A stretch of DNA of 64,000 nt from Streptantibioticus silvisoli (GCF_027947535.2 NZ_JAAGKO020000027.1:1-64000), one strand, 5' to 3'. Counted from the stretch's first letter, positions 1 through 64,000 are shown. The notes: generated from the letters alone by a model not told the origin. Program-made: numbers and translations.

Positions 1-26
1 GACTTCCCTACCGCCGGAGGCGCCCC

Positions 27-290
27 ATGTCCGTTCCCGCTGATCTTCTGCTGTCCGCGTTCGCGGGGTGCGACTGCGGGTGCGAGGACCACGGCGGGGG
101 GCCACTGACCGCGGAGCAGGGGACGGTCGACGACGTGCCGCTGACCAGCGAGCCGCCGCTCGCCGCGGTGCCCGCCCTCACCAGCGAGCCGCCGGCCGCG
201 GTGGAGCCGGCGCTGACCAGCGAACCGCCGATGTCCGCGGAGCCGGCCCTGACCAGCGAACCGTCGTCCCTCACCGACCCGGAGATCTGA
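27..290 (+). CDS. Repeat-containing small peptide, unknown function
   Basis: An 87-residue acidic peptide that I do not recognise. The start is well supported: GGAGG lies six bases before ATG. The N-terminus is hydrophobic (ADLLLSAFAG) and is followed by a Cys cluster, C15-x-C17-x-C19, with a nearby His. The rest is a tandem repeat with an exact 12-residue period. Copies start at residues 27, 39, 51, 63 and 75, with core LTSEPP (the first copy is degenerate, LTAEQG), and LTDPEI ends the protein. Its TGA stop overlaps the ATG of malQ (TGATG), so the two are translationally coupled. Repeated Thr/Ser-Glu cores can occur in multi-core modified-peptide precursors, but no modifying enzyme lies in the window. 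Simple repeat expansion is the cheaper explanation. Confidence 0.65.
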   Translation: MSVPADLLLSAFAGCDCGCEDHGGGPLTAEQGTVDDVPLTSEPPLAAVPALTSEPPAAVEPALTSEPPMSAEPALTSEPSSLTDPEI

Positions 291-2653
291 TGACCGGACC
301 GGCCACCCCCCAGGACGAGACCCCCGACGACGGCACCACGCCCGACGCCGCCACGCCCAACACCAGCGCCCCCGACGACAGCGGCACCCCCGCACCGGAC
401 GACAACGGCACCCCCGACGACAACGGCACCCCCGCGCCGGACAACAACGGCACCCCTGACGACAACACCGCCCCCGCCATCGCCGCCGCCGCGTCCGCCG
501 AGGCCGCCGCCGAGGCCGCCCACGCGGCCAGCACCGCTCCCGCCGCCCGGAACGCCCCCGCCGACCCCGACCTCGCCCGGCTCGCCGCCCTGCACGGCGT
601 CGACACCGCCTACGAGCCGGTTCCCGGTCGTCCGGTCCACGTGCCGCGTTCGACCGTGGTCGCCGTGCTGGCCGCGCTCGGGGTGGACGCGTCCGGGCCC
701 GGGGCGGTGCGGGCCGCGCTGGCCGAGCGTGCGGCGCACCTGGCCGACCGGCCGCTCCCGCCGTGCCTGGTGGTCCGCGCCGGCGCGCCCGTGCCGCCGC
801 TGGGCCTGCCGTCCGGCACCGCCGCGGTGGTCACCCTGGAGGACGGCGAGGTCCGCGACGGGCCGCCCGGCGACGGCCTGCCGCTCGGCCACCACACCCT
901 GCGGGTCCGCACGCCCGACGGCCGCGACGCCGCCTGCCCGCTGATCGTGGTCCCCGACCGCGTGCCGGTCCCGCCGGGGCGGTCCTTCGGCTTCATGGTC
1001 CAGCTGTACTCCCTGCTGTCGCGCCGGTCCTGGGGCATGGGCGACCTGGCCGACCTCGCCGAGTTCGCCGGCTGGGCCGGGCGGGAGGCGGGCGCCGGAT
1101 TCCTCACCGTCAACCCGCTGCACACCGCGCTGCCGCCGGGCGACGGCCCCGGCGACCCGTCCCCGTACCGGCCGTCGTCGCGGCGCTTCCCCGACCCGGT
1201 CCACCTGCGCGTCGAGGCCGTCCCGGAGTACGCCTACCTGCCGCCGCGGGACCGCGCCGAGGCGGACCGGCTGCTGGCCGGGGCCGAGCGGCTGCGCGCC
1301 GGGGTGCTGGAGCGCGGCGAGCCCGTCGACCGGGACGCGGTGTGGCGGCTGAAGTCGGCCGCGCTGGAGCTGGTGTGCCGGGTGCCGCTGGGCCCCGGGC
1401 GGCTGGCGGCGCACCGGGACTTCGTCGCCGGGCGCGGTACCGCGCTCGACGACCACGCCACCTGGAGCGCGCTGGCCGAGCGGCACGGCCCCGACTGGCA
1501 CGCCTGGCCGGCCGGGTTGCGCGACCCGCGGTCCGCCGCGACCGCCCGGGCCCGCGAGGACCTGCGCGACCGCGTCGACCACCACCGCCGGCTGGCCTGG
1601 CTGACCGACGAGCAGCTCGGCACCGCCCAGCGTGCCGCGACCGCGGCCGGCATGCCGGTGGGCATCGTGCACGACCTCGCCGTCGGCGTGCACCCGGCCG
1701 GCTCCGACGCCTGGGCGCTGTCCGGCGCGCTGGCCGCCGGGATGTCCACCGGAGCGCCGCCGGACGCCTTCAACGCCCACGGCCAGGACTGGGGTCTGCC
1801 GCCCTGGCGCCCGGACGCCCTGGCCGCCGCCGGCTACGCGCCCTACCGCGACCTGCTGCGCAACGTCCTGCGGCACGCGGGCGGCGTCCGGATCGACCAC
1901 GTCATGGGCCTGTTCCGGCTGTGGTGGGTACCGCAGGGCCGGCCGCCGACCGAGGGCACCTACGTGCGCTACGACGCCGAGGCGATGCTGGGCGTGCTGG
2001 CCCTGGAGGCGCACCGGGCCGGCGCGGTGGTGATCGGCGAGGACCTGGGCACCGTCGAGCCCGGCGTGCGCGAACGGCTGGCGGAACGCGGCGTGCTGGG
2101 CACCTCCGTCCTGTGGTTCGAACGGGCCTACCAGGGCCGTGACGACCTCGGCGCGGCCGAGGCCGACGGCCGCCCGCTGCCGCCGTCGGCCTGGCGCACC
2201 GACTGCCTGGCCACCGTCACCACGCACGACCTGCCGTCCACCGCCGCCCGGCTGACCGGCGAGCACGTGGAGCTGCGGCACCGGCTGGGGCTGCTGACCG
2301 GCTCCCTGGCCGCCGAACAGGCCGCCGACTCCGCCGACGTCACCGAGTGGCTGGCGTACCTGGTCTCCCTCGGCCTGCTGCCGGAGGGGCCCGCCGACCA
2401 GGAGGGCGCCATCCGCGCGGTGCACCGCTTCCTGGCCCGCACCCCGGCCCGGATGGTCGGCGTCTGGCTGCCGGACGCGGTGGGCGACCGCCGTCCGCAG
2501 AACGTCCCCGGCACCACCGACAGCTACCCCAACTGGCGGCTGCCGGTCGCCGACGGCACCGGACGCCCGGTCACCCTGGAGGAACTGGCCGCCTCCACCC
2601 GGCTGCGCGACCTCACCGCGGAACTGCGCCGGGGGCTGGCGGGGGCCGAATGA
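290..2653 (+). CDS. malQ: 4-alpha-glucanotransferase (amylomaltase, GH77)
   Basis: Cytoplasmic disproportionating enzyme that transfers alpha-1,4-glucan segments between maltodextrins, in maltose and glycogen metabolism. GH77 signatures are clear: RIDHVMGLFRLWW near residue 535 carries the nucleophile Asp, GEDLGTVEPGVR near 583 the acid/base Glu, and TTHDLPS near 645 the third carboxylate. ATG 290 is chosen because GGAG lies five bases upstream and the codon overlaps the stop of the repeat peptide. The product is 787 residues, with a low-complexity acidic N-terminus of about 85 residues (GTPDDN and GTPAPDDN repeats, then an Ala-rich run) before the conserved region begins at DLARLAALHGV. That tail is probably not part of the catalytic fold. 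Confidence 0.95.
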   Translation: MTGPATPQDETPDDGTTPDAATPNTSAPDDSGTPAPDDNGTPDDNGTPAPDNNGTPDDNTAPAIAAAASAEAAAEAAHAASTAPAARNAPADPDLARLAALHGVDTAYEPVPGRPVHVPRSTVVAVLAALGVDASGPGAVRAALAERAAHLADRPLPPCLVVRAGAPVPPLGLPSGTAAVVTLEDGEVRDGPPGDGLPLGHHTLRVRTPDGRDAACPLIVVPDRVPVPPGRSFGFMVQLYSLLSRRSWGMGDLADLAEFAGWAGREAGAGFLTVNPLHTALPPGDGPGDPSPYRPSSRRFPDPVHLRVEAVPEYAYLPPRDRAEADRLLAGAERLRAGVLERGEPVDRDAVWRLKSAALELVCRVPLGPGRLAAHRDFVAGRGTALDDHATWSALAERHGPDWHAWPAGLRDPRSAATARAREDLRDRVDHHRRLAWLTDEQLGTAQRAATAAGMPVGIVHDLAVGVHPAGSDAWALSGALAAGMSTGAPPDAFNAHGQDWGLPPWRPDALAAAGYAPYRDLLRNVLRHAGGVRIDHVMGLFRLWWVPQGRPPTEGTYVRYDAEAMLGVLALEAHRAGAVVIGEDLGTVEPGVRERLAERGVLGTSVLWFERAYQGRDDLGAAEADGRPLPPSAWRTDCLATVTTHDLPSTAARLTGEHVELRHRLGLLTGSLAAEQAADSADVTEWLAYLVSLGLLPEGPADQEGAIRAVHRFLARTPARMVGVWLPDAVGDRRPQNVPGTTDSYPNWRLPVADGTGRPVTLEELAASTRLRDLTAELRRGLAGAE

Positions 2654-2700
2654 CGACCCCGGACGCGCGGGGCCGGGGAGGCTTCGCTACGTTGGGACAC

Positions 2701-2925
2701 GTGGTCAACAAGAACGCGCTGCGCGCCGGCACCCTCGGGGCCGTGACGACGCTGATGATGCTGCTGTCGCCCGCCGCCTTCGCCACCACCGGCGACGACC
2801 CGGGCCCCGGCCTGTCCGTGGCCCAGACCCTCGGGCTCTATGTGGCGATCCCGGTCGTGGCGTTCGCCGTCATCGCCGGGCTCGTCGTGCTGAGCGACAA
2901 GTCCCGCAAGAAGCCGCAGGCCTGA
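2701..2925 (+). CDS. Small membrane protein, secreted N-terminus
   Basis: A 74-residue protein with an N-terminal signal-like segment ending near SPAAFA, a short acidic linker GDDPGPGLS, one transmembrane helix (LYVAIPVVAFAVIAGLVVL) and a basic tail SDKSRKKPQA. This is a short protein type I have seen in streptomycetes, of unknown function. The GTG start at 2701 is preferred because TACGTT at 2688-2693 followed by seven bases gives a leaderless transcript. An in-frame ATG at 2650 overlaps the malQ stop, but it would place a polar, Gly-rich stretch before the signal sequence. Confidence 0.75.
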   Translation: MVNKNALRAGTLGAVTTLMMLLSPAAFATTGDDPGPGLSVAQTLGLYVAIPVVAFAVIAGLVVLSDKSRKKPQA

Positions 2926-2968
2926 CCGCGCCGGAGGCGGCCGCCGCTCAGCCCGCCGCCTCCGCCGC

Positions 2969-3412
2969 TCAGCCCGCCTCCGCCGCCAGCCGCTTGAACA
3001 GGTGCACGTCCTCGTGCCCGCCGGGCAGACCGAGCATGCGGCCGGTCTCGCGGTAGCCGTGCCCGCGGTAGAAGTCCGGCGCCTGGAAGGTGAACGAGGA
3101 CACCACCGCGCGGTCGCAGCCGCGCCGGGCGCCCTCCTGCTCGGCGGCCCGCAGCAGCGCGCTGCCCCAGCCGGCCCCGCGGGCGTCCTCGCGCACCCAC
3201 AGCAGGCTGATGCCCAGGCAGCCGCCCCAGGTCCACGCGGTCAGCCCGCCGACCAGTTCGCCGTCCGGCTCCCGCACCGCCACCGAGAACGCGTCGCGTT
3301 CCGCGCCGCCGGTCGCCGCGTCGTTGAACGCGGTCAGTTCGCTGTCCAGCCGTTCGGTCAGGGCCGGATCGCGTTGCCCGACCGTCAGCCGGGCCGTCTC
3401 GTCATGCGTCAC
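2969..3412 (-). CDS. GNAT-family N-acetyltransferase
   Basis: A 147-residue acyl-CoA acetyltransferase of the GNAT fold; the substrate is unknown. The acetyl-CoA loop is VREDARGAGWGSALL, followed by the A-helix segment LRAAEQEGARRGC and the terminal strand PDFYRGHGYRETGRML. The GTG at 3412 is chosen because the -10-like CATACT (plus-strand 3420-3425) lies seven bases upstream, the leaderless pattern seen at many genes here. Longer forms would read into repetitive spacer. Confidence 0.85.
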   Translation of the reverse strand: MTHDETARLTVGQRDPALTERLDSELTAFNDAATGGAERDAFSVAVREPDGELVGGLTAWTWGGCLGISLLWVREDARGAGWGSALLRAAEQEGARRGCDRAVVSSFTFQAPDFYRGHGYRETGRMLGLPGGHEDVHLFKRLAAEAG

Positions 3413-3456
3413 GCCCCGCAGTATGCGGCCCCGCCCCGGCCGGCGCGAACGGTTTT

Positions 3457-3540
3457 GACGCCGCACGCGCCGCGGGCGCGGTCCTCGGCCGGGCGCGGTT
3501 CGACAGCCTCCGGGATCGACGCCGCACGCGCCGCGGGCGC
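3457..3540. repeat. 23-bp direct repeat downstream of pepN
   Basis: Two exact copies of a 23-bp GC-rich unit starting GACGCCGCACGCG occur at 3457-3479 and 3518-3540, 61 bp apart. The second copy contributes the left arm of the pepN terminator, so the pair may be a duplicated terminator arm. Confidence 0.75.
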
Positions 3541-3568
3541 CCTCCCCACCGGGAAGGGCGCCCGCGGC
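3530..3568 (-). terminator. Strong hairpin terminator after pepN (first copy)
   Basis: A perfect 14-bp stem, GCCGCGGGCGCCCT at 3530-3543 against its complement at 3555-3568, with an 11-base loop. It starts nine bases after the stop of the aminopeptidase gene. There is no U tract, as is usual for actinobacterial terminators. Confidence 0.8.
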
Positions 3569-3576
3569 CGGGTGCG

Positions 3577-6159
3577 TCAGGCGCGCGAGGCCGCCGCGCG
3601 GTCCGCCTCCTGGGCCCGCAGCGCCCGCTCGACACCGGACCGGGCCTCGGTCACCAGGCGGCGCAGCGCCGGGACCGGCTCGGCCGACGCCAGCCACGCG
3701 TCGGTGGCGTCCAGCGTGGCCTGCTCGACCTGCACGCGCGGGTACAGGCCGGTGGCGATCTGCTGGGCCATCTCGTGGCTCAGCTTCTCCCAGGACGGCT
3801 TGACCGACGCGAAGTACTTCTGCGTGTACGGCTCCAGCAGCTCGCGCTGGTCGAACTGGACGAAGCCGGCGATGACCTTGGCCTGCGTGTGGTTCGGCAG
3901 CCCCTGGTCCTTGCCCGCCTCCACCACGGCCGCCCAGGCCGCCGCCTTCGCCTCGGCGGTCGGCATCGCGGCCCGCGCGCCGGCCGCGTGCTCCTCGCCG
4001 GCCGCCGTCGAGTCACGGGTCAGCTCGGCGGCGATCTCCGCCTCACCGGCCTTGCCGGTGGCCGCCAGCCGGCCCAGCAGCGCCCAGCGCAGCTCGGTGT
4101 CGACCGCCAGCCCCTCCACCGTGCGGGTGCCGTCCAGCAGCCCGGCCAGGAACGCCAGGTCCTCGTCGGAGCGGGCGGTGGCGGCGAACGCCCGGGCCCA
4201 CGCCAGCTGGTGGTCGCCGCCCGGCTCGGCCGCCAGCAGCTGCCGCAGCGTCCCGGCGGTCCAGCGCGCCAGGCCCTCGGCCCGCCACTCCGGCGCCGCG
4301 TACAGGTCCAGCGCCAGCTTCACCTGGCCGTGCAGCGACTGCACCACGCCGATGTCGGACTCCTTGACGATGCCGGACAGCACCAGCTCCAGGTAGTCGC
4401 GGGTGGCCATCTCGCCGTCCCGCGTCATGTCCCAGGCCGCCGCCCACACCAGCGCGCGCGGCAGCGACTCGGTGAAGTCGCCCAGGTGCTCGCGCACGGT
4501 GGCCAGCGACACCTCGTCCAGCCGGATCTTGGCGTACGACAGGTCGTCGTCGTTGAGCAGCACCACCGCCGGGCGCCGGGTGCCGGCCGGCACCTCGACC
4601 GGCGTCAGCTCGCCGTCCACGTCCAGTTCGACGCGGTGGGTGCGCTCCAGCTGGCCGTCGACCAGGTCGTAGAAGCCGACCGCGATCCGGTGCGGGCGCA
4701 GCACCGCCGCACCCTTGACGCCGGCCGGCAGCGCCGGGGCCTCCTGGCGCACCGCCAGCGACACCAGCGTGCCGTCGGCCGCCGTCTCGATCTGCGGCCG
4801 CAGCACGTTGATGCCGGCCGTCTCCAGCCACGCCGTCGACCACGCCTTCAGGTCGCGCCCGGAGGTCTCCTCCAGCGCCCCCAGCAGGTCCGACAGCCGG
4901 GTGTTGCCCCACGCGTGCCGCTTGAAGTACTCGCGCACCCCGGCGAAGAACGCGTCCTCGCCGACGTAGGCCACCAGTTGCTTGAGCACCGAGGCGCCCT
5001 TGGCGTAGGTGATGCCGTCGAAGTTGACCAGGACGTCGTCGAGGTCGTTGATCTCCGCCATGATCGGGTGGGTCGACGGCAGCTGGTCCTGCCGGTACGC
5101 CCAGGTCTTCATCGAGTTGGCGAACGTCGTCCACGCCGCCGGCCACGAGCTGCCCGGCGCCGCCGCCTGGCAGTGGATGGAGGTGAAGGTGGCGAACGAC
5201 TCGTTCAGCCACAGGTCGTTCCACCACTCCATGGTGACCAGGTCGCCGAACCACATGTGCGCCAGCTCGTGCAGGATCGTCTCAGCACGCATTTCGTACG
5301 CGGAGTCGGTCATCTTCGACCGGAACAGGTACTGGTCGCGGATGGTCACCGCGCCGGCGTTCTCCATCGCGCCGGCGTTGAACTCCGGCACGAACAGCTG
5401 GTCGTACTTGGCGAACGGGTACGGCATGTCGAACTTCTCCTGGAACCAGTCGAAGCCCTGCCGGGTGACGTCGAAGATCGCGTCGGCGTCCAGGAACTCC
5501 GCCAGCGACGGCCGGCAGTACACCCCCAGCGGCACGCTGCGCTCCTCGCCCTGCCAGCTGCCGTGCACCGAGGTGTACGGGCCGGCGATCAGCGCGGTGA
5601 TGTACGAGGAGATCGGCGGCGTCGGGTCGAACGTCCACACCCCGTCGACCGGCTCCGGCGTCGGCGCGTTGGACACCACGGTCCAGCCCTGCGGCGCCCG
5701 CACGGTGAACTGGAAGGTGCCCTTGAGGTCGGGCTGCTCGAAGACCGCGAAGACCCGCCGGGTGTCGGCCACCTCGAACTGCGAGTACAGGTACGTCTCG
5801 CCGTCCACCGGGTCGACGAAGCGGTGCAGGCCCTCACCGGTGTTGGTGTACGCGCAACTGGCGTCCACCGTCAGCTCGTTGGCGCCGGCACTGAGGGTCA
5901 GCGCGATCCGGGAGTCGGCGAAGACCTCGGCCGGGTCCAGCTCCTTGCCGTTCAGCACCACCTGGTGCACCTCGGGCGCCACGAGGTCGGCGAACGTCTG
6001 CACGCCCTCCTCGGTGCAGTCGAAGCGGACCCGGGTCCGGGACCGGAACGTGCCGCCCTCCTTCGCCCCGCCGAGATCCAGCTCGATCTCGTAGGAGTCG
6101 ACAGTGAGCAGGCGCGCACGCTGCTGCGCCTCTTCGCGGGTGAGGTTCGTGCCCGGCAC
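3577..6159 (-). CDS. pepN: Aminopeptidase N (M1 family), first copy
   Basis: Cytosolic zinc aminopeptidase of 860 residues that removes N-terminal amino acids from peptides. The substrate motif GAMEN sits near residue 260 and the zinc motif HELAHMWFGD near 296, with the third ligand in WLNESFA 18 residues on. The C-terminal ERAP1-like helical domain is complete. The GTG start has AAGGAG five bases upstream. A paralogue of almost equal length lies at 9373-11958 on the same strand. Confidence 0.95.
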   Translation of the reverse strand: MPGTNLTREEAQQRARLLTVDSYEIELDLGGAKEGGTFRSRTRVRFDCTEEGVQTFADLVAPEVHQVVLNGKELDPAEVFADSRIALTLSAGANELTVDASCAYTNTGEGLHRFVDPVDGETYLYSQFEVADTRRVFAVFEQPDLKGTFQFTVRAPQGWTVVSNAPTPEPVDGVWTFDPTPPISSYITALIAGPYTSVHGSWQGEERSVPLGVYCRPSLAEFLDADAIFDVTRQGFDWFQEKFDMPYPFAKYDQLFVPEFNAGAMENAGAVTIRDQYLFRSKMTDSAYEMRAETILHELAHMWFGDLVTMEWWNDLWLNESFATFTSIHCQAAAPGSSWPAAWTTFANSMKTWAYRQDQLPSTHPIMAEINDLDDVLVNFDGITYAKGASVLKQLVAYVGEDAFFAGVREYFKRHAWGNTRLSDLLGALEETSGRDLKAWSTAWLETAGINVLRPQIETAADGTLVSLAVRQEAPALPAGVKGAAVLRPHRIAVGFYDLVDGQLERTHRVELDVDGELTPVEVPAGTRRPAVVLLNDDDLSYAKIRLDEVSLATVREHLGDFTESLPRALVWAAAWDMTRDGEMATRDYLELVLSGIVKESDIGVVQSLHGQVKLALDLYAAPEWRAEGLARWTAGTLRQLLAAEPGGDHQLAWARAFAATARSDEDLAFLAGLLDGTRTVEGLAVDTELRWALLGRLAATGKAGEAEIAAELTRDSTAAGEEHAAGARAAMPTAEAKAAAWAAVVEAGKDQGLPNHTQAKVIAGFVQFDQRELLEPYTQKYFASVKPSWEKLSHEMAQQIATGLYPRVQVEQATLDATDAWLASAEPVPALRRLVTEARSGVERALRAQEADRAAASRA

Positions 6160-6451
6160 AGGGGCTCCTTATAGGGAGATACGTGGATGTTCGGCCGTGG
6201 TGGCGTCCTCCTGGGACGACCGCCGCCATCCTGCCACGCGGCTTCGGCGCACCGGAGGTGAACTCCCGGTGAGCGCCGCCGGGCCGCCCGCCGCCGGGCC
6301 GGTGACCGCCCGGCGCACCGCCGGACCGCGACCGGCGGCCGCCCGCGGGCGTTCCAGCGGCGTTGGCCCGGGCGTCACCCGCGCTGCGCACCATCCCCAG
6401 GAGGGCCGCACCGCGGTCCGCGCCGACCGGCACCCACGAGGGGACCCCCAC

Positions 6452-8215
6452 ATGTCCGGTTCCGCCCCCGCCCCGCTGCTCCCCGCCGCCGCACCCGCCC
6501 CCGCGCCGCCGCGCCCGCCCGGCCGGCGTGCCGTCCTGATGGCCGGCGGCCTGGCCACCGCCGCGGCCGGCGGCGGCCTCGGCCTGTGGGCCGGCCCGGC
6601 CCGCCCGGCCGCCGCCCACCGGCCCGTCATCCGGCCGCTGGCCCCCGTCCGCCCGGCGCAGCCCGCCGGCCGCGGCCCCTACACGGCCGGCACCACGCTG
6701 GAGACCGTCGCCGCCCCGCGCGGCACCGGCGGCTACCGCCGGCTGGCCGACGGCCCCGGCTGGCAGCGCGTCGTCCGCACCGACCTCGCCGCCGGCCACC
6801 CGGCCCGGGCCGGCCGCCGCACCGCGCTCGCCGCCTTCGTGCAGATCACCGACCTCCACCTGTGCGACGCCCAGTCACCGCTGCGCGTCGAGTACCTGCG
6901 CGCCGCCGACACCGGCACCTGGCGCCCCCAGGAGGCCCTGAGCGTCGCCGGGGCCGCCGCGCTCGTCGAGCGCGTCAACGCGCTGCCCGGCGGCCCGGCC
7001 ACCGGCCACGACCTGTCCTGCGTCATCACCACCGGCGACAACTGCGACAACAACGAGCGGGTCGAACTCGACTGGTTCCTCACCGTGATGAACGGCGGCC
7101 GCGTCGTCCCCGACACCGGGGCCGCTGGCGTCTACGAGGGCGTGCAGGCATCCGGGCTGCCGCTGTACTGGCAGCCGGACGCCGCGCTGCGCGACCACGA
7201 CAAGCGCCTCGGCTTCCCCCGCGTCCCCGGCTTCCTCGACGCCGCGGTCCGCCCGGTCGACACCCCCGGCCTGCGCCTGCCCTGGTACTCCACCGCCGGC
7301 AACCACGACGGCCTGGTCAGCGGCTGCTTCGCGCTCGGCGGCGCCTCCTTCGGCGCCGTGGCCACCGGCACCCGCAAGCTGGAAGAGGTCACCCCCGCCG
7401 AGGCCGCCAAGGTGCTGGCCGCCGCCGGCGCCGGCCGTGAGGTGCGCGGCGAACTGCTGCGCGACCTGTACGAGGCCCACCGCCGCGACCTGCGCACCGT
7501 CACCGCCGATCCGCGCCGCGCGCTGTTCACCCGCGAGGAATACCTCGCCGCCCACCTCGACCCCGCGCACACCGGCCCCGGACCGGTCGGCCACGGTTAC
7601 ACCGCCGCCAACCTGGCCGACGGCCACCTGCACTACGCGTTCCGCCTCGCCGAGGGCGTGCTCGGCGTCAGCCTCGACACCACCGACCGGGCCGGCGACT
7701 CGCCCGGTTCGGTCGGCACCGCGCAGCTGGCCTGGCTCGACGCCGTCCTGACCGGCGCCGCGGACCAGCACGTCATCGTCTTCAGCCACCACACCGGCCG
7801 GACCATGACCAACACCCGCCCCGACCCCGAGCGCCCCGGCGAGAAGCGGCACACCGGCGCCGAGGTCCTCGACGTCCTGGGCCGGCACCGCAACGTCCGC
7901 GCCTGGATCAACGGCCACGTCCACGCCAACGAGATCCACGCCCGCGACGGCTTCTGGGAGATCAGCACCGCCTCCCACGTCGACCACCCGCAGCTCGCCC
8001 GCGTCGTCGAACTGGCCGACAACCACGACGGCACCCTGTCGCTGTTCACCACCCTCGTGGAGTCCGCGGCCCCGCACCGCACCGACTTCACCGACCTGAG
8101 CACCACCGGGCTCGCCTCGCTGTACCGCGAGATCTCCTTCAACCGCCCCGGCGGCAGCACCACCTCGACCGGCCGCCCCACCGACCGCAACACCGAACTG
8201 CTGCTGCGCCGGTGA
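6452..8215 (+). CDS. Tat-exported calcineurin-like metallophosphoesterase (TIGR03767 type)
   Basis: A 587-residue predicted secreted phosphoesterase. The N-terminus has a twin-arginine motif (PGRRAVLMAGG) and an Ala/Gly-rich hydrophobic run. Metal-binding blocks appear in the usual order: TDLHLCD near residue 133, GDNCDNNE near 195, GNHD near 283, FSHHTGR near 445 and NGHVHANE near 487. It resembles the TIGR03767 actinobacterial group; the substrate is unknown. ATG 6452 follows AGGGG with an eight-base gap. It stands divergent from pepN across about 290 bp in which I see no other gene. Confidence 0.88.
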   Translation: MSGSAPAPLLPAAAPAPAPPRPPGRRAVLMAGGLATAAAGGGLGLWAGPARPAAAHRPVIRPLAPVRPAQPAGRGPYTAGTTLETVAAPRGTGGYRRLADGPGWQRVVRTDLAAGHPARAGRRTALAAFVQITDLHLCDAQSPLRVEYLRAADTGTWRPQEALSVAGAAALVERVNALPGGPATGHDLSCVITTGDNCDNNERVELDWFLTVMNGGRVVPDTGAAGVYEGVQASGLPLYWQPDAALRDHDKRLGFPRVPGFLDAAVRPVDTPGLRLPWYSTAGNHDGLVSGCFALGGASFGAVATGTRKLEEVTPAEAAKVLAAAGAGREVRGELLRDLYEAHRRDLRTVTADPRRALFTREEYLAAHLDPAHTGPGPVGHGYTAANLADGHLHYAFRLAEGVLGVSLDTTDRAGDSPGSVGTAQLAWLDAVLTGAADQHVIVFSHHTGRTMTNTRPDPERPGEKRHTGAEVLDVLGRHRNVRAWINGHVHANEIHARDGFWEISTASHVDHPQLARVVELADNHDGTLSLFTTLVESAAPHRTDFTDLSTTGLASLYREISFNRPGGSTTSTGRPTDRNTELLLRR

Positions 8216-8236
8216 CCGGCGGGCGGCCCGCGGCCC

Positions 8237-9103
8237 TCAGCGCGGCAGCACCACCAGGTACGTGCGCGGCGGCCGGCCGCAGGCCGTCATCAGCGCGTCG
8301 CGTACCTGCGACGCCTGCCGGGCGGGCGCCGCCCGCAGCTTGGCCGGGGTGGTGCGCAGCACCCGCACCCCCAGCCGTTCCAGCCGCTGCCGGCTCCCGG
8401 CCGGCGGCGGACACGGCACGGCGTCGTCGGCACCCCAGGGGCCGGCGTCCAGCTCCAGCGCCACCGCCTGCCGCGGCCAGTAGGCGTCGACTCCGCCGAG
8501 GCGGGGACCGCCGGGCAGCGCCAGCTCCACGTTCCACACCGGGTCGGGCAGCGCGAACTCCCGCACCATCGCGTACAGCCGCTCCTGCGCCACCGCGCGC
8601 GCCTGCGCCAGCAGCGCGTCGACCGCGTCCGCCACCTCGGCCCGCTCCAGCAGCCCGGCGGCGTCCAGTTCGCGCAGCACCGCGTCCGGTTCGCAGTCGC
8701 CGGTGCGCACCGACTCCACCAGCAGCGAGCGCACCGCGGCCGGGCCCCGCACCGCCGCCACCGCGTCGGCCACCGCCCGCGGCACCGGCGCGCACGGCAG
8801 CCCGCCCACCAGCCGCGCCCTGGGCAGCACCCGCGCCCGGCGCACCGCCACCGCGCGGGTGTCCGGCAGCCGCCGGCCGCGGGCCACCAGCACCTCGGCC
8901 CGCTCCAGCGCCCGCGGCACCGGCACCCCGGGGAAGCCCAGCAGCGACAGCGCGGTCAGCCCGGTCAACATCGCCCGCCCGTCGACCTGTTCGCCGCGCG
9001 GGGGCCGGGTGGCGTACCGCAGTGCCTCGCGCAGCCGTTCCACCGGGGCGGACGCGGCGGCCGGGCGGGGCAGGTGGTGCAGGGGAGTCGTCTCGTGGTT
9101 CAT
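8237..9103 (-). CDS. Nuclease-like protein with C-terminal DUF559/Vsr-like fold
   Basis: A 288-residue protein. The N-terminal two thirds is helical and Arg/Ala-rich. The C-terminal part (about residues 180-288) has the pattern GGVDAYWP followed by AVALELDAG and later LERLGVRVLRTTP, which looks like the D...ExD core and final strand of a Vsr/DUF559 PD-(D/E)xK fold. The expected Lys or Gln of the core is not obvious, so activity is uncertain. Similar proteins of unknown role are widespread in streptomycetes. The start at 9103 is tentative, with no strong ribosome site. Confidence 0.6.
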   Translation of the reverse strand: MNHETTPLHHLPRPAAASAPVERLREALRYATRPPRGEQVDGRAMLTGLTALSLLGFPGVPVPRALERAEVLVARGRRLPDTRAVAVRRARVLPRARLVGGLPCAPVPRAVADAVAAVRGPAAVRSLLVESVRTGDCEPDAVLRELDAAGLLERAEVADAVDALLAQARAVAQERLYAMVREFALPDPVWNVELALPGGPRLGGVDAYWPRQAVALELDAGPWGADDAVPCPPPAGSRQRLERLGVRVLRTTPAKLRAAPARQASQVRDALMTACGRPPRTYLVVLPR

Positions 9104-9372
9104 GACCGCAGGATTCCCGTGCCCGGTACGCCCGTTAACCCCTGTTACGCCCTTGTTGACAAACCGGGACATCCCCGGGCTGAAGCCGCCGGGCCGGACG
9201 ACCGAGAAGGCCGCCCGCCCGCCACCGCGTCCACCGCCCCGCCCGCCACTCCGCCCATCGCCGCGTTCACCGGCGCGGGACCGCCCCGCCCGCCGCTGTG
9301 GACCGTCCCGCCCGCCGCGCGACCGCCGTCCCCGCACCCGCCGGAACGCCACCTCCGTCCGGCGCGGAAACG

Positions 9373-11958
9373 TCACGCCACCGCCGCGTCGCACTCCTGC
9401 GCCCGCAGGTCCCGGGCCAGGTCGTCGCGCTCCTCGGCCACCAGCCGGCGCAGCGCGGGGGAGACGTCCTGGTGGGCGGCCAGCCACGCGTCGGCCGCCT
9501 CCAGCGTCGCGGTGCGGGCCTGGAAGGCCGGGAACAGCCCGCGGACCACCGCCATGCCGATCTCGATCGACCGCTCCGCCCAGACGCGTTCGATGGCGGC
9601 GAAGTAGGTGTCGGCGTACGGCTCCAGCAGCTCGCGCTGGCCCGGCTGCTCGAAACCGGTCAAGGTGGCCTCGACCATCGCGTTCGACAGCGCGTCGGAC
9701 TCCACCAGGTCGTGCCAGGCGGCGGCCTTCACCACCGCCGACGGGCGGGCGGCCAGGCAGCGGGTCTGGTGGCGGCGGCCGGATGCGGTGTCGTCACGGG
9801 CCAGCTCGTCGGTGATGGCCTCCTCGCCGGCCGCGCCGTGCCCGGCCAGCTGGGCCAGGAACGCCCAGCGCAGCTCCTGGTCGACCTCCAGCCCTTCGAC
9901 GGACCCGGTGCCGTCCAGCAGCGACCCCAGCAGCCCCAGGTCGTCCGGCGACGTCGCGGTGGTGGCGAAGAACCGCGCCCACGCCAGCTGGTGGCCGCTG
10001 CCCGGCTCGGCGCGCTCCAGCTCCTCGCGGGCCGCCCGCGCCAGCAGCGCCCCGGCCCGCGTGCGGCGCCCGGCGGCCGTGTAGTGGTGCAGCGCGGTGC
10101 CGGCCCAGGTCATCAGCATCTGGAGCACGCCGACGTCCGGTTCGCGGCCGGCGAAGTCGCGTACCAGCGACAGGAAGTCGGTGGCCGGCATCAGCCCGTC
10201 GCGGGTGAGGTTCCACACCGCCGACCAGCACAGCGCCCGGGCCATCGGGTCGGCCAGGTCGCCCAGCCCGGCGCGCACCGCGGCCAGCGACTCCTCGTCG
10301 AAGCGGACCTTGCAGTACGTCAGGTCCTCGTCGTTGACCAGCACCAGGTCGGGGCGGTCGGCGCCGGCCAGCTCGGCGACCACCGTGCGCGCGCCGGCCA
10401 CGTCGGCCTCGGCACGGGCGTACCGGGTCAGGGCGCCGTCCGCGTCGCGCCGGTAGAGCCCGATCGCCACCCGGTGCGGCCGCAGCACGGGGTGGGCGGC
10501 GTCCGCGTCCTGCCGCACCGCCAGCTCCGCCACCGCGCCGGAGTCGTCGTAGCGGACCTCCGGGGTGAAGGAGTTGACGCCCGCGGTCTCCAGCCAGGAG
10601 CGCGACCAGCCGGACATGTCACGGCCGGAGACCTCGGCGAGCACCGACAGCAGGTCGGCCAGCCGGGTGTTGCCGTACGCGTGCCGTTCGAAGTAGCGGC
10701 GCGCGCCCTCCAGGAACGCCTCCAGGCCCACGTAGGCCACCAGCTGCTTGAGCACCGAGGCGCCCTTGGCGTAGGTGATGCCGTCGAAGTTGAGCTTGGC
10801 GTCCTGAAGGTCGTTGATGTCGGCCACCACCGGGTGGGTGGACGGCAGCTGGTCGGCGCGGTAGGCCCACTGCTTGCGGCGGTTGGCGAAGGTCACCCAG
10901 CCGTTGGTGAACCGGGTCGCCCCCACCTGCGCGAACGTGCCCATGAAGTCGGCGAACGACTCCTTGAGCCACAGGTCGTCCCACCACTCCATGGTGACCA
11001 GGTCGCCGAACCACATGTGCGACATCTCGTGCAGGATGACGTTGGCCCGCGACTCGTACGACATCTGCGTCACGTTGCCCCGGAAGACGTACTCCTCGCG
11101 GAACGTCACCAGGCCCGGGTTCTCCATCGCGCCGAGGTTGTACTCCGGCACGAACGCCTGGTCGTAGGTGCCGAACGGGTACGGGAAGTCGAAGTGGTCG
11201 TGGAAGAAGTCCAGGCCCTGCTTGGTGATGGTGAACACGTCGTCCGCGTCGAAGTGCTTGGCCAGCCCCCGCCGGCACAGCGCGCCCAGCGGGATCTCCA
11301 GCACCGAGCCGTCCGGCAGCTCACGCCGGTACACGTCGCGCTCCACGTGGTACGGGCCGGCCAGCACCGCGGTGATGTACGTGGAGATCGGCAGCGTCGG
11401 CACGAAGCGGTGCGTCCACCCGCCGTCCTCCAGCACCTGCGGGCCGCCGTCCGCCGCACCGTTGGACAGCACCGTCCAGCCGGCCGGGGCGGTCACGGTG
11501 AAGGTGAACGGCGCCTTCAGGTCGGGCTGCTCGAAGTCGGCGAACACCCGCCGGGCGTCGGCCGGTTCGTACTGCGTGTAGAGGTAGACCTCACCGTCCT
11601 CGGGGTCGGCGAACCGGTGCAGGCCCTCCCCGGTGCGGCTGTAGGCGCACGCGGCGTCCACCGTCAGCTCGTTGGACAGCTCCAGGCCCTCCAGCGCCAC
11701 CCGGGAGCCGTCGAAGACCTCCGCCGGGTCCAGCGGCCGCCCGTTGAGCAGCACCGCGTTGACCCGCGGCGCCAGCAGGTCGACGAAGCAGGAGGCGCCC
11801 GGCCGCGCGCAGCGGAACCGGATCGTGGTCACCGAGCGGAACGCCGGCTCGTCCGGATCGGTCGCGGACCGCAGGTCCAGCGCCACGTCGTAGCTGTCGA
11901 CAGCGATCAGCCCGGCCCGCTCGCGGGCCTCCTCGCGGGTCAGGTTCTCGCCGGGCAC
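9373..11958 (-). CDS. pepN: Aminopeptidase N (M1 family), second copy
   Basis: A second complete M1 zinc aminopeptidase, 861 residues. GAMEN lies near residue 277 and HEMSHMWFGD near 309, followed by WLKESFA. It aligns end to end with the copy at 3577-6159 (for example LTREEA near the N-terminus, YITA-LIAGPY versus YITA-VLAGPY, and TYAKGASVLKQLVAYVG in both) but is clearly diverged. The GTG start is preceded by GAGGGAG with a five-base gap. Both zinc sites are intact, so neither looks like a pseudogene. Confidence 0.94.
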   Translation of the reverse strand: MPGENLTREEARERAGLIAVDSYDVALDLRSATDPDEPAFRSVTTIRFRCARPGASCFVDLLAPRVNAVLLNGRPLDPAEVFDGSRVALEGLELSNELTVDAACAYSRTGEGLHRFADPEDGEVYLYTQYEPADARRVFADFEQPDLKAPFTFTVTAPAGWTVLSNGAADGGPQVLEDGGWTHRFVPTLPISTYITAVLAGPYHVERDVYRRELPDGSVLEIPLGALCRRGLAKHFDADDVFTITKQGLDFFHDHFDFPYPFGTYDQAFVPEYNLGAMENPGLVTFREEYVFRGNVTQMSYESRANVILHEMSHMWFGDLVTMEWWDDLWLKESFADFMGTFAQVGATRFTNGWVTFANRRKQWAYRADQLPSTHPVVADINDLQDAKLNFDGITYAKGASVLKQLVAYVGLEAFLEGARRYFERHAYGNTRLADLLSVLAEVSGRDMSGWSRSWLETAGVNSFTPEVRYDDSGAVAELAVRQDADAAHPVLRPHRVAIGLYRRDADGALTRYARAEADVAGARTVVAELAGADRPDLVLVNDEDLTYCKVRFDEESLAAVRAGLGDLADPMARALCWSAVWNLTRDGLMPATDFLSLVRDFAGREPDVGVLQMLMTWAGTALHHYTAAGRRTRAGALLARAAREELERAEPGSGHQLAWARFFATTATSPDDLGLLGSLLDGTGSVEGLEVDQELRWAFLAQLAGHGAAGEEAITDELARDDTASGRRHQTRCLAARPSAVVKAAAWHDLVESDALSNAMVEATLTGFEQPGQRELLEPYADTYFAAIERVWAERSIEIGMAVVRGLFPAFQARTATLEAADAWLAAHQDVSPALRRLVAEERDDLARDLRAQECDAAVA

Positions 11959-12171
11959 AGGGACTCCCTCGTCTAGCCATATCCGGTCGTTCCAACGGTT
12001 CCGCATCATCGCACGCGGCCTTCGCGGCACGGCGGGAGAACCGGTCGAGGCGCTCCGGCGGCCGCCGCGGACCGCCGTGGCGGCCCCGGGAATGTGGGAC
12101 GGGTCACCCGGTGTTGTCGCAGCGGAGGGGCTATCCCCGCCGTCCGCGATCCGGAGAGAAGTGACGACGAC

Positions 12172-12813
12172 GTGACCGAGAACAGCACCGAGACCACCCC
12201 CGCCGACTTCTGGTTCGACCCGCTGTGTCCCTGGGCCTGGATGACCTCCCGCTGGATGCTGGAGGTGGAGAAGGTCCGCCCGGTCACCGTCCGCTGGCAC
12301 GTGATGAGCCTCGCGGTGCTCAACGAGCCCAAGCTGGACGAGCTGCCCGAGCAGTACCGCGAGTCGCTGCTCCAGGCCTGGGGCCCGGTGCGGGTGTGCA
12401 TCGCCGCCGAGCTCAAGCACGGCTCCGACGTGCTCGGCCCGCTCTACACCGCGCTCGGCACCCGCTTCCACAACCAGGACCTGCCCAAGGACCGCGCCAC
12501 CATCGTCGCCGCGCTGGAGGAGGCCGGCCTGCCCGCCGACCTCGCCGACGCCGCCGACAGCGACGCCTACGACACCGAGCTGCGCGCCTCGCACGAGGCG
12601 GGCATCAGCCTGGTCGGCACCGAGGTCGGCACCCCGGTCATCGCGGTGCCCGGCGCCGACGGCGAGCAGGTCGCCTTCTTCGGCCCGGTCGTCACCCCCG
12701 CCCCCAAGGGCGAGGCCGCCGCCAAGCTGTGGGACGGCACCCTGCTGGTCGCCGCCACCCCCGGCTTCTACGAGATCAAGCGCACGCGCACCGTCGGCCC
12801 GATCTTCGACTGA
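12172..12813 (+). CDS. DsbA-fold oxidoreductase, Rv2466c-like (mycothiol-dependent nitroreductase family)
   Basis: A 213-residue thioredoxin-fold protein that begins almost at once with FWFDPLCPWAW and continues TSRWMLEVEKVR, as in the Rv2466c family, which uses mycothiol to reduce substrates. The active site reads C19-P-W-A22, so the second Cys of a CxxC motif is missing and a monothiol mechanism is implied. The rest (helical insert, then GTEVGTPVIAV and its cis-Pro) is complete. GTG 12172 is about 13 bases after GGAGAG. Confidence 0.85.
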   Translation: MTENSTETTPADFWFDPLCPWAWMTSRWMLEVEKVRPVTVRWHVMSLAVLNEPKLDELPEQYRESLLQAWGPVRVCIAAELKHGSDVLGPLYTALGTRFHNQDLPKDRATIVAALEEAGLPADLADAADSDAYDTELRASHEAGISLVGTEVGTPVIAVPGADGEQVAFFGPVVTPAPKGEAAAKLWDGTLLVAATPGFYEIKRTRTVGPIFD

Positions 12814-12887
12814 TCCGGCCCCCGGCTCTCTCCCGCGGTGCGGCCGCCGGTCCGGTCACCGGAACCGGCCACCCGCCGCGGACTGCC

Positions 12888-12925
12888 ACGTGCGGCCGCC
12901 CCCACTCCGGAGGGCGGCCGCACGT
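12888..12925 (+). terminator. Hairpin terminator after the DsbA-like gene
   Basis: A perfect 14-bp stem, ACGTGCGGCCGCCC at 12888-12901 against 12912-12925, with a 10-base loop. It separates this gene from bioY. Confidence 0.85.
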
Positions 12926-13002
12926 CGCGTTTGTACGGAAACCACCAAGCCCGCCATCGGGCCTTTGTCCCCCAGGCCCCATGTCACCGGCGGGGACGGT
13001 GG

Positions 13003-13023
13003 GTTAACGTCGTTTTGTTAACG
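13003..13023 (+). promoter_or_regulatory. Candidate operator of bioY: paired GTTAACG boxes
   Basis: Two copies of GTTAACG at 13003-13009 and 13017-13023, spaced 14 bp start to start, lie 30 bp before bioY. Each contains the palindrome GTTAAC, and they are the only AT-rich elements in the spacer. Biotin uptake genes are usually repressed by BirA or BioQ/BioR regulators, so this is a reasonable operator candidate. I cannot match it to a known consensus. Confidence 0.45.
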
Positions 13024-13052
13024 TTCGCTCACCCCCACCTCGCGGAGACCCG

Positions 13053-13664
13053 ATGAGCCTCGCCGCCACCGGCACCACCCTCGTCCGTCCCGGCCAGGTC
13101 CTGGCCGACCTGCTGCCCGCCTCCACCGCCGCGCGCACCCGGCTGCGGGACGCCGCGCTGGTCCTCGGCGGCGCCGCGCTCACCGGAGTGGCCGCCCAGA
13201 TAGCCGTCCCGGTGCACGGCTCCCCGGTCCCGGTCACCGGCCAGACCTTCGCCGCGCTGCTGGTCGGCACCGCCCTCGGCGCCCGCCGCGGCCTGCTGTC
13301 GCTGCTGCTGTACGCGGTCGCCGGGGTGGCCGGCCTGCCGTGGTTCGCCGGCGGCACCAGTGGCGCCGGCTCGGCCAGCTTCGGCTACATCGTCGGCATG
13401 ATGCTCGCCTCCGCGGCCGTCGGCGCCCTCGCCCGGCGCGGCGCCGACCGCGGCGTCCTGCGGACCGCCGGCGCGATGCTGGTCGGCGAGGCCCTCGTCT
13501 ACGCCGTCGGCGTGCCCTACCTCGCCCTCGCCGCCCACCTGTCGGTGAGCCAGGCCGTCGCGGCCGGCCTGACCCCGTACCTGATCGGCGACGCCCTCAA
13601 GGCCGCCCTCGCCATGGGCCTGCTGCCCACCGCCTGGAAGCTCGTCGGCCGCCGCGAGGGCTGA
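13053..13664 (+). CDS. bioY: Biotin transporter substrate-binding subunit BioY
   Basis: A 203-residue membrane protein with about six transmembrane segments. It has the BioY pattern VPVHGSPVPVTGQTFAALLVGTALG-RRG near residues 50-75, then GxPWFAGG, and LTPYLIGDALKAALA near the C-terminus. BioY captures biotin at the membrane, alone or with an ECF energising unit that is not encoded here. GGAG lies five bases before the ATG. A pair of GTTAACG boxes upstream may mediate biotin control. Confidence 0.9.
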   Translation: MSLAATGTTLVRPGQVLADLLPASTAARTRLRDAALVLGGAALTGVAAQIAVPVHGSPVPVTGQTFAALLVGTALGARRGLLSLLLYAVAGVAGLPWFAGGTSGAGSASFGYIVGMMLASAAVGALARRGADRGVLRTAGAMLVGEALVYAVGVPYLALAAHLSVSQAVAAGLTPYLIGDALKAALAMGLLPTAWKLVGRREG

Positions 13665-13729
13665 CGCCTTCGAACCTGCCGCCGGGGGCCGGCGCCCCGC
13701 CCCCGGCGCCCGGCGCACCCGCAGGCCGC

Positions 13730-13917
13730 CCGCCACCGGGTCCGTCACCTCCGCGGCCGTACGCCGCCGGTGCGTCCGGCACCTCCGCCGGCCGCCCGCC
13801 GCCGGTGCGTCCGGCGCCACGCCGCGCCGCCTGCCACCGGATCCGGCACCTCCGCAGCCGTACGCCGCCGGTGCGTCCGGCGCCTCTGCCGACCGCCCGC
13901 CACCGGTGCGCCCGGCG
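13730..13917 (+). repeat. 101-bp-period direct repeat in the spacer before rpiB
   Basis: The 368-bp gap between bioY and rpiB holds no credible gene. It contains two copies of a roughly 87-bp GC-rich unit, about 13730-13816 and 13831-13917, offset by 101 bp. Both carry CACCTCCGC-GCCGTACGCCG and GCCGGTGCGTCCGGC. Within each, a shorter CCGCCGGTGCGTCCGGC motif recurs, so the unit is itself a degenerate repeat. Confidence 0.75.
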
Positions 13918-14032
13918 CCGCGCCGCCGGCCGCCGCCCTGCCCGTTGCCGCACCGCGACCCCGCGCACGCCACCGGCTCGCCGGGCGCGGGGGCGCGAAC
14001 TCCCGCGTCCGGTGCCATGGCAGACTGCACGC

Positions 14033-14524
14033 ATGCGCGTGTACCTCGGCTCGGACCATGCCGGCTACGAACTCAAGAACCACCTCGTCGAGTGGCTCAC
14101 GGCCGAAGGCCACGAGCCCGTCGACTGCGGACCGCACGTCTACGACGCCGACGACGACTACCCGCCGTTCGTCCTGCGGGCCGCCGAGCGCACCGCCGCC
14201 GACAGCACCAGTCTGGGCATCGTCATCGGCGGCTCCGGCAACGGCGAGGCCATCGCCGCCAACAAGGTCCGCGGCGTGCGCGCCGCCCTCGCCTGGAGCG
14301 AGGAGACCGCCTCCCTGGGCCGTGAGCACAACAACGCCAACGTCATCAGCGTCGGCGCCCGGATGCACACCACCGAGCAGGCCACCCGCTTCGTGGAGGT
14401 CTTCCTCAACACCCCGTTCTCCGACGGCGAGCGGCACATCCGGCGCATCGACATGCTCAGCGCCTACGAGCTGACCCGCAACCTCCCCGACATCCCGGCC
14501 CACCACCCCCGCGTGGAGAACTGA
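14033..14524 (+). CDS. rpiB: Ribose-5-phosphate isomerase B
   Basis: A 163-residue RpiB/LacAB enzyme that interconverts ribose 5-phosphate and ribulose 5-phosphate in the pentose phosphate pathway. It starts MRVYLGSDHAGYELK with the conserved SDHAG phosphate site, has GSGNGEAIAANK at the active-site loop, and REHNNANVISVGARM later. The actinobacterial form uses Glu in place of the E. coli Cys, and GNGEAI fits that. A -10-like CAGACT lies six bases before ATG 14033, suggesting a leaderless message. Confidence 0.95.
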   Translation: MRVYLGSDHAGYELKNHLVEWLTAEGHEPVDCGPHVYDADDDYPPFVLRAAERTAADSTSLGIVIGGSGNGEAIAANKVRGVRAALAWSEETASLGREHNNANVISVGARMHTTEQATRFVEVFLNTPFSDGERHIRRIDMLSAYELTRNLPDIPAHHPRVEN

Positions 14525-14531
14525 CCCGCCG

Positions 14532-15353
14532 ATGCCGGAAGGCCACACGATCCACCGGCTGGCCGCCCAGCACCGCACCCGGTTCGCCGGGCACCCGGTG
14601 CTGGCCTCCAGCCCCCAGGGCCGGTTCGCCGCCGGCGCCGCCCTCGTCGACGGCCGCGAGCTGGAGAGCGCCGAGGCGCACGGCAAGCACCTCTTCCTCG
14701 GCTTCGCCGGCCCGGCCGGACCGGACTGGATCCACATCCACCTCGGGCTGTTCGGCACCTACGCCCTCGGCGACGGCACCCCGCCACCGGCCACCGACAC
14801 CGTCCGGCTGCGGCTGGAACACGACGGCGCCGCCTGGTCCGACCTGCGCGGGCCGACCGCCTGCGAACTGCTCACCGACGCCGACAAGAAGGCGATACAC
14901 GACCGCCTGGGCCCCGACCCGCTGCGCGACGGCACCGACCCCGAACCCGCCTGGCGCCGCGTCACCCGCAGCCGCACCCCGGTCGCCACGCTGCTGATGG
15001 ACCAGCGGGTGGTCTCCGGCGTCGGCAACGTCTACCGCGCCGAGGTGCTCTTCCGGCACGGCGTCGACCCCTACCGCGCCGGCCGCGACCTGGACCGCGC
15101 CACCTTCGACGCGATGTGGGACGACCTGGCCGCCCTGATGCGCGAGGGCGTCCGGCTCGGCCGCATCGACACCGTGCGCCCCGAACACACCCCCGAGGCG
15201 ATGGGCCGCCCGCCGCGCGTCGACGACCACGGCGGCGAGGTCTACGTCTACCGCCGGGCCGGCCTGCCCTGCCTGTTGTGCGGCACCGCGATCCGCACCG
15301 CCGGCCTCGGCAACCGCAACCTTTTCTGGTGCCCGCGCTGCCAGCAGCCGTGA
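14532..15353 (+). CDS. Fpg/Nei-family DNA glycosylase/AP lyase
   Basis: A 273-residue base-excision repair enzyme that removes oxidised bases and cleaves abasic sites. MPEGHTIH gives the catalytic Pro2-Glu3, with His at position 5 typical of the Nei2 branch. The H2TH region is QRVVSGVGNVYRAEVLFRHGV, and the C-terminal zinc finger CLLCG...FWCPRC is complete. It follows rpiB by seven bases and is probably co-transcribed with it. Confidence 0.92.
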   Translation: MPEGHTIHRLAAQHRTRFAGHPVLASSPQGRFAAGAALVDGRELESAEAHGKHLFLGFAGPAGPDWIHIHLGLFGTYALGDGTPPPATDTVRLRLEHDGAAWSDLRGPTACELLTDADKKAIHDRLGPDPLRDGTDPEPAWRRVTRSRTPVATLLMDQRVVSGVGNVYRAEVLFRHGVDPYRAGRDLDRATFDAMWDDLAALMREGVRLGRIDTVRPEHTPEAMGRPPRVDDHGGEVYVYRRAGLPCLLCGTAIRTAGLGNRNLFWCPRCQQP

Positions 15354-15520
15354 GCCGCCGGAGCCGCCTGGCGCGCCGCCGACCGTGATCCGGTGACCTG
15401 ACCTGCCGCAAGCCCCTGAAGCACCACAGGCCGTCCCCGGCAACCATGACCCGCCGGCGACCGCTCGATTTCGGTCAGATCGAGCCACCTCCGCGTTCGG
15501 CCACCGGACCGCCCACCCAT

Positions 15521-15534
15521 TCGAACATGCGTTC
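15521..15534. promoter_or_regulatory. LexA/SOS-box-like sequence
   Basis: TCGAAC-ATGC-GTTC at 15521-15534 matches the actinobacterial SOS box (TCGAAC-N4-GTTCGA) except in the last two bases. It lies in a 363-bp gap between the Nei-type glycosylase and the PP2C phosphatase, about 180 bp before the phosphatase start. A TACCAT at 15545 could be a -10. The gap has otherwise lower GC and no gene that I can support. Confidence 0.45.
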
Positions 15535-15716
15535 CCTTCGGGCGTACCATCGTGCGCACCGGGCGGATCAGAAAATCCCGGGCCCCATCGGCACACACCC
15601 CTGCGTACCAGCGCTTTCCCGTCGAGTCGGCCGGATTCGCCGTCCGGCCGGTACGCAGCGCACATGCCACTGACACGCTCCGGAGCCGAACAGGCAACAG
15701 CGGGAGGGGAATCGAC

Positions 15717-16898
15717 GTGCCACCGAACGGGTGGATAGGCTCGCCGCACATGAGACAGGGGCGGGCGGGTACGGAAGCGGTGACGACCCGGTGGCGCAGG
15801 GCGCTGCACCGGGCCCGAACGGTGCTGCGCAGAACCGCCGTCGACTACTTCCGCGGTGACGCCTCCGACTGGCTGCCGTTCACCGCCCTGCTCGCCTGCG
15901 TACCGCTGCTCGGCTGGGCCACCGTCGGCGTCCCCGTGTGGTGCCCGCCCACCGCCCTGGTCTTCCCCGTGCTGCTCGGCGGCCTGCTGCTGCGCCCCGC
16001 CAGCCTGCTGCTGCTCTACGTGGCCGCCGCCGGGGCGCTGGTCGTCGAGGACGCCGTGCTGGGCCCCTACCAGGACGCCGCGGCCCGTGAGGTGACCCCC
16101 GGCACCGTCCTGGTGGTCAGCGCGGTGGCGTTCGCCGGGCTGATGATCGCCCAGTTCCGCAGCCGGGTCGGCGTGCCCTGGCGGCGCGGCGGCACCATGC
16201 TGTTCGACCTGCGCGAACGCCTGCGGGTGCAGAGCCGGCTGCCCCAACTGCCGGCCGGCTGGCACGCGGAGATGGCGCTGCGCCCGGCCGGCGGCCAGTC
16301 GTTCTCCGGCGACTTCGTGGTGGCCACCCGCAGCGCCGACGGCCGCTACCTGGAGGCGGTCCTCACCGACGTCTCCGGCAAGGGCATGGACGCCGGCTCC
16401 CGCGCGCTGCTGCTGTCGGGGGCGTTCGGCGGCCTGCTCGGCTCACTGCCGCCGGGCCAGTTCCTGCCCGCCGCCAACGGCTACCTGCTGCGGCAGAAGT
16501 GGGAGGAGGGCTTCGCCACCTCCGTCCACCTGGTGCTCGACCTCGACAGCGGTGACTACGAACTGCTGTCGGCGGGCCACCTGCCGGGCATGCAGCTGAG
16601 CGCCGGCACCGGCTGCTGGCAGGAGAAGGCCGCCGAGGGACTGATGCTCGGCGTGGACGAGGACGCCGAATTCGGCGGCGTGAAGGGCACGTTGCGCTCC
16701 GGCGACGCCCTGATGCTCTACACCGACGGCCTGGTGGAGGCCGCGGGCCGGGATATCACCGAAGGCATCGACCGCTTGGTGGGGGCCGCGGACCACTACG
16801 CGGGCACCGGTTTCCAGGGTGCCGCCTGGCTGCTGATCGAGGCGGTGGCCAAGGACGTCAACGACGATCGGGCCCTGCTGATCATCTCGCGCGACTGA
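15717..16898 (+). CDS. Membrane PP2C-type (SpoIIE/RsbU-like) serine phosphatase
   Basis: A 393-residue membrane-anchored phosphatase. Residues about 45-150 hold three or four transmembrane helices. The remainder is a SpoIIE/RsbU domain with metal-binding blocks SGDF, TDVSGKGMDAG and LYTDGLVEA, plus a final DDRALLII. Such phosphatases dephosphorylate anti-anti-sigma factors, but no partner is encoded nearby and no sensor domain other than the membrane part is visible. GTG 15717 is chosen because GGGAGGGG lies eight bases upstream. An in-frame ATG at 15750, with TAGGCT eight bases before it, is the alternative. Confidence 0.88.
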   Translation: MPPNGWIGSPHMRQGRAGTEAVTTRWRRALHRARTVLRRTAVDYFRGDASDWLPFTALLACVPLLGWATVGVPVWCPPTALVFPVLLGGLLLRPASLLLLYVAAAGALVVEDAVLGPYQDAAAREVTPGTVLVVSAVAFAGLMIAQFRSRVGVPWRRGGTMLFDLRERLRVQSRLPQLPAGWHAEMALRPAGGQSFSGDFVVATRSADGRYLEAVLTDVSGKGMDAGSRALLLSGAFGGLLGSLPPGQFLPAANGYLLRQKWEEGFATSVHLVLDLDSGDYELLSAGHLPGMQLSAGTGCWQEKAAEGLMLGVDEDAEFGGVKGTLRSGDALMLYTDGLVEAAGRDITEGIDRLVGAADHYAGTGFQGAAWLLIEAVAKDVNDDRALLIISRD

Positions 16899-17037
16899 AT
16901 GGCGAGTTGAGCATGTGTAAGGAGCTTTACGGCCCCACACATGGGCATGTTGATGGCACGATGGTGACCGTGGGGGAGCAGAGGGTGGCAGCGCAACCCC
17001 CGGTCCGTATTTGGAGCGAGCGAGGATGTGATCCCGA

Positions 17038-17232
17038 GTGGCCATCTCCCTGTCCGTAGTGGTGTTGATGCTGGTTCTGTTGGTGGTGATGATGCGCAAC
17101 GGGTCCATCAAGGGCGGTGGAGCGGTGGTGGCCATCCTTTTCGGCTTCTTCCTCGCCTCCACGGGGATGGCGCCGGGCATCAACCGCTTCCTGAACTCCC
17201 TTGCGAGCTCTATCGCGCAGATAAAGTTCTGA
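17038..17232 (+). CDS. Small two-helix membrane protein, conserved hypothetical
   Basis: A 64-residue protein with two hydrophobic segments: LSVVVLMLVLLVVMM, then GGGAVVAILFGFFLASTGMAP, with a basic loop NGSIKGG between. It ends SSIAQIKF. This small protein type recurs in streptomycetes and has no known function. GTG 17038 is used; GAGGA lies 11 bases upstream, so expression may be modest. Confidence 0.75.
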   Translation: MAISLSVVVLMLVLLVVMMRNGSIKGGGAVVAILFGFFLASTGMAPGINRFLNSLASSIAQIKF

Positions 17233-17484
17233 GCCCGTAGGGCCCCGGCCGGGGGAACGCCTCCGGCCACCGCCCGGTGCGGCGCACCACGCGACACCGA
17301 CCGGCTACCCGGCGCGGCGCGTGGTGAACGTCATGCGGCCGCACAAGGCTGAAAAGGGCTCCGCGAGCACACCGGGTTCCGCGAGTACCAGGTCGCCGCA
17401 GCGCCGGGCGGCCGCGGCAGCGTGCGGGAACGGCCAAGGCCCAGGGGCGGGATGAAGATCCCTCACCTGGGCCTCGGTCACTGG

Positions 17485-17555
17485 AGCGGGCGACGGGAAT
17501 CGAACCCGCGTAGCCAGTTTGGAAGACTGGGGCTCTACCATTGAGCTACGCCCGC
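17485..17555 (-). tRNA. tRNA-Gly (anticodon UCC)
   Basis: A 71-base cloverleaf on the minus strand. The acceptor stem GCGGGCG pairs with CGCCCGC, the anticodon loop is CTTCCAA giving UCC, and the T arm is GCGGGTTCGATTCCCGT. CCA is not encoded. It diverges from tRNA-Pro. Confidence 0.96.
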
Positions 17556-17691
17556 GACTGCCAGTCAGTGTGGCACACCGATCGTAGCCGATCGACCGGG
17601 GCGTTCGCACCGGCGTTGTCCCGGGCCTCACCCGTGCGGGCGGTCGGCAACGGGCAGGTGTCAGGGCATGTACGCTACGTGTCGCACTGAA

Positions 17692-17765
17692 CGGGGTGTG
17701 GCGCAGCTTGGTAGCGCGTCCGCTTTGGGAGCGGAAGGCCGTCGGTTCGAATCCGGCCACCCCGA
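17692..17765 (+). tRNA. tRNA-Pro (anticodon UGG)
   Basis: A 74-base cloverleaf starting CGGGGTG. The anticodon stem-loop CCGC-TTTGGGA-GCGG gives UGG, the T arm is GTCGGTTCGAATCCGGC, and the acceptor closes with CACCCCG. A TACGCT at 17671-17676 is a likely -10 element. Confidence 0.96.
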
Positions 17766-17919
17766 CCCATCTTCCGGCCTGTCCCGGTCCTTCCCGCCTG
17801 CCCCCGCCCGTCCGGGGCCCGTATCAGGCCATTTCGGCCCCGCCGGTGCCTCCGGCCCTGCTCAGGGCCCGCGGCACCGCCCTTTTCCGGCCGCGGAGCC
17901 GGGCCCGCGGTGGTACCGG

Positions 17920-17995
17920 TACTATGCAGGCTGGCCCTCACATGCGGGGCGACGTAGGGGGCGCAACCCCGGGTAGTACGTCTCGTCGGCCAGCC
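17920..17995 (+). promoter_or_regulatory. tig promoter and structured leader
   Basis: TACTAT at 17920-17925 is a good -10. The following leader can fold into nested stems: GGCTGGCC at 17929 with GGCCAGCC at 17988, GACGTA at 17951 with TACGTC at 17977, and a GGGG/CCCC hairpin with a short loop between them. It ends about 35 bases before the tig start. Confidence 0.5.
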
Positions 17996-18030
17996 CAAGC
18001 CCCCAATGTCAGCCCCAAGGAGACCCAACC

Positions 18031-19464
18031 GTGAAGAGCGCCGTGGAGACTCTGAACCCGACCCGGGTTCGACTCACCGTCGAGGTGCCCTTCGAGGAGC
18101 TCAAGCCCAGCCTCGACGCGGCGTACAAGAAGATCAACCAGCAGGTCTCGGTGCCGGGGTTCCGCAAGGGCAAGATCCCCGCGCGCATCATCGACCAGCG
18201 GTTCGGCCGCGGCGCGGTCCTCGAAGAGGCCATCAACGACGCGCTGCCGAAGTTCTACACGGACGCGGTCAACGAGGGTGAGCTGAAGGTCCTCGGCCAG
18301 CCCGAGATCGACATCACCGAGTTCAACGACAACGAAGAGCTGAAGTTCACCGCCGAGGTGGACATCCGCCCGGAGATCGAGATCCCGGACTACACCGGCA
18401 TCGAGGTCACCGTCGACGCCGTCGAGGTCTCCGACGAGGACATCGACAAGTCGGTCGAGCAGCTGCGCGACCGCTTCGCCACCACCACCCCGGTCGAGCG
18501 GGCCGCCGCCGACGGCGACGTGATCGTCGTCGACCTGGAGGCCGTCGTCGACGGTGAGGTGCTGGAGGACGGTGTCGCCAAGGGCGTCACCTACACCATC
18601 GGTTCCGGCCAGCTGCTCGACGGCATCGACGAGGCCGTCATCGGCGTCGAGGCCGGCGGCACCGCCACCTTCACCTCCGAGCTGAAGGGCGGCTCCGCGG
18701 CCGGCAAGCAGGCCGAGGTCAAGGTCGACGTCACCGCCGTCCAGGCCCGTGAACTGCCCGCCCTGGACGACGAGTTCGCCCAGCTGGCCAGCGAGTTCGA
18801 CACCCTTGAGGAGCTGCGCGCGGACAGCGTCAAGCGCCTGGAGCGGATGAAGAAGTACGACCAGGCCACCCAGGCCCAGGAGAAGGTGCTCGACGCCCTC
18901 CTGGAGCTGGTCGAGGTGCCGATCCCGGAGAAGCTGCTCGCGGACGAGGTCGAGACCCGCAAGCACAACCTGGAGCACCACCAGTTCCCGACGATGGGTC
19001 TGGACTGGGACAGCTTCCTGGAGCGCGAGGGCAAGTCCCAGGAGGAGTACGACGCGGAGCTGGAGTCGCAGGCCGTCAAGGGCATCAAGACCCAGTTCAT
19101 CCTCGACGAGCTCGTCACCCGTGAGTCGCTGTCGGTCAACCAGGAAGAGCTGACCGAGCACCTCATGCGCCGTGCCGCCACCTCCGGCATGTCGCCCGAC
19201 CAGTTCGCCCAGGCCGTCGTCGAGGGCGGCCAGGTGCCGATGCTGGTCGGCGAGGTCGCCCGCGGCAAGGCGCTGGCCACCGTGGTCGAGGCCGCCAAGG
19301 TCGTCGACAGCAACGGTGAGGCCGTCGATCTCGAGGACGACGAGGACGAGACCGAGGGCGCCGAGACCGTCGAGGCGGTCACCGCCGCCGCCGAGGACGC
19401 GCCCGCCGAGGACACCGCCGCCGAGGACGCGTCCACCGAGGACGCCGCCGGCAGCGAGGACTGA
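18031..19464 (+). CDS. tig: Trigger factor, ribosome-bound chaperone/prolyl isomerase
   Basis: A 477-residue chaperone that binds nascent chains at the ribosomal exit tunnel. The N-terminal ribosome-binding domain has the signature [13 protein letters not shown] near residue 50. A central FKBP-type PPIase domain (about 150-235) and a helical C-terminal domain follow. The last 50 residues are an acidic Glu/Asp/Ala tail with repeats of AAEDA. GTG is preceded by AAGGAG with an eight-base gap. It lies ahead of clpP1-clpP2-clpX but is cut off from them by two terminators. Confidence 0.96.
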
Positions 19465-19470
19465 TCCGGC

Positions 19471-19500
19471 CGCGGACCGGCCCCGCCGGGCCGGTCCGCG
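19471..19500 (+). terminator. First terminator after tig
   Basis: A perfect 13-bp stem, CGCGGACCGGCCC at 19471-19483 against 19488-19500, with a four-base loop, seven bases after the stop. Confidence 0.9.
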
Positions 19501-19510
19501 CCGGGACGCA

Positions 19511-19556
19511 CGCCCGGGTCCGGACCCACGCGATCGCGCGGGTCCGGACCCGGGCG
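19511..19556 (+). terminator. Second terminator after tig
   Basis: A perfect 17-bp stem (left arm begins CGCCCGGGTCC) at 19511-19527 against 19540-19556, followed by TTTC. Two strong hairpins in tandem insulate the clpP operon from tig. Confidence 0.9.
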
Positions 19557-19596
19557 TTTCCCGGGCCGCGTGGCCCCGGCCGGCGGCAGGAGCCTG

Positions 19597-19610
19597 CGCT
19601 CACAGCGAAC
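19597..19610 (+). promoter_or_regulatory. ClgR-type box upstream of clpP1
   Basis: CGCTCACAGCGAAC matches the CGC-Y-N-A-N-R-GCG core that I recall for the activator ClgR, which controls clpP1P2 in streptomycetes. A TAGGGT about 40 bp downstream could be the -10 of the clpP1 promoter. The site lies in the 315-bp tig-clpP1 spacer, which also holds the two terminators. Confidence 0.65.
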
Positions 19611-19779
19611 AGTTTCGCGTGCGGGACTGCTGGGCCCGACCTGCGCGTTAGGGTCACTGGTAACGAGGGCAGGGGAGACCCTGGGTGGTGACGCGCTCAG
19701 CGTTTCCCGTGTTCCCCGTGCCCTCACGAGAAGACGCGACGACGGCGGGCCGCCGTCCGACTGACGAGCAGGTGGATAC

Positions 19780-20421
19780 GTGACGACTCCGCAGATCCAG
19801 ACGCCGGGACTCCTGATGCCCACCGCCAACGGCGCCGCAGGCGGCGTGGGACTGGGCGACGCGGTCTACAACCGACTGCTCGACGAGCGCATCATCTTCC
19901 TCGGCCAGGCCGTGGACGACGACATCGCCAACCGGATCTGCGCGCAGATGCTGCTGCTCGCCGCCGATCCGTCCAAGGACATCTACCTCTACATCAACTC
20001 GCCCGGCGGTTCGGTCACCGCGGGCTTCGCGATCTACGACACGATGCAGTACCTGAAGAACGACATCGTGACGATCGCGATGGGTCTGGCCGCCTCCATG
20101 GGCCAGTTCCTGTTGACCGCCGGCACCCCCGGCAAGCGGTTCGCCCTGCCGAACGCCGACATCCTGATGCACCAGGGTTCGGCCGGCCTCGGCGGCACCG
20201 CCTCCGACATCAAGATCCAGGCCGAGCAACTGCTGCGCACCAAGAAGCGCATGGAGCAGCTGACCGCCCAGCACAGCGGCCAGTCCGTCGAGACGATCAA
20301 CCGGGACGCCGACCGCGACCGCTGGTTCACCGCGGAAGAGGCCAAGGAGTACGGGCTGATCGACGAGGTCATGTACAGCGCCTCCGACGTCCCCGGCGGC
20401 GGCGGCACAGGCGCGGCGTGA
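19780..20421 (+). CDS. clpP1: ATP-dependent Clp protease proteolytic subunit ClpP1
   Basis: A 213-residue serine protease subunit that forms barrel-shaped heptamers and degrades substrates fed by ClpX or ClpC. The catalytic Ser is in GLAASMGQF, His in LMHQG, and Asp in [10 protein letters not shown]. The C-terminus is Gly-rich. The GTG start follows a weak GCAGGTGG. It heads an operon with clpP2. Confidence 0.94.
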
Positions 20422-20474
20422 GCCCCCTGTCCCCGCTTCCCACTCCGCGCACTCCTCAGGACGGTGAACCCATC

Positions 20475-21137
20475 ATGAACACCCCCATGACCCCTGCTCT
20501 CGGCCTTGACGCCCGCAGTACGCACTCCGGCATGGAGTCGCGGTACATCGTTCCGCGCTTCGTGGAGCGCACCTCGCAGGGCATCCGGGAGTACGACCCG
20601 TACGCGAAGCTCTTCGAGGAGCGGGTGATCTTCCTCGGCGTGCAGATCGACGACGCCTCGGCCAACGACGTCATGGCGCAGCTGCTGTGCCTGGAGTCGA
20701 TGGACCCCGACCGCGACATCTCGATCTACATCAACTCCCCCGGTGGCTCGTTCACCGCGATGACCGCGATCTACGACACCATGCAGTTCGTCAAGCCCGA
20801 CATCCAGACGGTGTGCCTGGGCCAGGCGGCCTCGGCGGCGGCCGTGCTGCTGGCGGCCGGCAGCCCCGGCAAGCGCATGGCGCTGCCGAACGCGCGGGTG
20901 CTGATCCACCAGCCGTACACCGAGACCGGCCGCGCGCAGATCTCCGACCTGGAGATCCAGGCCAACGAGATCACCCGCATCCGCCTCCAGATGGAGGAGA
21001 TGCTGTCGAACCACTCGTCGCGTTCCGCGGAGCAGATCCGCGAGGACATCGAGCGCGACAAGATCCTCACGGCCGAGGACGCGCTGGCCTTCGGCTTCGT
21101 GGACCAGATCACCTCGTCCCGCAAGACCACGGCGTAG
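20475..21137 (+). CDS. clpP2: ATP-dependent Clp protease proteolytic subunit ClpP2
   Basis: A 220-residue partner of ClpP1. Ser lies in GQAASAAAV, His in VLIHQP, and Asp in [15 protein letters not shown] 20475 gives [10 protein letters not shown] and fits family lengths. A GTG at 20418, which overlaps the clpP1 stop, would add 19 residues and cannot be excluded. The gap from clpP1 is short, so the two are co-transcribed. Confidence 0.94.
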
Positions 21138-21161
21138 GGACGGCCAAGGTACCGTGCTGAC

Positions 21162-21208
21162 CGGGCCCCCGTTGGGTCCGACCGACGAGTCGGTTCAAGG
21201 GGGGCCCG
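21162..21208 (+). terminator. Hairpin terminator between clpP2 and clpX
   Basis: CGGGCCCCC at 21162-21170 pairs with GGGGGCCCG at 21200-21208. Inside it, ACCGA pairs with TCGGT around a CGAG loop. It is followed by a TACCGT (21228-21233) that could be the clpX -10, so clpX is likely to have its own transcript. Confidence 0.7.
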
Positions 21209-21323
21209 CACACCGGGCCCGGCAAGGTACCGTCGGATGGGGGTCCAGGGGTTCTCCCCCGGACCTCCCAGTAGGAACCAGGCCCGTCGAACTGACGGGG
21301 CCCAGGCGAAGGGGAAGCACCTC

Positions 21324-22610
<1,287 letters not shown>

Positions 22611-22655
22611 CCGCGTTCTGAGCGCACCCCGCCGCACGCCGGCGTGGGCATGAGC

Positions 22656-22700
22656 ATGACGAAGGGGCACCCGGGAGGATTCCGGGTGCCCCTTCGTCAT
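22656..22700. terminator. Bidirectional terminator between clpX and the convergent gene
   Basis: A perfect 19-bp stem (ATGACGAAGGGGCACCCGG at 22656-22674 against 22682-22700) with a seven-base loop. It sits between the converging clpX and the minus-strand gene at 22830 and can serve both. Confidence 0.92.
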
Positions 22701-22829
22701 GCCGCCGGACGGCACGTGTGCCGGGCGTCGAGCCCGCCGGACCTCAGGCCCGGGCGGGCGTCGCGCCGGGGCGGGGAGCAGGTCTCGGCCGGTCTGCCGT
22801 CCCGGCCGGGACCGTGGCGCGCGCGGGGG

Positions 22830-23753
22830 TCAGGAGATCCGGACCCGGGTGTCGGTGCGGACCTGGGCGGCGATCGTCGCGCCCTGGTCGATGCTGACGG
22901 TGCCGCCGGTCACGACGGTGGTGCCGTCCACGTAGGCCACCATCGCCACGGTGCTGCCGTCGCCCCAGATGCAGATCGGGAACTTCACCGACATGCCGTC
23001 CTCGCTGGTGTCGAAGATCTGGCACTCCATGACGGCCCCGTCGTCCAGGCCGGCCGGGGTGACCGCCTGCGGGCTGCCGACGGCCTTGCCGTCACCGGAG
23101 GTGGCGCTGGAGCTGCTGCTGTCGATCTGCGCGAACGCGGCGGCCACCGCCTTCTGCGGGTCGGCCACCGTGCCGTAGGCGCCGATGAAGTCGATGCGCT
23201 TGGTGGAGCCCTGCTGGTACTCCGCCTGCACGTCGTGCGCCCCGGTCATACCGGGCACGTCGTCGAGGCTGCCGCTGTCGCCGGCGTCGGAGTCCTTCTG
23301 CTTGGTGTAGTCGCCGGCCACCGTCTGCGGCGTGGTCAGCTTGTACTTCTGCGCGGACGGCCCCCCGCCACCGGTGCCGCCCGAGCCGGAGTTGGCGACC
23401 ACCAGCACGATCACCACCGCCACCACGACCACCGCGGCGATGACGCCGACGATCAGGCCGGTCTTCTTCTTCGGCGGTGGCGGCGGCACCATCCAGCCGC
23501 CGCCGGGCTGCTGCCCGTAGGGGCCGGCCTGCTGGCCGTACGGTCCGGGCTGCTGCGGCGGCACCTGGCCGTACTGCGGCTGCTGCCCGTACGGACCGGG
23601 CTGCGGCGGCTGCTGCTGGGGGTAGCCGTACGGTCCGGGCTGCTGGGGCTGCTGCGGGCCGCCGCCCTGCTGCGGGTAGCCGTATCCGGGGGGCGGGCCG
23701 GGTTGCTGGGGCGGCCCGCCGTAGGGGTTCGGCGGCGGCTGGTTGAAGCTCAT
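22830..23753 (-). CDS. Single-pass membrane protein with Pro/Gln/Gly-rich N-terminus
   Basis: A 307-residue protein. Residues 1-95 are disordered, with PGPYGQQ and QQPG repeats. A basic PKKK precedes one transmembrane helix (about 97-120). The extracellular part has a Gly/Ser linker and a folded domain containing two Cys (ECQIF and PICIW) that could pair. Streptomycetes carry many such proteins of unknown role. ATG follows GGGAGGG. Confidence 0.75.
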   Translation of the reverse strand: MSFNQPPPNPYGGPPQQPGPPPGYGYPQQGGGPQQPQQPGPYGYPQQQPPQPGPYGQQPQYGQVPPQQPGPYGQQAGPYGQQPGGGWMVPPPPPKKKTGLIVGVIAAVVVVAVVIVLVVANSGSGGTGGGGPSAQKYKLTTPQTVAGDYTKQKDSDAGDSGSLDDVPGMTGAHDVQAEYQQGSTKRIDFIGAYGTVADPQKAVAAAFAQIDSSSSSATSGDGKAVGSPQAVTPAGLDDGAVMECQIFDTSEDGMSVKFPICIWGDGSTVAMVAYVDGTTVVTGGTVSIDQGATIAAQVRTDTRVRIS

Positions 23754-23893
23754 GGGCTTCGGTCCCTCCCGTTGATTCTTATCCGCTTCACATCCTTCCC
23801 GATGAGCCGACCCCCTGGTAACCCGGGGGAGGTGCGCGGTTACAGCTTCAAACCGGTTCGGAGACCTTCCCGTGCCGCCCTAGAATCGGTGCC

Positions 23894-26527
23894 GTGACCG
23901 ACATGAACCAGCGCCCCGGCGGCGACGCCCCCAGCAGCCCGGAACATCTGCCGACCCAGTTCTCCCCGGCCGACGTAGAAGGGCCGCTGTACGAGCGCTG
24001 GGTGGAGCGCGGTTACTTCGAGGCCGACGCCAAGAGCGACAAGCCGCCCTACACGATCGTCATCCCGCCGCCGAACGTCACCGGCAGCCTGCACCTGGGC
24101 CACGCCTTCGAGCACACGCTGATCGACGCCCTGACCCGCCGCAAGCGCATGCAGGGCTTCGAGACGCTGTGGCAGCCGGGCATGGACCACGCCGGCATCG
24201 CCACCCAGAACGTCGTCGAGCGGGAACTGGCCAAGGAGGGCAAGTCCCGCGACGACCTGGGCCGCGAGGCGTTCATCGAGCGCGTGTGGCGCTGGAAGGG
24301 CGAGTCCGGCGGCCAGATCTCCGGCCAGATGCGCCGCCTCGGCGACGGCGTCGCCTGGTCCCGCGAGCGGTTCACCATGGACGAGGGCCTCTCCCAGGCC
24401 GTCCAGACCATCTTCAAGAAGCTCTACGACGACGAGCTGATCTACCGCGCCGAGCGCATCATCAACTGGTGCCCGCGCTGCCTGACCGCCATCTCCGACA
24501 TCGAGGTGGAGTACCAGGACGACGACGGCGAGCTGGTCTCCATCCGCTACGGCGAGGGCGACGACGCCATCGTGGTGGCCACCACCCGCGCCGAGACGAT
24601 GCTGGGCGACACCGCCATCGCCGTCCACCCCGACGACGAGCGCTACCGCCACCTGGTCGGCACCGAGGTCGAACTCCCGCTCACCGGCCGCCGCATCCCG
24701 ATCGTCGCCGACGAGCACGTCGACCCGCAGTTCGGCACCGGCGCGGTCAAGGTCACCCCGGCCCACGACCCCAACGACTTCGAGATCGGCCGCCGGCACG
24801 ACCTGCCGTCGATCACCGTCCTCGACGAGCACGCCGTCATCACCGCCCACGGCCCCTTCCTGGGCCTGGACCGGCTGGAAGCCCGCTCCGCGATCGTCGC
24901 CGCGCTGCGCGCCGAGGGCCGGATCGTCGCCGAGAAGCGGCCCTACAGCCACTCCGTCGGGCACTGCTCGCGCTGCCGGACCACCATCGAGCCGCGGCTG
25001 TCCATGCAGTGGTGGGTCAAGGTCGGCCCGCTGGCCACGGCGGCCGGCGACGCGGTCCGCGACGGGCGGGTCACCATCCACCCCAAGGAGATGGAGTCCC
25101 GCTACTTCGGCTGGGTCGACAACCTGCACGACTGGTGCATCTCACGGCAGTTGTGGTGGGGCCACCGCATCCCGGTCTGGTACGGCCCCGACGGCGAGAC
25201 CGTCTGCGTCGGCCCCGACGAGCAGCCGCCGTCCGGCGAGGGCTGGCGCCAGGAGACCGACGTCCTCGACACCTGGTTCTCCTCCGGCCTGTGGCCGTTC
25301 TCCACCCTCGGCTGGCCGGAGCGCACCGAGAGCCTGGAGAAGTTCTATCCGAACTCCGTGCTGCTGACCGGCTACGACATCCTGTTCTTCTGGGTCGCGC
25401 GGATGATGATGTTCGGCCTGTACGCGATGGACGGCACCCCGCCGTTCTCCACCATCGCCCTGCACGGCATGGTCCGCGACCAGTTCGGCAAGAAGATGTC
25501 GAAGTCGTTCGGCAACGCCGTCAACCCGCTGGACTGGATGGACACCTACGGGTCGGACGCGCTGCGCTTCACGCTGGCCCGCGGCGCCAACCCCGGCACC
25601 GACGTGCCGATCGGCGAGGACTGGGTCCAAGGCTCGCGCAACTTCGCCAACAAGGTCTGGAACGCCACCCGCTTCGCGCTGATGAACGGCGCCACCGTCG
25701 AGGGCGAACTCCCGCCCGTGGCACGGCAGTCGGCGACCGACCGGTGGATCCTGTCGCGGCTGGGCGCGGTCGTCGCCGAGGTCGACGCGTTCTACGACGA
25801 CTACCAGTTCGCCAAGCTGGCCGACAGCCTCTTCCACTTCGCGTGGGACGAGGTCTTCGACTGGTACGTCGAACTGTCCAAGACCACCTTCCAGGCCGGC
25901 GGCGAGGCGGCCGACGCCTCGCGCCGCGTGCTCGGCGAGGTGCTCGACGTCACGCTGCGGCTGCTGCACCCGGTGATGCCGTTCGTCACCGAGACGCTGT
26001 GGACCACCCTCACCGGCGGCGAGTCCGTCGTCATCGCCGACTGGCCGCGGGCCGCCGCCTTCCGCGACCCGGCCGCCGAGGCCGAGATCGCGCTGGTCAA
26101 GCAGGTCGTCACCGAGGTGCGCCGGTTCCGCGCCGACCAGGGCCTCCAGCCCGGCCAGCGGGTCCCGGCCCGCCTGGAGCTCGACGGCACCCCGCTCGCC
26201 GCCCACGAGCCGGCCATCCGCGCCCTGCTGCGCCTCCAGCCGGCCGGTGCGGACTTCGCCGGCACCGCGTCCCTGCCGGTGGCCGGCGCCGTCGTCACCC
26301 TGGACCTGTCCGGCGTCATCGACGTCGCCGCGGAGCGCAAGCGGCTGGCGAAGGACCTGGCGGCCGCCGAGAAGGAGCTGGCGCAGACCTCCGCCAAGCT
26401 GGGCAACGAGGCGTTCATGGGCAAGGCCCCGGAGAAGGTGGTCGACGGCATCAGGACCCGCCGGGCCACCGCCGAGGCCGACATCGCCCGCATCACCGCC
26501 CAGCTCGCCGCGCTCCCGCAGGCCTGA
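23894..26527 (+). CDS. valS: Valyl-tRNA synthetase
   Basis: An 877-residue class I aminoacyl-tRNA synthetase that charges tRNA-Val. The HIGH-type motif is [11 protein letters not shown] near residue 60 and [12 protein letters not shown] marks the second signature near 536. The editing domain (about 200-340, with [13 protein letters not shown]) and the C-terminal coiled coil ([18 protein letters not shown]) are present. GTG 23894 is seven bases after a perfect -10 TAGAAT, so the mRNA is probably leaderless. Confidence 0.97.
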
Positions 26528-26533
26528 CCCACC

Positions 26534-26568
26534 GCCCGCGCGGGGCCCGCAACGGCTCCCGCGCGGGC
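26534..26568 (+). terminator. Hairpin terminator after valS
   Basis: An 11-bp stem, GCCCGCGCGGG at 26534-26544 against 26558-26568, with a 13-base loop, six bases after the stop. Confidence 0.7.
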
Positions 26569-26745
26569 CTGACCGCTGACGGCGCGGGCCGCTGACGGCA
26601 TGGGCCCGACCGCACAGGCCCGACCGCGCGGACCAGGCCGATCGCGCAGGCCCGCCCCGGCTCCCGCGCGGGCCCGGCCCGCTGACCGCGCAAGCCCGCC
26701 CGCGCGAGCCTGACCGCACAAGCCCGCCCCGCCGCTGCGCCCGCA
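26569..26745 (+). repeat. Degenerate repeat spacer before folC
   Basis: The 315-bp valS-folC gap has no credible gene. It consists of imperfect repeats of a unit like GACCGCGCAGGCCCG (for example GACCGCACAGGCCCG, GATCGCGCAGGCCCG and GACCGCGCAAGCCCG), spaced irregularly at about 14-45 bp. TAGACT at 26830-26835 ends the gap as the folC -10. Confidence 0.65.
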
Positions 26746-26842
26746 CCGGCGGCCCGTGTCAACCCCGTGCCCCCGCCCCGCCCACCCCGGCGGTGCGGGG
26801 GCACGGCGTTTCGCATCCGCCCCCGTCCGTAGACTGGGCGCC

Positions 26843-28351
26843 GTGAGCCAGCACCCCGACGACGACGCAGCGGCGGCCTTCGACGACATCGTCGACACCG
26901 AGACCGACCGGGACCCCGACCTCGCGGTGATCGAGGCGGGCAGCCGGACCCTGCGCACCGGCGCACCGCTCGACGCGCCCACCGAGACCGCCGCCCGGCC
27001 CCGCACCCCGCAGGAGGCCGAGGCGCTGCGCGCCGTGGAGGCCGACCTGGCCACCCGCTGGGGCGAGACCAAGATGGAGCCGTCGAAGGACCGCATCGCG
27101 GCCCTGATGGACATCCTCGGCGAACCGCAGCGCGCCTACCCGGCCATCCACATCACCGGCACCAACGGCAAGACCTCCACCGCCCGCATGATCGAGACGC
27201 TGCTGCGCGCCTTCGAACTGCGCACCGGCCGCTACACCAGCCCGCACGTGGAGTCGGTGACCGAGCGGATCAGCCTGGACGGCGAGCCGATCTCCGTCGA
27301 GCGGTTCGTGGCCACCCACGCCGACGTCAAGCCCTACGCCGACATGGTCGACGCCTCCCAGCCGTACCGCCTGTCGTTCTTCGAGATGCTGACCGCGATG
27401 GCCTACGCGGCGTTCGCCGACGCGCCGGTGGACGTCGCGGTGGTCGAGGTGGGCCTGGGCGGCGAGTGGGACGCCACCAACGTCATCGACGGCCAGGTCG
27501 CCGTCGTCACCCCGATAGGGCTGGACCACACCGACAAGCTGGGCTCCACGCCCGGCGAGATCGCGGTGGAGAAGTCCGGGATCATCAAGCGCGGCGCCAC
27601 CGCGGTCATCGCCCAGCAGCCGGCCGACGCGGCCACCACGCTGCTGAAGCGGGCCGTCGAGGTGGACGCCACCGTGGCGCGCGAGGGCATGGAGTTCGGC
27701 GTCACCCACCGCGAGGTGGCCGTCGGCGGCCAGATGCTGACGCTGCGCGGGCTCGGCGGCGAGTACGAGCAGGTCTACCTGCCGCTGCACGGCGCCCACC
27801 AGGCGCACAACGCGGCCGTCGCGCTGGCCGCGGTCGAGGCGTTCTTCGGCATCGGCTCCACCCGGCCGGGCCGCCTGCTGGACCTGGACACGGTGCGCGG
27901 CGCGTTCGCCGCCGTCACCTCGCCGGGCCGCCTGGAGGTCGTGCGGCGCAGCCCGACCGTGGTGCTGGACGCCGCGCACAACCCGCACGGCGCGCTGGCC
28001 GCGGCCGCCGCCGTCCAGGAGGCGTTCGGCTTCAGCCACCTCGTCGGGGTGATCGGGGCCAGCGCAGACAAGGACGTGCGCGGGGTGCTGGAGGCGTTCG
28101 AGCCGATCATGGCCGAGGTCGTGGTGACCGCGAACACCAGCTTCCGCGCGATGGACGCCGACGCCCTGGCCGCGCTGGCGGTCGAGGTCTTCGGCGCCGA
28201 CCGCGTCCAGGTCGAGCCCCGGCTGGACGACGCCCTGGAGGCCGCCATCACCCTGGCGGAGGAGGAGGGCGAGTACGCGGGGGCCGGCGTGCTGGTCTTC
28301 GGTTCCGTGATCACCGTGGGAGAGGCCCGGCTGCTGCTGGGCCGGAAGTGA
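26843..28351 (+). CDS. folC: Folylpolyglutamate synthase / dihydrofolate synthase
   Basis: A 502-residue Mur-ligase-family enzyme that adds glutamate to dihydropteroate and folates. The P-loop is ITGTNGKTSTARM near residue 110. VEVGLGGEWDATN, GLDHTDKLG, and DAAHNPHGA in the C-terminal domain are family signatures. GTG 26843 is seven bases after -10 TAGACT (leaderless type). An acidic N-terminal extension of about 60 residues precedes the usual start of homology. Confidence 0.94.
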   Translation: MSQHPDDDAAAAFDDIVDTETDRDPDLAVIEAGSRTLRTGAPLDAPTETAARPRTPQEAEALRAVEADLATRWGETKMEPSKDRIAALMDILGEPQRAYPAIHITGTNGKTSTARMIETLLRAFELRTGRYTSPHVESVTERISLDGEPISVERFVATHADVKPYADMVDASQPYRLSFFEMLTAMAYAAFADAPVDVAVVEVGLGGEWDATNVIDGQVAVVTPIGLDHTDKLGSTPGEIAVEKSGIIKRGATAVIAQQPADAATTLLKRAVEVDATVAREGMEFGVTHREVAVGGQMLTLRGLGGEYEQVYLPLHGAHQAHNAAVALAAVEAFFGIGSTRPGRLLDLDTVRGAFAAVTSPGRLEVVRRSPTVVLDAAHNPHGALAAAAAVQEAFGFSHLVGVIGASADKDVRGVLEAFEPIMAEVVVTANTSFRAMDADALAALAVEVFGADRVQVEPRLDDALEAAITLAEEEGEYAGAGVLVFGSVITVGEARLLLGRK

Positions 28352-28358
28352 GTCCTCG

Positions 28359-28715
28359 ATGCGAACCCTGTGCGCCTCCACGCTGATCGGCGAGGCCTTC
28401 GTCATCGGCTTGGCCGGCCTGGTCGCCATGAACCTGTCCGGCTACCCGGCGTCCACCGTGTGGGCGGTGTGCGGCAGCGCGATGGTGCTGTGCGTCCTGC
28501 TGTGCGGCCTGGTCACCCGCCCCGGCGGCGTCGCCGTCGGCTGGGCGCTCCAGGCCGGCCTGGTCGTCTCCGGCATCGTCGTGCCGCTGATGTACGTCCT
28601 CGGCGTGGCGTTCGCCGCCCTGTGGTGGACCGCGGTGCACTTCGGCCGCAAGATCGACGACTTCAAGCGGCAGCACGAGCAGCCGGCCGCCGACCCGGTC
28701 ACCGCCGCGCCGTAG
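28359..28715 (+). CDS. DUF4233 membrane protein
   Basis: A 118-residue protein with four hydrophobic helices, characteristically encoded just after folC in actinomycetes. It starts MRTLCASTLIGEAFVIGLAGLVAMNLSG and ends with a cytoplasmic KIDDFKRQHEQ segment. Function is unknown. The ATG is seven bases after the folC stop, so it is part of the folC operon. Confidence 0.85.
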   Translation: MRTLCASTLIGEAFVIGLAGLVAMNLSGYPASTVWAVCGSAMVLCVLLCGLVTRPGGVAVGWALQAGLVVSGIVVPLMYVLGVAFAALWWTAVHFGRKIDDFKRQHEQPAADPVTAAP

Positions 28716-28838
28716 GACGTGACGGCCGGGCGCCGCGCGGCCGCGGGGGCCCGCGGCGGGCGCTGATCATCGCCGTGGCGACGCCCGGTAGGGTCGCACA
28801 GCGATACGCGACCGTCTCAACGTCAAGGAGCCGCAACC

Positions 28839-29252
28839 ATGAGCCAGCGTTCCCTCGTCCTTCTCAAGCCCGACGCCGTACGGCGCGGACTGGTCGGCGA
28901 GCTCATCGGCCGCGTCGAGCGCAAGGCGGGCTGGAGCCTGAAGGCGCTGGAACTGCGCGAGCTGGACCGCGCCACGCTGGAGCGGCACTACGCCGAGCAC
29001 GTGGGCAAGCCGTTCTACGAGCCGCTGGTGGAGTTCATGTCCTCCGGCCCCGCGGTCGCGCTGGTCGTCGAGGGCGAGCGGGTCATCGAGGGCCTGCGCG
29101 CGCTGGCCGGCCCCACCGACCCGATCGCCGCCGCCCCCGGCAGCATCCGCGGCGACTTCGGCACCATCGTGCGCGAGAACCTCATCCACGCCTCCGACTC
29201 CGAGGAGTCCGCGCGGCGCGAGATCGGCATCTTCTTCCCCGCCCTGGTCTGA
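28839..29252 (+). CDS. ndk: Nucleoside-diphosphate kinase
   Basis: A 137-residue enzyme that equilibrates nucleoside triphosphates with ADP/ATP through a phospho-His. It starts RSLVLLKPDAVRRG and has the active-site region ENLIHASDSEESA, with the catalytic His in IHAS. AAGGAG lies seven bases before ATG. TAGGGT at 28789-28794 is a possible -10, overlapped by a short dyad GGTCGC/GCGACC. Confidence 0.96.
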   Translation: MSQRSLVLLKPDAVRRGLVGELIGRVERKAGWSLKALELRELDRATLERHYAEHVGKPFYEPLVEFMSSGPAVALVVEGERVIEGLRALAGPTDPIAAAPGSIRGDFGTIVRENLIHASDSEESARREIGIFFPALV

Positions 29253-29310
29253 CCGGCCGACGAGCCGGCCACCGGGACCGGACGTTCCTGACGCACGGTC
29301 GGACGGTGCC

Positions 29311-29337
29311 GCCGATTGACATCGAGGATCAATCGGC
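29311..29337. promoter_or_regulatory. Dyad in the ndk-mreB spacer
   Basis: GCCGATTGA at 29311-29319 and TCAATCGGC at 29329-29337 form a perfect 9-bp inverted repeat around nine bases. It is the only AT-containing structure in the 314-bp gap between ndk and mreB, which holds no further gene. It could be an operator for mreB or a weak ndk terminator; no T tract follows. Confidence 0.45.
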
Positions 29338-29566
29338 ATGACCCGGCGCGTGGCGGGAACCATTAACGTCGATCCGGCGTCACCAATACGGGGGACCGTA
29401 GACCGCGCCGCAGACACCGACCGAAGCGCACCTCACGCCCGGCCCGTCGCAGCGCACTTAAGATGAAAGCTCGACTGCGGGTTTCCGCGGGATTCCGCAG
29501 CACCTCATCCCGCCGCGCCCTGAAAAACCCCCATCGTTCCAGTCCGGGAAGGCCAGACGTATCCTC

Positions 29567-30598
29567 ATGGCGAACAACATGTCGTTCATCGGTCGTGACA
29601 TGGCTGTCGACCTCGGCACCGCCAACACGCTGGTGTACGTCAGGGGTCGCGGGATCGTCCTCAACGAGCCCTCGGTCGTCGCCATCAACACCAACACCGG
29701 CGGCATCCTCGCGGTCGGCGCCGAGGCCAAGAAGATGATCGGCCGCACCCCCGGCAACATCGTCGCGGTCCGCCCGCTCAAGGACGGGGTGATCGCCGAC
29801 TTCGAGATCACCCAGCGGATGCTGCGGTACTTCATCGTCAAGATCCACAAGCGCCGCTACCTCGCCCGCCCCCGGGTCGTGGTCTGCGTGCCGTCCGGCA
29901 TCACCGGCGTCGAGCGCCGTGCCGTCATCGAGGCGTCGCAGCAGTCCGGCGCCCGCCAGGTGCACATCATCGAGGAGCCGATGGCCGCCGCGATCGGCGC
30001 CGGGCTCCCGGTGCACGAGGCCACCGGCAACATGGTCGTCGACATCGGCGGCGGCACCACCGAGGTCGCCGTCATCTCGCTCGGCGGCATCGTCACCGCC
30101 CAGTCCATCCGGGTGGCCGGCGACGAGATGGACAACGCGATCATCCAGCACATCAAGAAGGAATACAGCCTGCTGCTCGGCGAACGCAGTGCCGAGCAGA
30201 TCAAGACCACCATCGGCTCCGCCTACGAGGTGGACGACGACGAGCACACCGAGATCCGCGGCCGCGACCTGGTCAGCGGCCTGCCCAAGACCGTGGTCAT
30301 CTCCGCGGCCGAGGTCCGCAAGGCCATCGACGAACCGGTCAACACCATCGTCGACGCGGTCAAGACCACCCTCGACAAGTGCCCGCCGGAACTGTCCGGC
30401 GACATCATGGACCGCGGCATCGTCCTGACCGGCGGCGGCGCCATGCTCCGCGGCCTGGACGAGCGGCTGCGCCGCGAGACCGGCATGCCCATCCACGTCG
30501 CCGAGAACCCGCTGGACTCGGTGGCGCTCGGAGCCGGCAAGTGCGTCGAGGAGTTCGAGGCCCTCCAGCAGGTGCTGGACTCCCAGCCGCGCCGCTGA
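29567..30598 (+). CDS. mreB: Rod shape-determining protein MreB (actin homologue)
   Basis: A 343-residue bacterial actin that forms membrane-bound filaments; in streptomycetes it acts mainly in aerial hyphae and spore-wall formation. ATP-site blocks are intact: [11 protein letters not shown] (phosphate 1), [13 protein letters not shown] (phosphate 2) and [13 protein letters not shown] (adenosine). The ATG at 29567 follows GGGAAGG at a long 14-base spacing. The in-frame ATG at 29579 ([13 protein letters not shown]) is the start I recall for homologues and may be the real one. Confidence 0.95.
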
Positions 30599-30650
30599 CA
30601 CCCGGCCGGGCCACTGCCCGGCGGCACCGCGGCTCGTTGAACGGTATGAC

Positions 30651-30683
30651 GGCCCGTCCGGCCCCCACCCGGCCGGACGGGCC
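30651..30683 (+). terminator. Strong hairpin between mreB and mreC
   Basis: A perfect 13-bp stem, GGCCCGTCCGGCC at 30651-30663 against 30671-30683, with a seven-base loop. A smaller hairpin GCCGGGC/GCCCGGC (30605-30622) precedes it. They would end most mreB transcripts before mreC. Confidence 0.85.
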
Positions 30684-30760
30684 CACCCCAGCTACGACAT
30701 CGCTGACCGGCCTCGGCCCGCGGGCGGACCGGTCCGACGAGGAAGGCACGGCCGCCGCAC

Positions 30761-31732
30761 GTGAGGGACACTCGAGAGAGCCGCCTGCTCTTGGTTCTAC
30801 TGGTCGTCATCGCGTTCGCGCTGATCACCGTGGACATCCGCGGCGGTGACGCCTCCCCGCTGGGCAGCGCCCGCAGCGTGGCCGCCGGCGTCTTCGGCCC
30901 GGTGGAGAACGGTGTGGCGTCCGCCGTCAACCCGGTCGGCAACGCCATACAGGCGGTCCGCGACTCCGGGACGCGGCACAACGAACTCGCCTACTACCAG
31001 CGGCAGAACGAACTGCTGAAGGCGAAGCTCGGCGACAGCGACACGAACCGCAACCGCGCCCGGGAGCTCGACACGATGCTCCGGGTGGCCGGCGCCGGCC
31101 AGTACGGCATCAAGGGCGCCCAGGTCATCGCGATAGGGGCGGCCCAGAACTTCTCCTGGACCATCACCATCGACGCCGGCAGCGCCGACGGCATCCGCCG
31201 CGACATGACCGTGCTCAACGGCGACGGGCTGGTCGGCCGGGTCACCACCGTCAGCTCCTCCACCGCCACCGTCCTGCTGGCCTGCGACCCCGACTTCACC
31301 GTCGGCACCCGGCTGGAGGACTCGATGGAACTGGGCTTCGGCACCGGCCAGGGCGACCGGCCGATGAAGGTCCAGCTGCTCAACGGCAACGCCAAGGTGC
31401 ACCTCGGCGAACGCCTGGTGACCTTCGGCTCGCAGAACGACGAGCCGTTCGTGCCCGGCGTGCCCATCGGCACCGTCGTGCGCATCGACCCGGCGGCCGG
31501 CGGCCTGACCCGCACCGTGGAGGTCAAGCCGTTCGCCGGCTTCACCCGGCTCGACGTCGTCGGCGTCGTCGTGGTCCCGCCGCGCAAGGACCCGCGCGAC
31601 ACCGTGCTGCCGCCCGCCCCGCACGCCAAGCCCACCCCGACGGTCACCGTGACGGCCTACCCGTCCGGCGCGCCGTCCGGAGCCCCCTCGGGCAACCCGT
31701 CCTCGTCCGCCTCCGACGGTGGGGAGCGCTGA
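30761..31732 (+). CDS. mreC: Rod shape-determining protein MreC
   Basis: A 323-residue protein with a cytoplasmic N-terminus, one transmembrane helix (LLLVLLVVIAFALITV), a coiled coil (about 70-105) and the two-barrel extracellular MreC domain (DMTVLNGDGLVGRVTTV, then FVPGVPIGTVV). A Pro/Thr/Ser-rich tail of about 50 residues follows. MreC links MreB to the wall synthases. The GTG start has only a distant GAGGAAGG. Confidence 0.93.
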   Translation: MRDTRESRLLLVLLVVIAFALITVDIRGGDASPLGSARSVAAGVFGPVENGVASAVNPVGNAIQAVRDSGTRHNELAYYQRQNELLKAKLGDSDTNRNRARELDTMLRVAGAGQYGIKGAQVIAIGAAQNFSWTITIDAGSADGIRRDMTVLNGDGLVGRVTTVSSSTATVLLACDPDFTVGTRLEDSMELGFGTGQGDRPMKVQLLNGNAKVHLGERLVTFGSQNDEPFVPGVPIGTVVRIDPAAGGLTRTVEVKPFAGFTRLDVVGVVVVPPRKDPRDTVLPPAPHAKPTPTVTVTAYPSGAPSGAPSGNPSSSASDGGER

Positions 31733-31736
31733 ACCC

Positions 31737-32366
31737 ATGCGCGTCAACCGGATCGTCCTGTCCGCGGCCCTCGTGGTCGTCGCCCTCGTACTCCAGGTCA
31801 GCGTGCTGGCCCGGCTGCACCTGCCCGGCGCGGTGCCCGACCTGCTCATGCTGGTCGTCCTCGGCCTCGCCCTCACCTACGGCCACGTCGCCGGCTGCCT
31901 GGTCGGCTTCGGCGCCGGCCTGCTCGCCGACCTTGCCCCGCCCGCCGACCACGCCGCCGGCCGCTACGCCCTGGTGCTGTGCGTCGTCGGCTACGCGGCC
32001 GGCCTGCTGCGCCCCGACGGCGGCCAGACCCGGTCCGCGGTCATGCCGCTGGCGGTGGTCGCGGTCGCCGCGATCGCCTCGACCCTGCTGTACGCCGGCG
32101 TCGGCGCCCTGGTCGGCGACACCGCCGCCCGGCACGTCGGACTGGTCAAGCTGCTGTTCACCGCCACGATCTACGACCTGCTGCTGGCGCCGTTCACCGT
32201 TCCGTGGATCATGAAGCTGGCCCGCCGGCTGGACCGCGACCCGCTGGCCGGCGACACCCTCGGCGGCTCCGGCAACTCCCCGATCCGCTGGGTCAGCACC
32301 TCCGGCCGTTCCGGCACCGGTCTCGGCCCCCAGCGTGGCGGCCTGCTGAAAGGTCTGAAGAAATGA
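31737..32366 (+). CDS. mreD: Rod shape-determining protein MreD
   Basis: A 209-residue integral membrane protein with about five helices and the pattern VPDLLMLVVLGLALTYG, typical of MreD. The C-terminus is polar and Gly-rich. ATG 31737 is four bases after the mreC stop, with GGGGAG inside the mreC end. Confidence 0.92.
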   Translation: MRVNRIVLSAALVVVALVLQVSVLARLHLPGAVPDLLMLVVLGLALTYGHVAGCLVGFGAGLLADLAPPADHAAGRYALVLCVVGYAAGLLRPDGGQTRSAVMPLAVVAVAAIASTLLYAGVGALVGDTAARHVGLVKLLFTATIYDLLLAPFTVPWIMKLARRLDRDPLAGDTLGGSGNSPIRWVSTSGRSGTGLGPQRGGLLKGLKK

Positions 32367-32397
32367 CCCGCCCCCTCAACGGAAGCGCCGCGCGCTC

Positions 32398-34650
32398 ATG
32401 AGCAACATCCCGGAGACCGGGCGGACCACGCGGGTCAAGATAAGGCTGGTCATCCTCCAGATCCTGGTGGTGTCCCTGCTGCTGACCCTCGGCGGACGCC
32501 TGTGGTTCCTCCAGATCCGCGACGGCCAGCAGTACACCGCCGAGGCCAACAGCAACAACATCCAGCAGGTCGTCGTCCCCGCCGTGCGCGGGTCGATCCT
32601 GGACTCGCGCGGGGTACCGCTCGCCGACAACGAGACCAAGCTGGTCGTCACCGTCAGCCGCACCTCGATGCTGTCGCAGGAGGACGGAGGCGTCTCGGTC
32701 CTGACCCGGCTGGCCGGCGTGCTGGGCATGACGTACCAGCAGATCGCCGACAAGGTGCGGCTGTGCGACGCCAAGACGCCGCCGCCGTGCTGGAACGGCT
32801 CGCCCTACCAGCCGATCCCGATCACCGACACCGCCACCACCCAGCAGGCGCTGCAGATCATGGAACGCCGCGAGGACTTCCCCGGTGTCGCCGCCCAGCC
32901 CACCGCGGTCCGCCACTACGGCAGCCCCAGCGGCGCCAGCGCGGCCCAGGTGCTCGGCTACACCGCGCCGGTGACCGACCAGGAGATCCAGTCGTCCATG
33001 AAGGACGGCCAGCCGACGCTGACCCGGTCCGACCAGGTCGGCGCCTCCGGCCTGGAACACACCTACGACAGCCAGCTGCGCGGCACCGACGGCATCACCC
33101 GCTACACCGTCGACAACCGCGGCCGGGTCATCGGTGAGGCCAACGACACCCCCGCCAAGGCCGGCTCCACCCTGGTCACCAGCATCGACTCCCGGGTCCA
33201 GGCGCTCACCGAGCAGCAGCTCAACCTCGCGATGGTGGACGCCCGCAAGACCTACGACCCGGTGACCCACAAGAACTTCAAGGCCGACTCCGGCGCCGCG
33301 ATCGTGATGAACGTGCACACCGGTCAGATAATCGCCATGGCCAGTGAGCCGACGTACAACCCGAACGAGTGGGTCGGCGGCATCTCGGAGAAGGACTACA
33401 AGGCCCTCACCGGCGCCGCCTCGGACTACCCGCTGCTCAACCGGGCCATCCAGGGCCAGTCGGCGCCCGGCTCGACGTTCAAGGTGGTCTCCACCTCGGC
33501 CGCCGCCCAGGCCGGCTACGACCTCGGCGCCAGCGACTACCCCTGCACCTCCAGCTTCAACATCGGCAGCCAGGTCTTCCACAACGACGAGAACGAGAGC
33601 TACGGCAACATCAGCATCGGCCGCGCGCTGGAGGTCTCCTGCGACACCGTCTTCTACGGCCTGGCCTACCAGCAGTGGCTCAAGGACGGCGGGAACCACC
33701 CCAAGGACCCCAAGGACTGGTTCTACAAGACCGCCCACGAGTTCCAGCTCGGCCAGACCACCGACGTCGACCTGCCCGGCGAGGTCCCCGGCCGCATTCC
33801 GGACCGCAAGTGGAAGCAGGACTTCTACGACGCGATGAAGACCACGTGGTGCAAGGAGGCGAAGTCCGCCAAGCACGACTACGTCACCGACATCGCCCGC
33901 GAGGACTGCGCCGACGGCTACGTCATGCGCGCCGGTGACTCGGTCAACTACGCGATCGGCCAGGGCGACACGCTGGTCACGCCGATACAGGAGGCCAAGG
34001 TCTACTCGGCCCTCGCCAACGGCGGCACCCTCTACCAGCCGACCATCGGCAAGGCCGTCGTCAGCCCCGACGGCAAGAAGGTCTCGGTCATCAAGCCGAA
34101 GGCCGTCGGCCGCCTGCCCGACAGCAAGGCCACGCTGAAGTACATCAACCAGGCCCTCGAAGGCGTCATCACCGAGGGCACCGCCGCCTGGAAGTTCGGC
34201 GGCTGGCCGCAGGACAAGATCCCGCTGCACGCCAAGACCGGCACCGCCGAGGTCTACGGCAAGCAGTCCACCTCGTGGTTCTCCACGTACAGCAAGGACT
34301 ACGCGATCGTCATGACCATCTCGCAGGGCGGCACCGGTTCCGGTGGCTCCGGCGAGGCGGTCCGCCACCTGTACGAGGCGCTCTACGGCGTGCACGGCAG
34401 CACCATCGACAAGTCCAAGGCGCTGCTGCCGAACCCGGAGGCCCCGCTGCCCAGGATCGGCGCCGGCGGCGTCGTCCAGCAGTCCTCCGACGTGCTGCCC
34501 GCCACCGCGCCGGCCCGGCTGCCGGCCGCCGACGCCACGTTCCTCAACACCCCCGGCGGCTCCGGCCTCCCGCCGGTGGCCGGCACGCTCGCCGCCCTGC
34601 CGCCGGACCGCAACGAGAAGCTGCTGCTGGGGCGGAGGTACCAGACGTGA
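32398..34650 (+). CDS. mrdA: Penicillin-binding protein 2 (class B transpeptidase)
   Basis: A 750-residue elongation-specific transpeptidase. After one N-terminal helix come the dimerisation domain (RGSILDSRGVPLADN) and the transpeptidase with SAPGSTFKVVS (SxxK), SVNYAIGQG (SxN) and AKTGTAEV (KTG). A C-terminal tail of about 90 residues follows. It cross-links peptidoglycan made by the adjacent RodA, and its stop overlaps the rodA start. Confidence 0.95.
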   Translation: MSNIPETGRTTRVKIRLVILQILVVSLLLTLGGRLWFLQIRDGQQYTAEANSNNIQQVVVPAVRGSILDSRGVPLADNETKLVVTVSRTSMLSQEDGGVSVLTRLAGVLGMTYQQIADKVRLCDAKTPPPCWNGSPYQPIPITDTATTQQALQIMERREDFPGVAAQPTAVRHYGSPSGASAAQVLGYTAPVTDQEIQSSMKDGQPTLTRSDQVGASGLEHTYDSQLRGTDGITRYTVDNRGRVIGEANDTPAKAGSTLVTSIDSRVQALTEQQLNLAMVDARKTYDPVTHKNFKADSGAAIVMNVHTGQIIAMASEPTYNPNEWVGGISEKDYKALTGAASDYPLLNRAIQGQSAPGSTFKVVSTSAAAQAGYDLGASDYPCTSSFNIGSQVFHNDENESYGNISIGRALEVSCDTVFYGLAYQQWLKDGGNHPKDPKDWFYKTAHEFQLGQTTDVDLPGEVPGRIPDRKWKQDFYDAMKTTWCKEAKSAKHDYVTDIAREDCADGYVMRAGDSVNYAIGQGDTLVTPIQEAKVYSALANGGTLYQPTIGKAVVSPDGKKVSVIKPKAVGRLPDSKATLKYINQALEGVITEGTAAWKFGGWPQDKIPLHAKTGTAEVYGKQSTSWFSTYSKDYAIVMTISQGGTGSGGSGEAVRHLYEALYGVHGSTIDKSKALLPNPEAPLPRIGAGGVVQQSSDVLPATAPARLPAADATFLNTPGGSGLPPVAGTLAALPPDRNEKLLLGRRYQT

Positions 34651-35855
34651 CCAGCACCAGCAGCTTCGGCGGCTACGCCACCCGCCGCTACACCCCGGAC
34701 CGCGGCACCATCGGCCGGATGCTGGCGCGCGACTCCATAGTGCGCCGGATGGACTGGGTCATGATCGTCGCCGCGATCGTGCTGTCCGGCATCGGCTCGC
34801 TGCTGGTGTGGTCCGCCACCCGCGGCCGCACCGCCATCAACCACGGCGACCCGCAGTACTTCCTGATCCGCCACCTGATGAACCTGGCGATAGGGATCGC
34901 CCTGTCGATCGGCACCATCGCACTCGGCCACCGCCGGGCGCGCGCCATCATCCCGATCATCTACGGCCTGGCGATCCTGCTGCTGCTCGCGGTGCTGTCA
35001 CCGCTCGGCTCCACCGTCAACGGCGCCCACTCCTGGATCGTCATCGGCGGCGGGTTCTCGCTCCAGCCCTCGGAGTTCGCCAAGATCGCGATCATCCTCG
35101 GCATGGCGATGATCCTGTCCGGCCGGGTCGACGCCGGCGACCAGCTCACCCCGGACCACCGCTCGGTGCTCCAGTCGCTGGGGCTGGCCGTGGTGCCGAT
35201 GGGCATCATCATGATGATGCCCGACCTCGGCTCGACCATGGTCATGGTCGTCATCGTGCTCGGCATCCTGCTGTCCTCCGGCTCGCCCAAGCGCTGGGTC
35301 TTCGGCCTGATGGCGGCCGGTACGACCGGCGCCATCGCGGTCTGGCAGCTGCAACTGCTGAACAAGTACCAGATCGACCGGTTCGCCGCCTTCGCCAACC
35401 CGGCGCTCGACCCGTCCGGCGTCGGCTACAACACCGCCCAGGCCCGCATCGCCATCGGCTCCGGCGGCCTGCTCGGCAAGGGCCTGTTCCACGGCTCGCA
35501 GACCACCGGCCAGTTCGTGCCCGAGCAGCAGACCGACTTCGTCTTCACCGTCGCCGGCGAGGAACTCGGCTTCGTCGGCGCCGTGGTCATCATCCTGCTG
35601 ATCGGCATCATCCTCTGGCGCGCCTGCCGCATCGCCCGCCAGGCCACCGACCTGTACGGCACGGTCATCGCGGCCGGCGTCGTCGCCTGGCTGTCCTTCC
35701 AGTCCTTCGAGAACATCGGCATGACCCTCGGCATCATGCCGGTCGCCGGCATCCCGCTGCCGTTCGTCAGTTACGGCGGATCATCGATGTTCGCGGTATG
35801 GATCGGCATAGGGCTCCTGCAATCGGTCCGCATGCAGCGCCCGGTCTCCGCATAG
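34647..35855 (+). CDS. rodA: RodA, SEDS-family peptidoglycan glycosyltransferase
   Basis: A 402-residue polytopic protein with about ten helices. SEDS signatures are present: GAHSWIVIGGGFSLQPSEFAK, MMPDLGSTM, VPEQQTDFVF, and GIPLPFVSYGGSSM near the end. It polymerises lipid II in partnership with PBP2. GTG 34647 overlaps the mrdA stop (GTGA) and has GGAGG eight bases upstream. In streptomycetes this gene is also called sfr. Confidence 0.95.
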   Translation: MTSTSSFGGYATRRYTPDRGTIGRMLARDSIVRRMDWVMIVAAIVLSGIGSLLVWSATRGRTAINHGDPQYFLIRHLMNLAIGIALSIGTIALGHRRARAIIPIIYGLAILLLLAVLSPLGSTVNGAHSWIVIGGGFSLQPSEFAKIAIILGMAMILSGRVDAGDQLTPDHRSVLQSLGLAVVPMGIIMMMPDLGSTMVMVVIVLGILLSSGSPKRWVFGLMAAGTTGAIAVWQLQLLNKYQIDRFAAFANPALDPSGVGYNTAQARIAIGSGGLLGKGLFHGSQTTGQFVPEQQTDFVFTVAGEELGFVGAVVIILLIGIILWRACRIARQATDLYGTVIAAGVVAWLSFQSFENIGMTLGIMPVAGIPLPFVSYGGSSMFAVWIGIGLLQSVRMQRPVSA

Positions 35856-35910
35856 GTCACGGTCTCCGCAGCGCGCGCGTCCTCCGCGTGGCGTGCGGGG
35901 ACGTACGAGG

Positions 35911-35943
35911 GCCGGCCACCGCGGCGTCGCGGGGGCCGGCTTT
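35911..35943 (+). terminator. Hairpin terminator after rodA
   Basis: GCCGGCC at 35911-35917 pairs with GGCCGGC at 35934-35940 around a GC-rich loop and is followed directly by TTT. It closes the mre-pbp2-rodA cluster. The next 200 bp to 36138 are a GT-rich low-complexity stretch without a gene. Confidence 0.65.
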
Positions 35944-36138
35944 CGCGTTGCGGGGTTCGTGGTGCGGGGAGCGGTGTGGCGGGGCTAGCGGTGTGGTGGG
36001 GCTTGCGGTGCGGCGTGTCGGGCGTCGACCGTGCTCGCGCCGTTCCGCCGCGTCCTGAAGCCGTCCTGCCGGGGCCCGTGCCGCCGTGCCCCGCCCGCAG
36101 CCGTTGCGGGGGTCCGGTGGCCCGCCTACGGTTTCCCC

Positions 36139-37974
36139 ATGGCCGCAACCTCCCAGGTCACGCCGTCCCCCGGCGCCGGGCGCGTCCACCTCGCCGGCAG
36201 CGGGGAGGGCGCCCGTGCCTCGGACGGCGTGCCCGATCTGACCGCGGTGCCCGGCGTCGCGTCGGTGGACCGGCCGCCGTGGCGGGAGCGGATCACCGAC
36301 TGCTTCGACACCGCCGACCTGCGTCTCGCCGCCCACGGCATCACCCTGTGCCGCGACCGCGACGGCGAGCACCCCGGCTGGCACCTCACCCGCCCCGGCA
36401 CCGCGGGCGAGCTGCACGCCCCGCCGGCCAGCGGCACCGCCCGCACGGTCCCGGCCGGCCTCGCCGCCGAAGTCGCGGCCGCCGCCCGGGGCCGGCCGCT
36501 GACCCGGATCGCCCGCGTCGTCGACCACCGCGTACGCCTGCGGCTGCTGGCCGCCGACGGCACCGTGCTCGCCGAGGTCGCCCGGGACCACCTCACCGCG
36601 GCCCCCGCCGAGGGGCCCGCCGTCACCTGGGACCAGGCCGACGTCCAACTCCTGTCCGGCGAACGGAAGTTGCTCGCCGCCGTCGCGGAGCGCCTCACCG
36701 CGGCAGCCGGCCTGCGCCCCGCCGAACCCACCCCACCGCTCACCGCGCTCAACGAGGCGCTCGAGAACGGGGGAGCGGCTGCTGGCGCTGGAGTGGCCTC
36801 CGGCGGTGGAGTGGCCTCCGGCGGTGGCGTGCCCGACGGTGAGGTGGCCTCCGACGGTGGCGTGCCCGACGGTGAGGTGGCCTCCGATGGTGGCGTGGCT
36901 TCCGGCGGCGTCCCCGTCTCCGACGGCGCCGGCACCACGTTCGACGTCCTCGCCCCCGGTACCGCCGGGCACCTCGCCGTGGACCGGCTGCGCCGCCAGG
37001 TCGACGCGCTCACCGCCCGGGACCCCGCCGTCCGGCGCGGTGACCGCGACGCCGTCCGCCGCCTCGGCGTCACCGTGCGGCGGCTGCGCGGCGCCCTGAA
37101 CACCCACCGGCGCGTACTGGACCCCGGCGTCACCGGTCCGGTCACCGACGAACTCACGTGGCTGGCGCAGGTATTGGGCGAGCATCCCGACCGCGGGAAG
37201 CCGGCCCGCCGCCCCGACACCGCAGCCGCCGCAGCCCCGGCAGACCCCGGCACCGGCCGTACCGGTGGCGCCGCCCGTACCTCTGGCGCAGCCCGTACCC
37301 CTGGCGCCGGAGCGGCCGGTCCCGGGGCCGGGGGTGCGGCTTCTGACGCCGTACGTCCCCCGAAAAACCCCACCCCCGGCCTCTCCCCGGACCGGAGCCC
37401 GGACCGGAGCCCGGACCGGAGCCCGGACCGGAGCCCGGACCGGAGCCCGGACCGGGCCCGCGTGCTGCGGGTGCTGCGGGGGCGCCGGTACTTCGCCCTG
37501 CTCGACCGGCTCGACGCGCTCCTCGCCGATCCGCCCCTGCTGCCCGGCGCCGCCGGCCGGGACGACGCAGCGTCGGCCGCCGCGCTCCGGCGCGAGCACC
37601 GCGCGCTCGGCCGCCGCATGCGCCGCGCCCTGCGGACCCCGCCGGGGCCGGCCCGGGACGCCGCGCTGTCCGACGCCGGTGAGGCCGCCGAACGCGCCCG
37701 GTACGCCGCGGACGACGCCGTCGCGGTCCTCGGGCGGCCGGCCCGCACGTACCGCCGGCGGCTGAAGGCACTGCGACAGGCGCTGGAGGAGCACCGGGAA
37801 TCCGTGGCGGCCCGTCGCGCGATCGGTGCCGCCGCCGATGCCGCCCGGGCCGCCGGGGAGGACACCTTCGGCCACGGCATGCGGTACCAGGCCGAACTCG
37901 ACCGGGCCGGCGCCGTCGAGGCCGCCCTGCCGAAGACCTGGCACCGCGCCGACCGGGGACGTCCGGCCCGCTGA
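36139..37974 (+). CDS. Degenerate CYTH-CHAD domain protein
   Basis: A 611-residue protein recognisable as CYTH plus CHAD by context phrases (PDLTAVPGVASVD, DTADLRLAAHGITL, GWHLTRP; then YFALLDRLDALLADPP, RLKALRQALEEH and GEDTFGHGM). Yet the signature residues are gone. No ExExK precedes the CYTH region. CHAD helix 1 reads AVRRLGVTVRRLRGAL where His and Arg are expected, and the second-half helix reads LSDAGEAAERARYA instead of an LHEVRKAAKRARYA-like sequence. Normal CYTH-CHAD proteins bind polyphosphate and nucleotides; this one probably does not. The linkers carry tandem repeats. The ATG is six bases after TACGGT (leaderless type). Confidence 0.82.
   Translation: MAATSQVTPSPGAGRVHLAGSGEGARASDGVPDLTAVPGVASVDRPPWRERITDCFDTADLRLAAHGITLCRDRDGEHPGWHLTRPGTAGELHAPPASGTARTVPAGLAAEVAAAARGRPLTRIARVVDHRVRLRLLAADGTVLAEVARDHLTAAPAEGPAVTWDQADVQLLSGERKLLAAVAERLTAAAGLRPAEPTPPLTALNEALENGGAAAGAGVASGGGVASGGGVPDGEVASDGGVPDGEVASDGGVASGGVPVSDGAGTTFDVLAPGTAGHLAVDRLRRQVDALTARDPAVRRGDRDAVRRLGVTVRRLRGALNTHRRVLDPGVTGPVTDELTWLAQVLGEHPDRGKPARRPDTAAAAAPADPGTGRTGGAARTSGAARTPGAGAAGPGAGGAASDAVRPPKNPTPGLSPDRSPDRSPDRSPDRSPDRSPDRARVLRVLRGRRYFALLDRLDALLADPPLLPGAAGRDDAASAAALRREHRALGRRMRRALRTPPGPARDAALSDAGEAAERARYAADDAVAVLGRPARTYRRRLKALRQALEEHRESVAARRAIGAAADAARAAGEDTFGHGMRYQAELDRAGAVEAALPKTWHRADRGRPAR
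36775..36920 (+). repeat. In-frame minisatellite inside the CYTH-CHAD gene (first)
   Basis: Repeats of 15-18 bp based on GTGGCCTCCGGCGGTGGA and GTGCCCGACGGTGAG encode GVASGGGVASGGGVPDGE and further VASDGGVPDGE copies, between the CYTH and CHAD parts. Confidence 0.85.
37387..37458 (+). repeat. In-frame 12-bp tandem repeat inside the CYTH-CHAD gene (second)
   Basis: Six copies of a CCGGACCGGAGC-type 12-mer encode six consecutive SPDR tetrapeptides in a linker that splits the CHAD region. Just upstream, 18-bp repeats encode GGAART and SGAART. Confidence 0.9.
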
Positions 37975-38195
37975 CCCGTTCGGAACCGGCACGTGACCGA
38001 CGCGGAACCGGCACGTGACCCCCGCGGAACCAACGCGGAACCAACGAGGAACCGGCGGCGGAACCGGTGCGGGAGGACAGTGCTCCGGGACGCGTTAGCC
38101 TTGGGGGGTCTGTCCTGCCGACCCCCGGTCCACCGTGACCGGCAGCACGGACCCGGACCCCTTGGTCATCCCGCCAGCTCATGAGAGACACCGCG

Positions 38196-40118
38196 ATGCC
38201 TGTCGAGTCGGTCTTCCCGCGCCTGGAAGCGCTGCTGCCGCACGTCCAGAAGCCGATCCAGTACGTCGGTGGAGAGCTCAACTCCACTGTCAAGGACTGG
38301 GACGCCTGCGACGTGCGCTGGGCGCTGATGTACCCCGACGCCTACGAGGTCGGGCTGCCCAACCAGGGCGTCATGATCCTCTACGAGGTGCTCAACGAGC
38401 GGGAGGGCGTGCTGGCCGAACGCACCTACAGCGTCTGGCCGGACCTGGAGGCGCTGATGCGGGAGCACGACGTCCCGCAGTTCACCGTCGACGCGCACCG
38501 GCCGGTCAAGGCGTTCGACCTGTTCGGCCTCTCGTTCTCCACCGAGCTGGGCTACACCAACATGCTCGCCGCGCTCGACCTGGCCGGCATCCCGCTGGCC
38601 GCGGCCGACCGCACCACCGACGACCCGATCGTGGTCGCCGGCGGCCACGCCGCGTTCAACCCGGAGCCGGTCGCCGACTTCATCGACGCCGCCGTCATCG
38701 GCGACGGCGAGCAGGCGGTGCTGGAGATCACCGAGGTCGTGCGCGCCTGGAAGGCCGAGGGCATGCCCGGCGGCCGCGACGAGGTCCTGCTGCGGCTGGC
38801 GAAGACCGGCGGGGTGTACGTCCCGCGGTACTACGACGTGGAGTACCTGCCGGACGGCCGCATCGCCCGTGTGGTGCCCAACGCCTCCGGCGTGCCGTGG
38901 CGGGTCTCCAAGCACACCGTCATGGACCTCGACGAGTGGCCGTACCCCAAGCAGCCGCTGGTGCCGCTGGCCGAGACCGTGCACGAGCGGATGTCGGTGG
39001 AGATCTTCCGCGGCTGCACCCGCGGCTGCCGCTTCTGCCAGGCGGGCATGATCACCCGCCCGGTGCGCGAGCGCAGCATCACCGGCATCGGCGAGATGGT
39101 CGAGGCCGGCCTGAAGGCCACCGGTTTCGAGGAGGTCGGCCTGCTGTCGCTGTCGTCGGCCGACCACACCGAGATCGCCGACGTCGCCAAGGGCCTGGCC
39201 GACCGGTACGCCGAGGACAAGATCGGCCTGTCCCTGCCCTCCACCCGCGTCGACGCGTTCAACATCGACCTGGCCAACGAGCTGACCCGCAACGGGCGCC
39301 GCTCCGGCCTGACGTTCGCCCCCGAGGGCGGCAGCGAGCGCATCCGCAAGGTCATCAACAAGATGGTCTCCGAGGAGGACCTGATCCGCACGGTCTCCAC
39401 CGCCTACGGCAACGGCTGGCGGCAGGTCAAGCTGTACTTCATGTGCGGCCTGCCCACCGAGACCGACGACGACGTCCTGCAGATCGCCGACATGGCCACC
39501 CGGGTCATCGCCAAGGGCCGCGAGGTCTCCGGGCAGAACGACATCCGCTGCACGGTGTCCATCGGCGGGTTCGTGCCCAAGCCGCACACCCCGTTCCAGT
39601 GGGCGCCGCAGCTGTCCGCCGAGGAGACCGACGCCCGGCTGCGCAAGCTGCGCGACAAGATCCGCGGCGACAAGAAGTACGGCCGCTCGATCGGCTTCCG
39701 CTACCACGACGGCAAGCCCGGCATCGTCGAGGGCCTGCTCTCGCGCGGCGACCGCCGGCTCGGCGCGGTCATCCGCGCGGTCTACGAGGACGGCGGCCGC
39801 TTCGACGGCTGGCGCGAGTACTTCAGCTACGACCGCTGGATGGAGGCCGCCGCCAAGACCCTGCCGTCCGTCGGCCTCGACGTCGACTGGTACACCACCC
39901 GCGAGCGCACCTACGAGGAGGTCCTGCCCTGGGACCACCTCGACTCCGGCCTGGACAAGGACTGGCTCTGGCAGGACTGGCAGGACTCGCTCGACGAGAC
40001 CGAGGTCGAGGACTGCCGCTGGACCCCGTGCTTCGACTGCGGCGTCTGCCCCCAGCTCTCCACCGAGATCCAGATCGGCCCCACCGGCCAGAAGCTCCTG
40101 CCGCTGTCGGTGAAGTAG
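38196..40118 (+). CDS. B12-binding-domain radical SAM protein, TIGR03960 type
   Basis: A 640-residue radical SAM enzyme of unknown substrate. An N-terminal Rossmann-like cobalamin-binding-type region (to about 200) precedes the cluster motif GCTRGCRFCQAG (Cx3Cx2C) near residue 275, and FAPEGGSERIRKVINK follows. The C-terminus has CRWTPCFDCGVC. Family members occur next to a TIGR03936 protein, sometimes fused to it; here that partner (44393) is displaced by about 4.3 kb. ATG 38196 has GAGAGA upstream; ATG 38181 is an alternative with no ribosome site. The 220-bp spacer before it contains imperfect GCGGAACC repeats. Confidence 0.92.
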   Translation: MPVESVFPRLEALLPHVQKPIQYVGGELNSTVKDWDACDVRWALMYPDAYEVGLPNQGVMILYEVLNEREGVLAERTYSVWPDLEALMREHDVPQFTVDAHRPVKAFDLFGLSFSTELGYTNMLAALDLAGIPLAAADRTTDDPIVVAGGHAAFNPEPVADFIDAAVIGDGEQAVLEITEVVRAWKAEGMPGGRDEVLLRLAKTGGVYVPRYYDVEYLPDGRIARVVPNASGVPWRVSKHTVMDLDEWPYPKQPLVPLAETVHERMSVEIFRGCTRGCRFCQAGMITRPVRERSITGIGEMVEAGLKATGFEEVGLLSLSSADHTEIADVAKGLADRYAEDKIGLSLPSTRVDAFNIDLANELTRNGRRSGLTFAPEGGSERIRKVINKMVSEEDLIRTVSTAYGNGWRQVKLYFMCGLPTETDDDVLQIADMATRVIAKGREVSGQNDIRCTVSIGGFVPKPHTPFQWAPQLSAEETDARLRKLRDKIRGDKKYGRSIGFRYHDGKPGIVEGLLSRGDRRLGAVIRAVYEDGGRFDGWREYFSYDRWMEAAAKTLPSVGLDVDWYTTRERTYEEVLPWDHLDSGLDKDWLWQDWQDSLDETEVEDCRWTPCFDCGVCPQLSTEIQIGPTGQKLLPLSVK

Positions 40119-40145
40119 CCCCCGGCGCGTTCCGCCCGCCCCGGG

Positions 40146-40172
40146 CCCCCGTCGACCGCGGTCGGCGGGGGT
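40146..40172 (+). terminator. Terminator after the radical SAM gene
   Basis: CCCCCGTCGACC pairs with GGTCGGCGGGGG (12 bp with one G-T pair) around a two-base centre, followed by TCTTCG. It marks the left limit of the accessory island. Confidence 0.75.
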
Positions 40173-40253
40173 CTTCGCCGTTCCGTCCGGCCGAGCAGCC
40201 CCGGGAGCGCGTCGGAACGCCGCTTCGGGTTGTGGGGTTGGAGCAGGGGCCGG

Positions 40254-40817
40254 CTATTCCGTGATCTGGTCCATCAGCGCCAGATCGGCCTGTGCGTGCT
40301 GGCAGGGCTGCCGTGCTTCGGAGAACACGACACGTCGGTAACCGCGGGGCAGAGGAGTCGGTTTGACCTGGGGAACGGCCGCGATCTCGGGGCCGGCGTC
40401 GAGTTCCGCCCAGATGATCTTTCCGCCCTTTTTCATGGTCATCGCACCGTAGCCTTTGCTCAGTGCCTGCACGATGGCGAGCCCACGCCCGACTTCGTCA
40501 TGCTCCTTGGCAGACGGGGGCGGGCTGGCGGGCTTGTTGCTGTCGTTGTCCCACACCTCGATGAACAGCGTTTCGCCCGCCACGCGCACCTGCACCGCGA
40601 GCAGTGCCAGCCGTTCCAGGTCGGCGTACGTCGGGTTCGGGTCGGTGATCCCGGTGGCTTCGACGGCGTTGGTGACCAGCTCCGACACGATCACTTCTGC
40701 GTCGTCCACGAGGTTTTCCAGCAACCACGACCGGAGCGTGTGGTTGACGAACGCGCGTGCGCATCCGGGTGCCGTCACCGTGGCCGCGCACTTGAGGCGA
40801 TTTACCAGCAGTTGCAT
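40254..40817 (-). CDS. HATPase-domain protein, anti-sigma-factor-like
   Basis: A 187-residue GHKL ATPase of the RsbW/SpoIIAB type: N-box ELVTNAVEAT near residue 48, G1 box VWDNDSN near 88 and G2 box GRGLAIVQALS near 111. The short form lacks a sensor domain. Such proteins are regularly encoded beside XRE/DUF397 gene pairs in streptomycetes. GGAGG lies six bases before ATG. It begins three bases after the stop of the Cys-rich gene upstream, so the two are one operon. Codon use is less GC-biased than in the flanking core genes. Confidence 0.88.
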   Translation of the reverse strand: MQLLVNRLKCAATVTAPGCARAFVNHTLRSWLLENLVDDAEVIVSELVTNAVEATGITDPNPTYADLERLALLAVQVRVAGETLFIEVWDNDSNKPASPPPSAKEHDEVGRGLAIVQALSKGYGAMTMKKGGKIIWAELDAGPEIAAVPQVKPTPLPRGYRRVVFSEARQPCQHAQADLALMDQITE

Positions 40818-40820
40818 TGC

Positions 40821-41549
40821 CTACCTCCGAGAATGGCCTGTTCGGCGAGCGGGTGCCGAGAGTTCGGATGCGAAGTCGACGAGGGTGTAGTGGTCGAGCT
40901 TCACGACCAGTTGTGCGGCGTGGATGAGGCCGATTCGGGTGTCCGCGAAGGGCATAGTGCCGATGGGGTGGGTCGCGTCAGGGATCGGAACCGTTCCCGA
41001 CCGGGGCATGTGCATGACCCCGTTCACCCCGTACAGGCGCGGTGCGCGGCAGCGAATGCCGACGTAGTCGTCCCTGAGGTGTGGGCATGCGCTCACGGAG
41101 ACCGGTACACAGCGAATGCAGACCGGCGGATGAGTGATCTTGATGGGTGCGGGCCATGGCTGCCACTCGTAGTCAGTGCGGCTCAGCAGGAACAGGACTC
41201 CGTCATTGGTGGCTTCAGGTCGGGTCGGGGTCCCGCAGACCTGACAAAGGAGCCCGCCCATGGCGCGACGCTGCCGCCCGGCGTGGGTTTTGCCGAACAA
41301 AGGTTTCCCCTGCCCCGGCTTGTTTGCCGCGCGCCGCCACAGCACCCCGAAAGCGTCACGGTCGCGCGGGCGTTCGTTCGCGAACCCGATCCGATCGCCG
41401 CGCCACACGAGGCGCGGCTGGGCGCGGACTTCACCGCTCCAGGCCGTGATGAACGGGACCTTCCTGCGCAGGCGATCAGATGCAGGGGCCGGGGTGTACC
41501 TGCCGATCGGTGGCACGTCGTGCGGGGCCACGCCTGGCGCATCAATCAT
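40821..41549 (-). CDS. Cys-rich probable zinc-binding protein, unknown function
   Basis: A 242-residue protein I cannot name. It has C102-x2-C105, C144-x2-C147, then C155-P-H157 and C167, which look like zinc sites. Upstream is a basic region (WRRAANKPGQGKPLFGKTHAGRQRR), and the C-terminal part is IGLIHAAQLVVKLDHYTLVDFASE. I have seen similar proteins next to HATPase and XRE genes in streptomycetes. ATG 41549 has AGGGAG eight bases upstream. It is divergent from the XRE gene across 251 bp. Confidence 0.7.
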   Translation of the reverse strand: MIDAPGVAPHDVPPIGRYTPAPASDRLRRKVPFITAWSGEVRAQPRLVWRGDRIGFANERPRDRDAFGVLWRRAANKPGQGKPLFGKTHAGRQRRAMGGLLCQVCGTPTRPEATNDGVLFLLSRTDYEWQPWPAPIKITHPPVCIRCVPVSVSACPHLRDDYVGIRCRAPRLYGVNGVMHMPRSGTVPIPDATHPIGTMPFADTRIGLIHAAQLVVKLDHYTLVDFASELSAPARRTGHSRR

Positions 41550-41759
41550 CAGTTGTCTCCCTTGTGGAAACCCCGCCCGGGTCACGTTGCCCGGTGGCGA
41601 GGGAGTCGGGCCCCAAACGTGCTGGCTGCGGCGTGTCCGGGCGGCCACCGCCTTGCCTCGCGGCGTGCGGCGTGATCGTTCGACGCAGGCCCATCCGCTG
41701 CTCTCCGTAGCATCTCCGCTACCGGGCACGGGTTCAGAGTGGAGCAGGACAGGGAAGTC

Positions 41760-41779
41760 TTCAACTTGCGTAAGTTGAA
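41760..41779. promoter_or_regulatory. Perfect dyad operator candidate before the XRE gene
   Basis: TTCAACTT (41760-41767), GCGT, AAGTTGAA (41772-41779): 8-bp arms around four bases, 21 bp before the TTG start. A third half-like GGTTGAA overlaps the start codon. A second dyad GTAGC-N6-GCTAC lies at 41707-41722, between the divergent promoters. Confidence 0.7.
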
Positions 41780-41800
41780 CGAAGAGTTGGATGGAAAAGG

Positions 41801-42628
41801 TTGAACCGGAAAGACTTGGACCCTGAGGAGTCACCAGGGGCGGCATTCGGCGAACGTCTGCGCAGATTGCGAGATGATCAGGGCTGGACGCAGGATGAGT
41901 TGGCGGACCGGATCGGCTACTCCGGGACGCACATCTCGGCGGTAGAAACTGGCCGTCGTTCCCCAACTCCCCGTTTCGCGGCGGCCGCTGACAAGGCGTT
42001 CGGGACTGGTGATCGCTTCGAGCGTCAGAGTCGTGCGGTACGGCATACGGCATTGCTGGAGGGGTTCCCTGAGTACGTCGCTCACGAGCGACGTGCAACG
42101 GAGATCAGACTGTTCGAACTGGGCATCGTTCCGGGGCTGCTTCAGACCCCGGAGTACGCCGCTGCCATCACCAGGGGTGCTGTGAGGCGGGGGGCCATCA
42201 CGAAGCAGCAAGCTGAGGAACGGCTGTCACTGCTCGCAGACCGCCAAGCGTCCTTGACGCGGTCCCCGGTCCCGCTGGTGTACGCGGTTCTGGACGAAAG
42301 CTGCGTTCGGCGTACGGTGGGCGGCTCCGCGGTGATGGCCGACCAGTTGGACCGACTCGTCGAGTTCGCCGAACAGCCGTCCACAGTGTTTCAAATCGCA
42401 CCATATGATCTTGGAGAACGACGAGCGTTTGACCTGCCTCTGTACATCTTGACGATGCCGGATCGTTCGCTTGTGTCGTACGCCGAGTCTGCACAGCAAG
42501 GGCGTCTGGAGCGTGATATGAGCTTCGTGCTGCCCTTGATGACGGCCTACCATCAGCTACAGGCCGAAGCGTCCCCGCAGGCGGACTCGGTAACCATGAT
42601 CACCCGGTTACGAAAGGGCACTCCGTGA
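41801..42628 (+). CDS. XRE-family regulator with DUF5753 domain
   Basis: A 275-residue WhiJ-like DNA-binding protein: HTH about residues 15-70 (FGERLRRLRDDQGWTQDELADRIGYSGTHIS in sense) and a DUF5753 ligand-binding-like domain from about 90 (FELGIVPGLLQTPEYA to the C-terminus). TTG 41801 is used because family members typically start NRKxLDPExSP. Codon 270 is TTA (42608-42610), which in streptomycetes makes translation depend on the bldA tRNA. It is coupled to the DUF397 gene, whose GTG overlaps its stop. Confidence 0.9.
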   Translation: MNRKDLDPEESPGAAFGERLRRLRDDQGWTQDELADRIGYSGTHISAVETGRRSPTPRFAAAADKAFGTGDRFERQSRAVRHTALLEGFPEYVAHERRATEIRLFELGIVPGLLQTPEYAAAITRGAVRRGAITKQQAEERLSLLADRQASLTRSPVPLVYAVLDESCVRRTVGGSAVMADQLDRLVEFAEQPSTVFQIAPYDLGERRAFDLPLYILTMPDRSLVSYAESAQQGRLERDMSFVLPLMTAYHQLQAEASPQADSVTMITRLRKGTP

Positions 42629-42834
42629 CGACCGAATCCCCCCTTTGGTTCAAGAGTTCGCACAGCAGCAACGGCGGCGCGTGCGTCGAGATCGCCACCA
42701 ACCTCGTTGCCCCTTGCGGCATCGTTCCCGTCCGGGACTCCAAGGACCCGGACGGCCCGGCGCTGACATTCGCCGCCGAGACGTGGTCGGCGTTCGTGGA
42801 CGCGGTGGGCGCGGGCCGGTTCGGCGCCGTCTGA
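42625..42834 (+). CDS. DUF397 protein
   Basis: A 69-residue small acidic protein with the family pattern WFKSSHSSNGGACVEIA, VPVRDSKDPDGPALTF and WSAFVDAV. DUF397 proteins nearly always follow a XRE/DUF5753 regulator and are thought to antagonise it, sometimes in a toxin-antitoxin-like manner. GTG overlaps the preceding TGA (GTGA). Confidence 0.92.
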   Translation: MTTESPLWFKSSHSSNGGACVEIATNLVAPCGIVPVRDSKDPDGPALTFAAETWSAFVDAVGAGRFGAV

Positions 42835-43046
42835 GCTTCTCGGCGTCCGGGGCGCAGGGAGCCCCAGTGCGACCATGAGGCTTGAAGATCCAGGAGATCG
42901 CGGTAGTACTCGCTGACTTAGCCGGGCTGAGGGCGGCGCGGCGGCCTTCGTTTGAGGAGTCAGGTTCCGACCATCCACCTGGATTCACATTTCCTTCACA
43001 TTCCTGCCATGATGGCCCCTCAGATCTCAGTTCCGTGGGGGGATTC

Positions 43047-43763
43047 ATGTCTGACCACACGCCATCTTGGGCGCAACCACCAAACGAAGAAGGCCCACGG
43101 CAGGCCCCCGTGAGCCTTCCGGCCCCGCCGCAACCCCAGTTCTTCCCCGGCCCGCAAACAACCAGCGGCGGGTCCGCGTACGGTCCGCCCGGCCAGGTCC
43201 CACCGCCGTGGATGACTGCCCCGGCCGGCGTCCCGAAGAAGAACCGCACGTGGATCAAGTACGCGGCGACAGCGTTCGTCGCCATGTCCATCGGTGTCGT
43301 CATGGGTGAAGGCGGGGGCGCCGCGCCGAAGACGGCCACGGCCGTACCCGCCCCGACCGTAACGGTGACGGTGGCGCCTCGGCAGGCCACGGCGAAGCAT
43401 CCCGTCAAGCAGAAAGCGCAACCGGCCGCGGCGGTCACGCACCCGACGCACAAGCCTGTCCCGCCCGCGGTATCGAAGGACACGGTGACCTACGTGGTGA
43501 CCGGCAGTTCGGCGGAGGTCACCTACGGGCCGGCCGGGTCGGACTTCAACGGGCATGTGCCGATGACGGTGTCAAAGAAGTTGGGATCTCCGTCGTACTA
43601 CGCGATCAACGCCCAGTTGCAGGGCGGCGGCACCGTCACCTGCAAGATCGAGGTGAACGGAAAGACGATTTCCCACGCCACGGCGTCGGGCGGCTACAAC
43701 ATCGCCTCCTGTGAGATCACGCAGGACCTGTTCGACTCGGGCTGGCAGGACGCCAACGGCTGA
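43047..43763 (+). CDS. MmpS-like membrane-anchored protein
   Basis: A 238-residue protein: Pro-rich cytoplasmic tail (1-72), basic KKNR, one transmembrane helix (YAATAFVAMSIGVVMG), a Pro/Thr/Lys-rich linker, and an extracellular beta domain with YVVTGSSAEVTYGPAG, YYAINAQLQGGGTVTCKIEVNGK and SGGYNIASCEI. The domain resembles MmpS/DUF4333-like beta sandwiches and has two Cys that could bridge. No MmpL partner is present. ATG follows TGGGGGGA. Confidence 0.75.
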   Translation: MSDHTPSWAQPPNEEGPRQAPVSLPAPPQPQFFPGPQTTSGGSAYGPPGQVPPPWMTAPAGVPKKNRTWIKYAATAFVAMSIGVVMGEGGGAAPKTATAVPAPTVTVTVAPRQATAKHPVKQKAQPAAAVTHPTHKPVPPAVSKDTVTYVVTGSSAEVTYGPAGSDFNGHVPMTVSKKLGSPSYYAINAQLQGGGTVTCKIEVNGKTISHATASGGYNIASCEITQDLFDSGWQDANG

Positions 43764-43778
43764 GCCCCCGCCCGTACG

Positions 43779-43807
43779 AGAGCGGCCTCCCTGTGCGAGG
43801 CCGCTCT
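43779..43807 (+). terminator. Terminator after the MmpS-like gene
   Basis: An 11-bp perfect stem, AGAGCGGCCTC at 43779-43789 against 43797-43807, with a seven-base loop, 15 bases after the stop. Confidence 0.85.
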
Positions 43808-44392
43808 GCGTTGCCGGGTGAGGGGCCGCCGGTCACGATGCCCGGTTCTTCGCCGCTGACCACACCGGTCCGACCGGTGGATGCCAGTGCGGTGCCCGGC
43901 CGTCGACGATGAACGGAAGACCTCCGCTCGCGCGGGGCCGACACTTGCCGACCGGCCGGCATCGCGTACCACCAGCCCGCTTCGCATCCGCTTCGAGGAA
44001 CGCCTCATGCCCGGCCGGAGCCGGGGCGCGGCGAGGGCCAGGGCCGGTGGGCGGGCCAGCGGTAGTGATGACCTCTTCCCCGGGTGGAGGCCCCCGCCGG
44101 CGAATGCGACACGCTGCGCGACCGGCGGGGGCCCGTCCTGAACGGTGCCCGGCACGTTCGACTCCGTCGGTACGCCACGGACCCGGCCCACGCATTCCGG
44201 TGACTTCGACGCAGGGATCGGCCGGAGCGGCCGGCGATTCGGTCGGTGGTTCGGGGCGTCCGCCGCGGAGGGTGTCGTCCCGCTGACGCCGGGAGGGCCG
44301 GCCGGCCGGTTGCGTGTGCGGGGTCCGGCGCGGACCGCGTAACCTTGGAGGGGAACGACCCACCGCACGAGACCGTGTAAGGACTGACGACA
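43808..44392. other. Gene-poor spacer with a long hairpin
   Basis: About 585 bp with no reading frame I can support on either strand. It contains GGCCCCCGCCGG (44090-44101) pairing perfectly with 44123-44134 across a 21-base loop, a possible terminator or decayed element end. AAGGA at 44379-44383 serves the next gene. The stretch forms the right margin of the accessory island and may be remnant DNA. Confidence 0.6.
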
Positions 44393-45220
44393 CTGGGCAA
44401 GCGACAGCCCGAAGGCCCGCCGCCCGCACCCGCGGTGCAGCGCATCCGACTGCGCTACACCAAGCGCGGCCGCCTCCGGTTCACCAGCCACCGAGACTTC
44501 CAGCGCGCGTTCGAGCGGGCCCTGCGCCGCGCCGAGGTGCCCATGGCGTACTCGGCGGGCTTCACCCCGCACCCCAAGGTCTCCTACGCGGGCGCCGCCC
44601 CCACCGGCGTCGCCAGCGAGGCGGAGTACCTGGAGATCGCCCTCACGCAGACCCGGGACCCCGAGGCGCTGCGGCTGCTGCTGGACGAGTCGCTGCCGGC
44701 CGGCCTCGACGTCACCGAAGCCGTCGAGGCGCACACCCCGGGGCTGGCGGACCGGATGACCGCGTCCGAGTGGACCCTGCGGCTGGAGGGCGTCGAGCCC
44801 GCCGAGGCGGAACGCGCGGTGCGGGCCTTCCTGGCCGCCGAGACCGTCGAGGTCAGCAGGAACACCAAGAACGGCCTGCGGACCTTCGACGCCCGCAGTG
44901 CCGTCACCGCGCTGTCGGTCGCCGATGGTGCGGAATCCGGTACCGATAGGCCCGCGCCGGTAGCTTGTGCGATACTGCGCCTGGTGGTTCGGCATGCAAC
45001 GCCTGCCGTTCGACCCGACGACGTCCTGTCCGGCCTCTGTTCGACGGCCGACCTCGCGCCGCCGGTCCCCGCAGCGGTGACCAGGCTGGCGCAGGGGCCG
45101 CTCGACGAGGGGACCGGCACGGTGACCGACCCGTTGGCGCCAGACCGCGACGCCGCCGAGGCCGCCGCTTCCACGGCCGCCGAGATGTCCGTCGCGACGG
45201 CACCGGGTGGTTCCGCGTAG
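44393..45220 (+). CDS. TIGR03936-type (DUF2344) radical-SAM-associated protein
   Basis: A 275-residue partner of the TIGR03960 radical SAM protein. The core is QRIRLRYTKRGRLRFTSHRDFQRAFERALRRA, then FTPHPKVSYA. I place the start at CTG 44393, because AAGGA lies nine bases upstream and the reading GKRQPEGPPPAPAV that follows matches the N-terminus I recall for streptomycete homologues. The first in-frame GTG (44435) has no ribosome site and would remove it. It is followed closely by rne. Confidence 0.85.
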   Translation: MGKRQPEGPPPAPAVQRIRLRYTKRGRLRFTSHRDFQRAFERALRRAEVPMAYSAGFTPHPKVSYAGAAPTGVASEAEYLEIALTQTRDPEALRLLLDESLPAGLDVTEAVEAHTPGLADRMTASEWTLRLEGVEPAEAERAVRAFLAAETVEVSRNTKNGLRTFDARSAVTALSVADGAESGTDRPAPVACAILRLVVRHATPAVRPDDVLSGLCSTADLAPPVPAAVTRLAQGPLDEGTGTVTDPLAPDRDAAEAAASTAAEMSVATAPGGSA

Positions 45221-45434
45221 GAGCGGTCGTCGAGCGCCACCGCCGAACCGGGAGCCACCCGGGTCCGGTGACGCACCGACCAGCAGACTTTCGCCGACCC
45301 GCGAGGCGGGCCCGGCGAGCGAGACGATAGCTCCCGTGTGGCGCACGCGCCCCGGACGGCGGCGCCGCTCTTCCAGCGGCACCGTGGCCGGAACAGAGCG
45401 CGGCGCCCGGGAGCGTGACGGGAGACAGGCCCGC

Positions 45435-48400
45435 ATGCTCGACAACGAGCCCGACAACTCGGCGTCCCAGGCGCCGGACACCAACGAAGCGACCGCCGCC
45501 CCGCGCCGCCGTCGCCGTGCCGCGTCCCGGCCCGCCGGACCCCCCGCCGCCACCGCGGCGGCCCCGGAGGCAGCGGACAGCACCCCGGCCGCCGCCCCGG
45601 CGCCGGAAGCCGCACCGCAGGCGGCCGCCGCCGAGCAGGCACCGGCGGCCAAGACACCGCGCCGCCGCGCCACCCGCAAGACGGCCGCCCCGGCCGCCGC
45701 GGAGCCCGCCGCCGAGGCACCTGCCCCGCAGGCCGAGCCCTCCGCGCCGGCCCCGGCCGACACCCCCGCGCAGACCCCGGCCGCCGCGCAGCCGGACGAA
45801 GCCCCCGCGCCGCGCACCCGCCGCCGCGCCACCCGTAAGGCCGCCTCCCCGGAGCCGCAGCCCGAGCCGGCCCCCGCCGCCCCGGCCGCCGCCGCACCGG
45901 CCCCCGCCGCCCAGCCGCAGGCCGAGGCCCGTACCGAGGCCCCGCAGCAGCAGGCCGCGGCCGCCGACGACAAGCCCACCCGGGCCCGTCGCACCCGCAA
46001 GAAGGCCGCCGCCGCGCCGGCCAAGGCAGCCGACGACAGTTCGCGCCGCCTCAAGCCCGGCGCCCTCGCCGACCAGGGCACCCCCGCCGAGTCCCCGGCG
46101 CCGGTCACCCAGGCCGCCCCGCCGGCCCCGGTCGCCGAGGCCGAGCCCGTGCAGCGCGCCACCGGCAAGCGGGCCTCCCGGCGCACCACCAAGGCCGACA
46201 CCGCGGCCAAGGGCGACACCGCCCAGGCCGACAACGGCAAGGCCGACACCGGCAGAGGCGACACCGCCCAGGCCGACCGCGCCGCCGAAACCGCACCGCA
46301 GCAGGCCGCGCAGACGCAGGCCGCCCGTCAGCAGGCCCCGCAGGCCAAGGCGCCGGTCTCGCAGGCCCCGGCCGCCGACGACGCGCCGCAGGCCGATGCG
46401 CCCGCCGCGCCGGAGCGCACCCGCCGCCGCGCGGTCCGCCCGCCGACCGCCGTCTTCCAGGCCCCGGTCTTCACCGCCCCCGACTTCACCGCCGCCGCCG
46501 AGCCCCGGCAGCAGCCGGAGCGCGCCGCCGAGCAGCGCGCCGCCGAGCAGCCCGACCGCGACGAGCGGGACGCGGGCGAGGAGCCGGAAGGCGGTTCGCG
46601 CCGCCGGCGCCGCCGCCGTTCCGGCAGCTCCGAGGAGATCGCCGCCGCCCGGGAGGCCGCCGCCGTACCGGAGCCGGAGGCCGAGCCGGAGCCGGAGCCG
46701 GAGGAGGCCGACGAGGCCGACAACGGCCACGACCACGACGACGACCACGAGGACCGCCCGTCCTCGCGCCGCCGCCGCCGGGGCGGCCGCCGCCGCCGTC
46801 GCGGTGAGTCCGCCGACGGTGACGACACCGACGGCGACCACGACGGCGACCACGAGTCCGAGGCCGGCCACGACGCGGACGCCGACGGCGACCACGGCCA
46901 CGGCCACGACGACTCCGACGAGCAGGACCACGACGAGGACGACGACGCGCACGGCTCCAGCAGCAGCCGCCGGCGCCGTCGCCGGCGCCGCCGCGGGGGT
47001 GACGGCGGTGACACCGACGCCCACGAGGGCACCGGCGCCGACGACCCGGAGCGGACCGTCGTCAAGATCCGCGAGCCGCGCAAGAAGTCCGAGCCGTCCG
47101 ACGAGGTCCAGTCCATCAAGGGCTCGACCCGCCTGGAGGCGAAGAAGCAGCGCCGCCGCGAGGGCCGCGAGCAGGGCCGCCGCCGGGTGCCGATCATCAC
47201 CGAGGCCGAGTTCCTGGCCCGCCGGGAGGCCGTCGAGCGCGTGATGGTCGTCCGGGAGAACGGCGACCGCACCCAGATCGGCGTCCTTGAGGACAACGTG
47301 CTCGTCGAGCACTTCGTCAACAAGGAGCAGGCCACCTCCTACGTCGGCAACGTCTACCTCGGCAAGGTGCAGAACGTCCTGCCGTCGATGGAGGCCGCCT
47401 TCGTCGACATCGGCAAGGGCCGCAACGCCGTGCTGTACGCCGGCGAGGTCAACTTCGAGGCGCTCGGCATGTCCGGCGGCCCGCGCCGCATCGAGGCCGC
47501 CCTGAAGTCCGGCCAGTCCGTGCTGGTGCAGGTCACCAAGGACCCGATCGGCCACAAGGGCGCCCGCCTGACCAGCCAGGTCTCGCTGCCCGGCCGCTAC
47601 CTGGTCTACGTGCCCGAGGGCTCGATGACCGGCATCAGCCGCAAGCTGCCCGACACCGAGCGCGCCCGGCTCAAGCAGATCCTCAAGAAGATCGTCCCTG
47701 AGGACGCCGGCGTCATCGTGCGCACCGCCGCGGAGGGCGCCTCCGAGGAGGAGCTGTCCCGCGACGTCGAACGCCTCCAGGCGCAGTGGGAGGAGATCCA
47801 GCACAACGCCAAGTCCGGCAACGCGCCGACCCTGCTGTACGGCGAGCCCGACATGACCGTCCGGGTGGTCCGCGACATCTTCAACGAGGACTTCTCCAAG
47901 GTCATCGTCTCCGGTGACGACGCCTGGGAGACCATCCACGGCTACGTCCACCAGGTCGCCCCCGACCTGGTCGACCGGCTCCAGCGGTGGAACTCCGAGG
48001 TCGACGTGTTCGCCACGTACCGCATCGACGAGCAGCTGCTGAAGGCGCTGGACCGCAAGGTGTGGCTGCCCAGCGGCGGTTCGCTGGTCATCGACCGCAC
48101 CGAGGCGATGATCGTGGTCGACGTCAACACCGGTAAGTTCACCGGCCAGGGCGGCAACCTGGAGGAGACCGTCACCAGGAACAACCTGGAGGCGGCCGAG
48201 GAGATCGTGCGCCAGCTGCGGCTGCGCGACCTCGGCGGCATCATCGTCGTCGACTTCATCGACATGGTCCTGGAGTCCAACCGCGACCTGGTGATGCGCC
48301 GCCTGCTGGAGTGCCTGGGCCGCGACCGCACCAAGCACCAGGTGGCCGAGGTCACCTCGCTGGGTCTGGTCCAGATGACCCGCAAGCGGGTCGGCCAGGG

Positions 48401-49490
48401 CCTGCTGGAGTCGTTCTCCGAGACCTGCGCGCACTGCAACGGCCGCGGCGTCATCGTCCACATGGACCAGGCGACCACCATCGGCGGTGGCGGCAAGCGC
48501 AAGAAGAAGGGCCGCCCCGGCGCCGGTGTGGTGCCGGAGCCGGAGCTGGTGCTGGAGTCCGCCGACGTCGGCCAGGACGACGCCGACCTGGAGGAGCCGC
48601 AGGTCGCCGACGAGGTGGTGGCCGAGGCCGAGGAGGCCGTCGAGGAGTGGTTCGGCAGCGCCGCGGAGGCCGAGGCCGCCGCGATCGCCACCGCCACCCG
48701 CCGCGGCGGCCGCAACCGCCGCCGGGCCACCCGCGCCGCCACCGCGCCGGCCGGCCCGCCGCCGCAGGCCGCCGAGCCGGAGGCCGCGGTCGTCGTGGTC
48801 CCCGTCGCGGAGGAGCCGGTCACCCCGGCGCCCGCCGAGCCGGAGCCGCAGGCCGAGCCGGAGCCCGTCGCGGAGCCGGCCCCCCGGCGCCGCCGCGCCA
48901 CCCGCAAGGCCACCGCGCCGGCCGGTGCGCCGCCGGCCGCCGAGGCCGCCGAAGCCGCCGTGGTGGTCGTCGCGGCCACCCCGGTCGCCGAGGAGCCGGC
49001 CGACGTGCCGCAGCCGCAGGCCGAGCCGGAGCCCGCGCCCGCCGCGGAGCCGGCCCGTCCGCGCCGCCGGGCGAGCCGCAAGGCGTCCGCGCCGGCCGGC
49101 CCGCCGCCGTCCGCCGAGGGCGAGGCCGCCGTGGTCGTCGTCCCGGCCGCCGCGCCGGACAGCGAGCCGCAGCCCGCGCCGGCCGCCGCACCCGAGGCGG
49201 AGCAGGCCCCGCAGGCCGCCGCGGCCGACGAGGCCGGGCAGCCGGAGCCGAAGAAGCGCGCGGTCCGCAAGACCGCCGCGAAGAAGACCGCGGCGAGCGC
49301 GGAGCCGGCCAAGAAGACGGCCGCCAAGAAGACCGCGGCGAAGAAGGCCGCCCCCGCCAAGACGGCGGCCAAGAAGGCGGCCACCAAGACCGCCAAGAAG
49401 GCCACCACGAAGAAGGCGGCGGCCAAGCGGACCTCGGCGGCGGAGCAGGACGGCCCGGCGGTCGTCACCGTCTCCACCGACGAGGCCTGA
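45435..49490 (+). CDS. rne: Ribonuclease E/G (streptomycete RNase ES type)
   Basis: A 1351-residue endoribonuclease for mRNA decay and rRNA/tRNA processing. The catalytic core lies centrally, about residues 590-1010: S1 domain (YVGNVYLGKVQNVLPSMEAAFVDIG), catalytic Asp blocks VVDVNTGKFTG and DFIDM near 895 and 935, and the zinc link CAHC near 998. Long disordered arms flank it. The N-terminal arm has Ala/Pro tracts with repeated RRRATRK-like patches and a His/Asp-rich block (about 430-530). The C-terminal arm has three copies of a roughly 58-residue unit containing RRRATRKATAPAG and a Lys/Ala histone-like tail. ATG 45435 has GGAG ten bases upstream. Confidence 0.96.
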   Translation: MLDNEPDNSASQAPDTNEATAAPRRRRRAASRPAGPPAATAAAPEAADSTPAAAPAPEAAPQAAAAEQAPAAKTPRRRATRKTAAPAAAEPAAEAPAPQAEPSAPAPADTPAQTPAAAQPDEAPAPRTRRRATRKAASPEPQPEPAPAAPAAAAPAPAAQPQAEARTEAPQQQAAAADDKPTRARRTRKKAAAAPAKAADDSSRRLKPGALADQGTPAESPAPVTQAAPPAPVAEAEPVQRATGKRASRRTTKADTAAKGDTAQADNGKADTGRGDTAQADRAAETAPQQAAQTQAARQQAPQAKAPVSQAPAADDAPQADAPAAPERTRRRAVRPPTAVFQAPVFTAPDFTAAAEPRQQPERAAEQRAAEQPDRDERDAGEEPEGGSRRRRRRRSGSSEEIAAAREAAAVPEPEAEPEPEPEEADEADNGHDHDDDHEDRPSSRRRRRGGRRRRRGESADGDDTDGDHDGDHESEAGHDADADGDHGHGHDDSDEQDHDEDDDAHGSSSSRRRRRRRRRGGDGGDTDAHEGTGADDPERTVVKIREPRKKSEPSDEVQSIKGSTRLEAKKQRRREGREQGRRRVPIITEAEFLARREAVERVMVVRENGDRTQIGVLEDNVLVEHFVNKEQATSYVGNVYLGKVQNVLPSMEAAFVDIGKGRNAVLYAGEVNFEALGMSGGPRRIEAALKSGQSVLVQVTKDPIGHKGARLTSQVSLPGRYLVYVPEGSMTGISRKLPDTERARLKQILKKIVPEDAGVIVRTAAEGASEEELSRDVERLQAQWEEIQHNAKSGNAPTLLYGEPDMTVRVVRDIFNEDFSKVIVSGDDAWETIHGYVHQVAPDLVDRLQRWNSEVDVFATYRIDEQLLKALDRKVWLPSGGSLVIDRTEAMIVVDVNTGKFTGQGGNLEETVTRNNLEAAEEIVRQLRLRDLGGIIVVDFIDMVLESNRDLVMRRLLECLGRDRTKHQVAEVTSLGLVQMTRKRVGQGLLESFSETCAHCNGRGVIVHMDQATTIGGGGKRKKKGRPGAGVVPEPELVLESADVGQDDADLEEPQVADEVVAEAEEAVEEWFGSAAEAEAAAIATATRRGGRNRRRATRAATAPAGPPPQAAEPEAAVVVVPVAEEPVTPAPAEPEPQAEPEPVAEPAPRRRRATRKATAPAGAPPAAEAAEAAVVVVAATPVAEEPADVPQPQAEPEPAPAAEPARPRRRASRKASAPAGPPPSAEGEAAVVVVPAAAPDSEPQPAPAAAPEAEQAPQAAAADEAGQPEPKKRAVRKTAAKKTAASAEPAKKTAAKKTAAKKAAPAKTAAKKAATKTAKKATTKKAAAKRTSAAEQDGPAVVTVSTDEA

Positions 49491-49495
49491 GACAC

Positions 49496-49537
49496 CGGCC
49501 CGGGGCCGGCGGACCAGCGTCCGCCGGCCCCGGGCCG
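49496..49537 (+). terminator. Very strong terminator after rne
   Basis: A perfect 19-bp stem, CGGCCCGGGGCCGGCGGAC at 49496-49514 against 49519-49537, with a four-base loop, five bases after the stop. Confidence 0.93.
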
Positions 49538-49608
49538 TCGCCCGTTCGACCGCCCGGTGCCGCCGGGGAACGGGTGAACGACCCCGGTCCGCACCGGACC
49601 CGCAGTCA

Positions 49609-49646
49609 GTTTGACCCGTGTCACGGGTCAAACGTAATGTTGACCC
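49609..49646 (+). promoter_or_regulatory. rplU promoter with overlapping 25-bp palindrome
   Basis: GTTTGACCCGTG (49609-49620), T, CACGGGTCAAAC (49622-49633) is a perfect palindrome with 12-bp arms. Its left arm contains TTGACC (49611-49616), a good -35, and TAATGT at 49635-49640 is a -10 at 18-bp spacing. A further TTGACCC half-site follows at 49640-49646. The palindrome would not lie in the mRNA, so a protein operator is more likely than an RNA structure. Confidence 0.65.
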
Positions 49647-49793
49647 TCGGCGCTTCAGCGCCCCCGCACCTGAGCACATCCCTCCCGGTTCTTCCGGGGG
49701 AGGCCCCCTTGTTCTCCGGACGCCGCCTGTGGCGCGCGCCGGTTCGCGGTGGCTGGCATCAGGTGTGCCATCCGAGCAGAGAGTGAGATCCGC

Positions 49794-50114
49794 GTGTACG
49801 CAGTTGTGCGCAGCGGTGGCCGTCAGCACAAGGTCGCTGTCGGTGACATCGTTGAGGTTGACAAGCTTCCCGCCAACAAGGTGGGCGACACGGTCGAGCT
49901 CTCGACCCTGCTCGTCGTCGATGGCGAAGCCGTCACCAGCGACCCGTGGGTCCTGGCCGGCGTCAAGGTCGAGGCCGAGGTCGTCGACCACCACAAGGGT
50001 GCCAAGATCGACATCCTGCGGTACAAGAACAAGACCGGTTACCGGCGCCGCCAGGGCCACCGTCAGCAGTACACGGCCCTGAAGATCACCGGTATCCCGA
50101 CGGCTGCGAAGTAA
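49794..50114 (+). CDS. rplU: 50S ribosomal protein L21
   Basis: A 106-residue ribosomal protein. It starts [18 protein letters not shown] and ends with [38 protein letters not shown] 49794 is preceded by GAGTGAGA. It is first of the rplU-rpmA pair. Confidence 0.97.
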
Positions 50115-50125
50115 GGGACTGACAG

Positions 50126-50383
50126 ATGGCACACAAGAAGGGCGCATCGTCCACCCGGAACGGTCGCGACTCCAATGCCCAGATGCTCGGCGTCAAGCGT
50201 TTCGGCGGCCAGGCCGTCAACGCCGGTGAGATCCTCGTCCGCCAGCGCGGCACCCACTTCCACCCGGGTGTCAACGTCGGCCGCGGCAAGGACGACACCC
50301 TGTTCGCCCTGTCCGCCGGCGCGGTGGAGTTCGGCACCCGTCGCGGCCGCAAGGTCGTGAACATCGTCCCGGCCACCGTCTGA
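50126..50383 (+). CDS. rpmA: 50S ribosomal protein L27
   Basis: An 85-residue ribosomal protein near the peptidyl-transferase centre. It starts [28 protein letters not shown], with no N-terminal extension to be cleaved. It lies 11 bases after rplU. Confidence 0.97.
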
Positions 50384-50409
50384 CGGCTCGTCGCGACACC
50401 ACGCACCAC

Positions 50410-50461
50410 CCGAGGGCGGACGCCGCATCCCGTTGATCACGGGAAGCGGGTCCGCCCTCGG
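50410..50461 (+). terminator. Long composite hairpin between rpmA and obg
   Basis: CCGAGGGCGGAC (50410-50421) pairs with 50450-50461, continuing inward through CCGC/GCGG and TCCCG/CGGGA to the loop TTGATCA, for 21 pairs with one bulge and one mismatch. It probably ends most L21-L27 transcripts before obg. Confidence 0.85.
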
Positions 50462-50508
50462 TACGTTCACCACCTCGCACCGTCAGAACGCCCTAGGAGG
50501 CACCCGTC

Positions 50509-51942
50509 ATGACCACCTTCGTGGACCGCGTCGAGCTGCACGTCGCCGCGGGTAACGGGGGCCACGGCTGCGCCTCCGTCCATCGGGAGAAGTTCAAGCC
50601 GCTCGGCGGCCCGGACGGCGGCAACGGCGGTCGTGGCGGTGACGTGATCCTGGTCGTGGAGACCGCGATCACCACGCTGCTCGACTACCACCACTCGCCG
50701 CACCGCAAGGCCACCAACGGCAAGCCCGGTGAGGGCGGCAACCGGTCCGGCGCCGAGGGCCGCGACCTGGTGCTGCCGGTACCGGACGGCACCGTCGTGC
50801 TCGACTCCGAGGGCAACGTGCTGGCCGACCTGGTCGGCCACGGCACCGCCTACATCGCCGCCCAGGGCGGCCGCGGCGGCCTGGGCAACGCGGCGCTGTC
50901 CTCCGCCCGCCGCAAGGCCCCCGGCTTCGCGCTGCTGGGCGAGCCGGGCACCTCCGGTGACGTGGTCCTGGAGCTGAAGACGGTCGCCGACGTGGCGCTG
51001 GTGGGCTACCCGAGCGCCGGCAAGTCCTCGCTCATCTCGGTGCTGTCGGCCGCCAAGCCGAAGATCGCCGACTACCCGTTCACCACCTTGGTGCCCAACC
51101 TCGGCGTGGTCACCGCCGGCTCCACCGTCTACACCATCGCCGACGTCCCCGGGCTGATCCCGGGCGCCAGCGAGGGCAAGGGCCTGGGCCTGGAGTTCCT
51201 GCGGCACGTCGAGCGCTGCTCGGTGCTGGTGCACGTGCTGGACACCGCGACCCTGGAGTCCGACCGCGACCCGGTCTCCGACCTGGACGTCATCGAGGCC
51301 GAGCTCGCCGCGTACGGCGGCCTGGGGGACCGGCCGCGCCTGGTGGTGCTCAACAAGGTCGACATCCCCGACGGCCAGGAGCTCGCCGACCTGATCCGCC
51401 CCGACCTGGAGGCCCGCGGCTACCAGGTCCTCGAAGTGTCCGCGGTCTCCCGCCAGGGCCTGCGCGAGCTGTCGTTCGCGCTGGCCGGCATCGTGGGCGC
51501 GGCCCGCGCCGCCAAGCCGGCCGAGGAGGCCACCCGGATCGTCATCCGCCCGAAGGCGGTCGACGACGCCGGCTTCACCATCACCCGTGAGGATGACCTC
51601 TACCGGGTGCGCGGCGAGAAGCCGGAGCGCTGGGTGCGGCAGACCGACTTCGCCAACGACGAGGCCGTCGGCTACCTCGCCGACCGGCTCGCCCGGCTCG
51701 GCGTGGAGGAGAAGCTGGTCAAGGCCGGCGCCCGGGCCGGCGACGAGGTCGTCATCGGTCCCGAGGACGACGCCGTGGTCTTCGACTGGGAGCCGTCGCT
51801 GGCGGCCGGCGCCGAGATGTTGGGCCGGCGTGGCGAGGACCACCGCTTCGACGCCCCCCGCCCGGCCGCCCAGCGCCGCCGGGAGCGCGACGCCGAGCGG
51901 GACGACGCGCAGCGCGAGTACGACGAGTTCAACCCGTTCTGA
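50509..51942 (+). CDS. obg: Obg/CgtA GTPase
   Basis: A 477-residue GTPase of ribosome assembly; in streptomycetes it was described as influencing the onset of aerial growth. Gly-rich Obg fold (1-158), G domain with [18 protein letters not shown] and NKVD, and a C-terminal OCT domain (about 340-425). An acidic and Arg-rich tail follows. GGAGG lies eight bases before ATG. Confidence 0.97.
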
Positions 51943-52029
51943 TCCGCCCCCCGGGCCGCCCGCCGCCCGCGTCCCGCCCCTCGGGACGCGGCGGCGCGGC
52001 CCGGCCGGCCCGGCGTAGATTTGCCGGGC

Positions 52030-53286
52030 ATGGGCACGGAAGCCGGAAAACGGCGTGAGGTTGGCGGGGTACCAGGCGTGGCGGGCGGTTACCAGGACGG
52101 CGTCGACGGTCGAAGCACCTCGGACGGCACGGGCGGGGCGACCGGCGCCGGCGGTCTGCGCGAGGACGTCACCGGGGCCCGGCGGATCGTCGTCAAGGTC
52201 GGCTCCTCCTCGCTGACCACCGCGCTCGGCGGCCTCGACGCCGACCGGGTGGACGCGCTGGTCGACGTGCTGGCCAAGGCCGGCGGCATCGGCCGCGAGC
52301 CGAGCCTGGCCCGGGAGATCGTGCTGGTCTCCTCCGGCGCCATCGCGGCCGGCCTGGCACCGCTGGGCCTGTCGCGCCGCCCGCGCGACCTGGCCCGCCA
52401 GCAGGCCGCCGCCAGCGTCGGGCAGGGCCTGCTGGTCGCCCGCTACACCGCCTCGTTCGCCCGGTACGGCGTGCGCGTCGGCCAGGTGCTGCTGACCAGC
52501 GACGACATCTCCCGCCGCACGCACTACCGCAACGCGTTCCGCACCCTGGACAAACTGCTGGCCATGGGCGCGCTGCCGATCGTCAACGAGAACGACACGG
52601 TGGCCACCGACGAGATCCGGTTCGGCGACAACGACCGGCTGGCCGCGCTCGTCGCCCACCTGGTCCACGCCGACCTGCTGGTGCTGCTCTCCGACGTCGA
52701 CGGCCTCTACGACGGTGACCCGCGCCGCCCCGGCGCCCGCCGGATCGCCGAGGTGGCCGGCCCGGCCGACCTCGAAGGCGTCGAGACCGGCAGCGCCGGG
52801 CGGGCCGGGGTGGGCACCGGGGGCATGGTGACCAAGGTCGAGGCGGCCGGGATCGCGGCGGCGGCCGGCATCCCGGTGGTGCTGACCTCCGCGGTGCACG
52901 CCGCCGACGCGCTGGCCGGCCGGCCCACCGGCACGCTGTTCCGCCGCACCGGCAAGCGCTCCGCCGACCGGCTGCTGTGGCTGGCGCACGCCTCCACCCC
53001 GCGCGGCGCGCTGCGGCTGGACGCCGGCGCGGTGCGGGCGGTCGTCGAGCGGCGCACCTCGCTGCTGCCGGCCGGGCTGACCGGCGTCGAGGGCCGGTTC
53101 ACGGCCGGCGACCCGGTGGACCTGCTGGACGAGCGGGGCAACGCCGTCGCCCGCGGCCTGGTCAACTACGACGCCGCCGAGCTTCCCCGGCTGCTGGGCC
53201 GTTCCACCCGCGACCTCGCCGCCGAACTGGGCCCGGCCTACGAGCGGGAGGTCGTGCACCGCGACGACCTCGTCGTCCTGCGCTGA
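52030..53286 (+). CDS. proB: Glutamate 5-kinase
   Basis: First enzyme of proline synthesis. A 418-residue protein: amino-acid kinase domain (VVKVGSSSLTT, VSSGAIAAG, VNENDTVATDEIRFGDND, SDVDGLY) and a C-terminal PUA domain (from about 330). The first 45 residues are a Gly-rich non-conserved extension. ATG 52030 is eight bases after TAGATT (leaderless type); later GTGs are possible. The usual feedback-inhibition loop region is present. Confidence 0.95.
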   Translation: MGTEAGKRREVGGVPGVAGGYQDGVDGRSTSDGTGGATGAGGLREDVTGARRIVVKVGSSSLTTALGGLDADRVDALVDVLAKAGGIGREPSLAREIVLVSSGAIAAGLAPLGLSRRPRDLARQQAAASVGQGLLVARYTASFARYGVRVGQVLLTSDDISRRTHYRNAFRTLDKLLAMGALPIVNENDTVATDEIRFGDNDRLAALVAHLVHADLLVLLSDVDGLYDGDPRRPGARRIAEVAGPADLEGVETGSAGRAGVGTGGMVTKVEAAGIAAAAGIPVVLTSAVHAADALAGRPTGTLFRRTGKRSADRLLWLAHASTPRGALRLDAGAVRAVVERRTSLLPAGLTGVEGRFTAGDPVDLLDERGNAVARGLVNYDAAELPRLLGRSTRDLAAELGPAYEREVVHRDDLVVLR

Positions 53287-53475
53287 CCGGGGTCGCCCGC
53301 ACGGGGTGGTCGCACGGGAGCGGACGCGGGGGCGCGAGGGGGCGTTCGCACCGGTGATCCGGGGTCTTCTTGCCGAAAACGGCCCCGTGGTCGGCTCCGG
53401 GCTGGTCCACTGTGAACGGGGGACCGCGCGGTGCGCGGTGTCGGCCAGGAACCGCCGCACGTACAGGAGGCCGCC

Positions 53476-53973
53476 GTGGGACGAGGGCGCCCGGGAACCC
53501 CGCCGTGGACGGCGGGCCCCTCCCAGCCCCGCGGGGCCGAGCGCACGCTGGCCAGCGTCGGTGACCTGCCCGGGGACCGCCCGGGCCCCGGCCCGGCCCG
53601 CCCGGCGGCCGTGCGCGCCGCCGACCGGCCGGCGGAGCGGCTGTGGCACGTCACGCTCAGCCTGTCCGGCGACGAGGCGCCGCTGCCCGAGGTCAGGCGG
53701 GCGCTGGAGCAGCTGGCGCACGACCACCCGTTCCTGCTGACCAGCCGGTACGCGGCCGACCACGCCGAGATCCGCTACTGGGAACAGGCCCGCGACCTGC
53801 ACGACGCGGCCGCCATCGCACTGCGCCTGTGGGGCGAGCACAAGGCCACCGCCCGGCTGCCGCCGTGGGAGATCGTCGGCCTGGAGGTCATCGACCGCGC
53901 CACCTGGCACCAGCGGGTCGCCGAGGGCTACGGCCCCCCGCCCGCCACACCGGTGGGTGTGCACCCGTACTGA
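53476..53973 (+). CDS. Conserved hypothetical protein between proB and proA
   Basis: A 165-residue protein. About 60 N-terminal residues are Pro/Arg/Gly-rich. The conserved part is LWHVTLSLSGDEAPLPEVRRALEQLAHDHPFLLTSRYAADHAEIRYWEQARDLHDA in sense, followed by LPPWEIVGLEVIDR. I recall this as a standard resident of the streptomycete proB-proA interval, without known function. AGGAGG lies five bases before GTG 53476. Its last codons (VGVHPY) form the first unit of a 29-bp repeat array. Confidence 0.8.
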   Translation: MGRGRPGTPPWTAGPSQPRGAERTLASVGDLPGDRPGPGPARPAAVRAADRPAERLWHVTLSLSGDEAPLPEVRRALEQLAHDHPFLLTSRYAADHAEIRYWEQARDLHDAAAIALRLWGEHKATARLPPWEIVGLEVIDRATWHQRVAEGYGPPPATPVGVHPY

Positions 53974-54175
53974 CGAACACGGGGGCCACTCGTCCTGACG
54001 AGCGCGGCGGGTGCGTATTCGTGTTGACGAACGCGGTGGGTGTGCACTCGTCCTGACGAACGTGGTGGGTGCGTACCCGTGTTGACGAACGCAGTGGGTG
54101 TGCACTCGTCCTGAGGAACGGGGTAGGGGCCACCCGTGCTGACGAGCGCGGTGGGCGTCCACCCGTACTGACGAA
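53958..54175 (+). repeat. 29-bp minisatellite, eight units
   Basis: The 332-bp gap before proA holds no gene but eight copies of a unit like CGTCCTGACGAACGCGGTG with GGGTGTGCACT. The TGACGA (or TGAGGA) cores start at 53971, 53996, 54025, 54054, 54083, 54112, 54140 and 54169. Many units carry a short dyad such as TTCGT-GTTG-ACGAA. The first unit overlaps the 3-prime end and stop codon of the preceding gene. Confidence 0.9.
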
Positions 54176-54305
54176 CGCCGCCGTGCTCCCGGTGACCGGC
54201 CCGCGCCGGCCCGTGCCGGGGACAGCGCGGCGCGGCGGGCCGTGCGGTGTCCCGCATGCCGGAACACCCGCCGGGGGCGGTCCGCGGGGTCAGTACCCTT
54301 CGACC

Positions 54306-55565
54306 ATGACCACCAGCGCATCCTCCGACGTCCTGGACACCGCCCGCCGTGCGAAGGCGGCCGCCGCCGAACTCGCGCCGCAGCCGTCCGGCGTGCGGGA
54401 CGCGGCGCTGCTCGCCATCGCCGACGCCCTGCGGGCCCGCACCGGCGAGATCCTCACGGCCAACGCCGCCGACGTCGCACGGGCCCGCGACAACGGCACC
54501 GGCGAGGCCATGATCGACCGCCTCACCCTGACGGCGGAACGGGTGGCCGCCATCGCCGCCGACGTGGCCCACGTGGTGACGCTGCCCGACCCGGTCGGCG
54601 AGGTGCTGCGTGGCTCCACGCTGGCCAACGGCCTGGAGATCCGGCAGATCCGGGTGCCGCTCGGTGTGGTCGGCATCATCTACGAGGCCCGCCCCAACGT
54701 CACCGTGGACGCCGCCGCGCTGTGCCTGAAATCGGGCAACGCGGTCCTGCTGCGCGGCTCCGGTTCGGCGTACGCGTCGAACACCGCGCTGGTCGGCGTG
54801 GTGCGCGACGCGATCGGCACCGCCGGCCTGCCCGCCGACGCGGTCCAGCTGGTGCCGGGCGAGAGCCGCGACTCCGTCAAGGAGCTGATGCGCGCCCGCG
54901 GCCTGGTCGACGTCCTCATCCCGCGCGGCGGCGCCTCGCTGATCCGCACGGTCGTGGAGGAGTCGACCGTCCCGGTGATCGAGACCGGCACCGGCAACTG
55001 CCACGTCTACGTCGACGAGCACGCCGACCTCGACATGGCGCTGCGCGTGCTGGTCAACGCCAAGGCATCCCGGGTCAGCGTCTGCAACTCGGCGGAGACC
55101 GTGCTGGTGCACGCCGCGGTGGCCGGCGCCTTCCTGCCCCGCGCGCTGTCCGCGCTGGCCGGCGCCGGGGTGACCGTGCACGGCGACGCGGCCTGGCAGG
55201 CGGCCGGTGACGCGGTGCTGCCGGCCACCGACGAGGACTGGGCCGCGGAGTACCTCTCGCTCGACATCGCCGCCGCCGTGGTGCCCGACCTGGACGCCGC
55301 GGTGGCCCACATCCGCCGCTGGTCCTCCGGCCACACCGAGGCCATCGTCACCCGCGACCAGGCCGCCGCCCGCCGCTTCGTCGCCCAGGTGGACGCCGCC
55401 GCCGTCATGGTGAACGCCTCCACCCGGTTCACCGACGGCGCCGAGTTCGGCTTCGGCGCCGAGATCGGCATCTCCACCCAGAAACTGCACGCCCGCGGCC
55501 CGATGGGGCTGCCCGAGCTGACGTCCACCAAGTACGTCGTCACGGGCGACGGCCACATCCGCTGA
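54306..55565 (+). CDS. proA: Glutamate-5-semialdehyde dehydrogenase (gamma-glutamyl phosphate reductase)
   Basis: Second enzyme of proline synthesis, 419 residues, NADPH-dependent. [20 protein letters not shown] is the cofactor/substrate signature, and the catalytic Cys is in [13 protein letters not shown] near residue 260. ATG 54306 is six bases after TACCCT (leaderless type). Confidence 0.96.
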
Positions 55566-55619
55566 CGTCCTCGGGGGCGGTTGGTGGTGCGGCCGGTTGC
55601 CGGTGGGGTGGCCGGTCAT

Positions 55620-55740
55620 GCGGTCGGCGGGGAGACCGGTGGGGTGGCCGGTGGGGCTGCCGGTGATGCGGTCGGCGGGGCTGCCGGTGATGCGGTCGGC
55701 GGGGCTGCCGGTGATGCGGTCGGTGGGGCGGTCGGTGGGG
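55620..55740 (+). repeat. 24-bp tandem repeat after proA
   Basis: Units of GGGGCTGCCGGTGATGCGGT plus CGGC start at 55653, 55677 and 55701, with diverged copies on both sides. The frame is open for about 70 codons (GGAAGDAV repeats), but there is no ribosome site, so I do not call a gene. Confidence 0.85.
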
Positions 55741-55820
55741 TGATTCGTAACATTGTCGTCCTGTGGTATTTACCCGGCGTCCCCTGCCCATGACGGCGGT
55801 CGCGGGCTTACGCTGGTTCC

Positions 55821-56303
55821 GTGCCCGAGGATGATGGCGGTAAGCCGTTCCCGGAACGAGACGACCACGGCGCGGACGAGGAGTTCGCATCCGTGGTCTT
55901 CGACGAGGCGTTCGTCAAGGCGGCGTCCTTCCACGAGCCCAGTGCGCGCGAGCGCCTGCTGGCGCTCACCCAGGCCCGTGCGGCGGCCGAGGCGGCCCGG
56001 CTGCGGGTCGGCGGCGCCGACGAGGAGCCGCACGCGGTGGCCGGCGGCTACGACGGCGACCTCGGCCTCTACGGCGGCCACTACCGGCTGCGCCGCCCCT
56101 ACGGCGCCACCGACCGCTGGCACCGCAGCGTCGCCTGGCTGCTGGCGCTCATCATGGGCCTCGGCGTGGTCGCGCTGACCTTCGCCGCCGTCTACCGCGG
56201 CGCCTCCTCCTCCCGCCAGCCGGCCCCCGCCCCGCCGCCCGCCACCGGCAGCGCCGGCGTCTCCCGCCCCCCGGCGGTCGTCGGCACCGCGGACCGCCGC
56301 TGA
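55821..56303 (+). CDS. Single-pass membrane protein with VFDEAFVKAA motif
   Basis: A 160-residue protein. The cytoplasmic N-terminus contains FASVVFDEAFVKAASFHEPSARERL (about 23-46). One transmembrane helix (SVAWLLALIMGLGVVALTFAAVY) and a Pro-rich extracellular tail follow. The same N-terminal motif is in the next gene. Function unknown. GTG 55821 is six bases after TACGCT (leaderless type). Confidence 0.82.
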   Translation: MPEDDGGKPFPERDDHGADEEFASVVFDEAFVKAASFHEPSARERLLALTQARAAAEAARLRVGGADEEPHAVAGGYDGDLGLYGGHYRLRRPYGATDRWHRSVAWLLALIMGLGVVALTFAAVYRGASSSRQPAPAPPPATGSAGVSRPPAVVGTADRR

Positions 56304-56416
56304 GGTGATTCCCGGCCCCGGATCGGGCCGGGACCGGCGCGTTCCTTTGACGTTCCGTCAGAAATTGTTTGCCGTCGTGGCGTTCACCCGGGTGCCCGCC
56401 GACCTACTCTTGTCGT

Positions 56417-57520
56417 ATGAGCGGGTACGGAGGCCCTCCCGGGGGGACGCCGATGGGTGTCCCGGGAGGCGGGGATGACGACTACCGCTCCATCGTGTTC
56501 GACGAGTCGTTCGTCCGGGCCGCCCGCATACGCGAGTACTCCGCCGACGAACGCCTGGACGACGGCGGCCGGGCGGTCTCCCCCCGGCACGCCTGGGACC
56601 CGTTCTCCCGGCACCGCCAGGCGTTCGCCCTGGTCCTGCTGATGGCGCTGGCCTTCGGCACCGCGATCTTCCTCGGCATCCGCCACCCCTACCGGCCGGT
56701 GGCCGTGCCCGCCAGCGGACCGCTGCGGGTCAGCCTGGTCGCCCTCACCCCGTCCGGACCGGTCCCGGCCGCCGAGGACGACCAGCTCTACGCGCAGTCC
56801 GGCGCCGGACGCTGGGCGGTCGGCGCGGCCGGCATCACGCTGCCGCGCGCCCACGCGGTCGGCCGCTACTCCGCCGACCAGGTCCTCGTCGCGCTGGACA
56901 TCGCCAAGCGCTACCTGACCGCCTCCTCGCTGGACACCGCCGAACTCACCGACGGTGACCTCAACGAGGTGGAGGACCTGCTGGCGCCGGGCGAGCTGGA
57001 CCAGTTCAAGCGCAGCCTCACCAGCCCCGCCGACGACGGGCGGCACGCCGCCACGGGCTGGCTGGTGCGCTTCGACCTGCCCCACGTCGTGCTCGCCGAC
57101 GACCGCATACGGGTGCGCGGCACCGTCTCGGTGACCGGCGGCACCCGCGACCTGGAAGTCCTCACCGACCACACGATGGTCTACACCGTGCGCCCGGCCG
57201 GCGACCTGACCCGGCCGCCGTCGCTGTTCACCGTCCGGCGCGAACTGCGGATGTCCTTCACCCGCGAAGACCTGCTGACCGGCCGGGTCGAGGTCGACCA
57301 GGCCGCCGTCGAGGCCGGACCGCTGGCCTGCGGCACCCGGCTCGCGGCGTCCTTCGAACCGCTGATGGCCGGCCAGAGCGCGCCGCCGCCCGCCGGTACC
57401 GACCCCTACCGCCGCACCACGGCCGTCGCCGCCGCCTGCCACCCGATGGCCACGCCGCCCACCCCGGCCCCCACCGCCACCCAGCCCGCCCCGCACGGCA
57501 CCACCGGCCGCCACCACTGA
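56417..57520 (+). CDS. Membrane protein with extracellular domain and VFDESFVRAA motif
   Basis: A 367-residue protein: N-terminal motif YRSIVFDESFVRAARIREYSADERL (about 23-47), one transmembrane helix near 75-95, and an extracellular domain to about 330 with ALDIAKRYLTASSLDTAELTDGD and VRGTVSVTGGTRDLEVLTDHTMVY. A Pro/Thr tail ends the protein. The partner of the preceding gene, of unknown function. ATG 56417 is six bases after TACTCT (leaderless type). Confidence 0.82.
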   Translation: MSGYGGPPGGTPMGVPGGGDDDYRSIVFDESFVRAARIREYSADERLDDGGRAVSPRHAWDPFSRHRQAFALVLLMALAFGTAIFLGIRHPYRPVAVPASGPLRVSLVALTPSGPVPAAEDDQLYAQSGAGRWAVGAAGITLPRAHAVGRYSADQVLVALDIAKRYLTASSLDTAELTDGDLNEVEDLLAPGELDQFKRSLTSPADDGRHAATGWLVRFDLPHVVLADDRIRVRGTVSVTGGTRDLEVLTDHTMVYTVRPAGDLTRPPSLFTVRRELRMSFTREDLLTGRVEVDQAAVEAGPLACGTRLAASFEPLMAGQSAPPPAGTDPYRRTTAVAAACHPMATPPTPAPTATQPAPHGTTGRHH

Positions 57521-57530
57521 TCGCGGCGCG

Positions 57531-57762
57531 ATGGCGCGGCGGTGCGGCAGCGGGGCGGTGCGATAGCGGCGGGTGCGGTAGCAGCGGCGGGTGCGGTGGC
57601 GGGGGTGAGGCGGTGCGCGGCGCGGACCCGGGGGAGTGCGCGGCGGTGAAGGCCCGGTGCGCGGAGCGGTGGTGGGTGCGGCGCGGACCCGCGCGCCGGT
57701 GAAGGCCCGGTGCGCGGCGCGGTGCCGGGCGGGCGGTGGTGGCCGGCGACGGTGCCGCCGGC
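57531..57762. repeat. Low-complexity spacer with degenerate repeats
   Basis: A GCGG-rich stretch between convergent genes, with GGTGAAGGCCCGGTGCGCGG occurring twice (about 57645 and 57697) and many GCGGTGCG words. No gene supported. Confidence 0.6.
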
Positions 57763-58878
57763 CTACTCCGGTTGCGGGCCGCCGTCCTGGCCGCCGGAGG
57801 CGTCCGTGCCGTCGGCACCCGCCGGGCGCGACCCGTTGCCGGCGAACTTGTCGCGCAGCTTGCCGCCGAGGTCGCCGGCGCCGCTGGAGATGTCGCGGAT
57901 CAGACCCATCAGCGGGTCCTTGCTGCTCTTGACCTGCTCGCCGTAGTGCCCGGCCGACTCACGGAAGGCGTCCCGCACCGAGGCGTCCTTGTCCTCCTCG
58001 CGGCGCGGGTAGTGGCCGTCCATGATCCGCTGGAAGTCGCGCCCCTCGGACCAGCGCTTCAGCTCCGCCGCCCGCACGGTGGTGAACGGGTGGCTGCGCG
58101 GCAGCACGTTGAGGATCTTCAGCACCGAGTCGCGCAGGTCGCCGCCCGCCTCGTACTCCTCCGCCTGCTGCAAGAACGCGTCGACGTTCATCTCGTGCAG
58201 GTGGTTGCCGCCGGCCAGCTTCATCAGGCCGCGCATCGAGGCCTGCGCGTCCTGACCGACCAGCAGGCCTGCCCGGTCCGCCGACAGCTCCGACTTGCGG
58301 AACCACTCGCGCAGCGCGGTGACGATCGCGGTGACCGCCACCGTGCCCAGCGGGATCCAGGCGACCTTGACCGCCAGATTCGTCAGGAAGAGCAGGACCG
58401 TGCGGTACACCGCGTGACCGGACAGCGCGTGGCCCACCTCGTGGCCGACGACCGCCCGCATCTCCTCCTCGTCGAGCATCTCCACCAGCCCGGTGGTGAC
58501 CACGATGATCGGCTCGTCGAGACCGACGCACATCGCGTTCGGCTTCGGGTCCTGCGTGACGTACATCGGCGGGACCTTCTCCAGGTCCAGGATGTAGCAG
58601 GCGTCGCGGATCATCGCGTGCAGGTGCGGGAACTGCAACTCCCCGACCCGCACCGAGTCCGACAGGAACAGCAGCCGCATCGAGCGCTCGGGCAGCAGTG
58701 AGCTGAGCGCCTTGAAGACGGTGTCGAAACCGGTCAGCTTGCGCAGCGCCACCAGCGCCGAACGGTCCGCCGGATGCTCGTAGGCCCGCGAGGAGATCGC
58801 GGGGAACCGCCTGCGGTTGCGTCCGGGCAGCCCGCCCTCCGGCTCACCTGAACCGCTCGTGTCGTTCGGCACGGACAT
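57763..58878 (-). CDS. M48-family zinc metalloprotease
   Basis: A 371-residue membrane peptidase. Zinc motif GHEVGHALSGH near residue 146, two hydrophobic helices at about 158-190 and the third ligand in ELSADRAGLL. The order and the MCVGLDEPIIVVTTGLV strand fit HtpX-like M48 proteins. The C-terminus is a polar, Gly/Asp-rich tail. ATG follows GGGGGAGG. Confidence 0.9.
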   Translation of the reverse strand: MSVPNDTSGSGEPEGGLPGRNRRRFPAISSRAYEHPADRSALVALRKLTGFDTVFKALSSLLPERSMRLLFLSDSVRVGELQFPHLHAMIRDACYILDLEKVPPMYVTQDPKPNAMCVGLDEPIIVVTTGLVEMLDEEEMRAVVGHEVGHALSGHAVYRTVLLFLTNLAVKVAWIPLGTVAVTAIVTALREWFRKSELSADRAGLLVGQDAQASMRGLMKLAGGNHLHEMNVDAFLQQAEEYEAGGDLRDSVLKILNVLPRSHPFTTVRAAELKRWSEGRDFQRIMDGHYPRREEDKDASVRDAFRESAGHYGEQVKSSKDPLMGLIRDISSGAGDLGGKLRDKFAGNGSRPAGADGTDASGGQDGGPQPE

Positions 58879-58964
58879 GGGTCCTCCCCCTGCGTCGCCG
58901 ACGCGTTCCCGCCCCTTCGGCCCCCACCTTAGGGCCCGCCACCGACAGGTCTAGTCTGGTCGGT

Positions 58965-59123
58965 ATGCACACCCCCGCATCGCTCCACCCGGCGACGCTG
59001 CTCGCCGTGGCCTCCGACTCGGCAGGGCCCGGCTGGCTGCTGCGTACCGTGATCGTGGTCTCCGTCCTGGGCGCCGCGTTCCTCGCGTGGTTCCTTCTGC
59101 GCGGCTACGGCAACAACGACTGA
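58965..59123 (+). CDS. Very small membrane protein (52 residues)
   Basis: Divergent from the M48 gene. The protein has one helix, TVIVVSVLGAAFLAWFLL, preceded by GPGWLLR and followed by RGYGNND. TAGTCT (58952-58957) lies seven bases before the ATG, the leaderless arrangement. Coding is supported by the clear hydrophobic pattern and third-position GC. Confidence 0.7.
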   Translation: MHTPASLHPATLLAVASDSAGPGWLLRTVIVVSVLGAAFLAWFLLRGYGNND

Positions 59124-59311
59124 GGTCCGACGGAAAGATCCGCTGAGGTCTGACGGACGGTTACGACCGGCTTCCTGGTAGACGTGTACACGTACTGCGT
59201 ACACACCAAGGACGTGCGGAACCCGCGCAGGGTTCCAACCCGCCCGGGCCTTACCATGTGGCACGATTTCCCAGCTGACGACTTCTCCGACCGCAAGGGG
59301 TCCCGCAGACC

Positions 59312-59455
59312 ATGACACATATCGCCGCAGCCGTGGCTCCGCTCGCCGAGGGCGGCAACCACCCGAGCCTGAGCCCGTTCCTCACCGGTGGATCGGCCCT
59401 GTTCATCCTGCTGCTCCTGCTGTGGATCACCAGCCGCTTCAACCGGGACCGCTGA
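59312..59455 (+). CDS. Very small membrane protein (47 residues)
   Basis: [15 protein letters not shown], then one helix ([13 protein letters not shown]) and the basic end SRFNRDR. I recall short proteins ending in WIT-RFNRDR just before nadD in streptomycetes. AAGGGG lies about 12 bases upstream. The leader contains a dyad GGAACCC/GGGTTCC at 59218-59236. Confidence 0.7.
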
Positions 59456-59570
59456 CCGCCCCTCGGCGCGCTCCCGACGGACGCGAAGTAGGGTGTGGCC
59501 GGATGGGAGACCGGCAGCGTCCGTACGCCCCTCCGCGATCGGTCAGATCAGGGACGGAGGGGCCGGACCG

Positions 59571-60161
59571 GTGAAGAAACGACTCGGCGTGATGGGCGGG
59601 ACCTTCGATCCCGTCCACCATGGCCACCTGGTGGCAGCCAGCGAGGTCGCGACCAAGTTCCACCTGGACGAAGTGGTGTTCGTACCCACCGGCCAGCCGT
59701 GGCAGAAGGAGACCCAGCAGGTCTCCGCGGCCGAGGACCGCTACCTGATGACGGTCATCGCGACCGCCTCCAACCCGCAGTTCTCGGTCAGCCGCATCGA
59801 CATCGACCGCGGCGGCCGCACCTACACCCTCGACACGCTGCGGGACCTGCGTGCCGAATACGGCGACGTGGACCTGTTCTTCATCACCGGCGCCGACGCG
59901 CTCGCCCAGATCTTCTCCTGGCGCGACGCCCGCGAGCTGTTCTCCATGGCGCATTTCATCGGAGTGACCCGCCCGGGGCACACTCTGACCGACCCGGGCA
60001 TCCCCGACGGCGGCGTGTCGCTGGTCGAGGTCCCGGCCCTGGCCATCTCCTCCACCGCCTGCCGCAAGCGGGTCGCCCGCGGCGAACCCGTCTGGTACCT
60101 GGTGCCGGACGGCGTGGTCCGGTACATCGACAAGCGCAAGCTGTACCTGGACGCCGGATAG
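59571..60161 (+). CDS. nadD: Nicotinate-nucleotide adenylyltransferase
   Basis: A 196-residue enzyme of NAD synthesis that adenylates nicotinate mononucleotide. [15 protein letters not shown] holds the HxGH motif, and [10 protein letters not shown] is the C-terminal nucleotide signature. GTG 59571 has GGAGGGG eight bases upstream. Confidence 0.96.
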
Positions 60162-60226
60162 GGTCGTACATCCACACGACCGGCCCGGAACCGCCCGGCG
60201 CCAAGTCATCGATCGGGAGGGCGCTG

Positions 60227-62209
60227 GTGAGCGAGCAGGAGCGATACGGCCAGGAGCCTGAGGAGGCCCGGGAGCCCTACGCCCCCTACCCGCCCGGATA
60301 CCCCGCGCAGGACCCCCGCGGCGCCGCGGATCCCCGGCAGGGCCAGGCCTACGACCCGTACGCCGGCGCGCCGCAGCAGGGGTACGACGGCACGCCGCAG
60401 CAGGGCTACGACACGGGTACGCATCAGGTCTACGACCCCGCGTACTACCAGCAGGGCTACCCGCAGCAGCCCTACCCCGCCCAGCCCGGCCACGACCGGC
60501 AGGCGGGCGGCTACGACCCGTCCGGCGGCTACGGCGGCCAGGCCGGCTGGACGCAGCAGCAGACCGGCTACCAGGACCCGGCCGCCCACCAGGGGCAGCC
60601 CGGTGCCCAGCAGGACGTGTACGGCGGCCGGCAGACCGGTTACCAGGACCCCGCGGCCCACCAGACCCACCACAACCAGCAGGGCGCCCCCGCCGCGTCG
60701 CAGACGCGGACGCAGGGCCACATCCCGCCGCAGCGCGACCCGTACCCGCAGACCGGCCACTCCGACGCCGGACCGTACCCCGGCAACGCCCACCACACCG
60801 GTGCGGACAGCGGTACCACCGCCGAACAGGACGTGTACGGCGGTCAGGACGCATACGGCGGTCAGGACGTGTACGGCGGCCCGGGCGGCGGCTACCCGGA
60901 CGCCCACGGCGCCGCCGGCCCCGACGGTGTACCGCACGCCGCGGCCGGCGAGGACGGCGAGCAGCACGCCGAGGAGTTCGCATTCGTCGAGGAGGAGGAC
61001 GAGCAGGCCGAGGACGTCATCGACTGGCTGAAGTTCTCCGAGTCGCGTACCGAACGCCGTGACGAACGCAAACGACGCGGCCGCAGCCGCACCCTCGCGC
61101 TGGCCCTCGTCGTGGTGCTGGCGGTGGCCGGCGGCGGCACCTACGCCTGGAAGGCCGGCCTGATCCCCGGCCTCGGCGCGGGCGCCGCCACCCCGCTGGC
61201 CGCGCAGAAACGCGACGTCATCGTCGTCCACCTGCGCGAGGTCGACAGCAACGACTCCTCGACGATCCTGCTGGTCCGCAACGAGACCACCGGCCGCGGC
61301 AGCACCGTACTGCTGCCCAACTCCCTGACGGTCAGCACCGACGACGGCGCGATGACGCTCGGCAAGTCCGTGGTCTCCGAGGGCGCCGGACCCACCCGCG
61401 ACGGCCTCGACACCCTGCTCGGCGCCAACATCCAGGGCACCTGGCGGCTCGACACCCCGTTCCTCGAAGTGCTCGTCGACGCCCTCGGCGGCATCGAGAT
61501 GACCCCGGACGCCACCGTCACCCAGGCCGGCAAACCGGTCGTCACCGGCGGCAAGGACCAGAGCCTCAACGGCAAGGCCGCCGTGGCCTACGCCACCTAC
61601 CGCGCCCCCGGCGAGACCGCCGCCGCCCAGCTGACCCGGTTCGGCCAGGTCATGCGGGCGGTCCTCATGCAGGTCCCCAGCAGCGGCACCGCCGCCACCA
61701 AGATCATCGACCAGGTCGGCTCGGTCCCCGACCCCTCCCTGTCCGACGGCCAGCTCGGCGCGACCCTCGCCGCGCTGTCGGACCTGGTGAAGTCCGGGCA
61801 CTACGCCACCACCGGCCTGCCCGTCGAGACCAACGGCACCCTCAGCCAGCAGGCCACCGACACCGTCGTGAAGCAGATCCTCGGCGGCACGGTGAAGAAC
61901 ACCGACACCAGCGGCATCCCCACCGTCTCCGTCCGGGACGCCACCACCGGCTCCAAGGCGGCCGCCGCGGCACAGGTCCAGGTCATCGACGCCGGCGACA
62001 CCTACATCGACGGCGGCCGGCAGACACCGCGCGCCACCTCCCAGGTCCTCTACGGCACCGCCAAGCAGAAGAGCGCCGCCCAGCAGCTCGGCAAGACCCT
62101 CGGCCTGCCCGCCTCCGACGTCGTGCGCGGCACCGGCGCCGCCAACGCCGACCTCACCGTGGTCCTCGGCGCCGACTACCACCTGCCCGCCGACACCCCG
62201 CAGGCCTGA
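60227..62209 (+). CDS. LCP-like (LytR-CpsA-Psr) membrane protein with LytR_C domain
   Basis: A 660-residue protein. Residues 1-270 are cytoplasmic and disordered, rich in Gln, Gly and Tyr with repeats such as QQGYD, QTGYQDPAAHQ and DVYGGQ. After an acidic stretch and basic RRGRSR, one helix (about 288-308) leads to an extracellular LCP-like domain ending FLEVLVDALGGIEM, then a LytR C-terminal domain. The catalytic Arg-Asp of true LCP ligases (PRDS-type) is absent; the site reads LLPNSLTV near 363. It may therefore not transfer glycopolymers. GGGAGG lies six bases before GTG. Confidence 0.82.
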   Translation: MSEQERYGQEPEEAREPYAPYPPGYPAQDPRGAADPRQGQAYDPYAGAPQQGYDGTPQQGYDTGTHQVYDPAYYQQGYPQQPYPAQPGHDRQAGGYDPSGGYGGQAGWTQQQTGYQDPAAHQGQPGAQQDVYGGRQTGYQDPAAHQTHHNQQGAPAASQTRTQGHIPPQRDPYPQTGHSDAGPYPGNAHHTGADSGTTAEQDVYGGQDAYGGQDVYGGPGGGYPDAHGAAGPDGVPHAAAGEDGEQHAEEFAFVEEEDEQAEDVIDWLKFSESRTERRDERKRRGRSRTLALALVVVLAVAGGGTYAWKAGLIPGLGAGAATPLAAQKRDVIVVHLREVDSNDSSTILLVRNETTGRGSTVLLPNSLTVSTDDGAMTLGKSVVSEGAGPTRDGLDTLLGANIQGTWRLDTPFLEVLVDALGGIEMTPDATVTQAGKPVVTGGKDQSLNGKAAVAYATYRAPGETAAAQLTRFGQVMRAVLMQVPSSGTAATKIIDQVGSVPDPSLSDGQLGATLAALSDLVKSGHYATTGLPVETNGTLSQQATDTVVKQILGGTVKNTDTSGIPTVSVRDATTGSKAAAAAQVQVIDAGDTYIDGGRQTPRATSQVLYGTAKQKSAAQQLGKTLGLPASDVVRGTGAANADLTVVLGADYHLPADTPQA

Positions 62210-62210
62210 C

Positions 62211-62233
62211 CCGCCCCGGAAAACCCGGGGCGG
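62211..62233 (+). terminator. Hairpin after the LCP-like gene
   Basis: CCGCCCCGG (62211-62219) pairs with 62225-62233 around AAAAC. Confidence 0.75.
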
Positions 62234-62293
62234 CGGGCTCGGTGCGGCATGAGACCCTGGTGGGGTATTCGTCGCCGACCGGAAAGCCTCCTT

Positions 62294-62740
62294 GTGACCG
62301 CCACGGACCGCTCCATCGAGCTGATCAAGGCCGCCGCCCAAGCGGCCGCCGACAAGCTCGCGCACGACATCATCGCGTACGACGTCAGCGACGTGCTGTC
62401 GATCACCGACGCCTTCCTGATCGCCTCCGCGCCCAACGACCGCCAGGTCAAGGCCATCATCGACGAGATCGAGGACCGGCTGCGCGACGAGCTCGACGTC
62501 AAGCCGGTGCGCCGCGAGGGCGAGCGCGAAGGCCGCTGGGTGCTGCTCGACTACGTCGACATCGTCGTCCACGTCCAGCACGCCGAGGAGCGGGTCTTCT
62601 ACGCCCTGGAGCGGCTGTGGAAGGACTGCCCCGAGCTGCCGCTGCCCGACGACGCGCTCGCCACCCGCGGCAAGGCCGCCGAGCACGCCGCCGCGCACGG
62701 AGTGGAGGACGGCGCCACCCAGGACGGAGCCTTCAGCTGA
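62294..62740 (+). CDS. rsfS: Ribosome silencing factor RsfS
   Basis: A 148-residue protein that binds L14 and blocks subunit joining when nutrients are low. Family blocks: YDVSDVLSITDAFLIASAPNDRQVKAI, then REGEREGRWVLLDYVDIVVHV and RVFYALERLW. GTG 62294 has GGAAAG seven bases upstream. An upstream in-frame ATG (62249) adds a basic non-conserved leader. Confidence 0.93.
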   Translation: MTATDRSIELIKAAAQAAADKLAHDIIAYDVSDVLSITDAFLIASAPNDRQVKAIIDEIEDRLRDELDVKPVRREGEREGRWVLLDYVDIVVHVQHAEERVFYALERLWKDCPELPLPDDALATRGKAAEHAAAHGVEDGATQDGAFS

Positions 62741-63399
62741 CCCCCGCCGCCGGCGCGGCGCCCACCAGGGGCCGCCGCGTCGTGCTGTGGCGGCACGGCC
62801 GGACCGAGTGGAACGTGGCGGGCCGCTTCCAGGGCAGCACCGACGTCCCGCTCAACGACACCGGTCTCGCCCAGGCCCGCCGCGCCGCCCGGCTGCTCGC
62901 CGCGCTGCGCCCGGACGCGGTCATCGCCTCCGACCTGAGCCGGGCCGTGCGCACCGCCGCCGAACTCACCGCCGTCACCGGCCTTCAGCCACGGCTCTAC
63001 GAGGCCCTGCGGGAGACCTCGGCGGGCGTGTGGGAGGGGTTGACCACCCCGGAGATCATCGAGCGCCACGGCGAGGACTACGCGGCCTGGAAGCGCGGTG
63101 AGCCGGTCCGGCGCGGCGGCGGTGAGCTGGAGACGGAGGTCGCCGACCGCACTGTCCCCGTGGTCCTGACCGAGGCCGACAAGCTCCCCGACGGCGGCAC
63201 GCTCGTCGTCGTCAGCCACGGCGGCGCGATCCGCGTCACCATCGGCCGGCTGCTCGGGCTGCCCGCGCCCACCTGGGAGGCGCTCGGCGGCCTGTCCAAC
63301 TGCTGCTGGTCCGTCCTGGGCGAGGAGGCCCGCGGCTGGCGCCTGCTGGAGCACAACACCGGCACCCTCCCGGAGCCGGTCCTCAGCGCCGGCGACTGA
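62737..63399 (+). CDS. Histidine phosphatase family protein (phosphoglycerate-mutase-like)
   Basis: A 220-residue enzyme with the phospho-His motif LWRHGRTEWN near residue 18 and the second His in VVVSHGGAIR. It commonly follows rsfS in streptomycetes. The start is placed at CTG 62737, which overlaps the rsfS stop (CTGA) and has GGAG seven bases upstream. The first in-frame GTG (62782) would clip the first beta strand. The substrate is unknown. Confidence 0.86.
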   Translation: MTPAAGAAPTRGRRVVLWRHGRTEWNVAGRFQGSTDVPLNDTGLAQARRAARLLAALRPDAVIASDLSRAVRTAAELTAVTGLQPRLYEALRETSAGVWEGLTTPEIIERHGEDYAAWKRGEPVRRGGGELETEVADRTVPVVLTEADKLPDGGTLVVVSHGGAIRVTIGRLLGLPAPTWEALGGLSNCCWSVLGEEARGWRLLEHNTGTLPEPVLSAGD

Positions 63400-63462
63400 C
63401 CCGTCGCCCGCCGGCGGATTTCGTCTCCGGGCGGCGCACACGCTAAGCTCCTCTCAGGTCGC

Positions 63463-63535
63463 GGGGCTATAGCTCAGCTGGTAGAGCACTTGCATGGCAT
63501 GCAAGGGGTCAGGGGTTCAAATCCCCTTAGCTCCA
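63463..63535 (+). tRNA. tRNA-Ala (anticodon GGC)
   Basis: A 73-base cloverleaf: acceptor GGGGCTA with TAGCTCC, anticodon stem-loop CTTGC-ATGGCAT-GCAAG giving GGC, T arm AGGGGTTCAAATCCCCT. CCA is not encoded. Confidence 0.96.
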
Positions 63536-63553
63536 CTCGCAACTCGACGACAG

Positions 63554-63592
63554 GCGGTTCCAGTTCGCGCAGCACGCGCGGGCCGGGACCGC
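63554..63592 (+). terminator. Terminator after tRNA-Ala
   Basis: GCGGTTCC (63554-63561) pairs with GGGACCGC (63585-63592), with inner CGCGC/GCGCG, followed by a T-rich TTCGTTGTTTCC. Confidence 0.75.
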
Positions 63593-63710
63593 TTCGTTGT
63601 TTCCGCCCCACGCCGTCCCGTGCCGCCTCGCGCGATGCGGACTTCGCCCCCGCACCCCCGCCGTACGCCGGCCGCTCCGAGGGGGGGCGTCTGCGTTGGC
63701 GGGCGGACGG

Positions 63711-63787
63711 ACGTACACGTCACGAAGCTCAGCAGGCAGGCGTATACGTCACGAAAGGTTCGGCAGGCGGACGTACACGTCACGAAG
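63711..63787. repeat. 30-bp tandem repeat, three units
   Basis: ACGTACACGTCACGAAG-type cores at 63711, 63741 (CGTATACGTCACGAAA) and 63771, with an exact 30-bp period and GGCAGGC between them. The 430 bp after tRNA-Ala contain no other gene I can support before 63966. Confidence 0.85.
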
Positions 63788-63965
63788 CGCGCCGTGCCGA
63801 GTCCGGGGCGCCGGTGTGCGCGCGACGCGGGCGCCGGGCGCTGGGCGGAGTCGTCTTCCGGGCCGCGGCCGAGCCGGGTGCGGCTGGGCGATCGATCGAT
63901 CACTGACGGTGATTGCGGGTCACGGGCCCCGATCACGGTGAGGACCTGCGGGGATGGAGGCGCCT

Positions 63966-64000
63966 GTGGAGCCCCCGCGGTCACAGAGAGGCGAGCAGCG
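63966..64000 (+). CDS. Possible start of a gene running off the window
   Basis: GTG 63966 with TGGAGG five bases upstream opens a frame (VEPPRSQRGEQ) that continues to the last base. Too short to identify. Confidence 0.3.
   Translation, partial: MEPPRSQRGEQ

Follow-up and report, generated by a model that had tools for sequence, protein, structure and literature searches.

The 4.3-kb island that separates the TIGR03960 and TIGR03936 genes (gap 40119-44434) in Streptantibioticus silvisoli is best read as an accessory regulatory module of the WhiJ/BldB/AbaA type, acquired in a hypervariable chromosomal site and carrying a Cys-rich/HATPase operon as its output. We place the probability of this reading at roughly 70%. 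The window, by which we mean the whole 64,000-nucleotide stretch of DNA that was analyzed, had earlier been given a preliminary description from its sequence, and family matches and coordinates bear out the genes named there between the two flanks (Table 1). The proposed divergent, signaling-type module is likewise supported by layout and domains. On the plus strand, the XRE gene shares 4 bp with the DUF397 gene. On the minus strand, the Cys-rich gene stops 3 nt before the ATG of the HATPase gene, whose Shine-Dalgarno sequence, GGAGG, overlaps the end of the Cys-rich gene. The start codon of the XRE gene is TTG, preceded by GGATGGAAAAGG, and the inverted repeat upstream of it is made up of the arms TTCAACTT and AAGTTGAA around a gcgt spacer (as one string, TTCAACTTgcgtAAGTTGAA).

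Table 1. Features of the island and of its two flanking genes, in window coordinates
Feature	Coordinates	Strand	Evidence
TIGR03960 B12-binding radical SAM protein, left flank, outside the module	38181..40118	+	NCBIfam E 2.1e-213
HATPase_c_2, AbaA/RsbW-like, single-domain	40254..40817	-	PF13581 E 2e-9
Cys-rich protein, phrog_30088 family	40821..41549	-	phrog_30088 E 1.1e-34, residues 30-228
Divergent intergenic region, 251 bp, presumed control region of both transcription units	41550..41800	.	sequence
Perfect 8-bp inverted repeat, candidate operator	41760..41779	.	21 bp upstream of XRE start
WhiJ-type XRE regulator, HTH_31 + DUF5753	41801..42628	+	PF19054 E 4e-39, PF13560 E 1e-17
DUF397 protein, BldB-paralogue type	42625..42834	+	PF04149 E 1.2e-21
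P0005, membrane-anchored, weakly MmpS-like	43047..43763	+	MmpS5 similarity E 0.12
TIGR03936 radical-SAM-associated protein, right flank, outside the module	44435..45220	+	NCBIfam E 4.8e-56

In composition the island stands apart from its surroundings, as had been claimed. The GC content of its genes is 62-70%, below that of both flanks and of the window as a whole (73%), and their GC3 is 0.70-0.90 versus 0.99 and 0.90 in the two flanking genes. The TTG/TTA usage attributed to the island belongs to the XRE gene only, which has nine TTG codons and one TTA; every other island gene has no TTA and at most two TTG. Similarly, of the dyads and terminators said to be the island's own, the perfect 8-bp dyad stands, while the three terminators found in a simple scan do not exceed chance (2.5 expected from shuffled sequence). 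Rfam gave no match between the flanks. The island genes have no integrase match, in agreement with the preliminary description; an integrase or transposase gene and a tRNA attachment site are both absent from the island, and the nearest tRNA lies at 53523.

The flanking genes were located in 130 Streptomycetaceae genomes, a set with no other genome of the window's genus, and in 121 of these the pair lies on one contig and strand. The distance between them ranges from 95 bp to 55 kb with a median of 2.1 kb and is below 300 bp in only 14, so that the two genes cannot be said to sit normally side by side. Short or empty sites do occur in relatives and are spread over several genera; one of 253 bp is found in G034, which is among the genomes with the TIGR03960 nearest to that of the window (92%). 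HMM scans covered 54 stretches that span the whole gap or nearly so, plus the flanks in genomes with a split pair. In these stretches there was no second Cys-rich gene, and XRE, DUF397 or HATPase genes were present in a few; recurrence of the island's five genes at this position in most streptomycetes was not found. Gap content differs from genome to genome, and when 109 proteins predicted in 28 of the gaps were searched against Pfam, the cargo proved mixed, with amino-acid permeases, TerD, resolvases, acetyltransferases, restriction endonucleases, and others. Across the Streptomycetaceae, accessory gene content in the TIGR03960-TIGR03936 interval is hypervariable, and given the wide range of gap sizes and the diversity of cargo, the island occupies a locus that varies throughout the family and does not interrupt a pair that is otherwise strictly conserved. 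A defense-island reading of the site was ruled out, as the mixed cargo is not dominated by defense genes. In a near relative (G013), the gap encodes a protein with eCIS_core and DNA/RNA non-specific endonuclease domains (L124, 411-1598). Two genomes of genus g17, G016 and G027 (L164, L165, L167, and L168), have the flank pair split across different contigs, with both genes well inside large contigs in G016; in each of the two, TIGR03936 is preceded at a distance of about 4 kb by a WhiJ-type XRE gene.

Most of the module has a published counterpart. BldB paralogues (DUF397) are found beside WhiJ (XRE) and AbaA (HATPase) paralogues in S. venezuelae and S. coelicolor, where they form a highly paralogous module (PMC10294661, PMC4255298). 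The island displays the features of this type, i.e., an XRE protein with a C-terminal DUF5753 domain, an adjoining DUF397 gene, and a nearby AbaA-like HATPase in a divergent operon. Its HATPase, XRE-DUF5753, and DUF397 genes are therefore an instance of the abaA-whiJ-bldB paralogue module, and the combination earlier taken to be undescribed is already known; in the available parts of that literature (PMC10294661, PMC4255298), it is just the Cys-rich member that lacks a description. The island shares with the Streptomyces clusters, such as SCO4542-4544 of S. coelicolor, neighboring XRE, DUF397, and HATPase genes, many paralogues per genome, and lineage-specific presence (PMC10294661, PMC4255298); the window's genome has 15 DUF5753 and 74 HATPase_c_2 matches. 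It differs from them in that the first gene opposite the XRE gene encodes the Cys-rich protein, translationally coupled to the HATPase. The iosA-whiJ9-bldB9 cluster of S. venezuelae offers a parallel, as it too places a non-AbaA effector without a known fold in the slot beside whiJ-bldB, and WhiJ9 binds the divergent intergenic region and iosA, the divergent gene, depends on it for activation (PMC10294661). As described, the two effectors differ: IosA is a 15-kDa protein with a pI of 10.3 (PMC10294661), whereas the window protein has 242 residues and conserved Cys motifs. Near the window's XRE start there are three TCAAC/GTTGA cores where 0.9 would be expected. Over all loci, the intergenic regions between XRE and Cys-rich genes show no general enrichment of the WhiJ9 repeat core CGnnCTCAAC, considered as a common operator (15 occurrences versus 12.5 expected). 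The HATPase resembles SspH and other HATPase-only regulators in being a single-domain protein without a histidine phosphoacceptor. SspH controls antibiotics and requires residues of its N and G1 boxes (PMC9137472); at 142 residues (PMC9137472) it is shorter than the window protein, which has 187 residues and a C-terminal extension.

The Cys-rich protein, with its motif CQVCG...PPxCxxC...CPHL, had been called an orphan, a status ruled out by three paralogues within the window's genome (59, 34, and 31% identity) and by relatives in 91 of 298 Streptomycetaceae genomes, representing 13 of 17 genera. Further relatives are found in other actinomycete genera, including Lentzea, Actinokineospora, and Actinophytocola; a second single-member query returned 22 loci, and a single-protein scan of genome contigs with P0002 gave no close relative. 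The phrog_30088 profile, which has no assigned function, matches all 61 aligned members (alignment A1). Conserved in this alignment are a CxxC...CxxC...C pattern and an invariant Arg. C102 and C155 are invariant, C105 is kept in 60/61, C144 in 56/61, and C147 in 47/61, with at least four of the five present in 60 of the 61 members, and this near-complete retention suggests that the protein binds metal. The protein has no family in Pfam, NCBIfam, or PADLOC, and a PDB sequence search gave no usable match. An AlphaFold2 model (pLDDT 87.6, pTM 0.82) was compared with PDB and BFVD folds, with nothing below an E value of 0.5. It is possible, although in our view doubtful, that the protein is itself a transcription factor or a DNA/RNA-binding zinc-finger regulator instead of a HATPase partner. 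The Cys pattern and the invariant Arg would fit such a role, as would the genomic setting of the gene, which often follows a regulator gene immediately and in several genomes precedes a conserved set of metabolic genes; against it, neither a known zinc-finger or HNH family nor a matching PDB or BFVD fold was found. Cys-rich genes at several loci (L050/L185, L051, L056, L058, L060, L065, L068, and L071) head a conserved downstream set, comprising a PLP-dependent decarboxylase-like gene and others, that resembles an uncharacterized biosynthetic cluster. At the plasmid locus L211 the downstream set is annotated as D-Ala-D-Ala ligase, C39 peptidase, and MurF.

A census of 12-kb stretches around 60 Cys-rich loci (57 from relatives and 3 from the paralogues in the window's genome) was compared with 40 control stretches from the same genomes, a contrast that may be inflated as the HMMs were partly trained on case loci. 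An AbaA-like HATPase was present at 23 of the 60 Cys-rich loci and at none of the 40 controls (p 1e-6), and an XRE or GntR regulator of any kind at 46/60 versus 4/40 (p 3e-11). Taken separately, any XRE was found at 32/60 versus 2/40 and a GntR/UTRA regulator at 18/60 versus 2/40, while the associations with DUF5753 alone (14/60 versus 2/40, p 0.02) and DUF397 alone (11/60 versus 2/40, p 0.07) were weak. The Cys-rich gene thus does keep company with HATPases and regulators elsewhere, as the preliminary description had supposed. Since 37 of the 60 loci have no HATPase in the stretch and the majority have no DUF5753 regulator, the Cys-rich protein is not an obligate part of a WhiJ module. On the Cys-rich tree, linkage to a HATPase was gained or lost at least 10 times, so that the pairing must have formed or broken many times. 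Distances between Cys-rich proteins correlate with those between HATPases (Mantel r 0.34, p 0.001).

The window's genome contains a sister module, L034, arranged as DUF397-DUF397-XRE<>Cys-rich-HATPase. Its Cys-rich and HATPase proteins are 56-59% identical to those of the window (59% for the HATPase) and its XRE protein only 28%, which argues that the Cys-rich/HATPase pair is the unit and the regulator exchangeable. Besides L034, the island's four-type layout recurs in L035, L062, L075, L083, and Streptomyces sedi L198. Both this recurrence and the covariation of XRE with Cys-rich distances (r 0.39, p 0.002) run counter to the idea that an ordinary WhiJ-BldB pair merely lies beside an independent Cys-rich/HATPase operon in a cargo-collecting locus. 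Such chance proximity, which the diversity of genes gathered at the site and the many Cys-rich genes under other regulators (GntR/UTRA and XRE-TPR) would allow, seems to us improbable. We give equally little credence to a toxin-antitoxin or anti-phage module, with XRE-DUF397 as a type II system and the Cys-rich protein and HATPase as mobile defense effectors: XRE-DUF397 pairs were earlier predicted to be type II systems, as discussed in PMC6262351, the Cys-rich family is found on plasmids and phages, and the site holds restriction endonucleases and resolvases among others, but the Scr1/Scr2 pair did not behave as a toxin-antitoxin system according to the same source, no PADLOC model matched beyond generic HTH, and the cargo is not predominantly defensive. 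Scr1/Scr2 and 14 other XRE-DUF397 pairs of S. coelicolor are of the same kind as the island's regulator pair; in the available parts of PMC6262351 and PMC10364602 they are studied as pairs, with no mention of a Cys-rich partner.

Relatives of the Cys-rich protein are carried on 54 plasmid records and in three Streptomyces phages, as VWB gp57, TurkishDelight gp47, and Gilgamesh gp38; a viral contig scan added one partial relative. The phage copies belong to the same family as the window's protein, at about 30% identity, and their genes lie near HTH genes; VWB has an HTH gene close by, and Gilgamesh both HTH and HATPase genes. In the latter phage (L209, 19641-28285), HTH, HATPase_c_2, and Cys-rich genes lie within about 5 kb, as if a host regulatory module had been captured. 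A more ambitious proposal, which we hold to be rather unlikely in its full form, is that phrog_30088 is a new-fold, metal-binding signaling partner of AbaA-like HATPases, the two together forming an undescribed partner switch that has moved among WhiJ-, GntR-, and XRE-TPR-type regulators and that phages and plasmids carry to steer streptomycete development or antibiotic production.

The remaining island gene, P0005, is probably separate cargo outside the switch. Its description as MmpS-like stands only as a weak similarity to the solved MmpS5 structure (residues 144-222). No Pfam or NCBIfam family scored above cut-off for P0005, and membership of the MmpS family (PF05423, Mycobact_memb) was rejected, with no Pfam match in P0005 or in its own genome. 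Relatives occur in 12 of 130 genomes, and those examined never lie beside a full-length XRE-DUF397 pair. A promoter-like site at 42984-43013 precedes the gene.

For the regulatory module itself, analogy with the characterized systems suggests how it may work. The WhiJ-type regulator would bind the candidate operator dyad, control its own XRE/DUF397 pair, and activate or silence the Cys-rich/HATPase operon. The DUF397 protein may set the state of the regulator, as is thought for BldB paralogues. The HATPase would then serve as the output, acting in the manner of AbaA, SspH, or RsbW on a sigma-factor or partner-switch pathway, and the Cys-rich protein could be a cytoplasmic, probably zinc-binding partner or a second effector in the iosA/abaA slot. 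The physiological output may be the timing of development or of antibiotic production. The weakest step in this scheme is the part assigned to the Cys-rich protein, because most of its relatives have no HATPase neighbor.

The interest of the island rests mainly on this uncharacterized Cys-rich family, whose biochemistry is the part worth pursuing and for which sequence motifs, a structure model of high confidence, and a set of linked HATPases are available. For the study of the many WhiJ/BldB/AbaA paralogues of streptomycetes, a recurrent Cys-rich partner provides a defined and testable component, one that connects a family of developmental switches to plasmids and phages.
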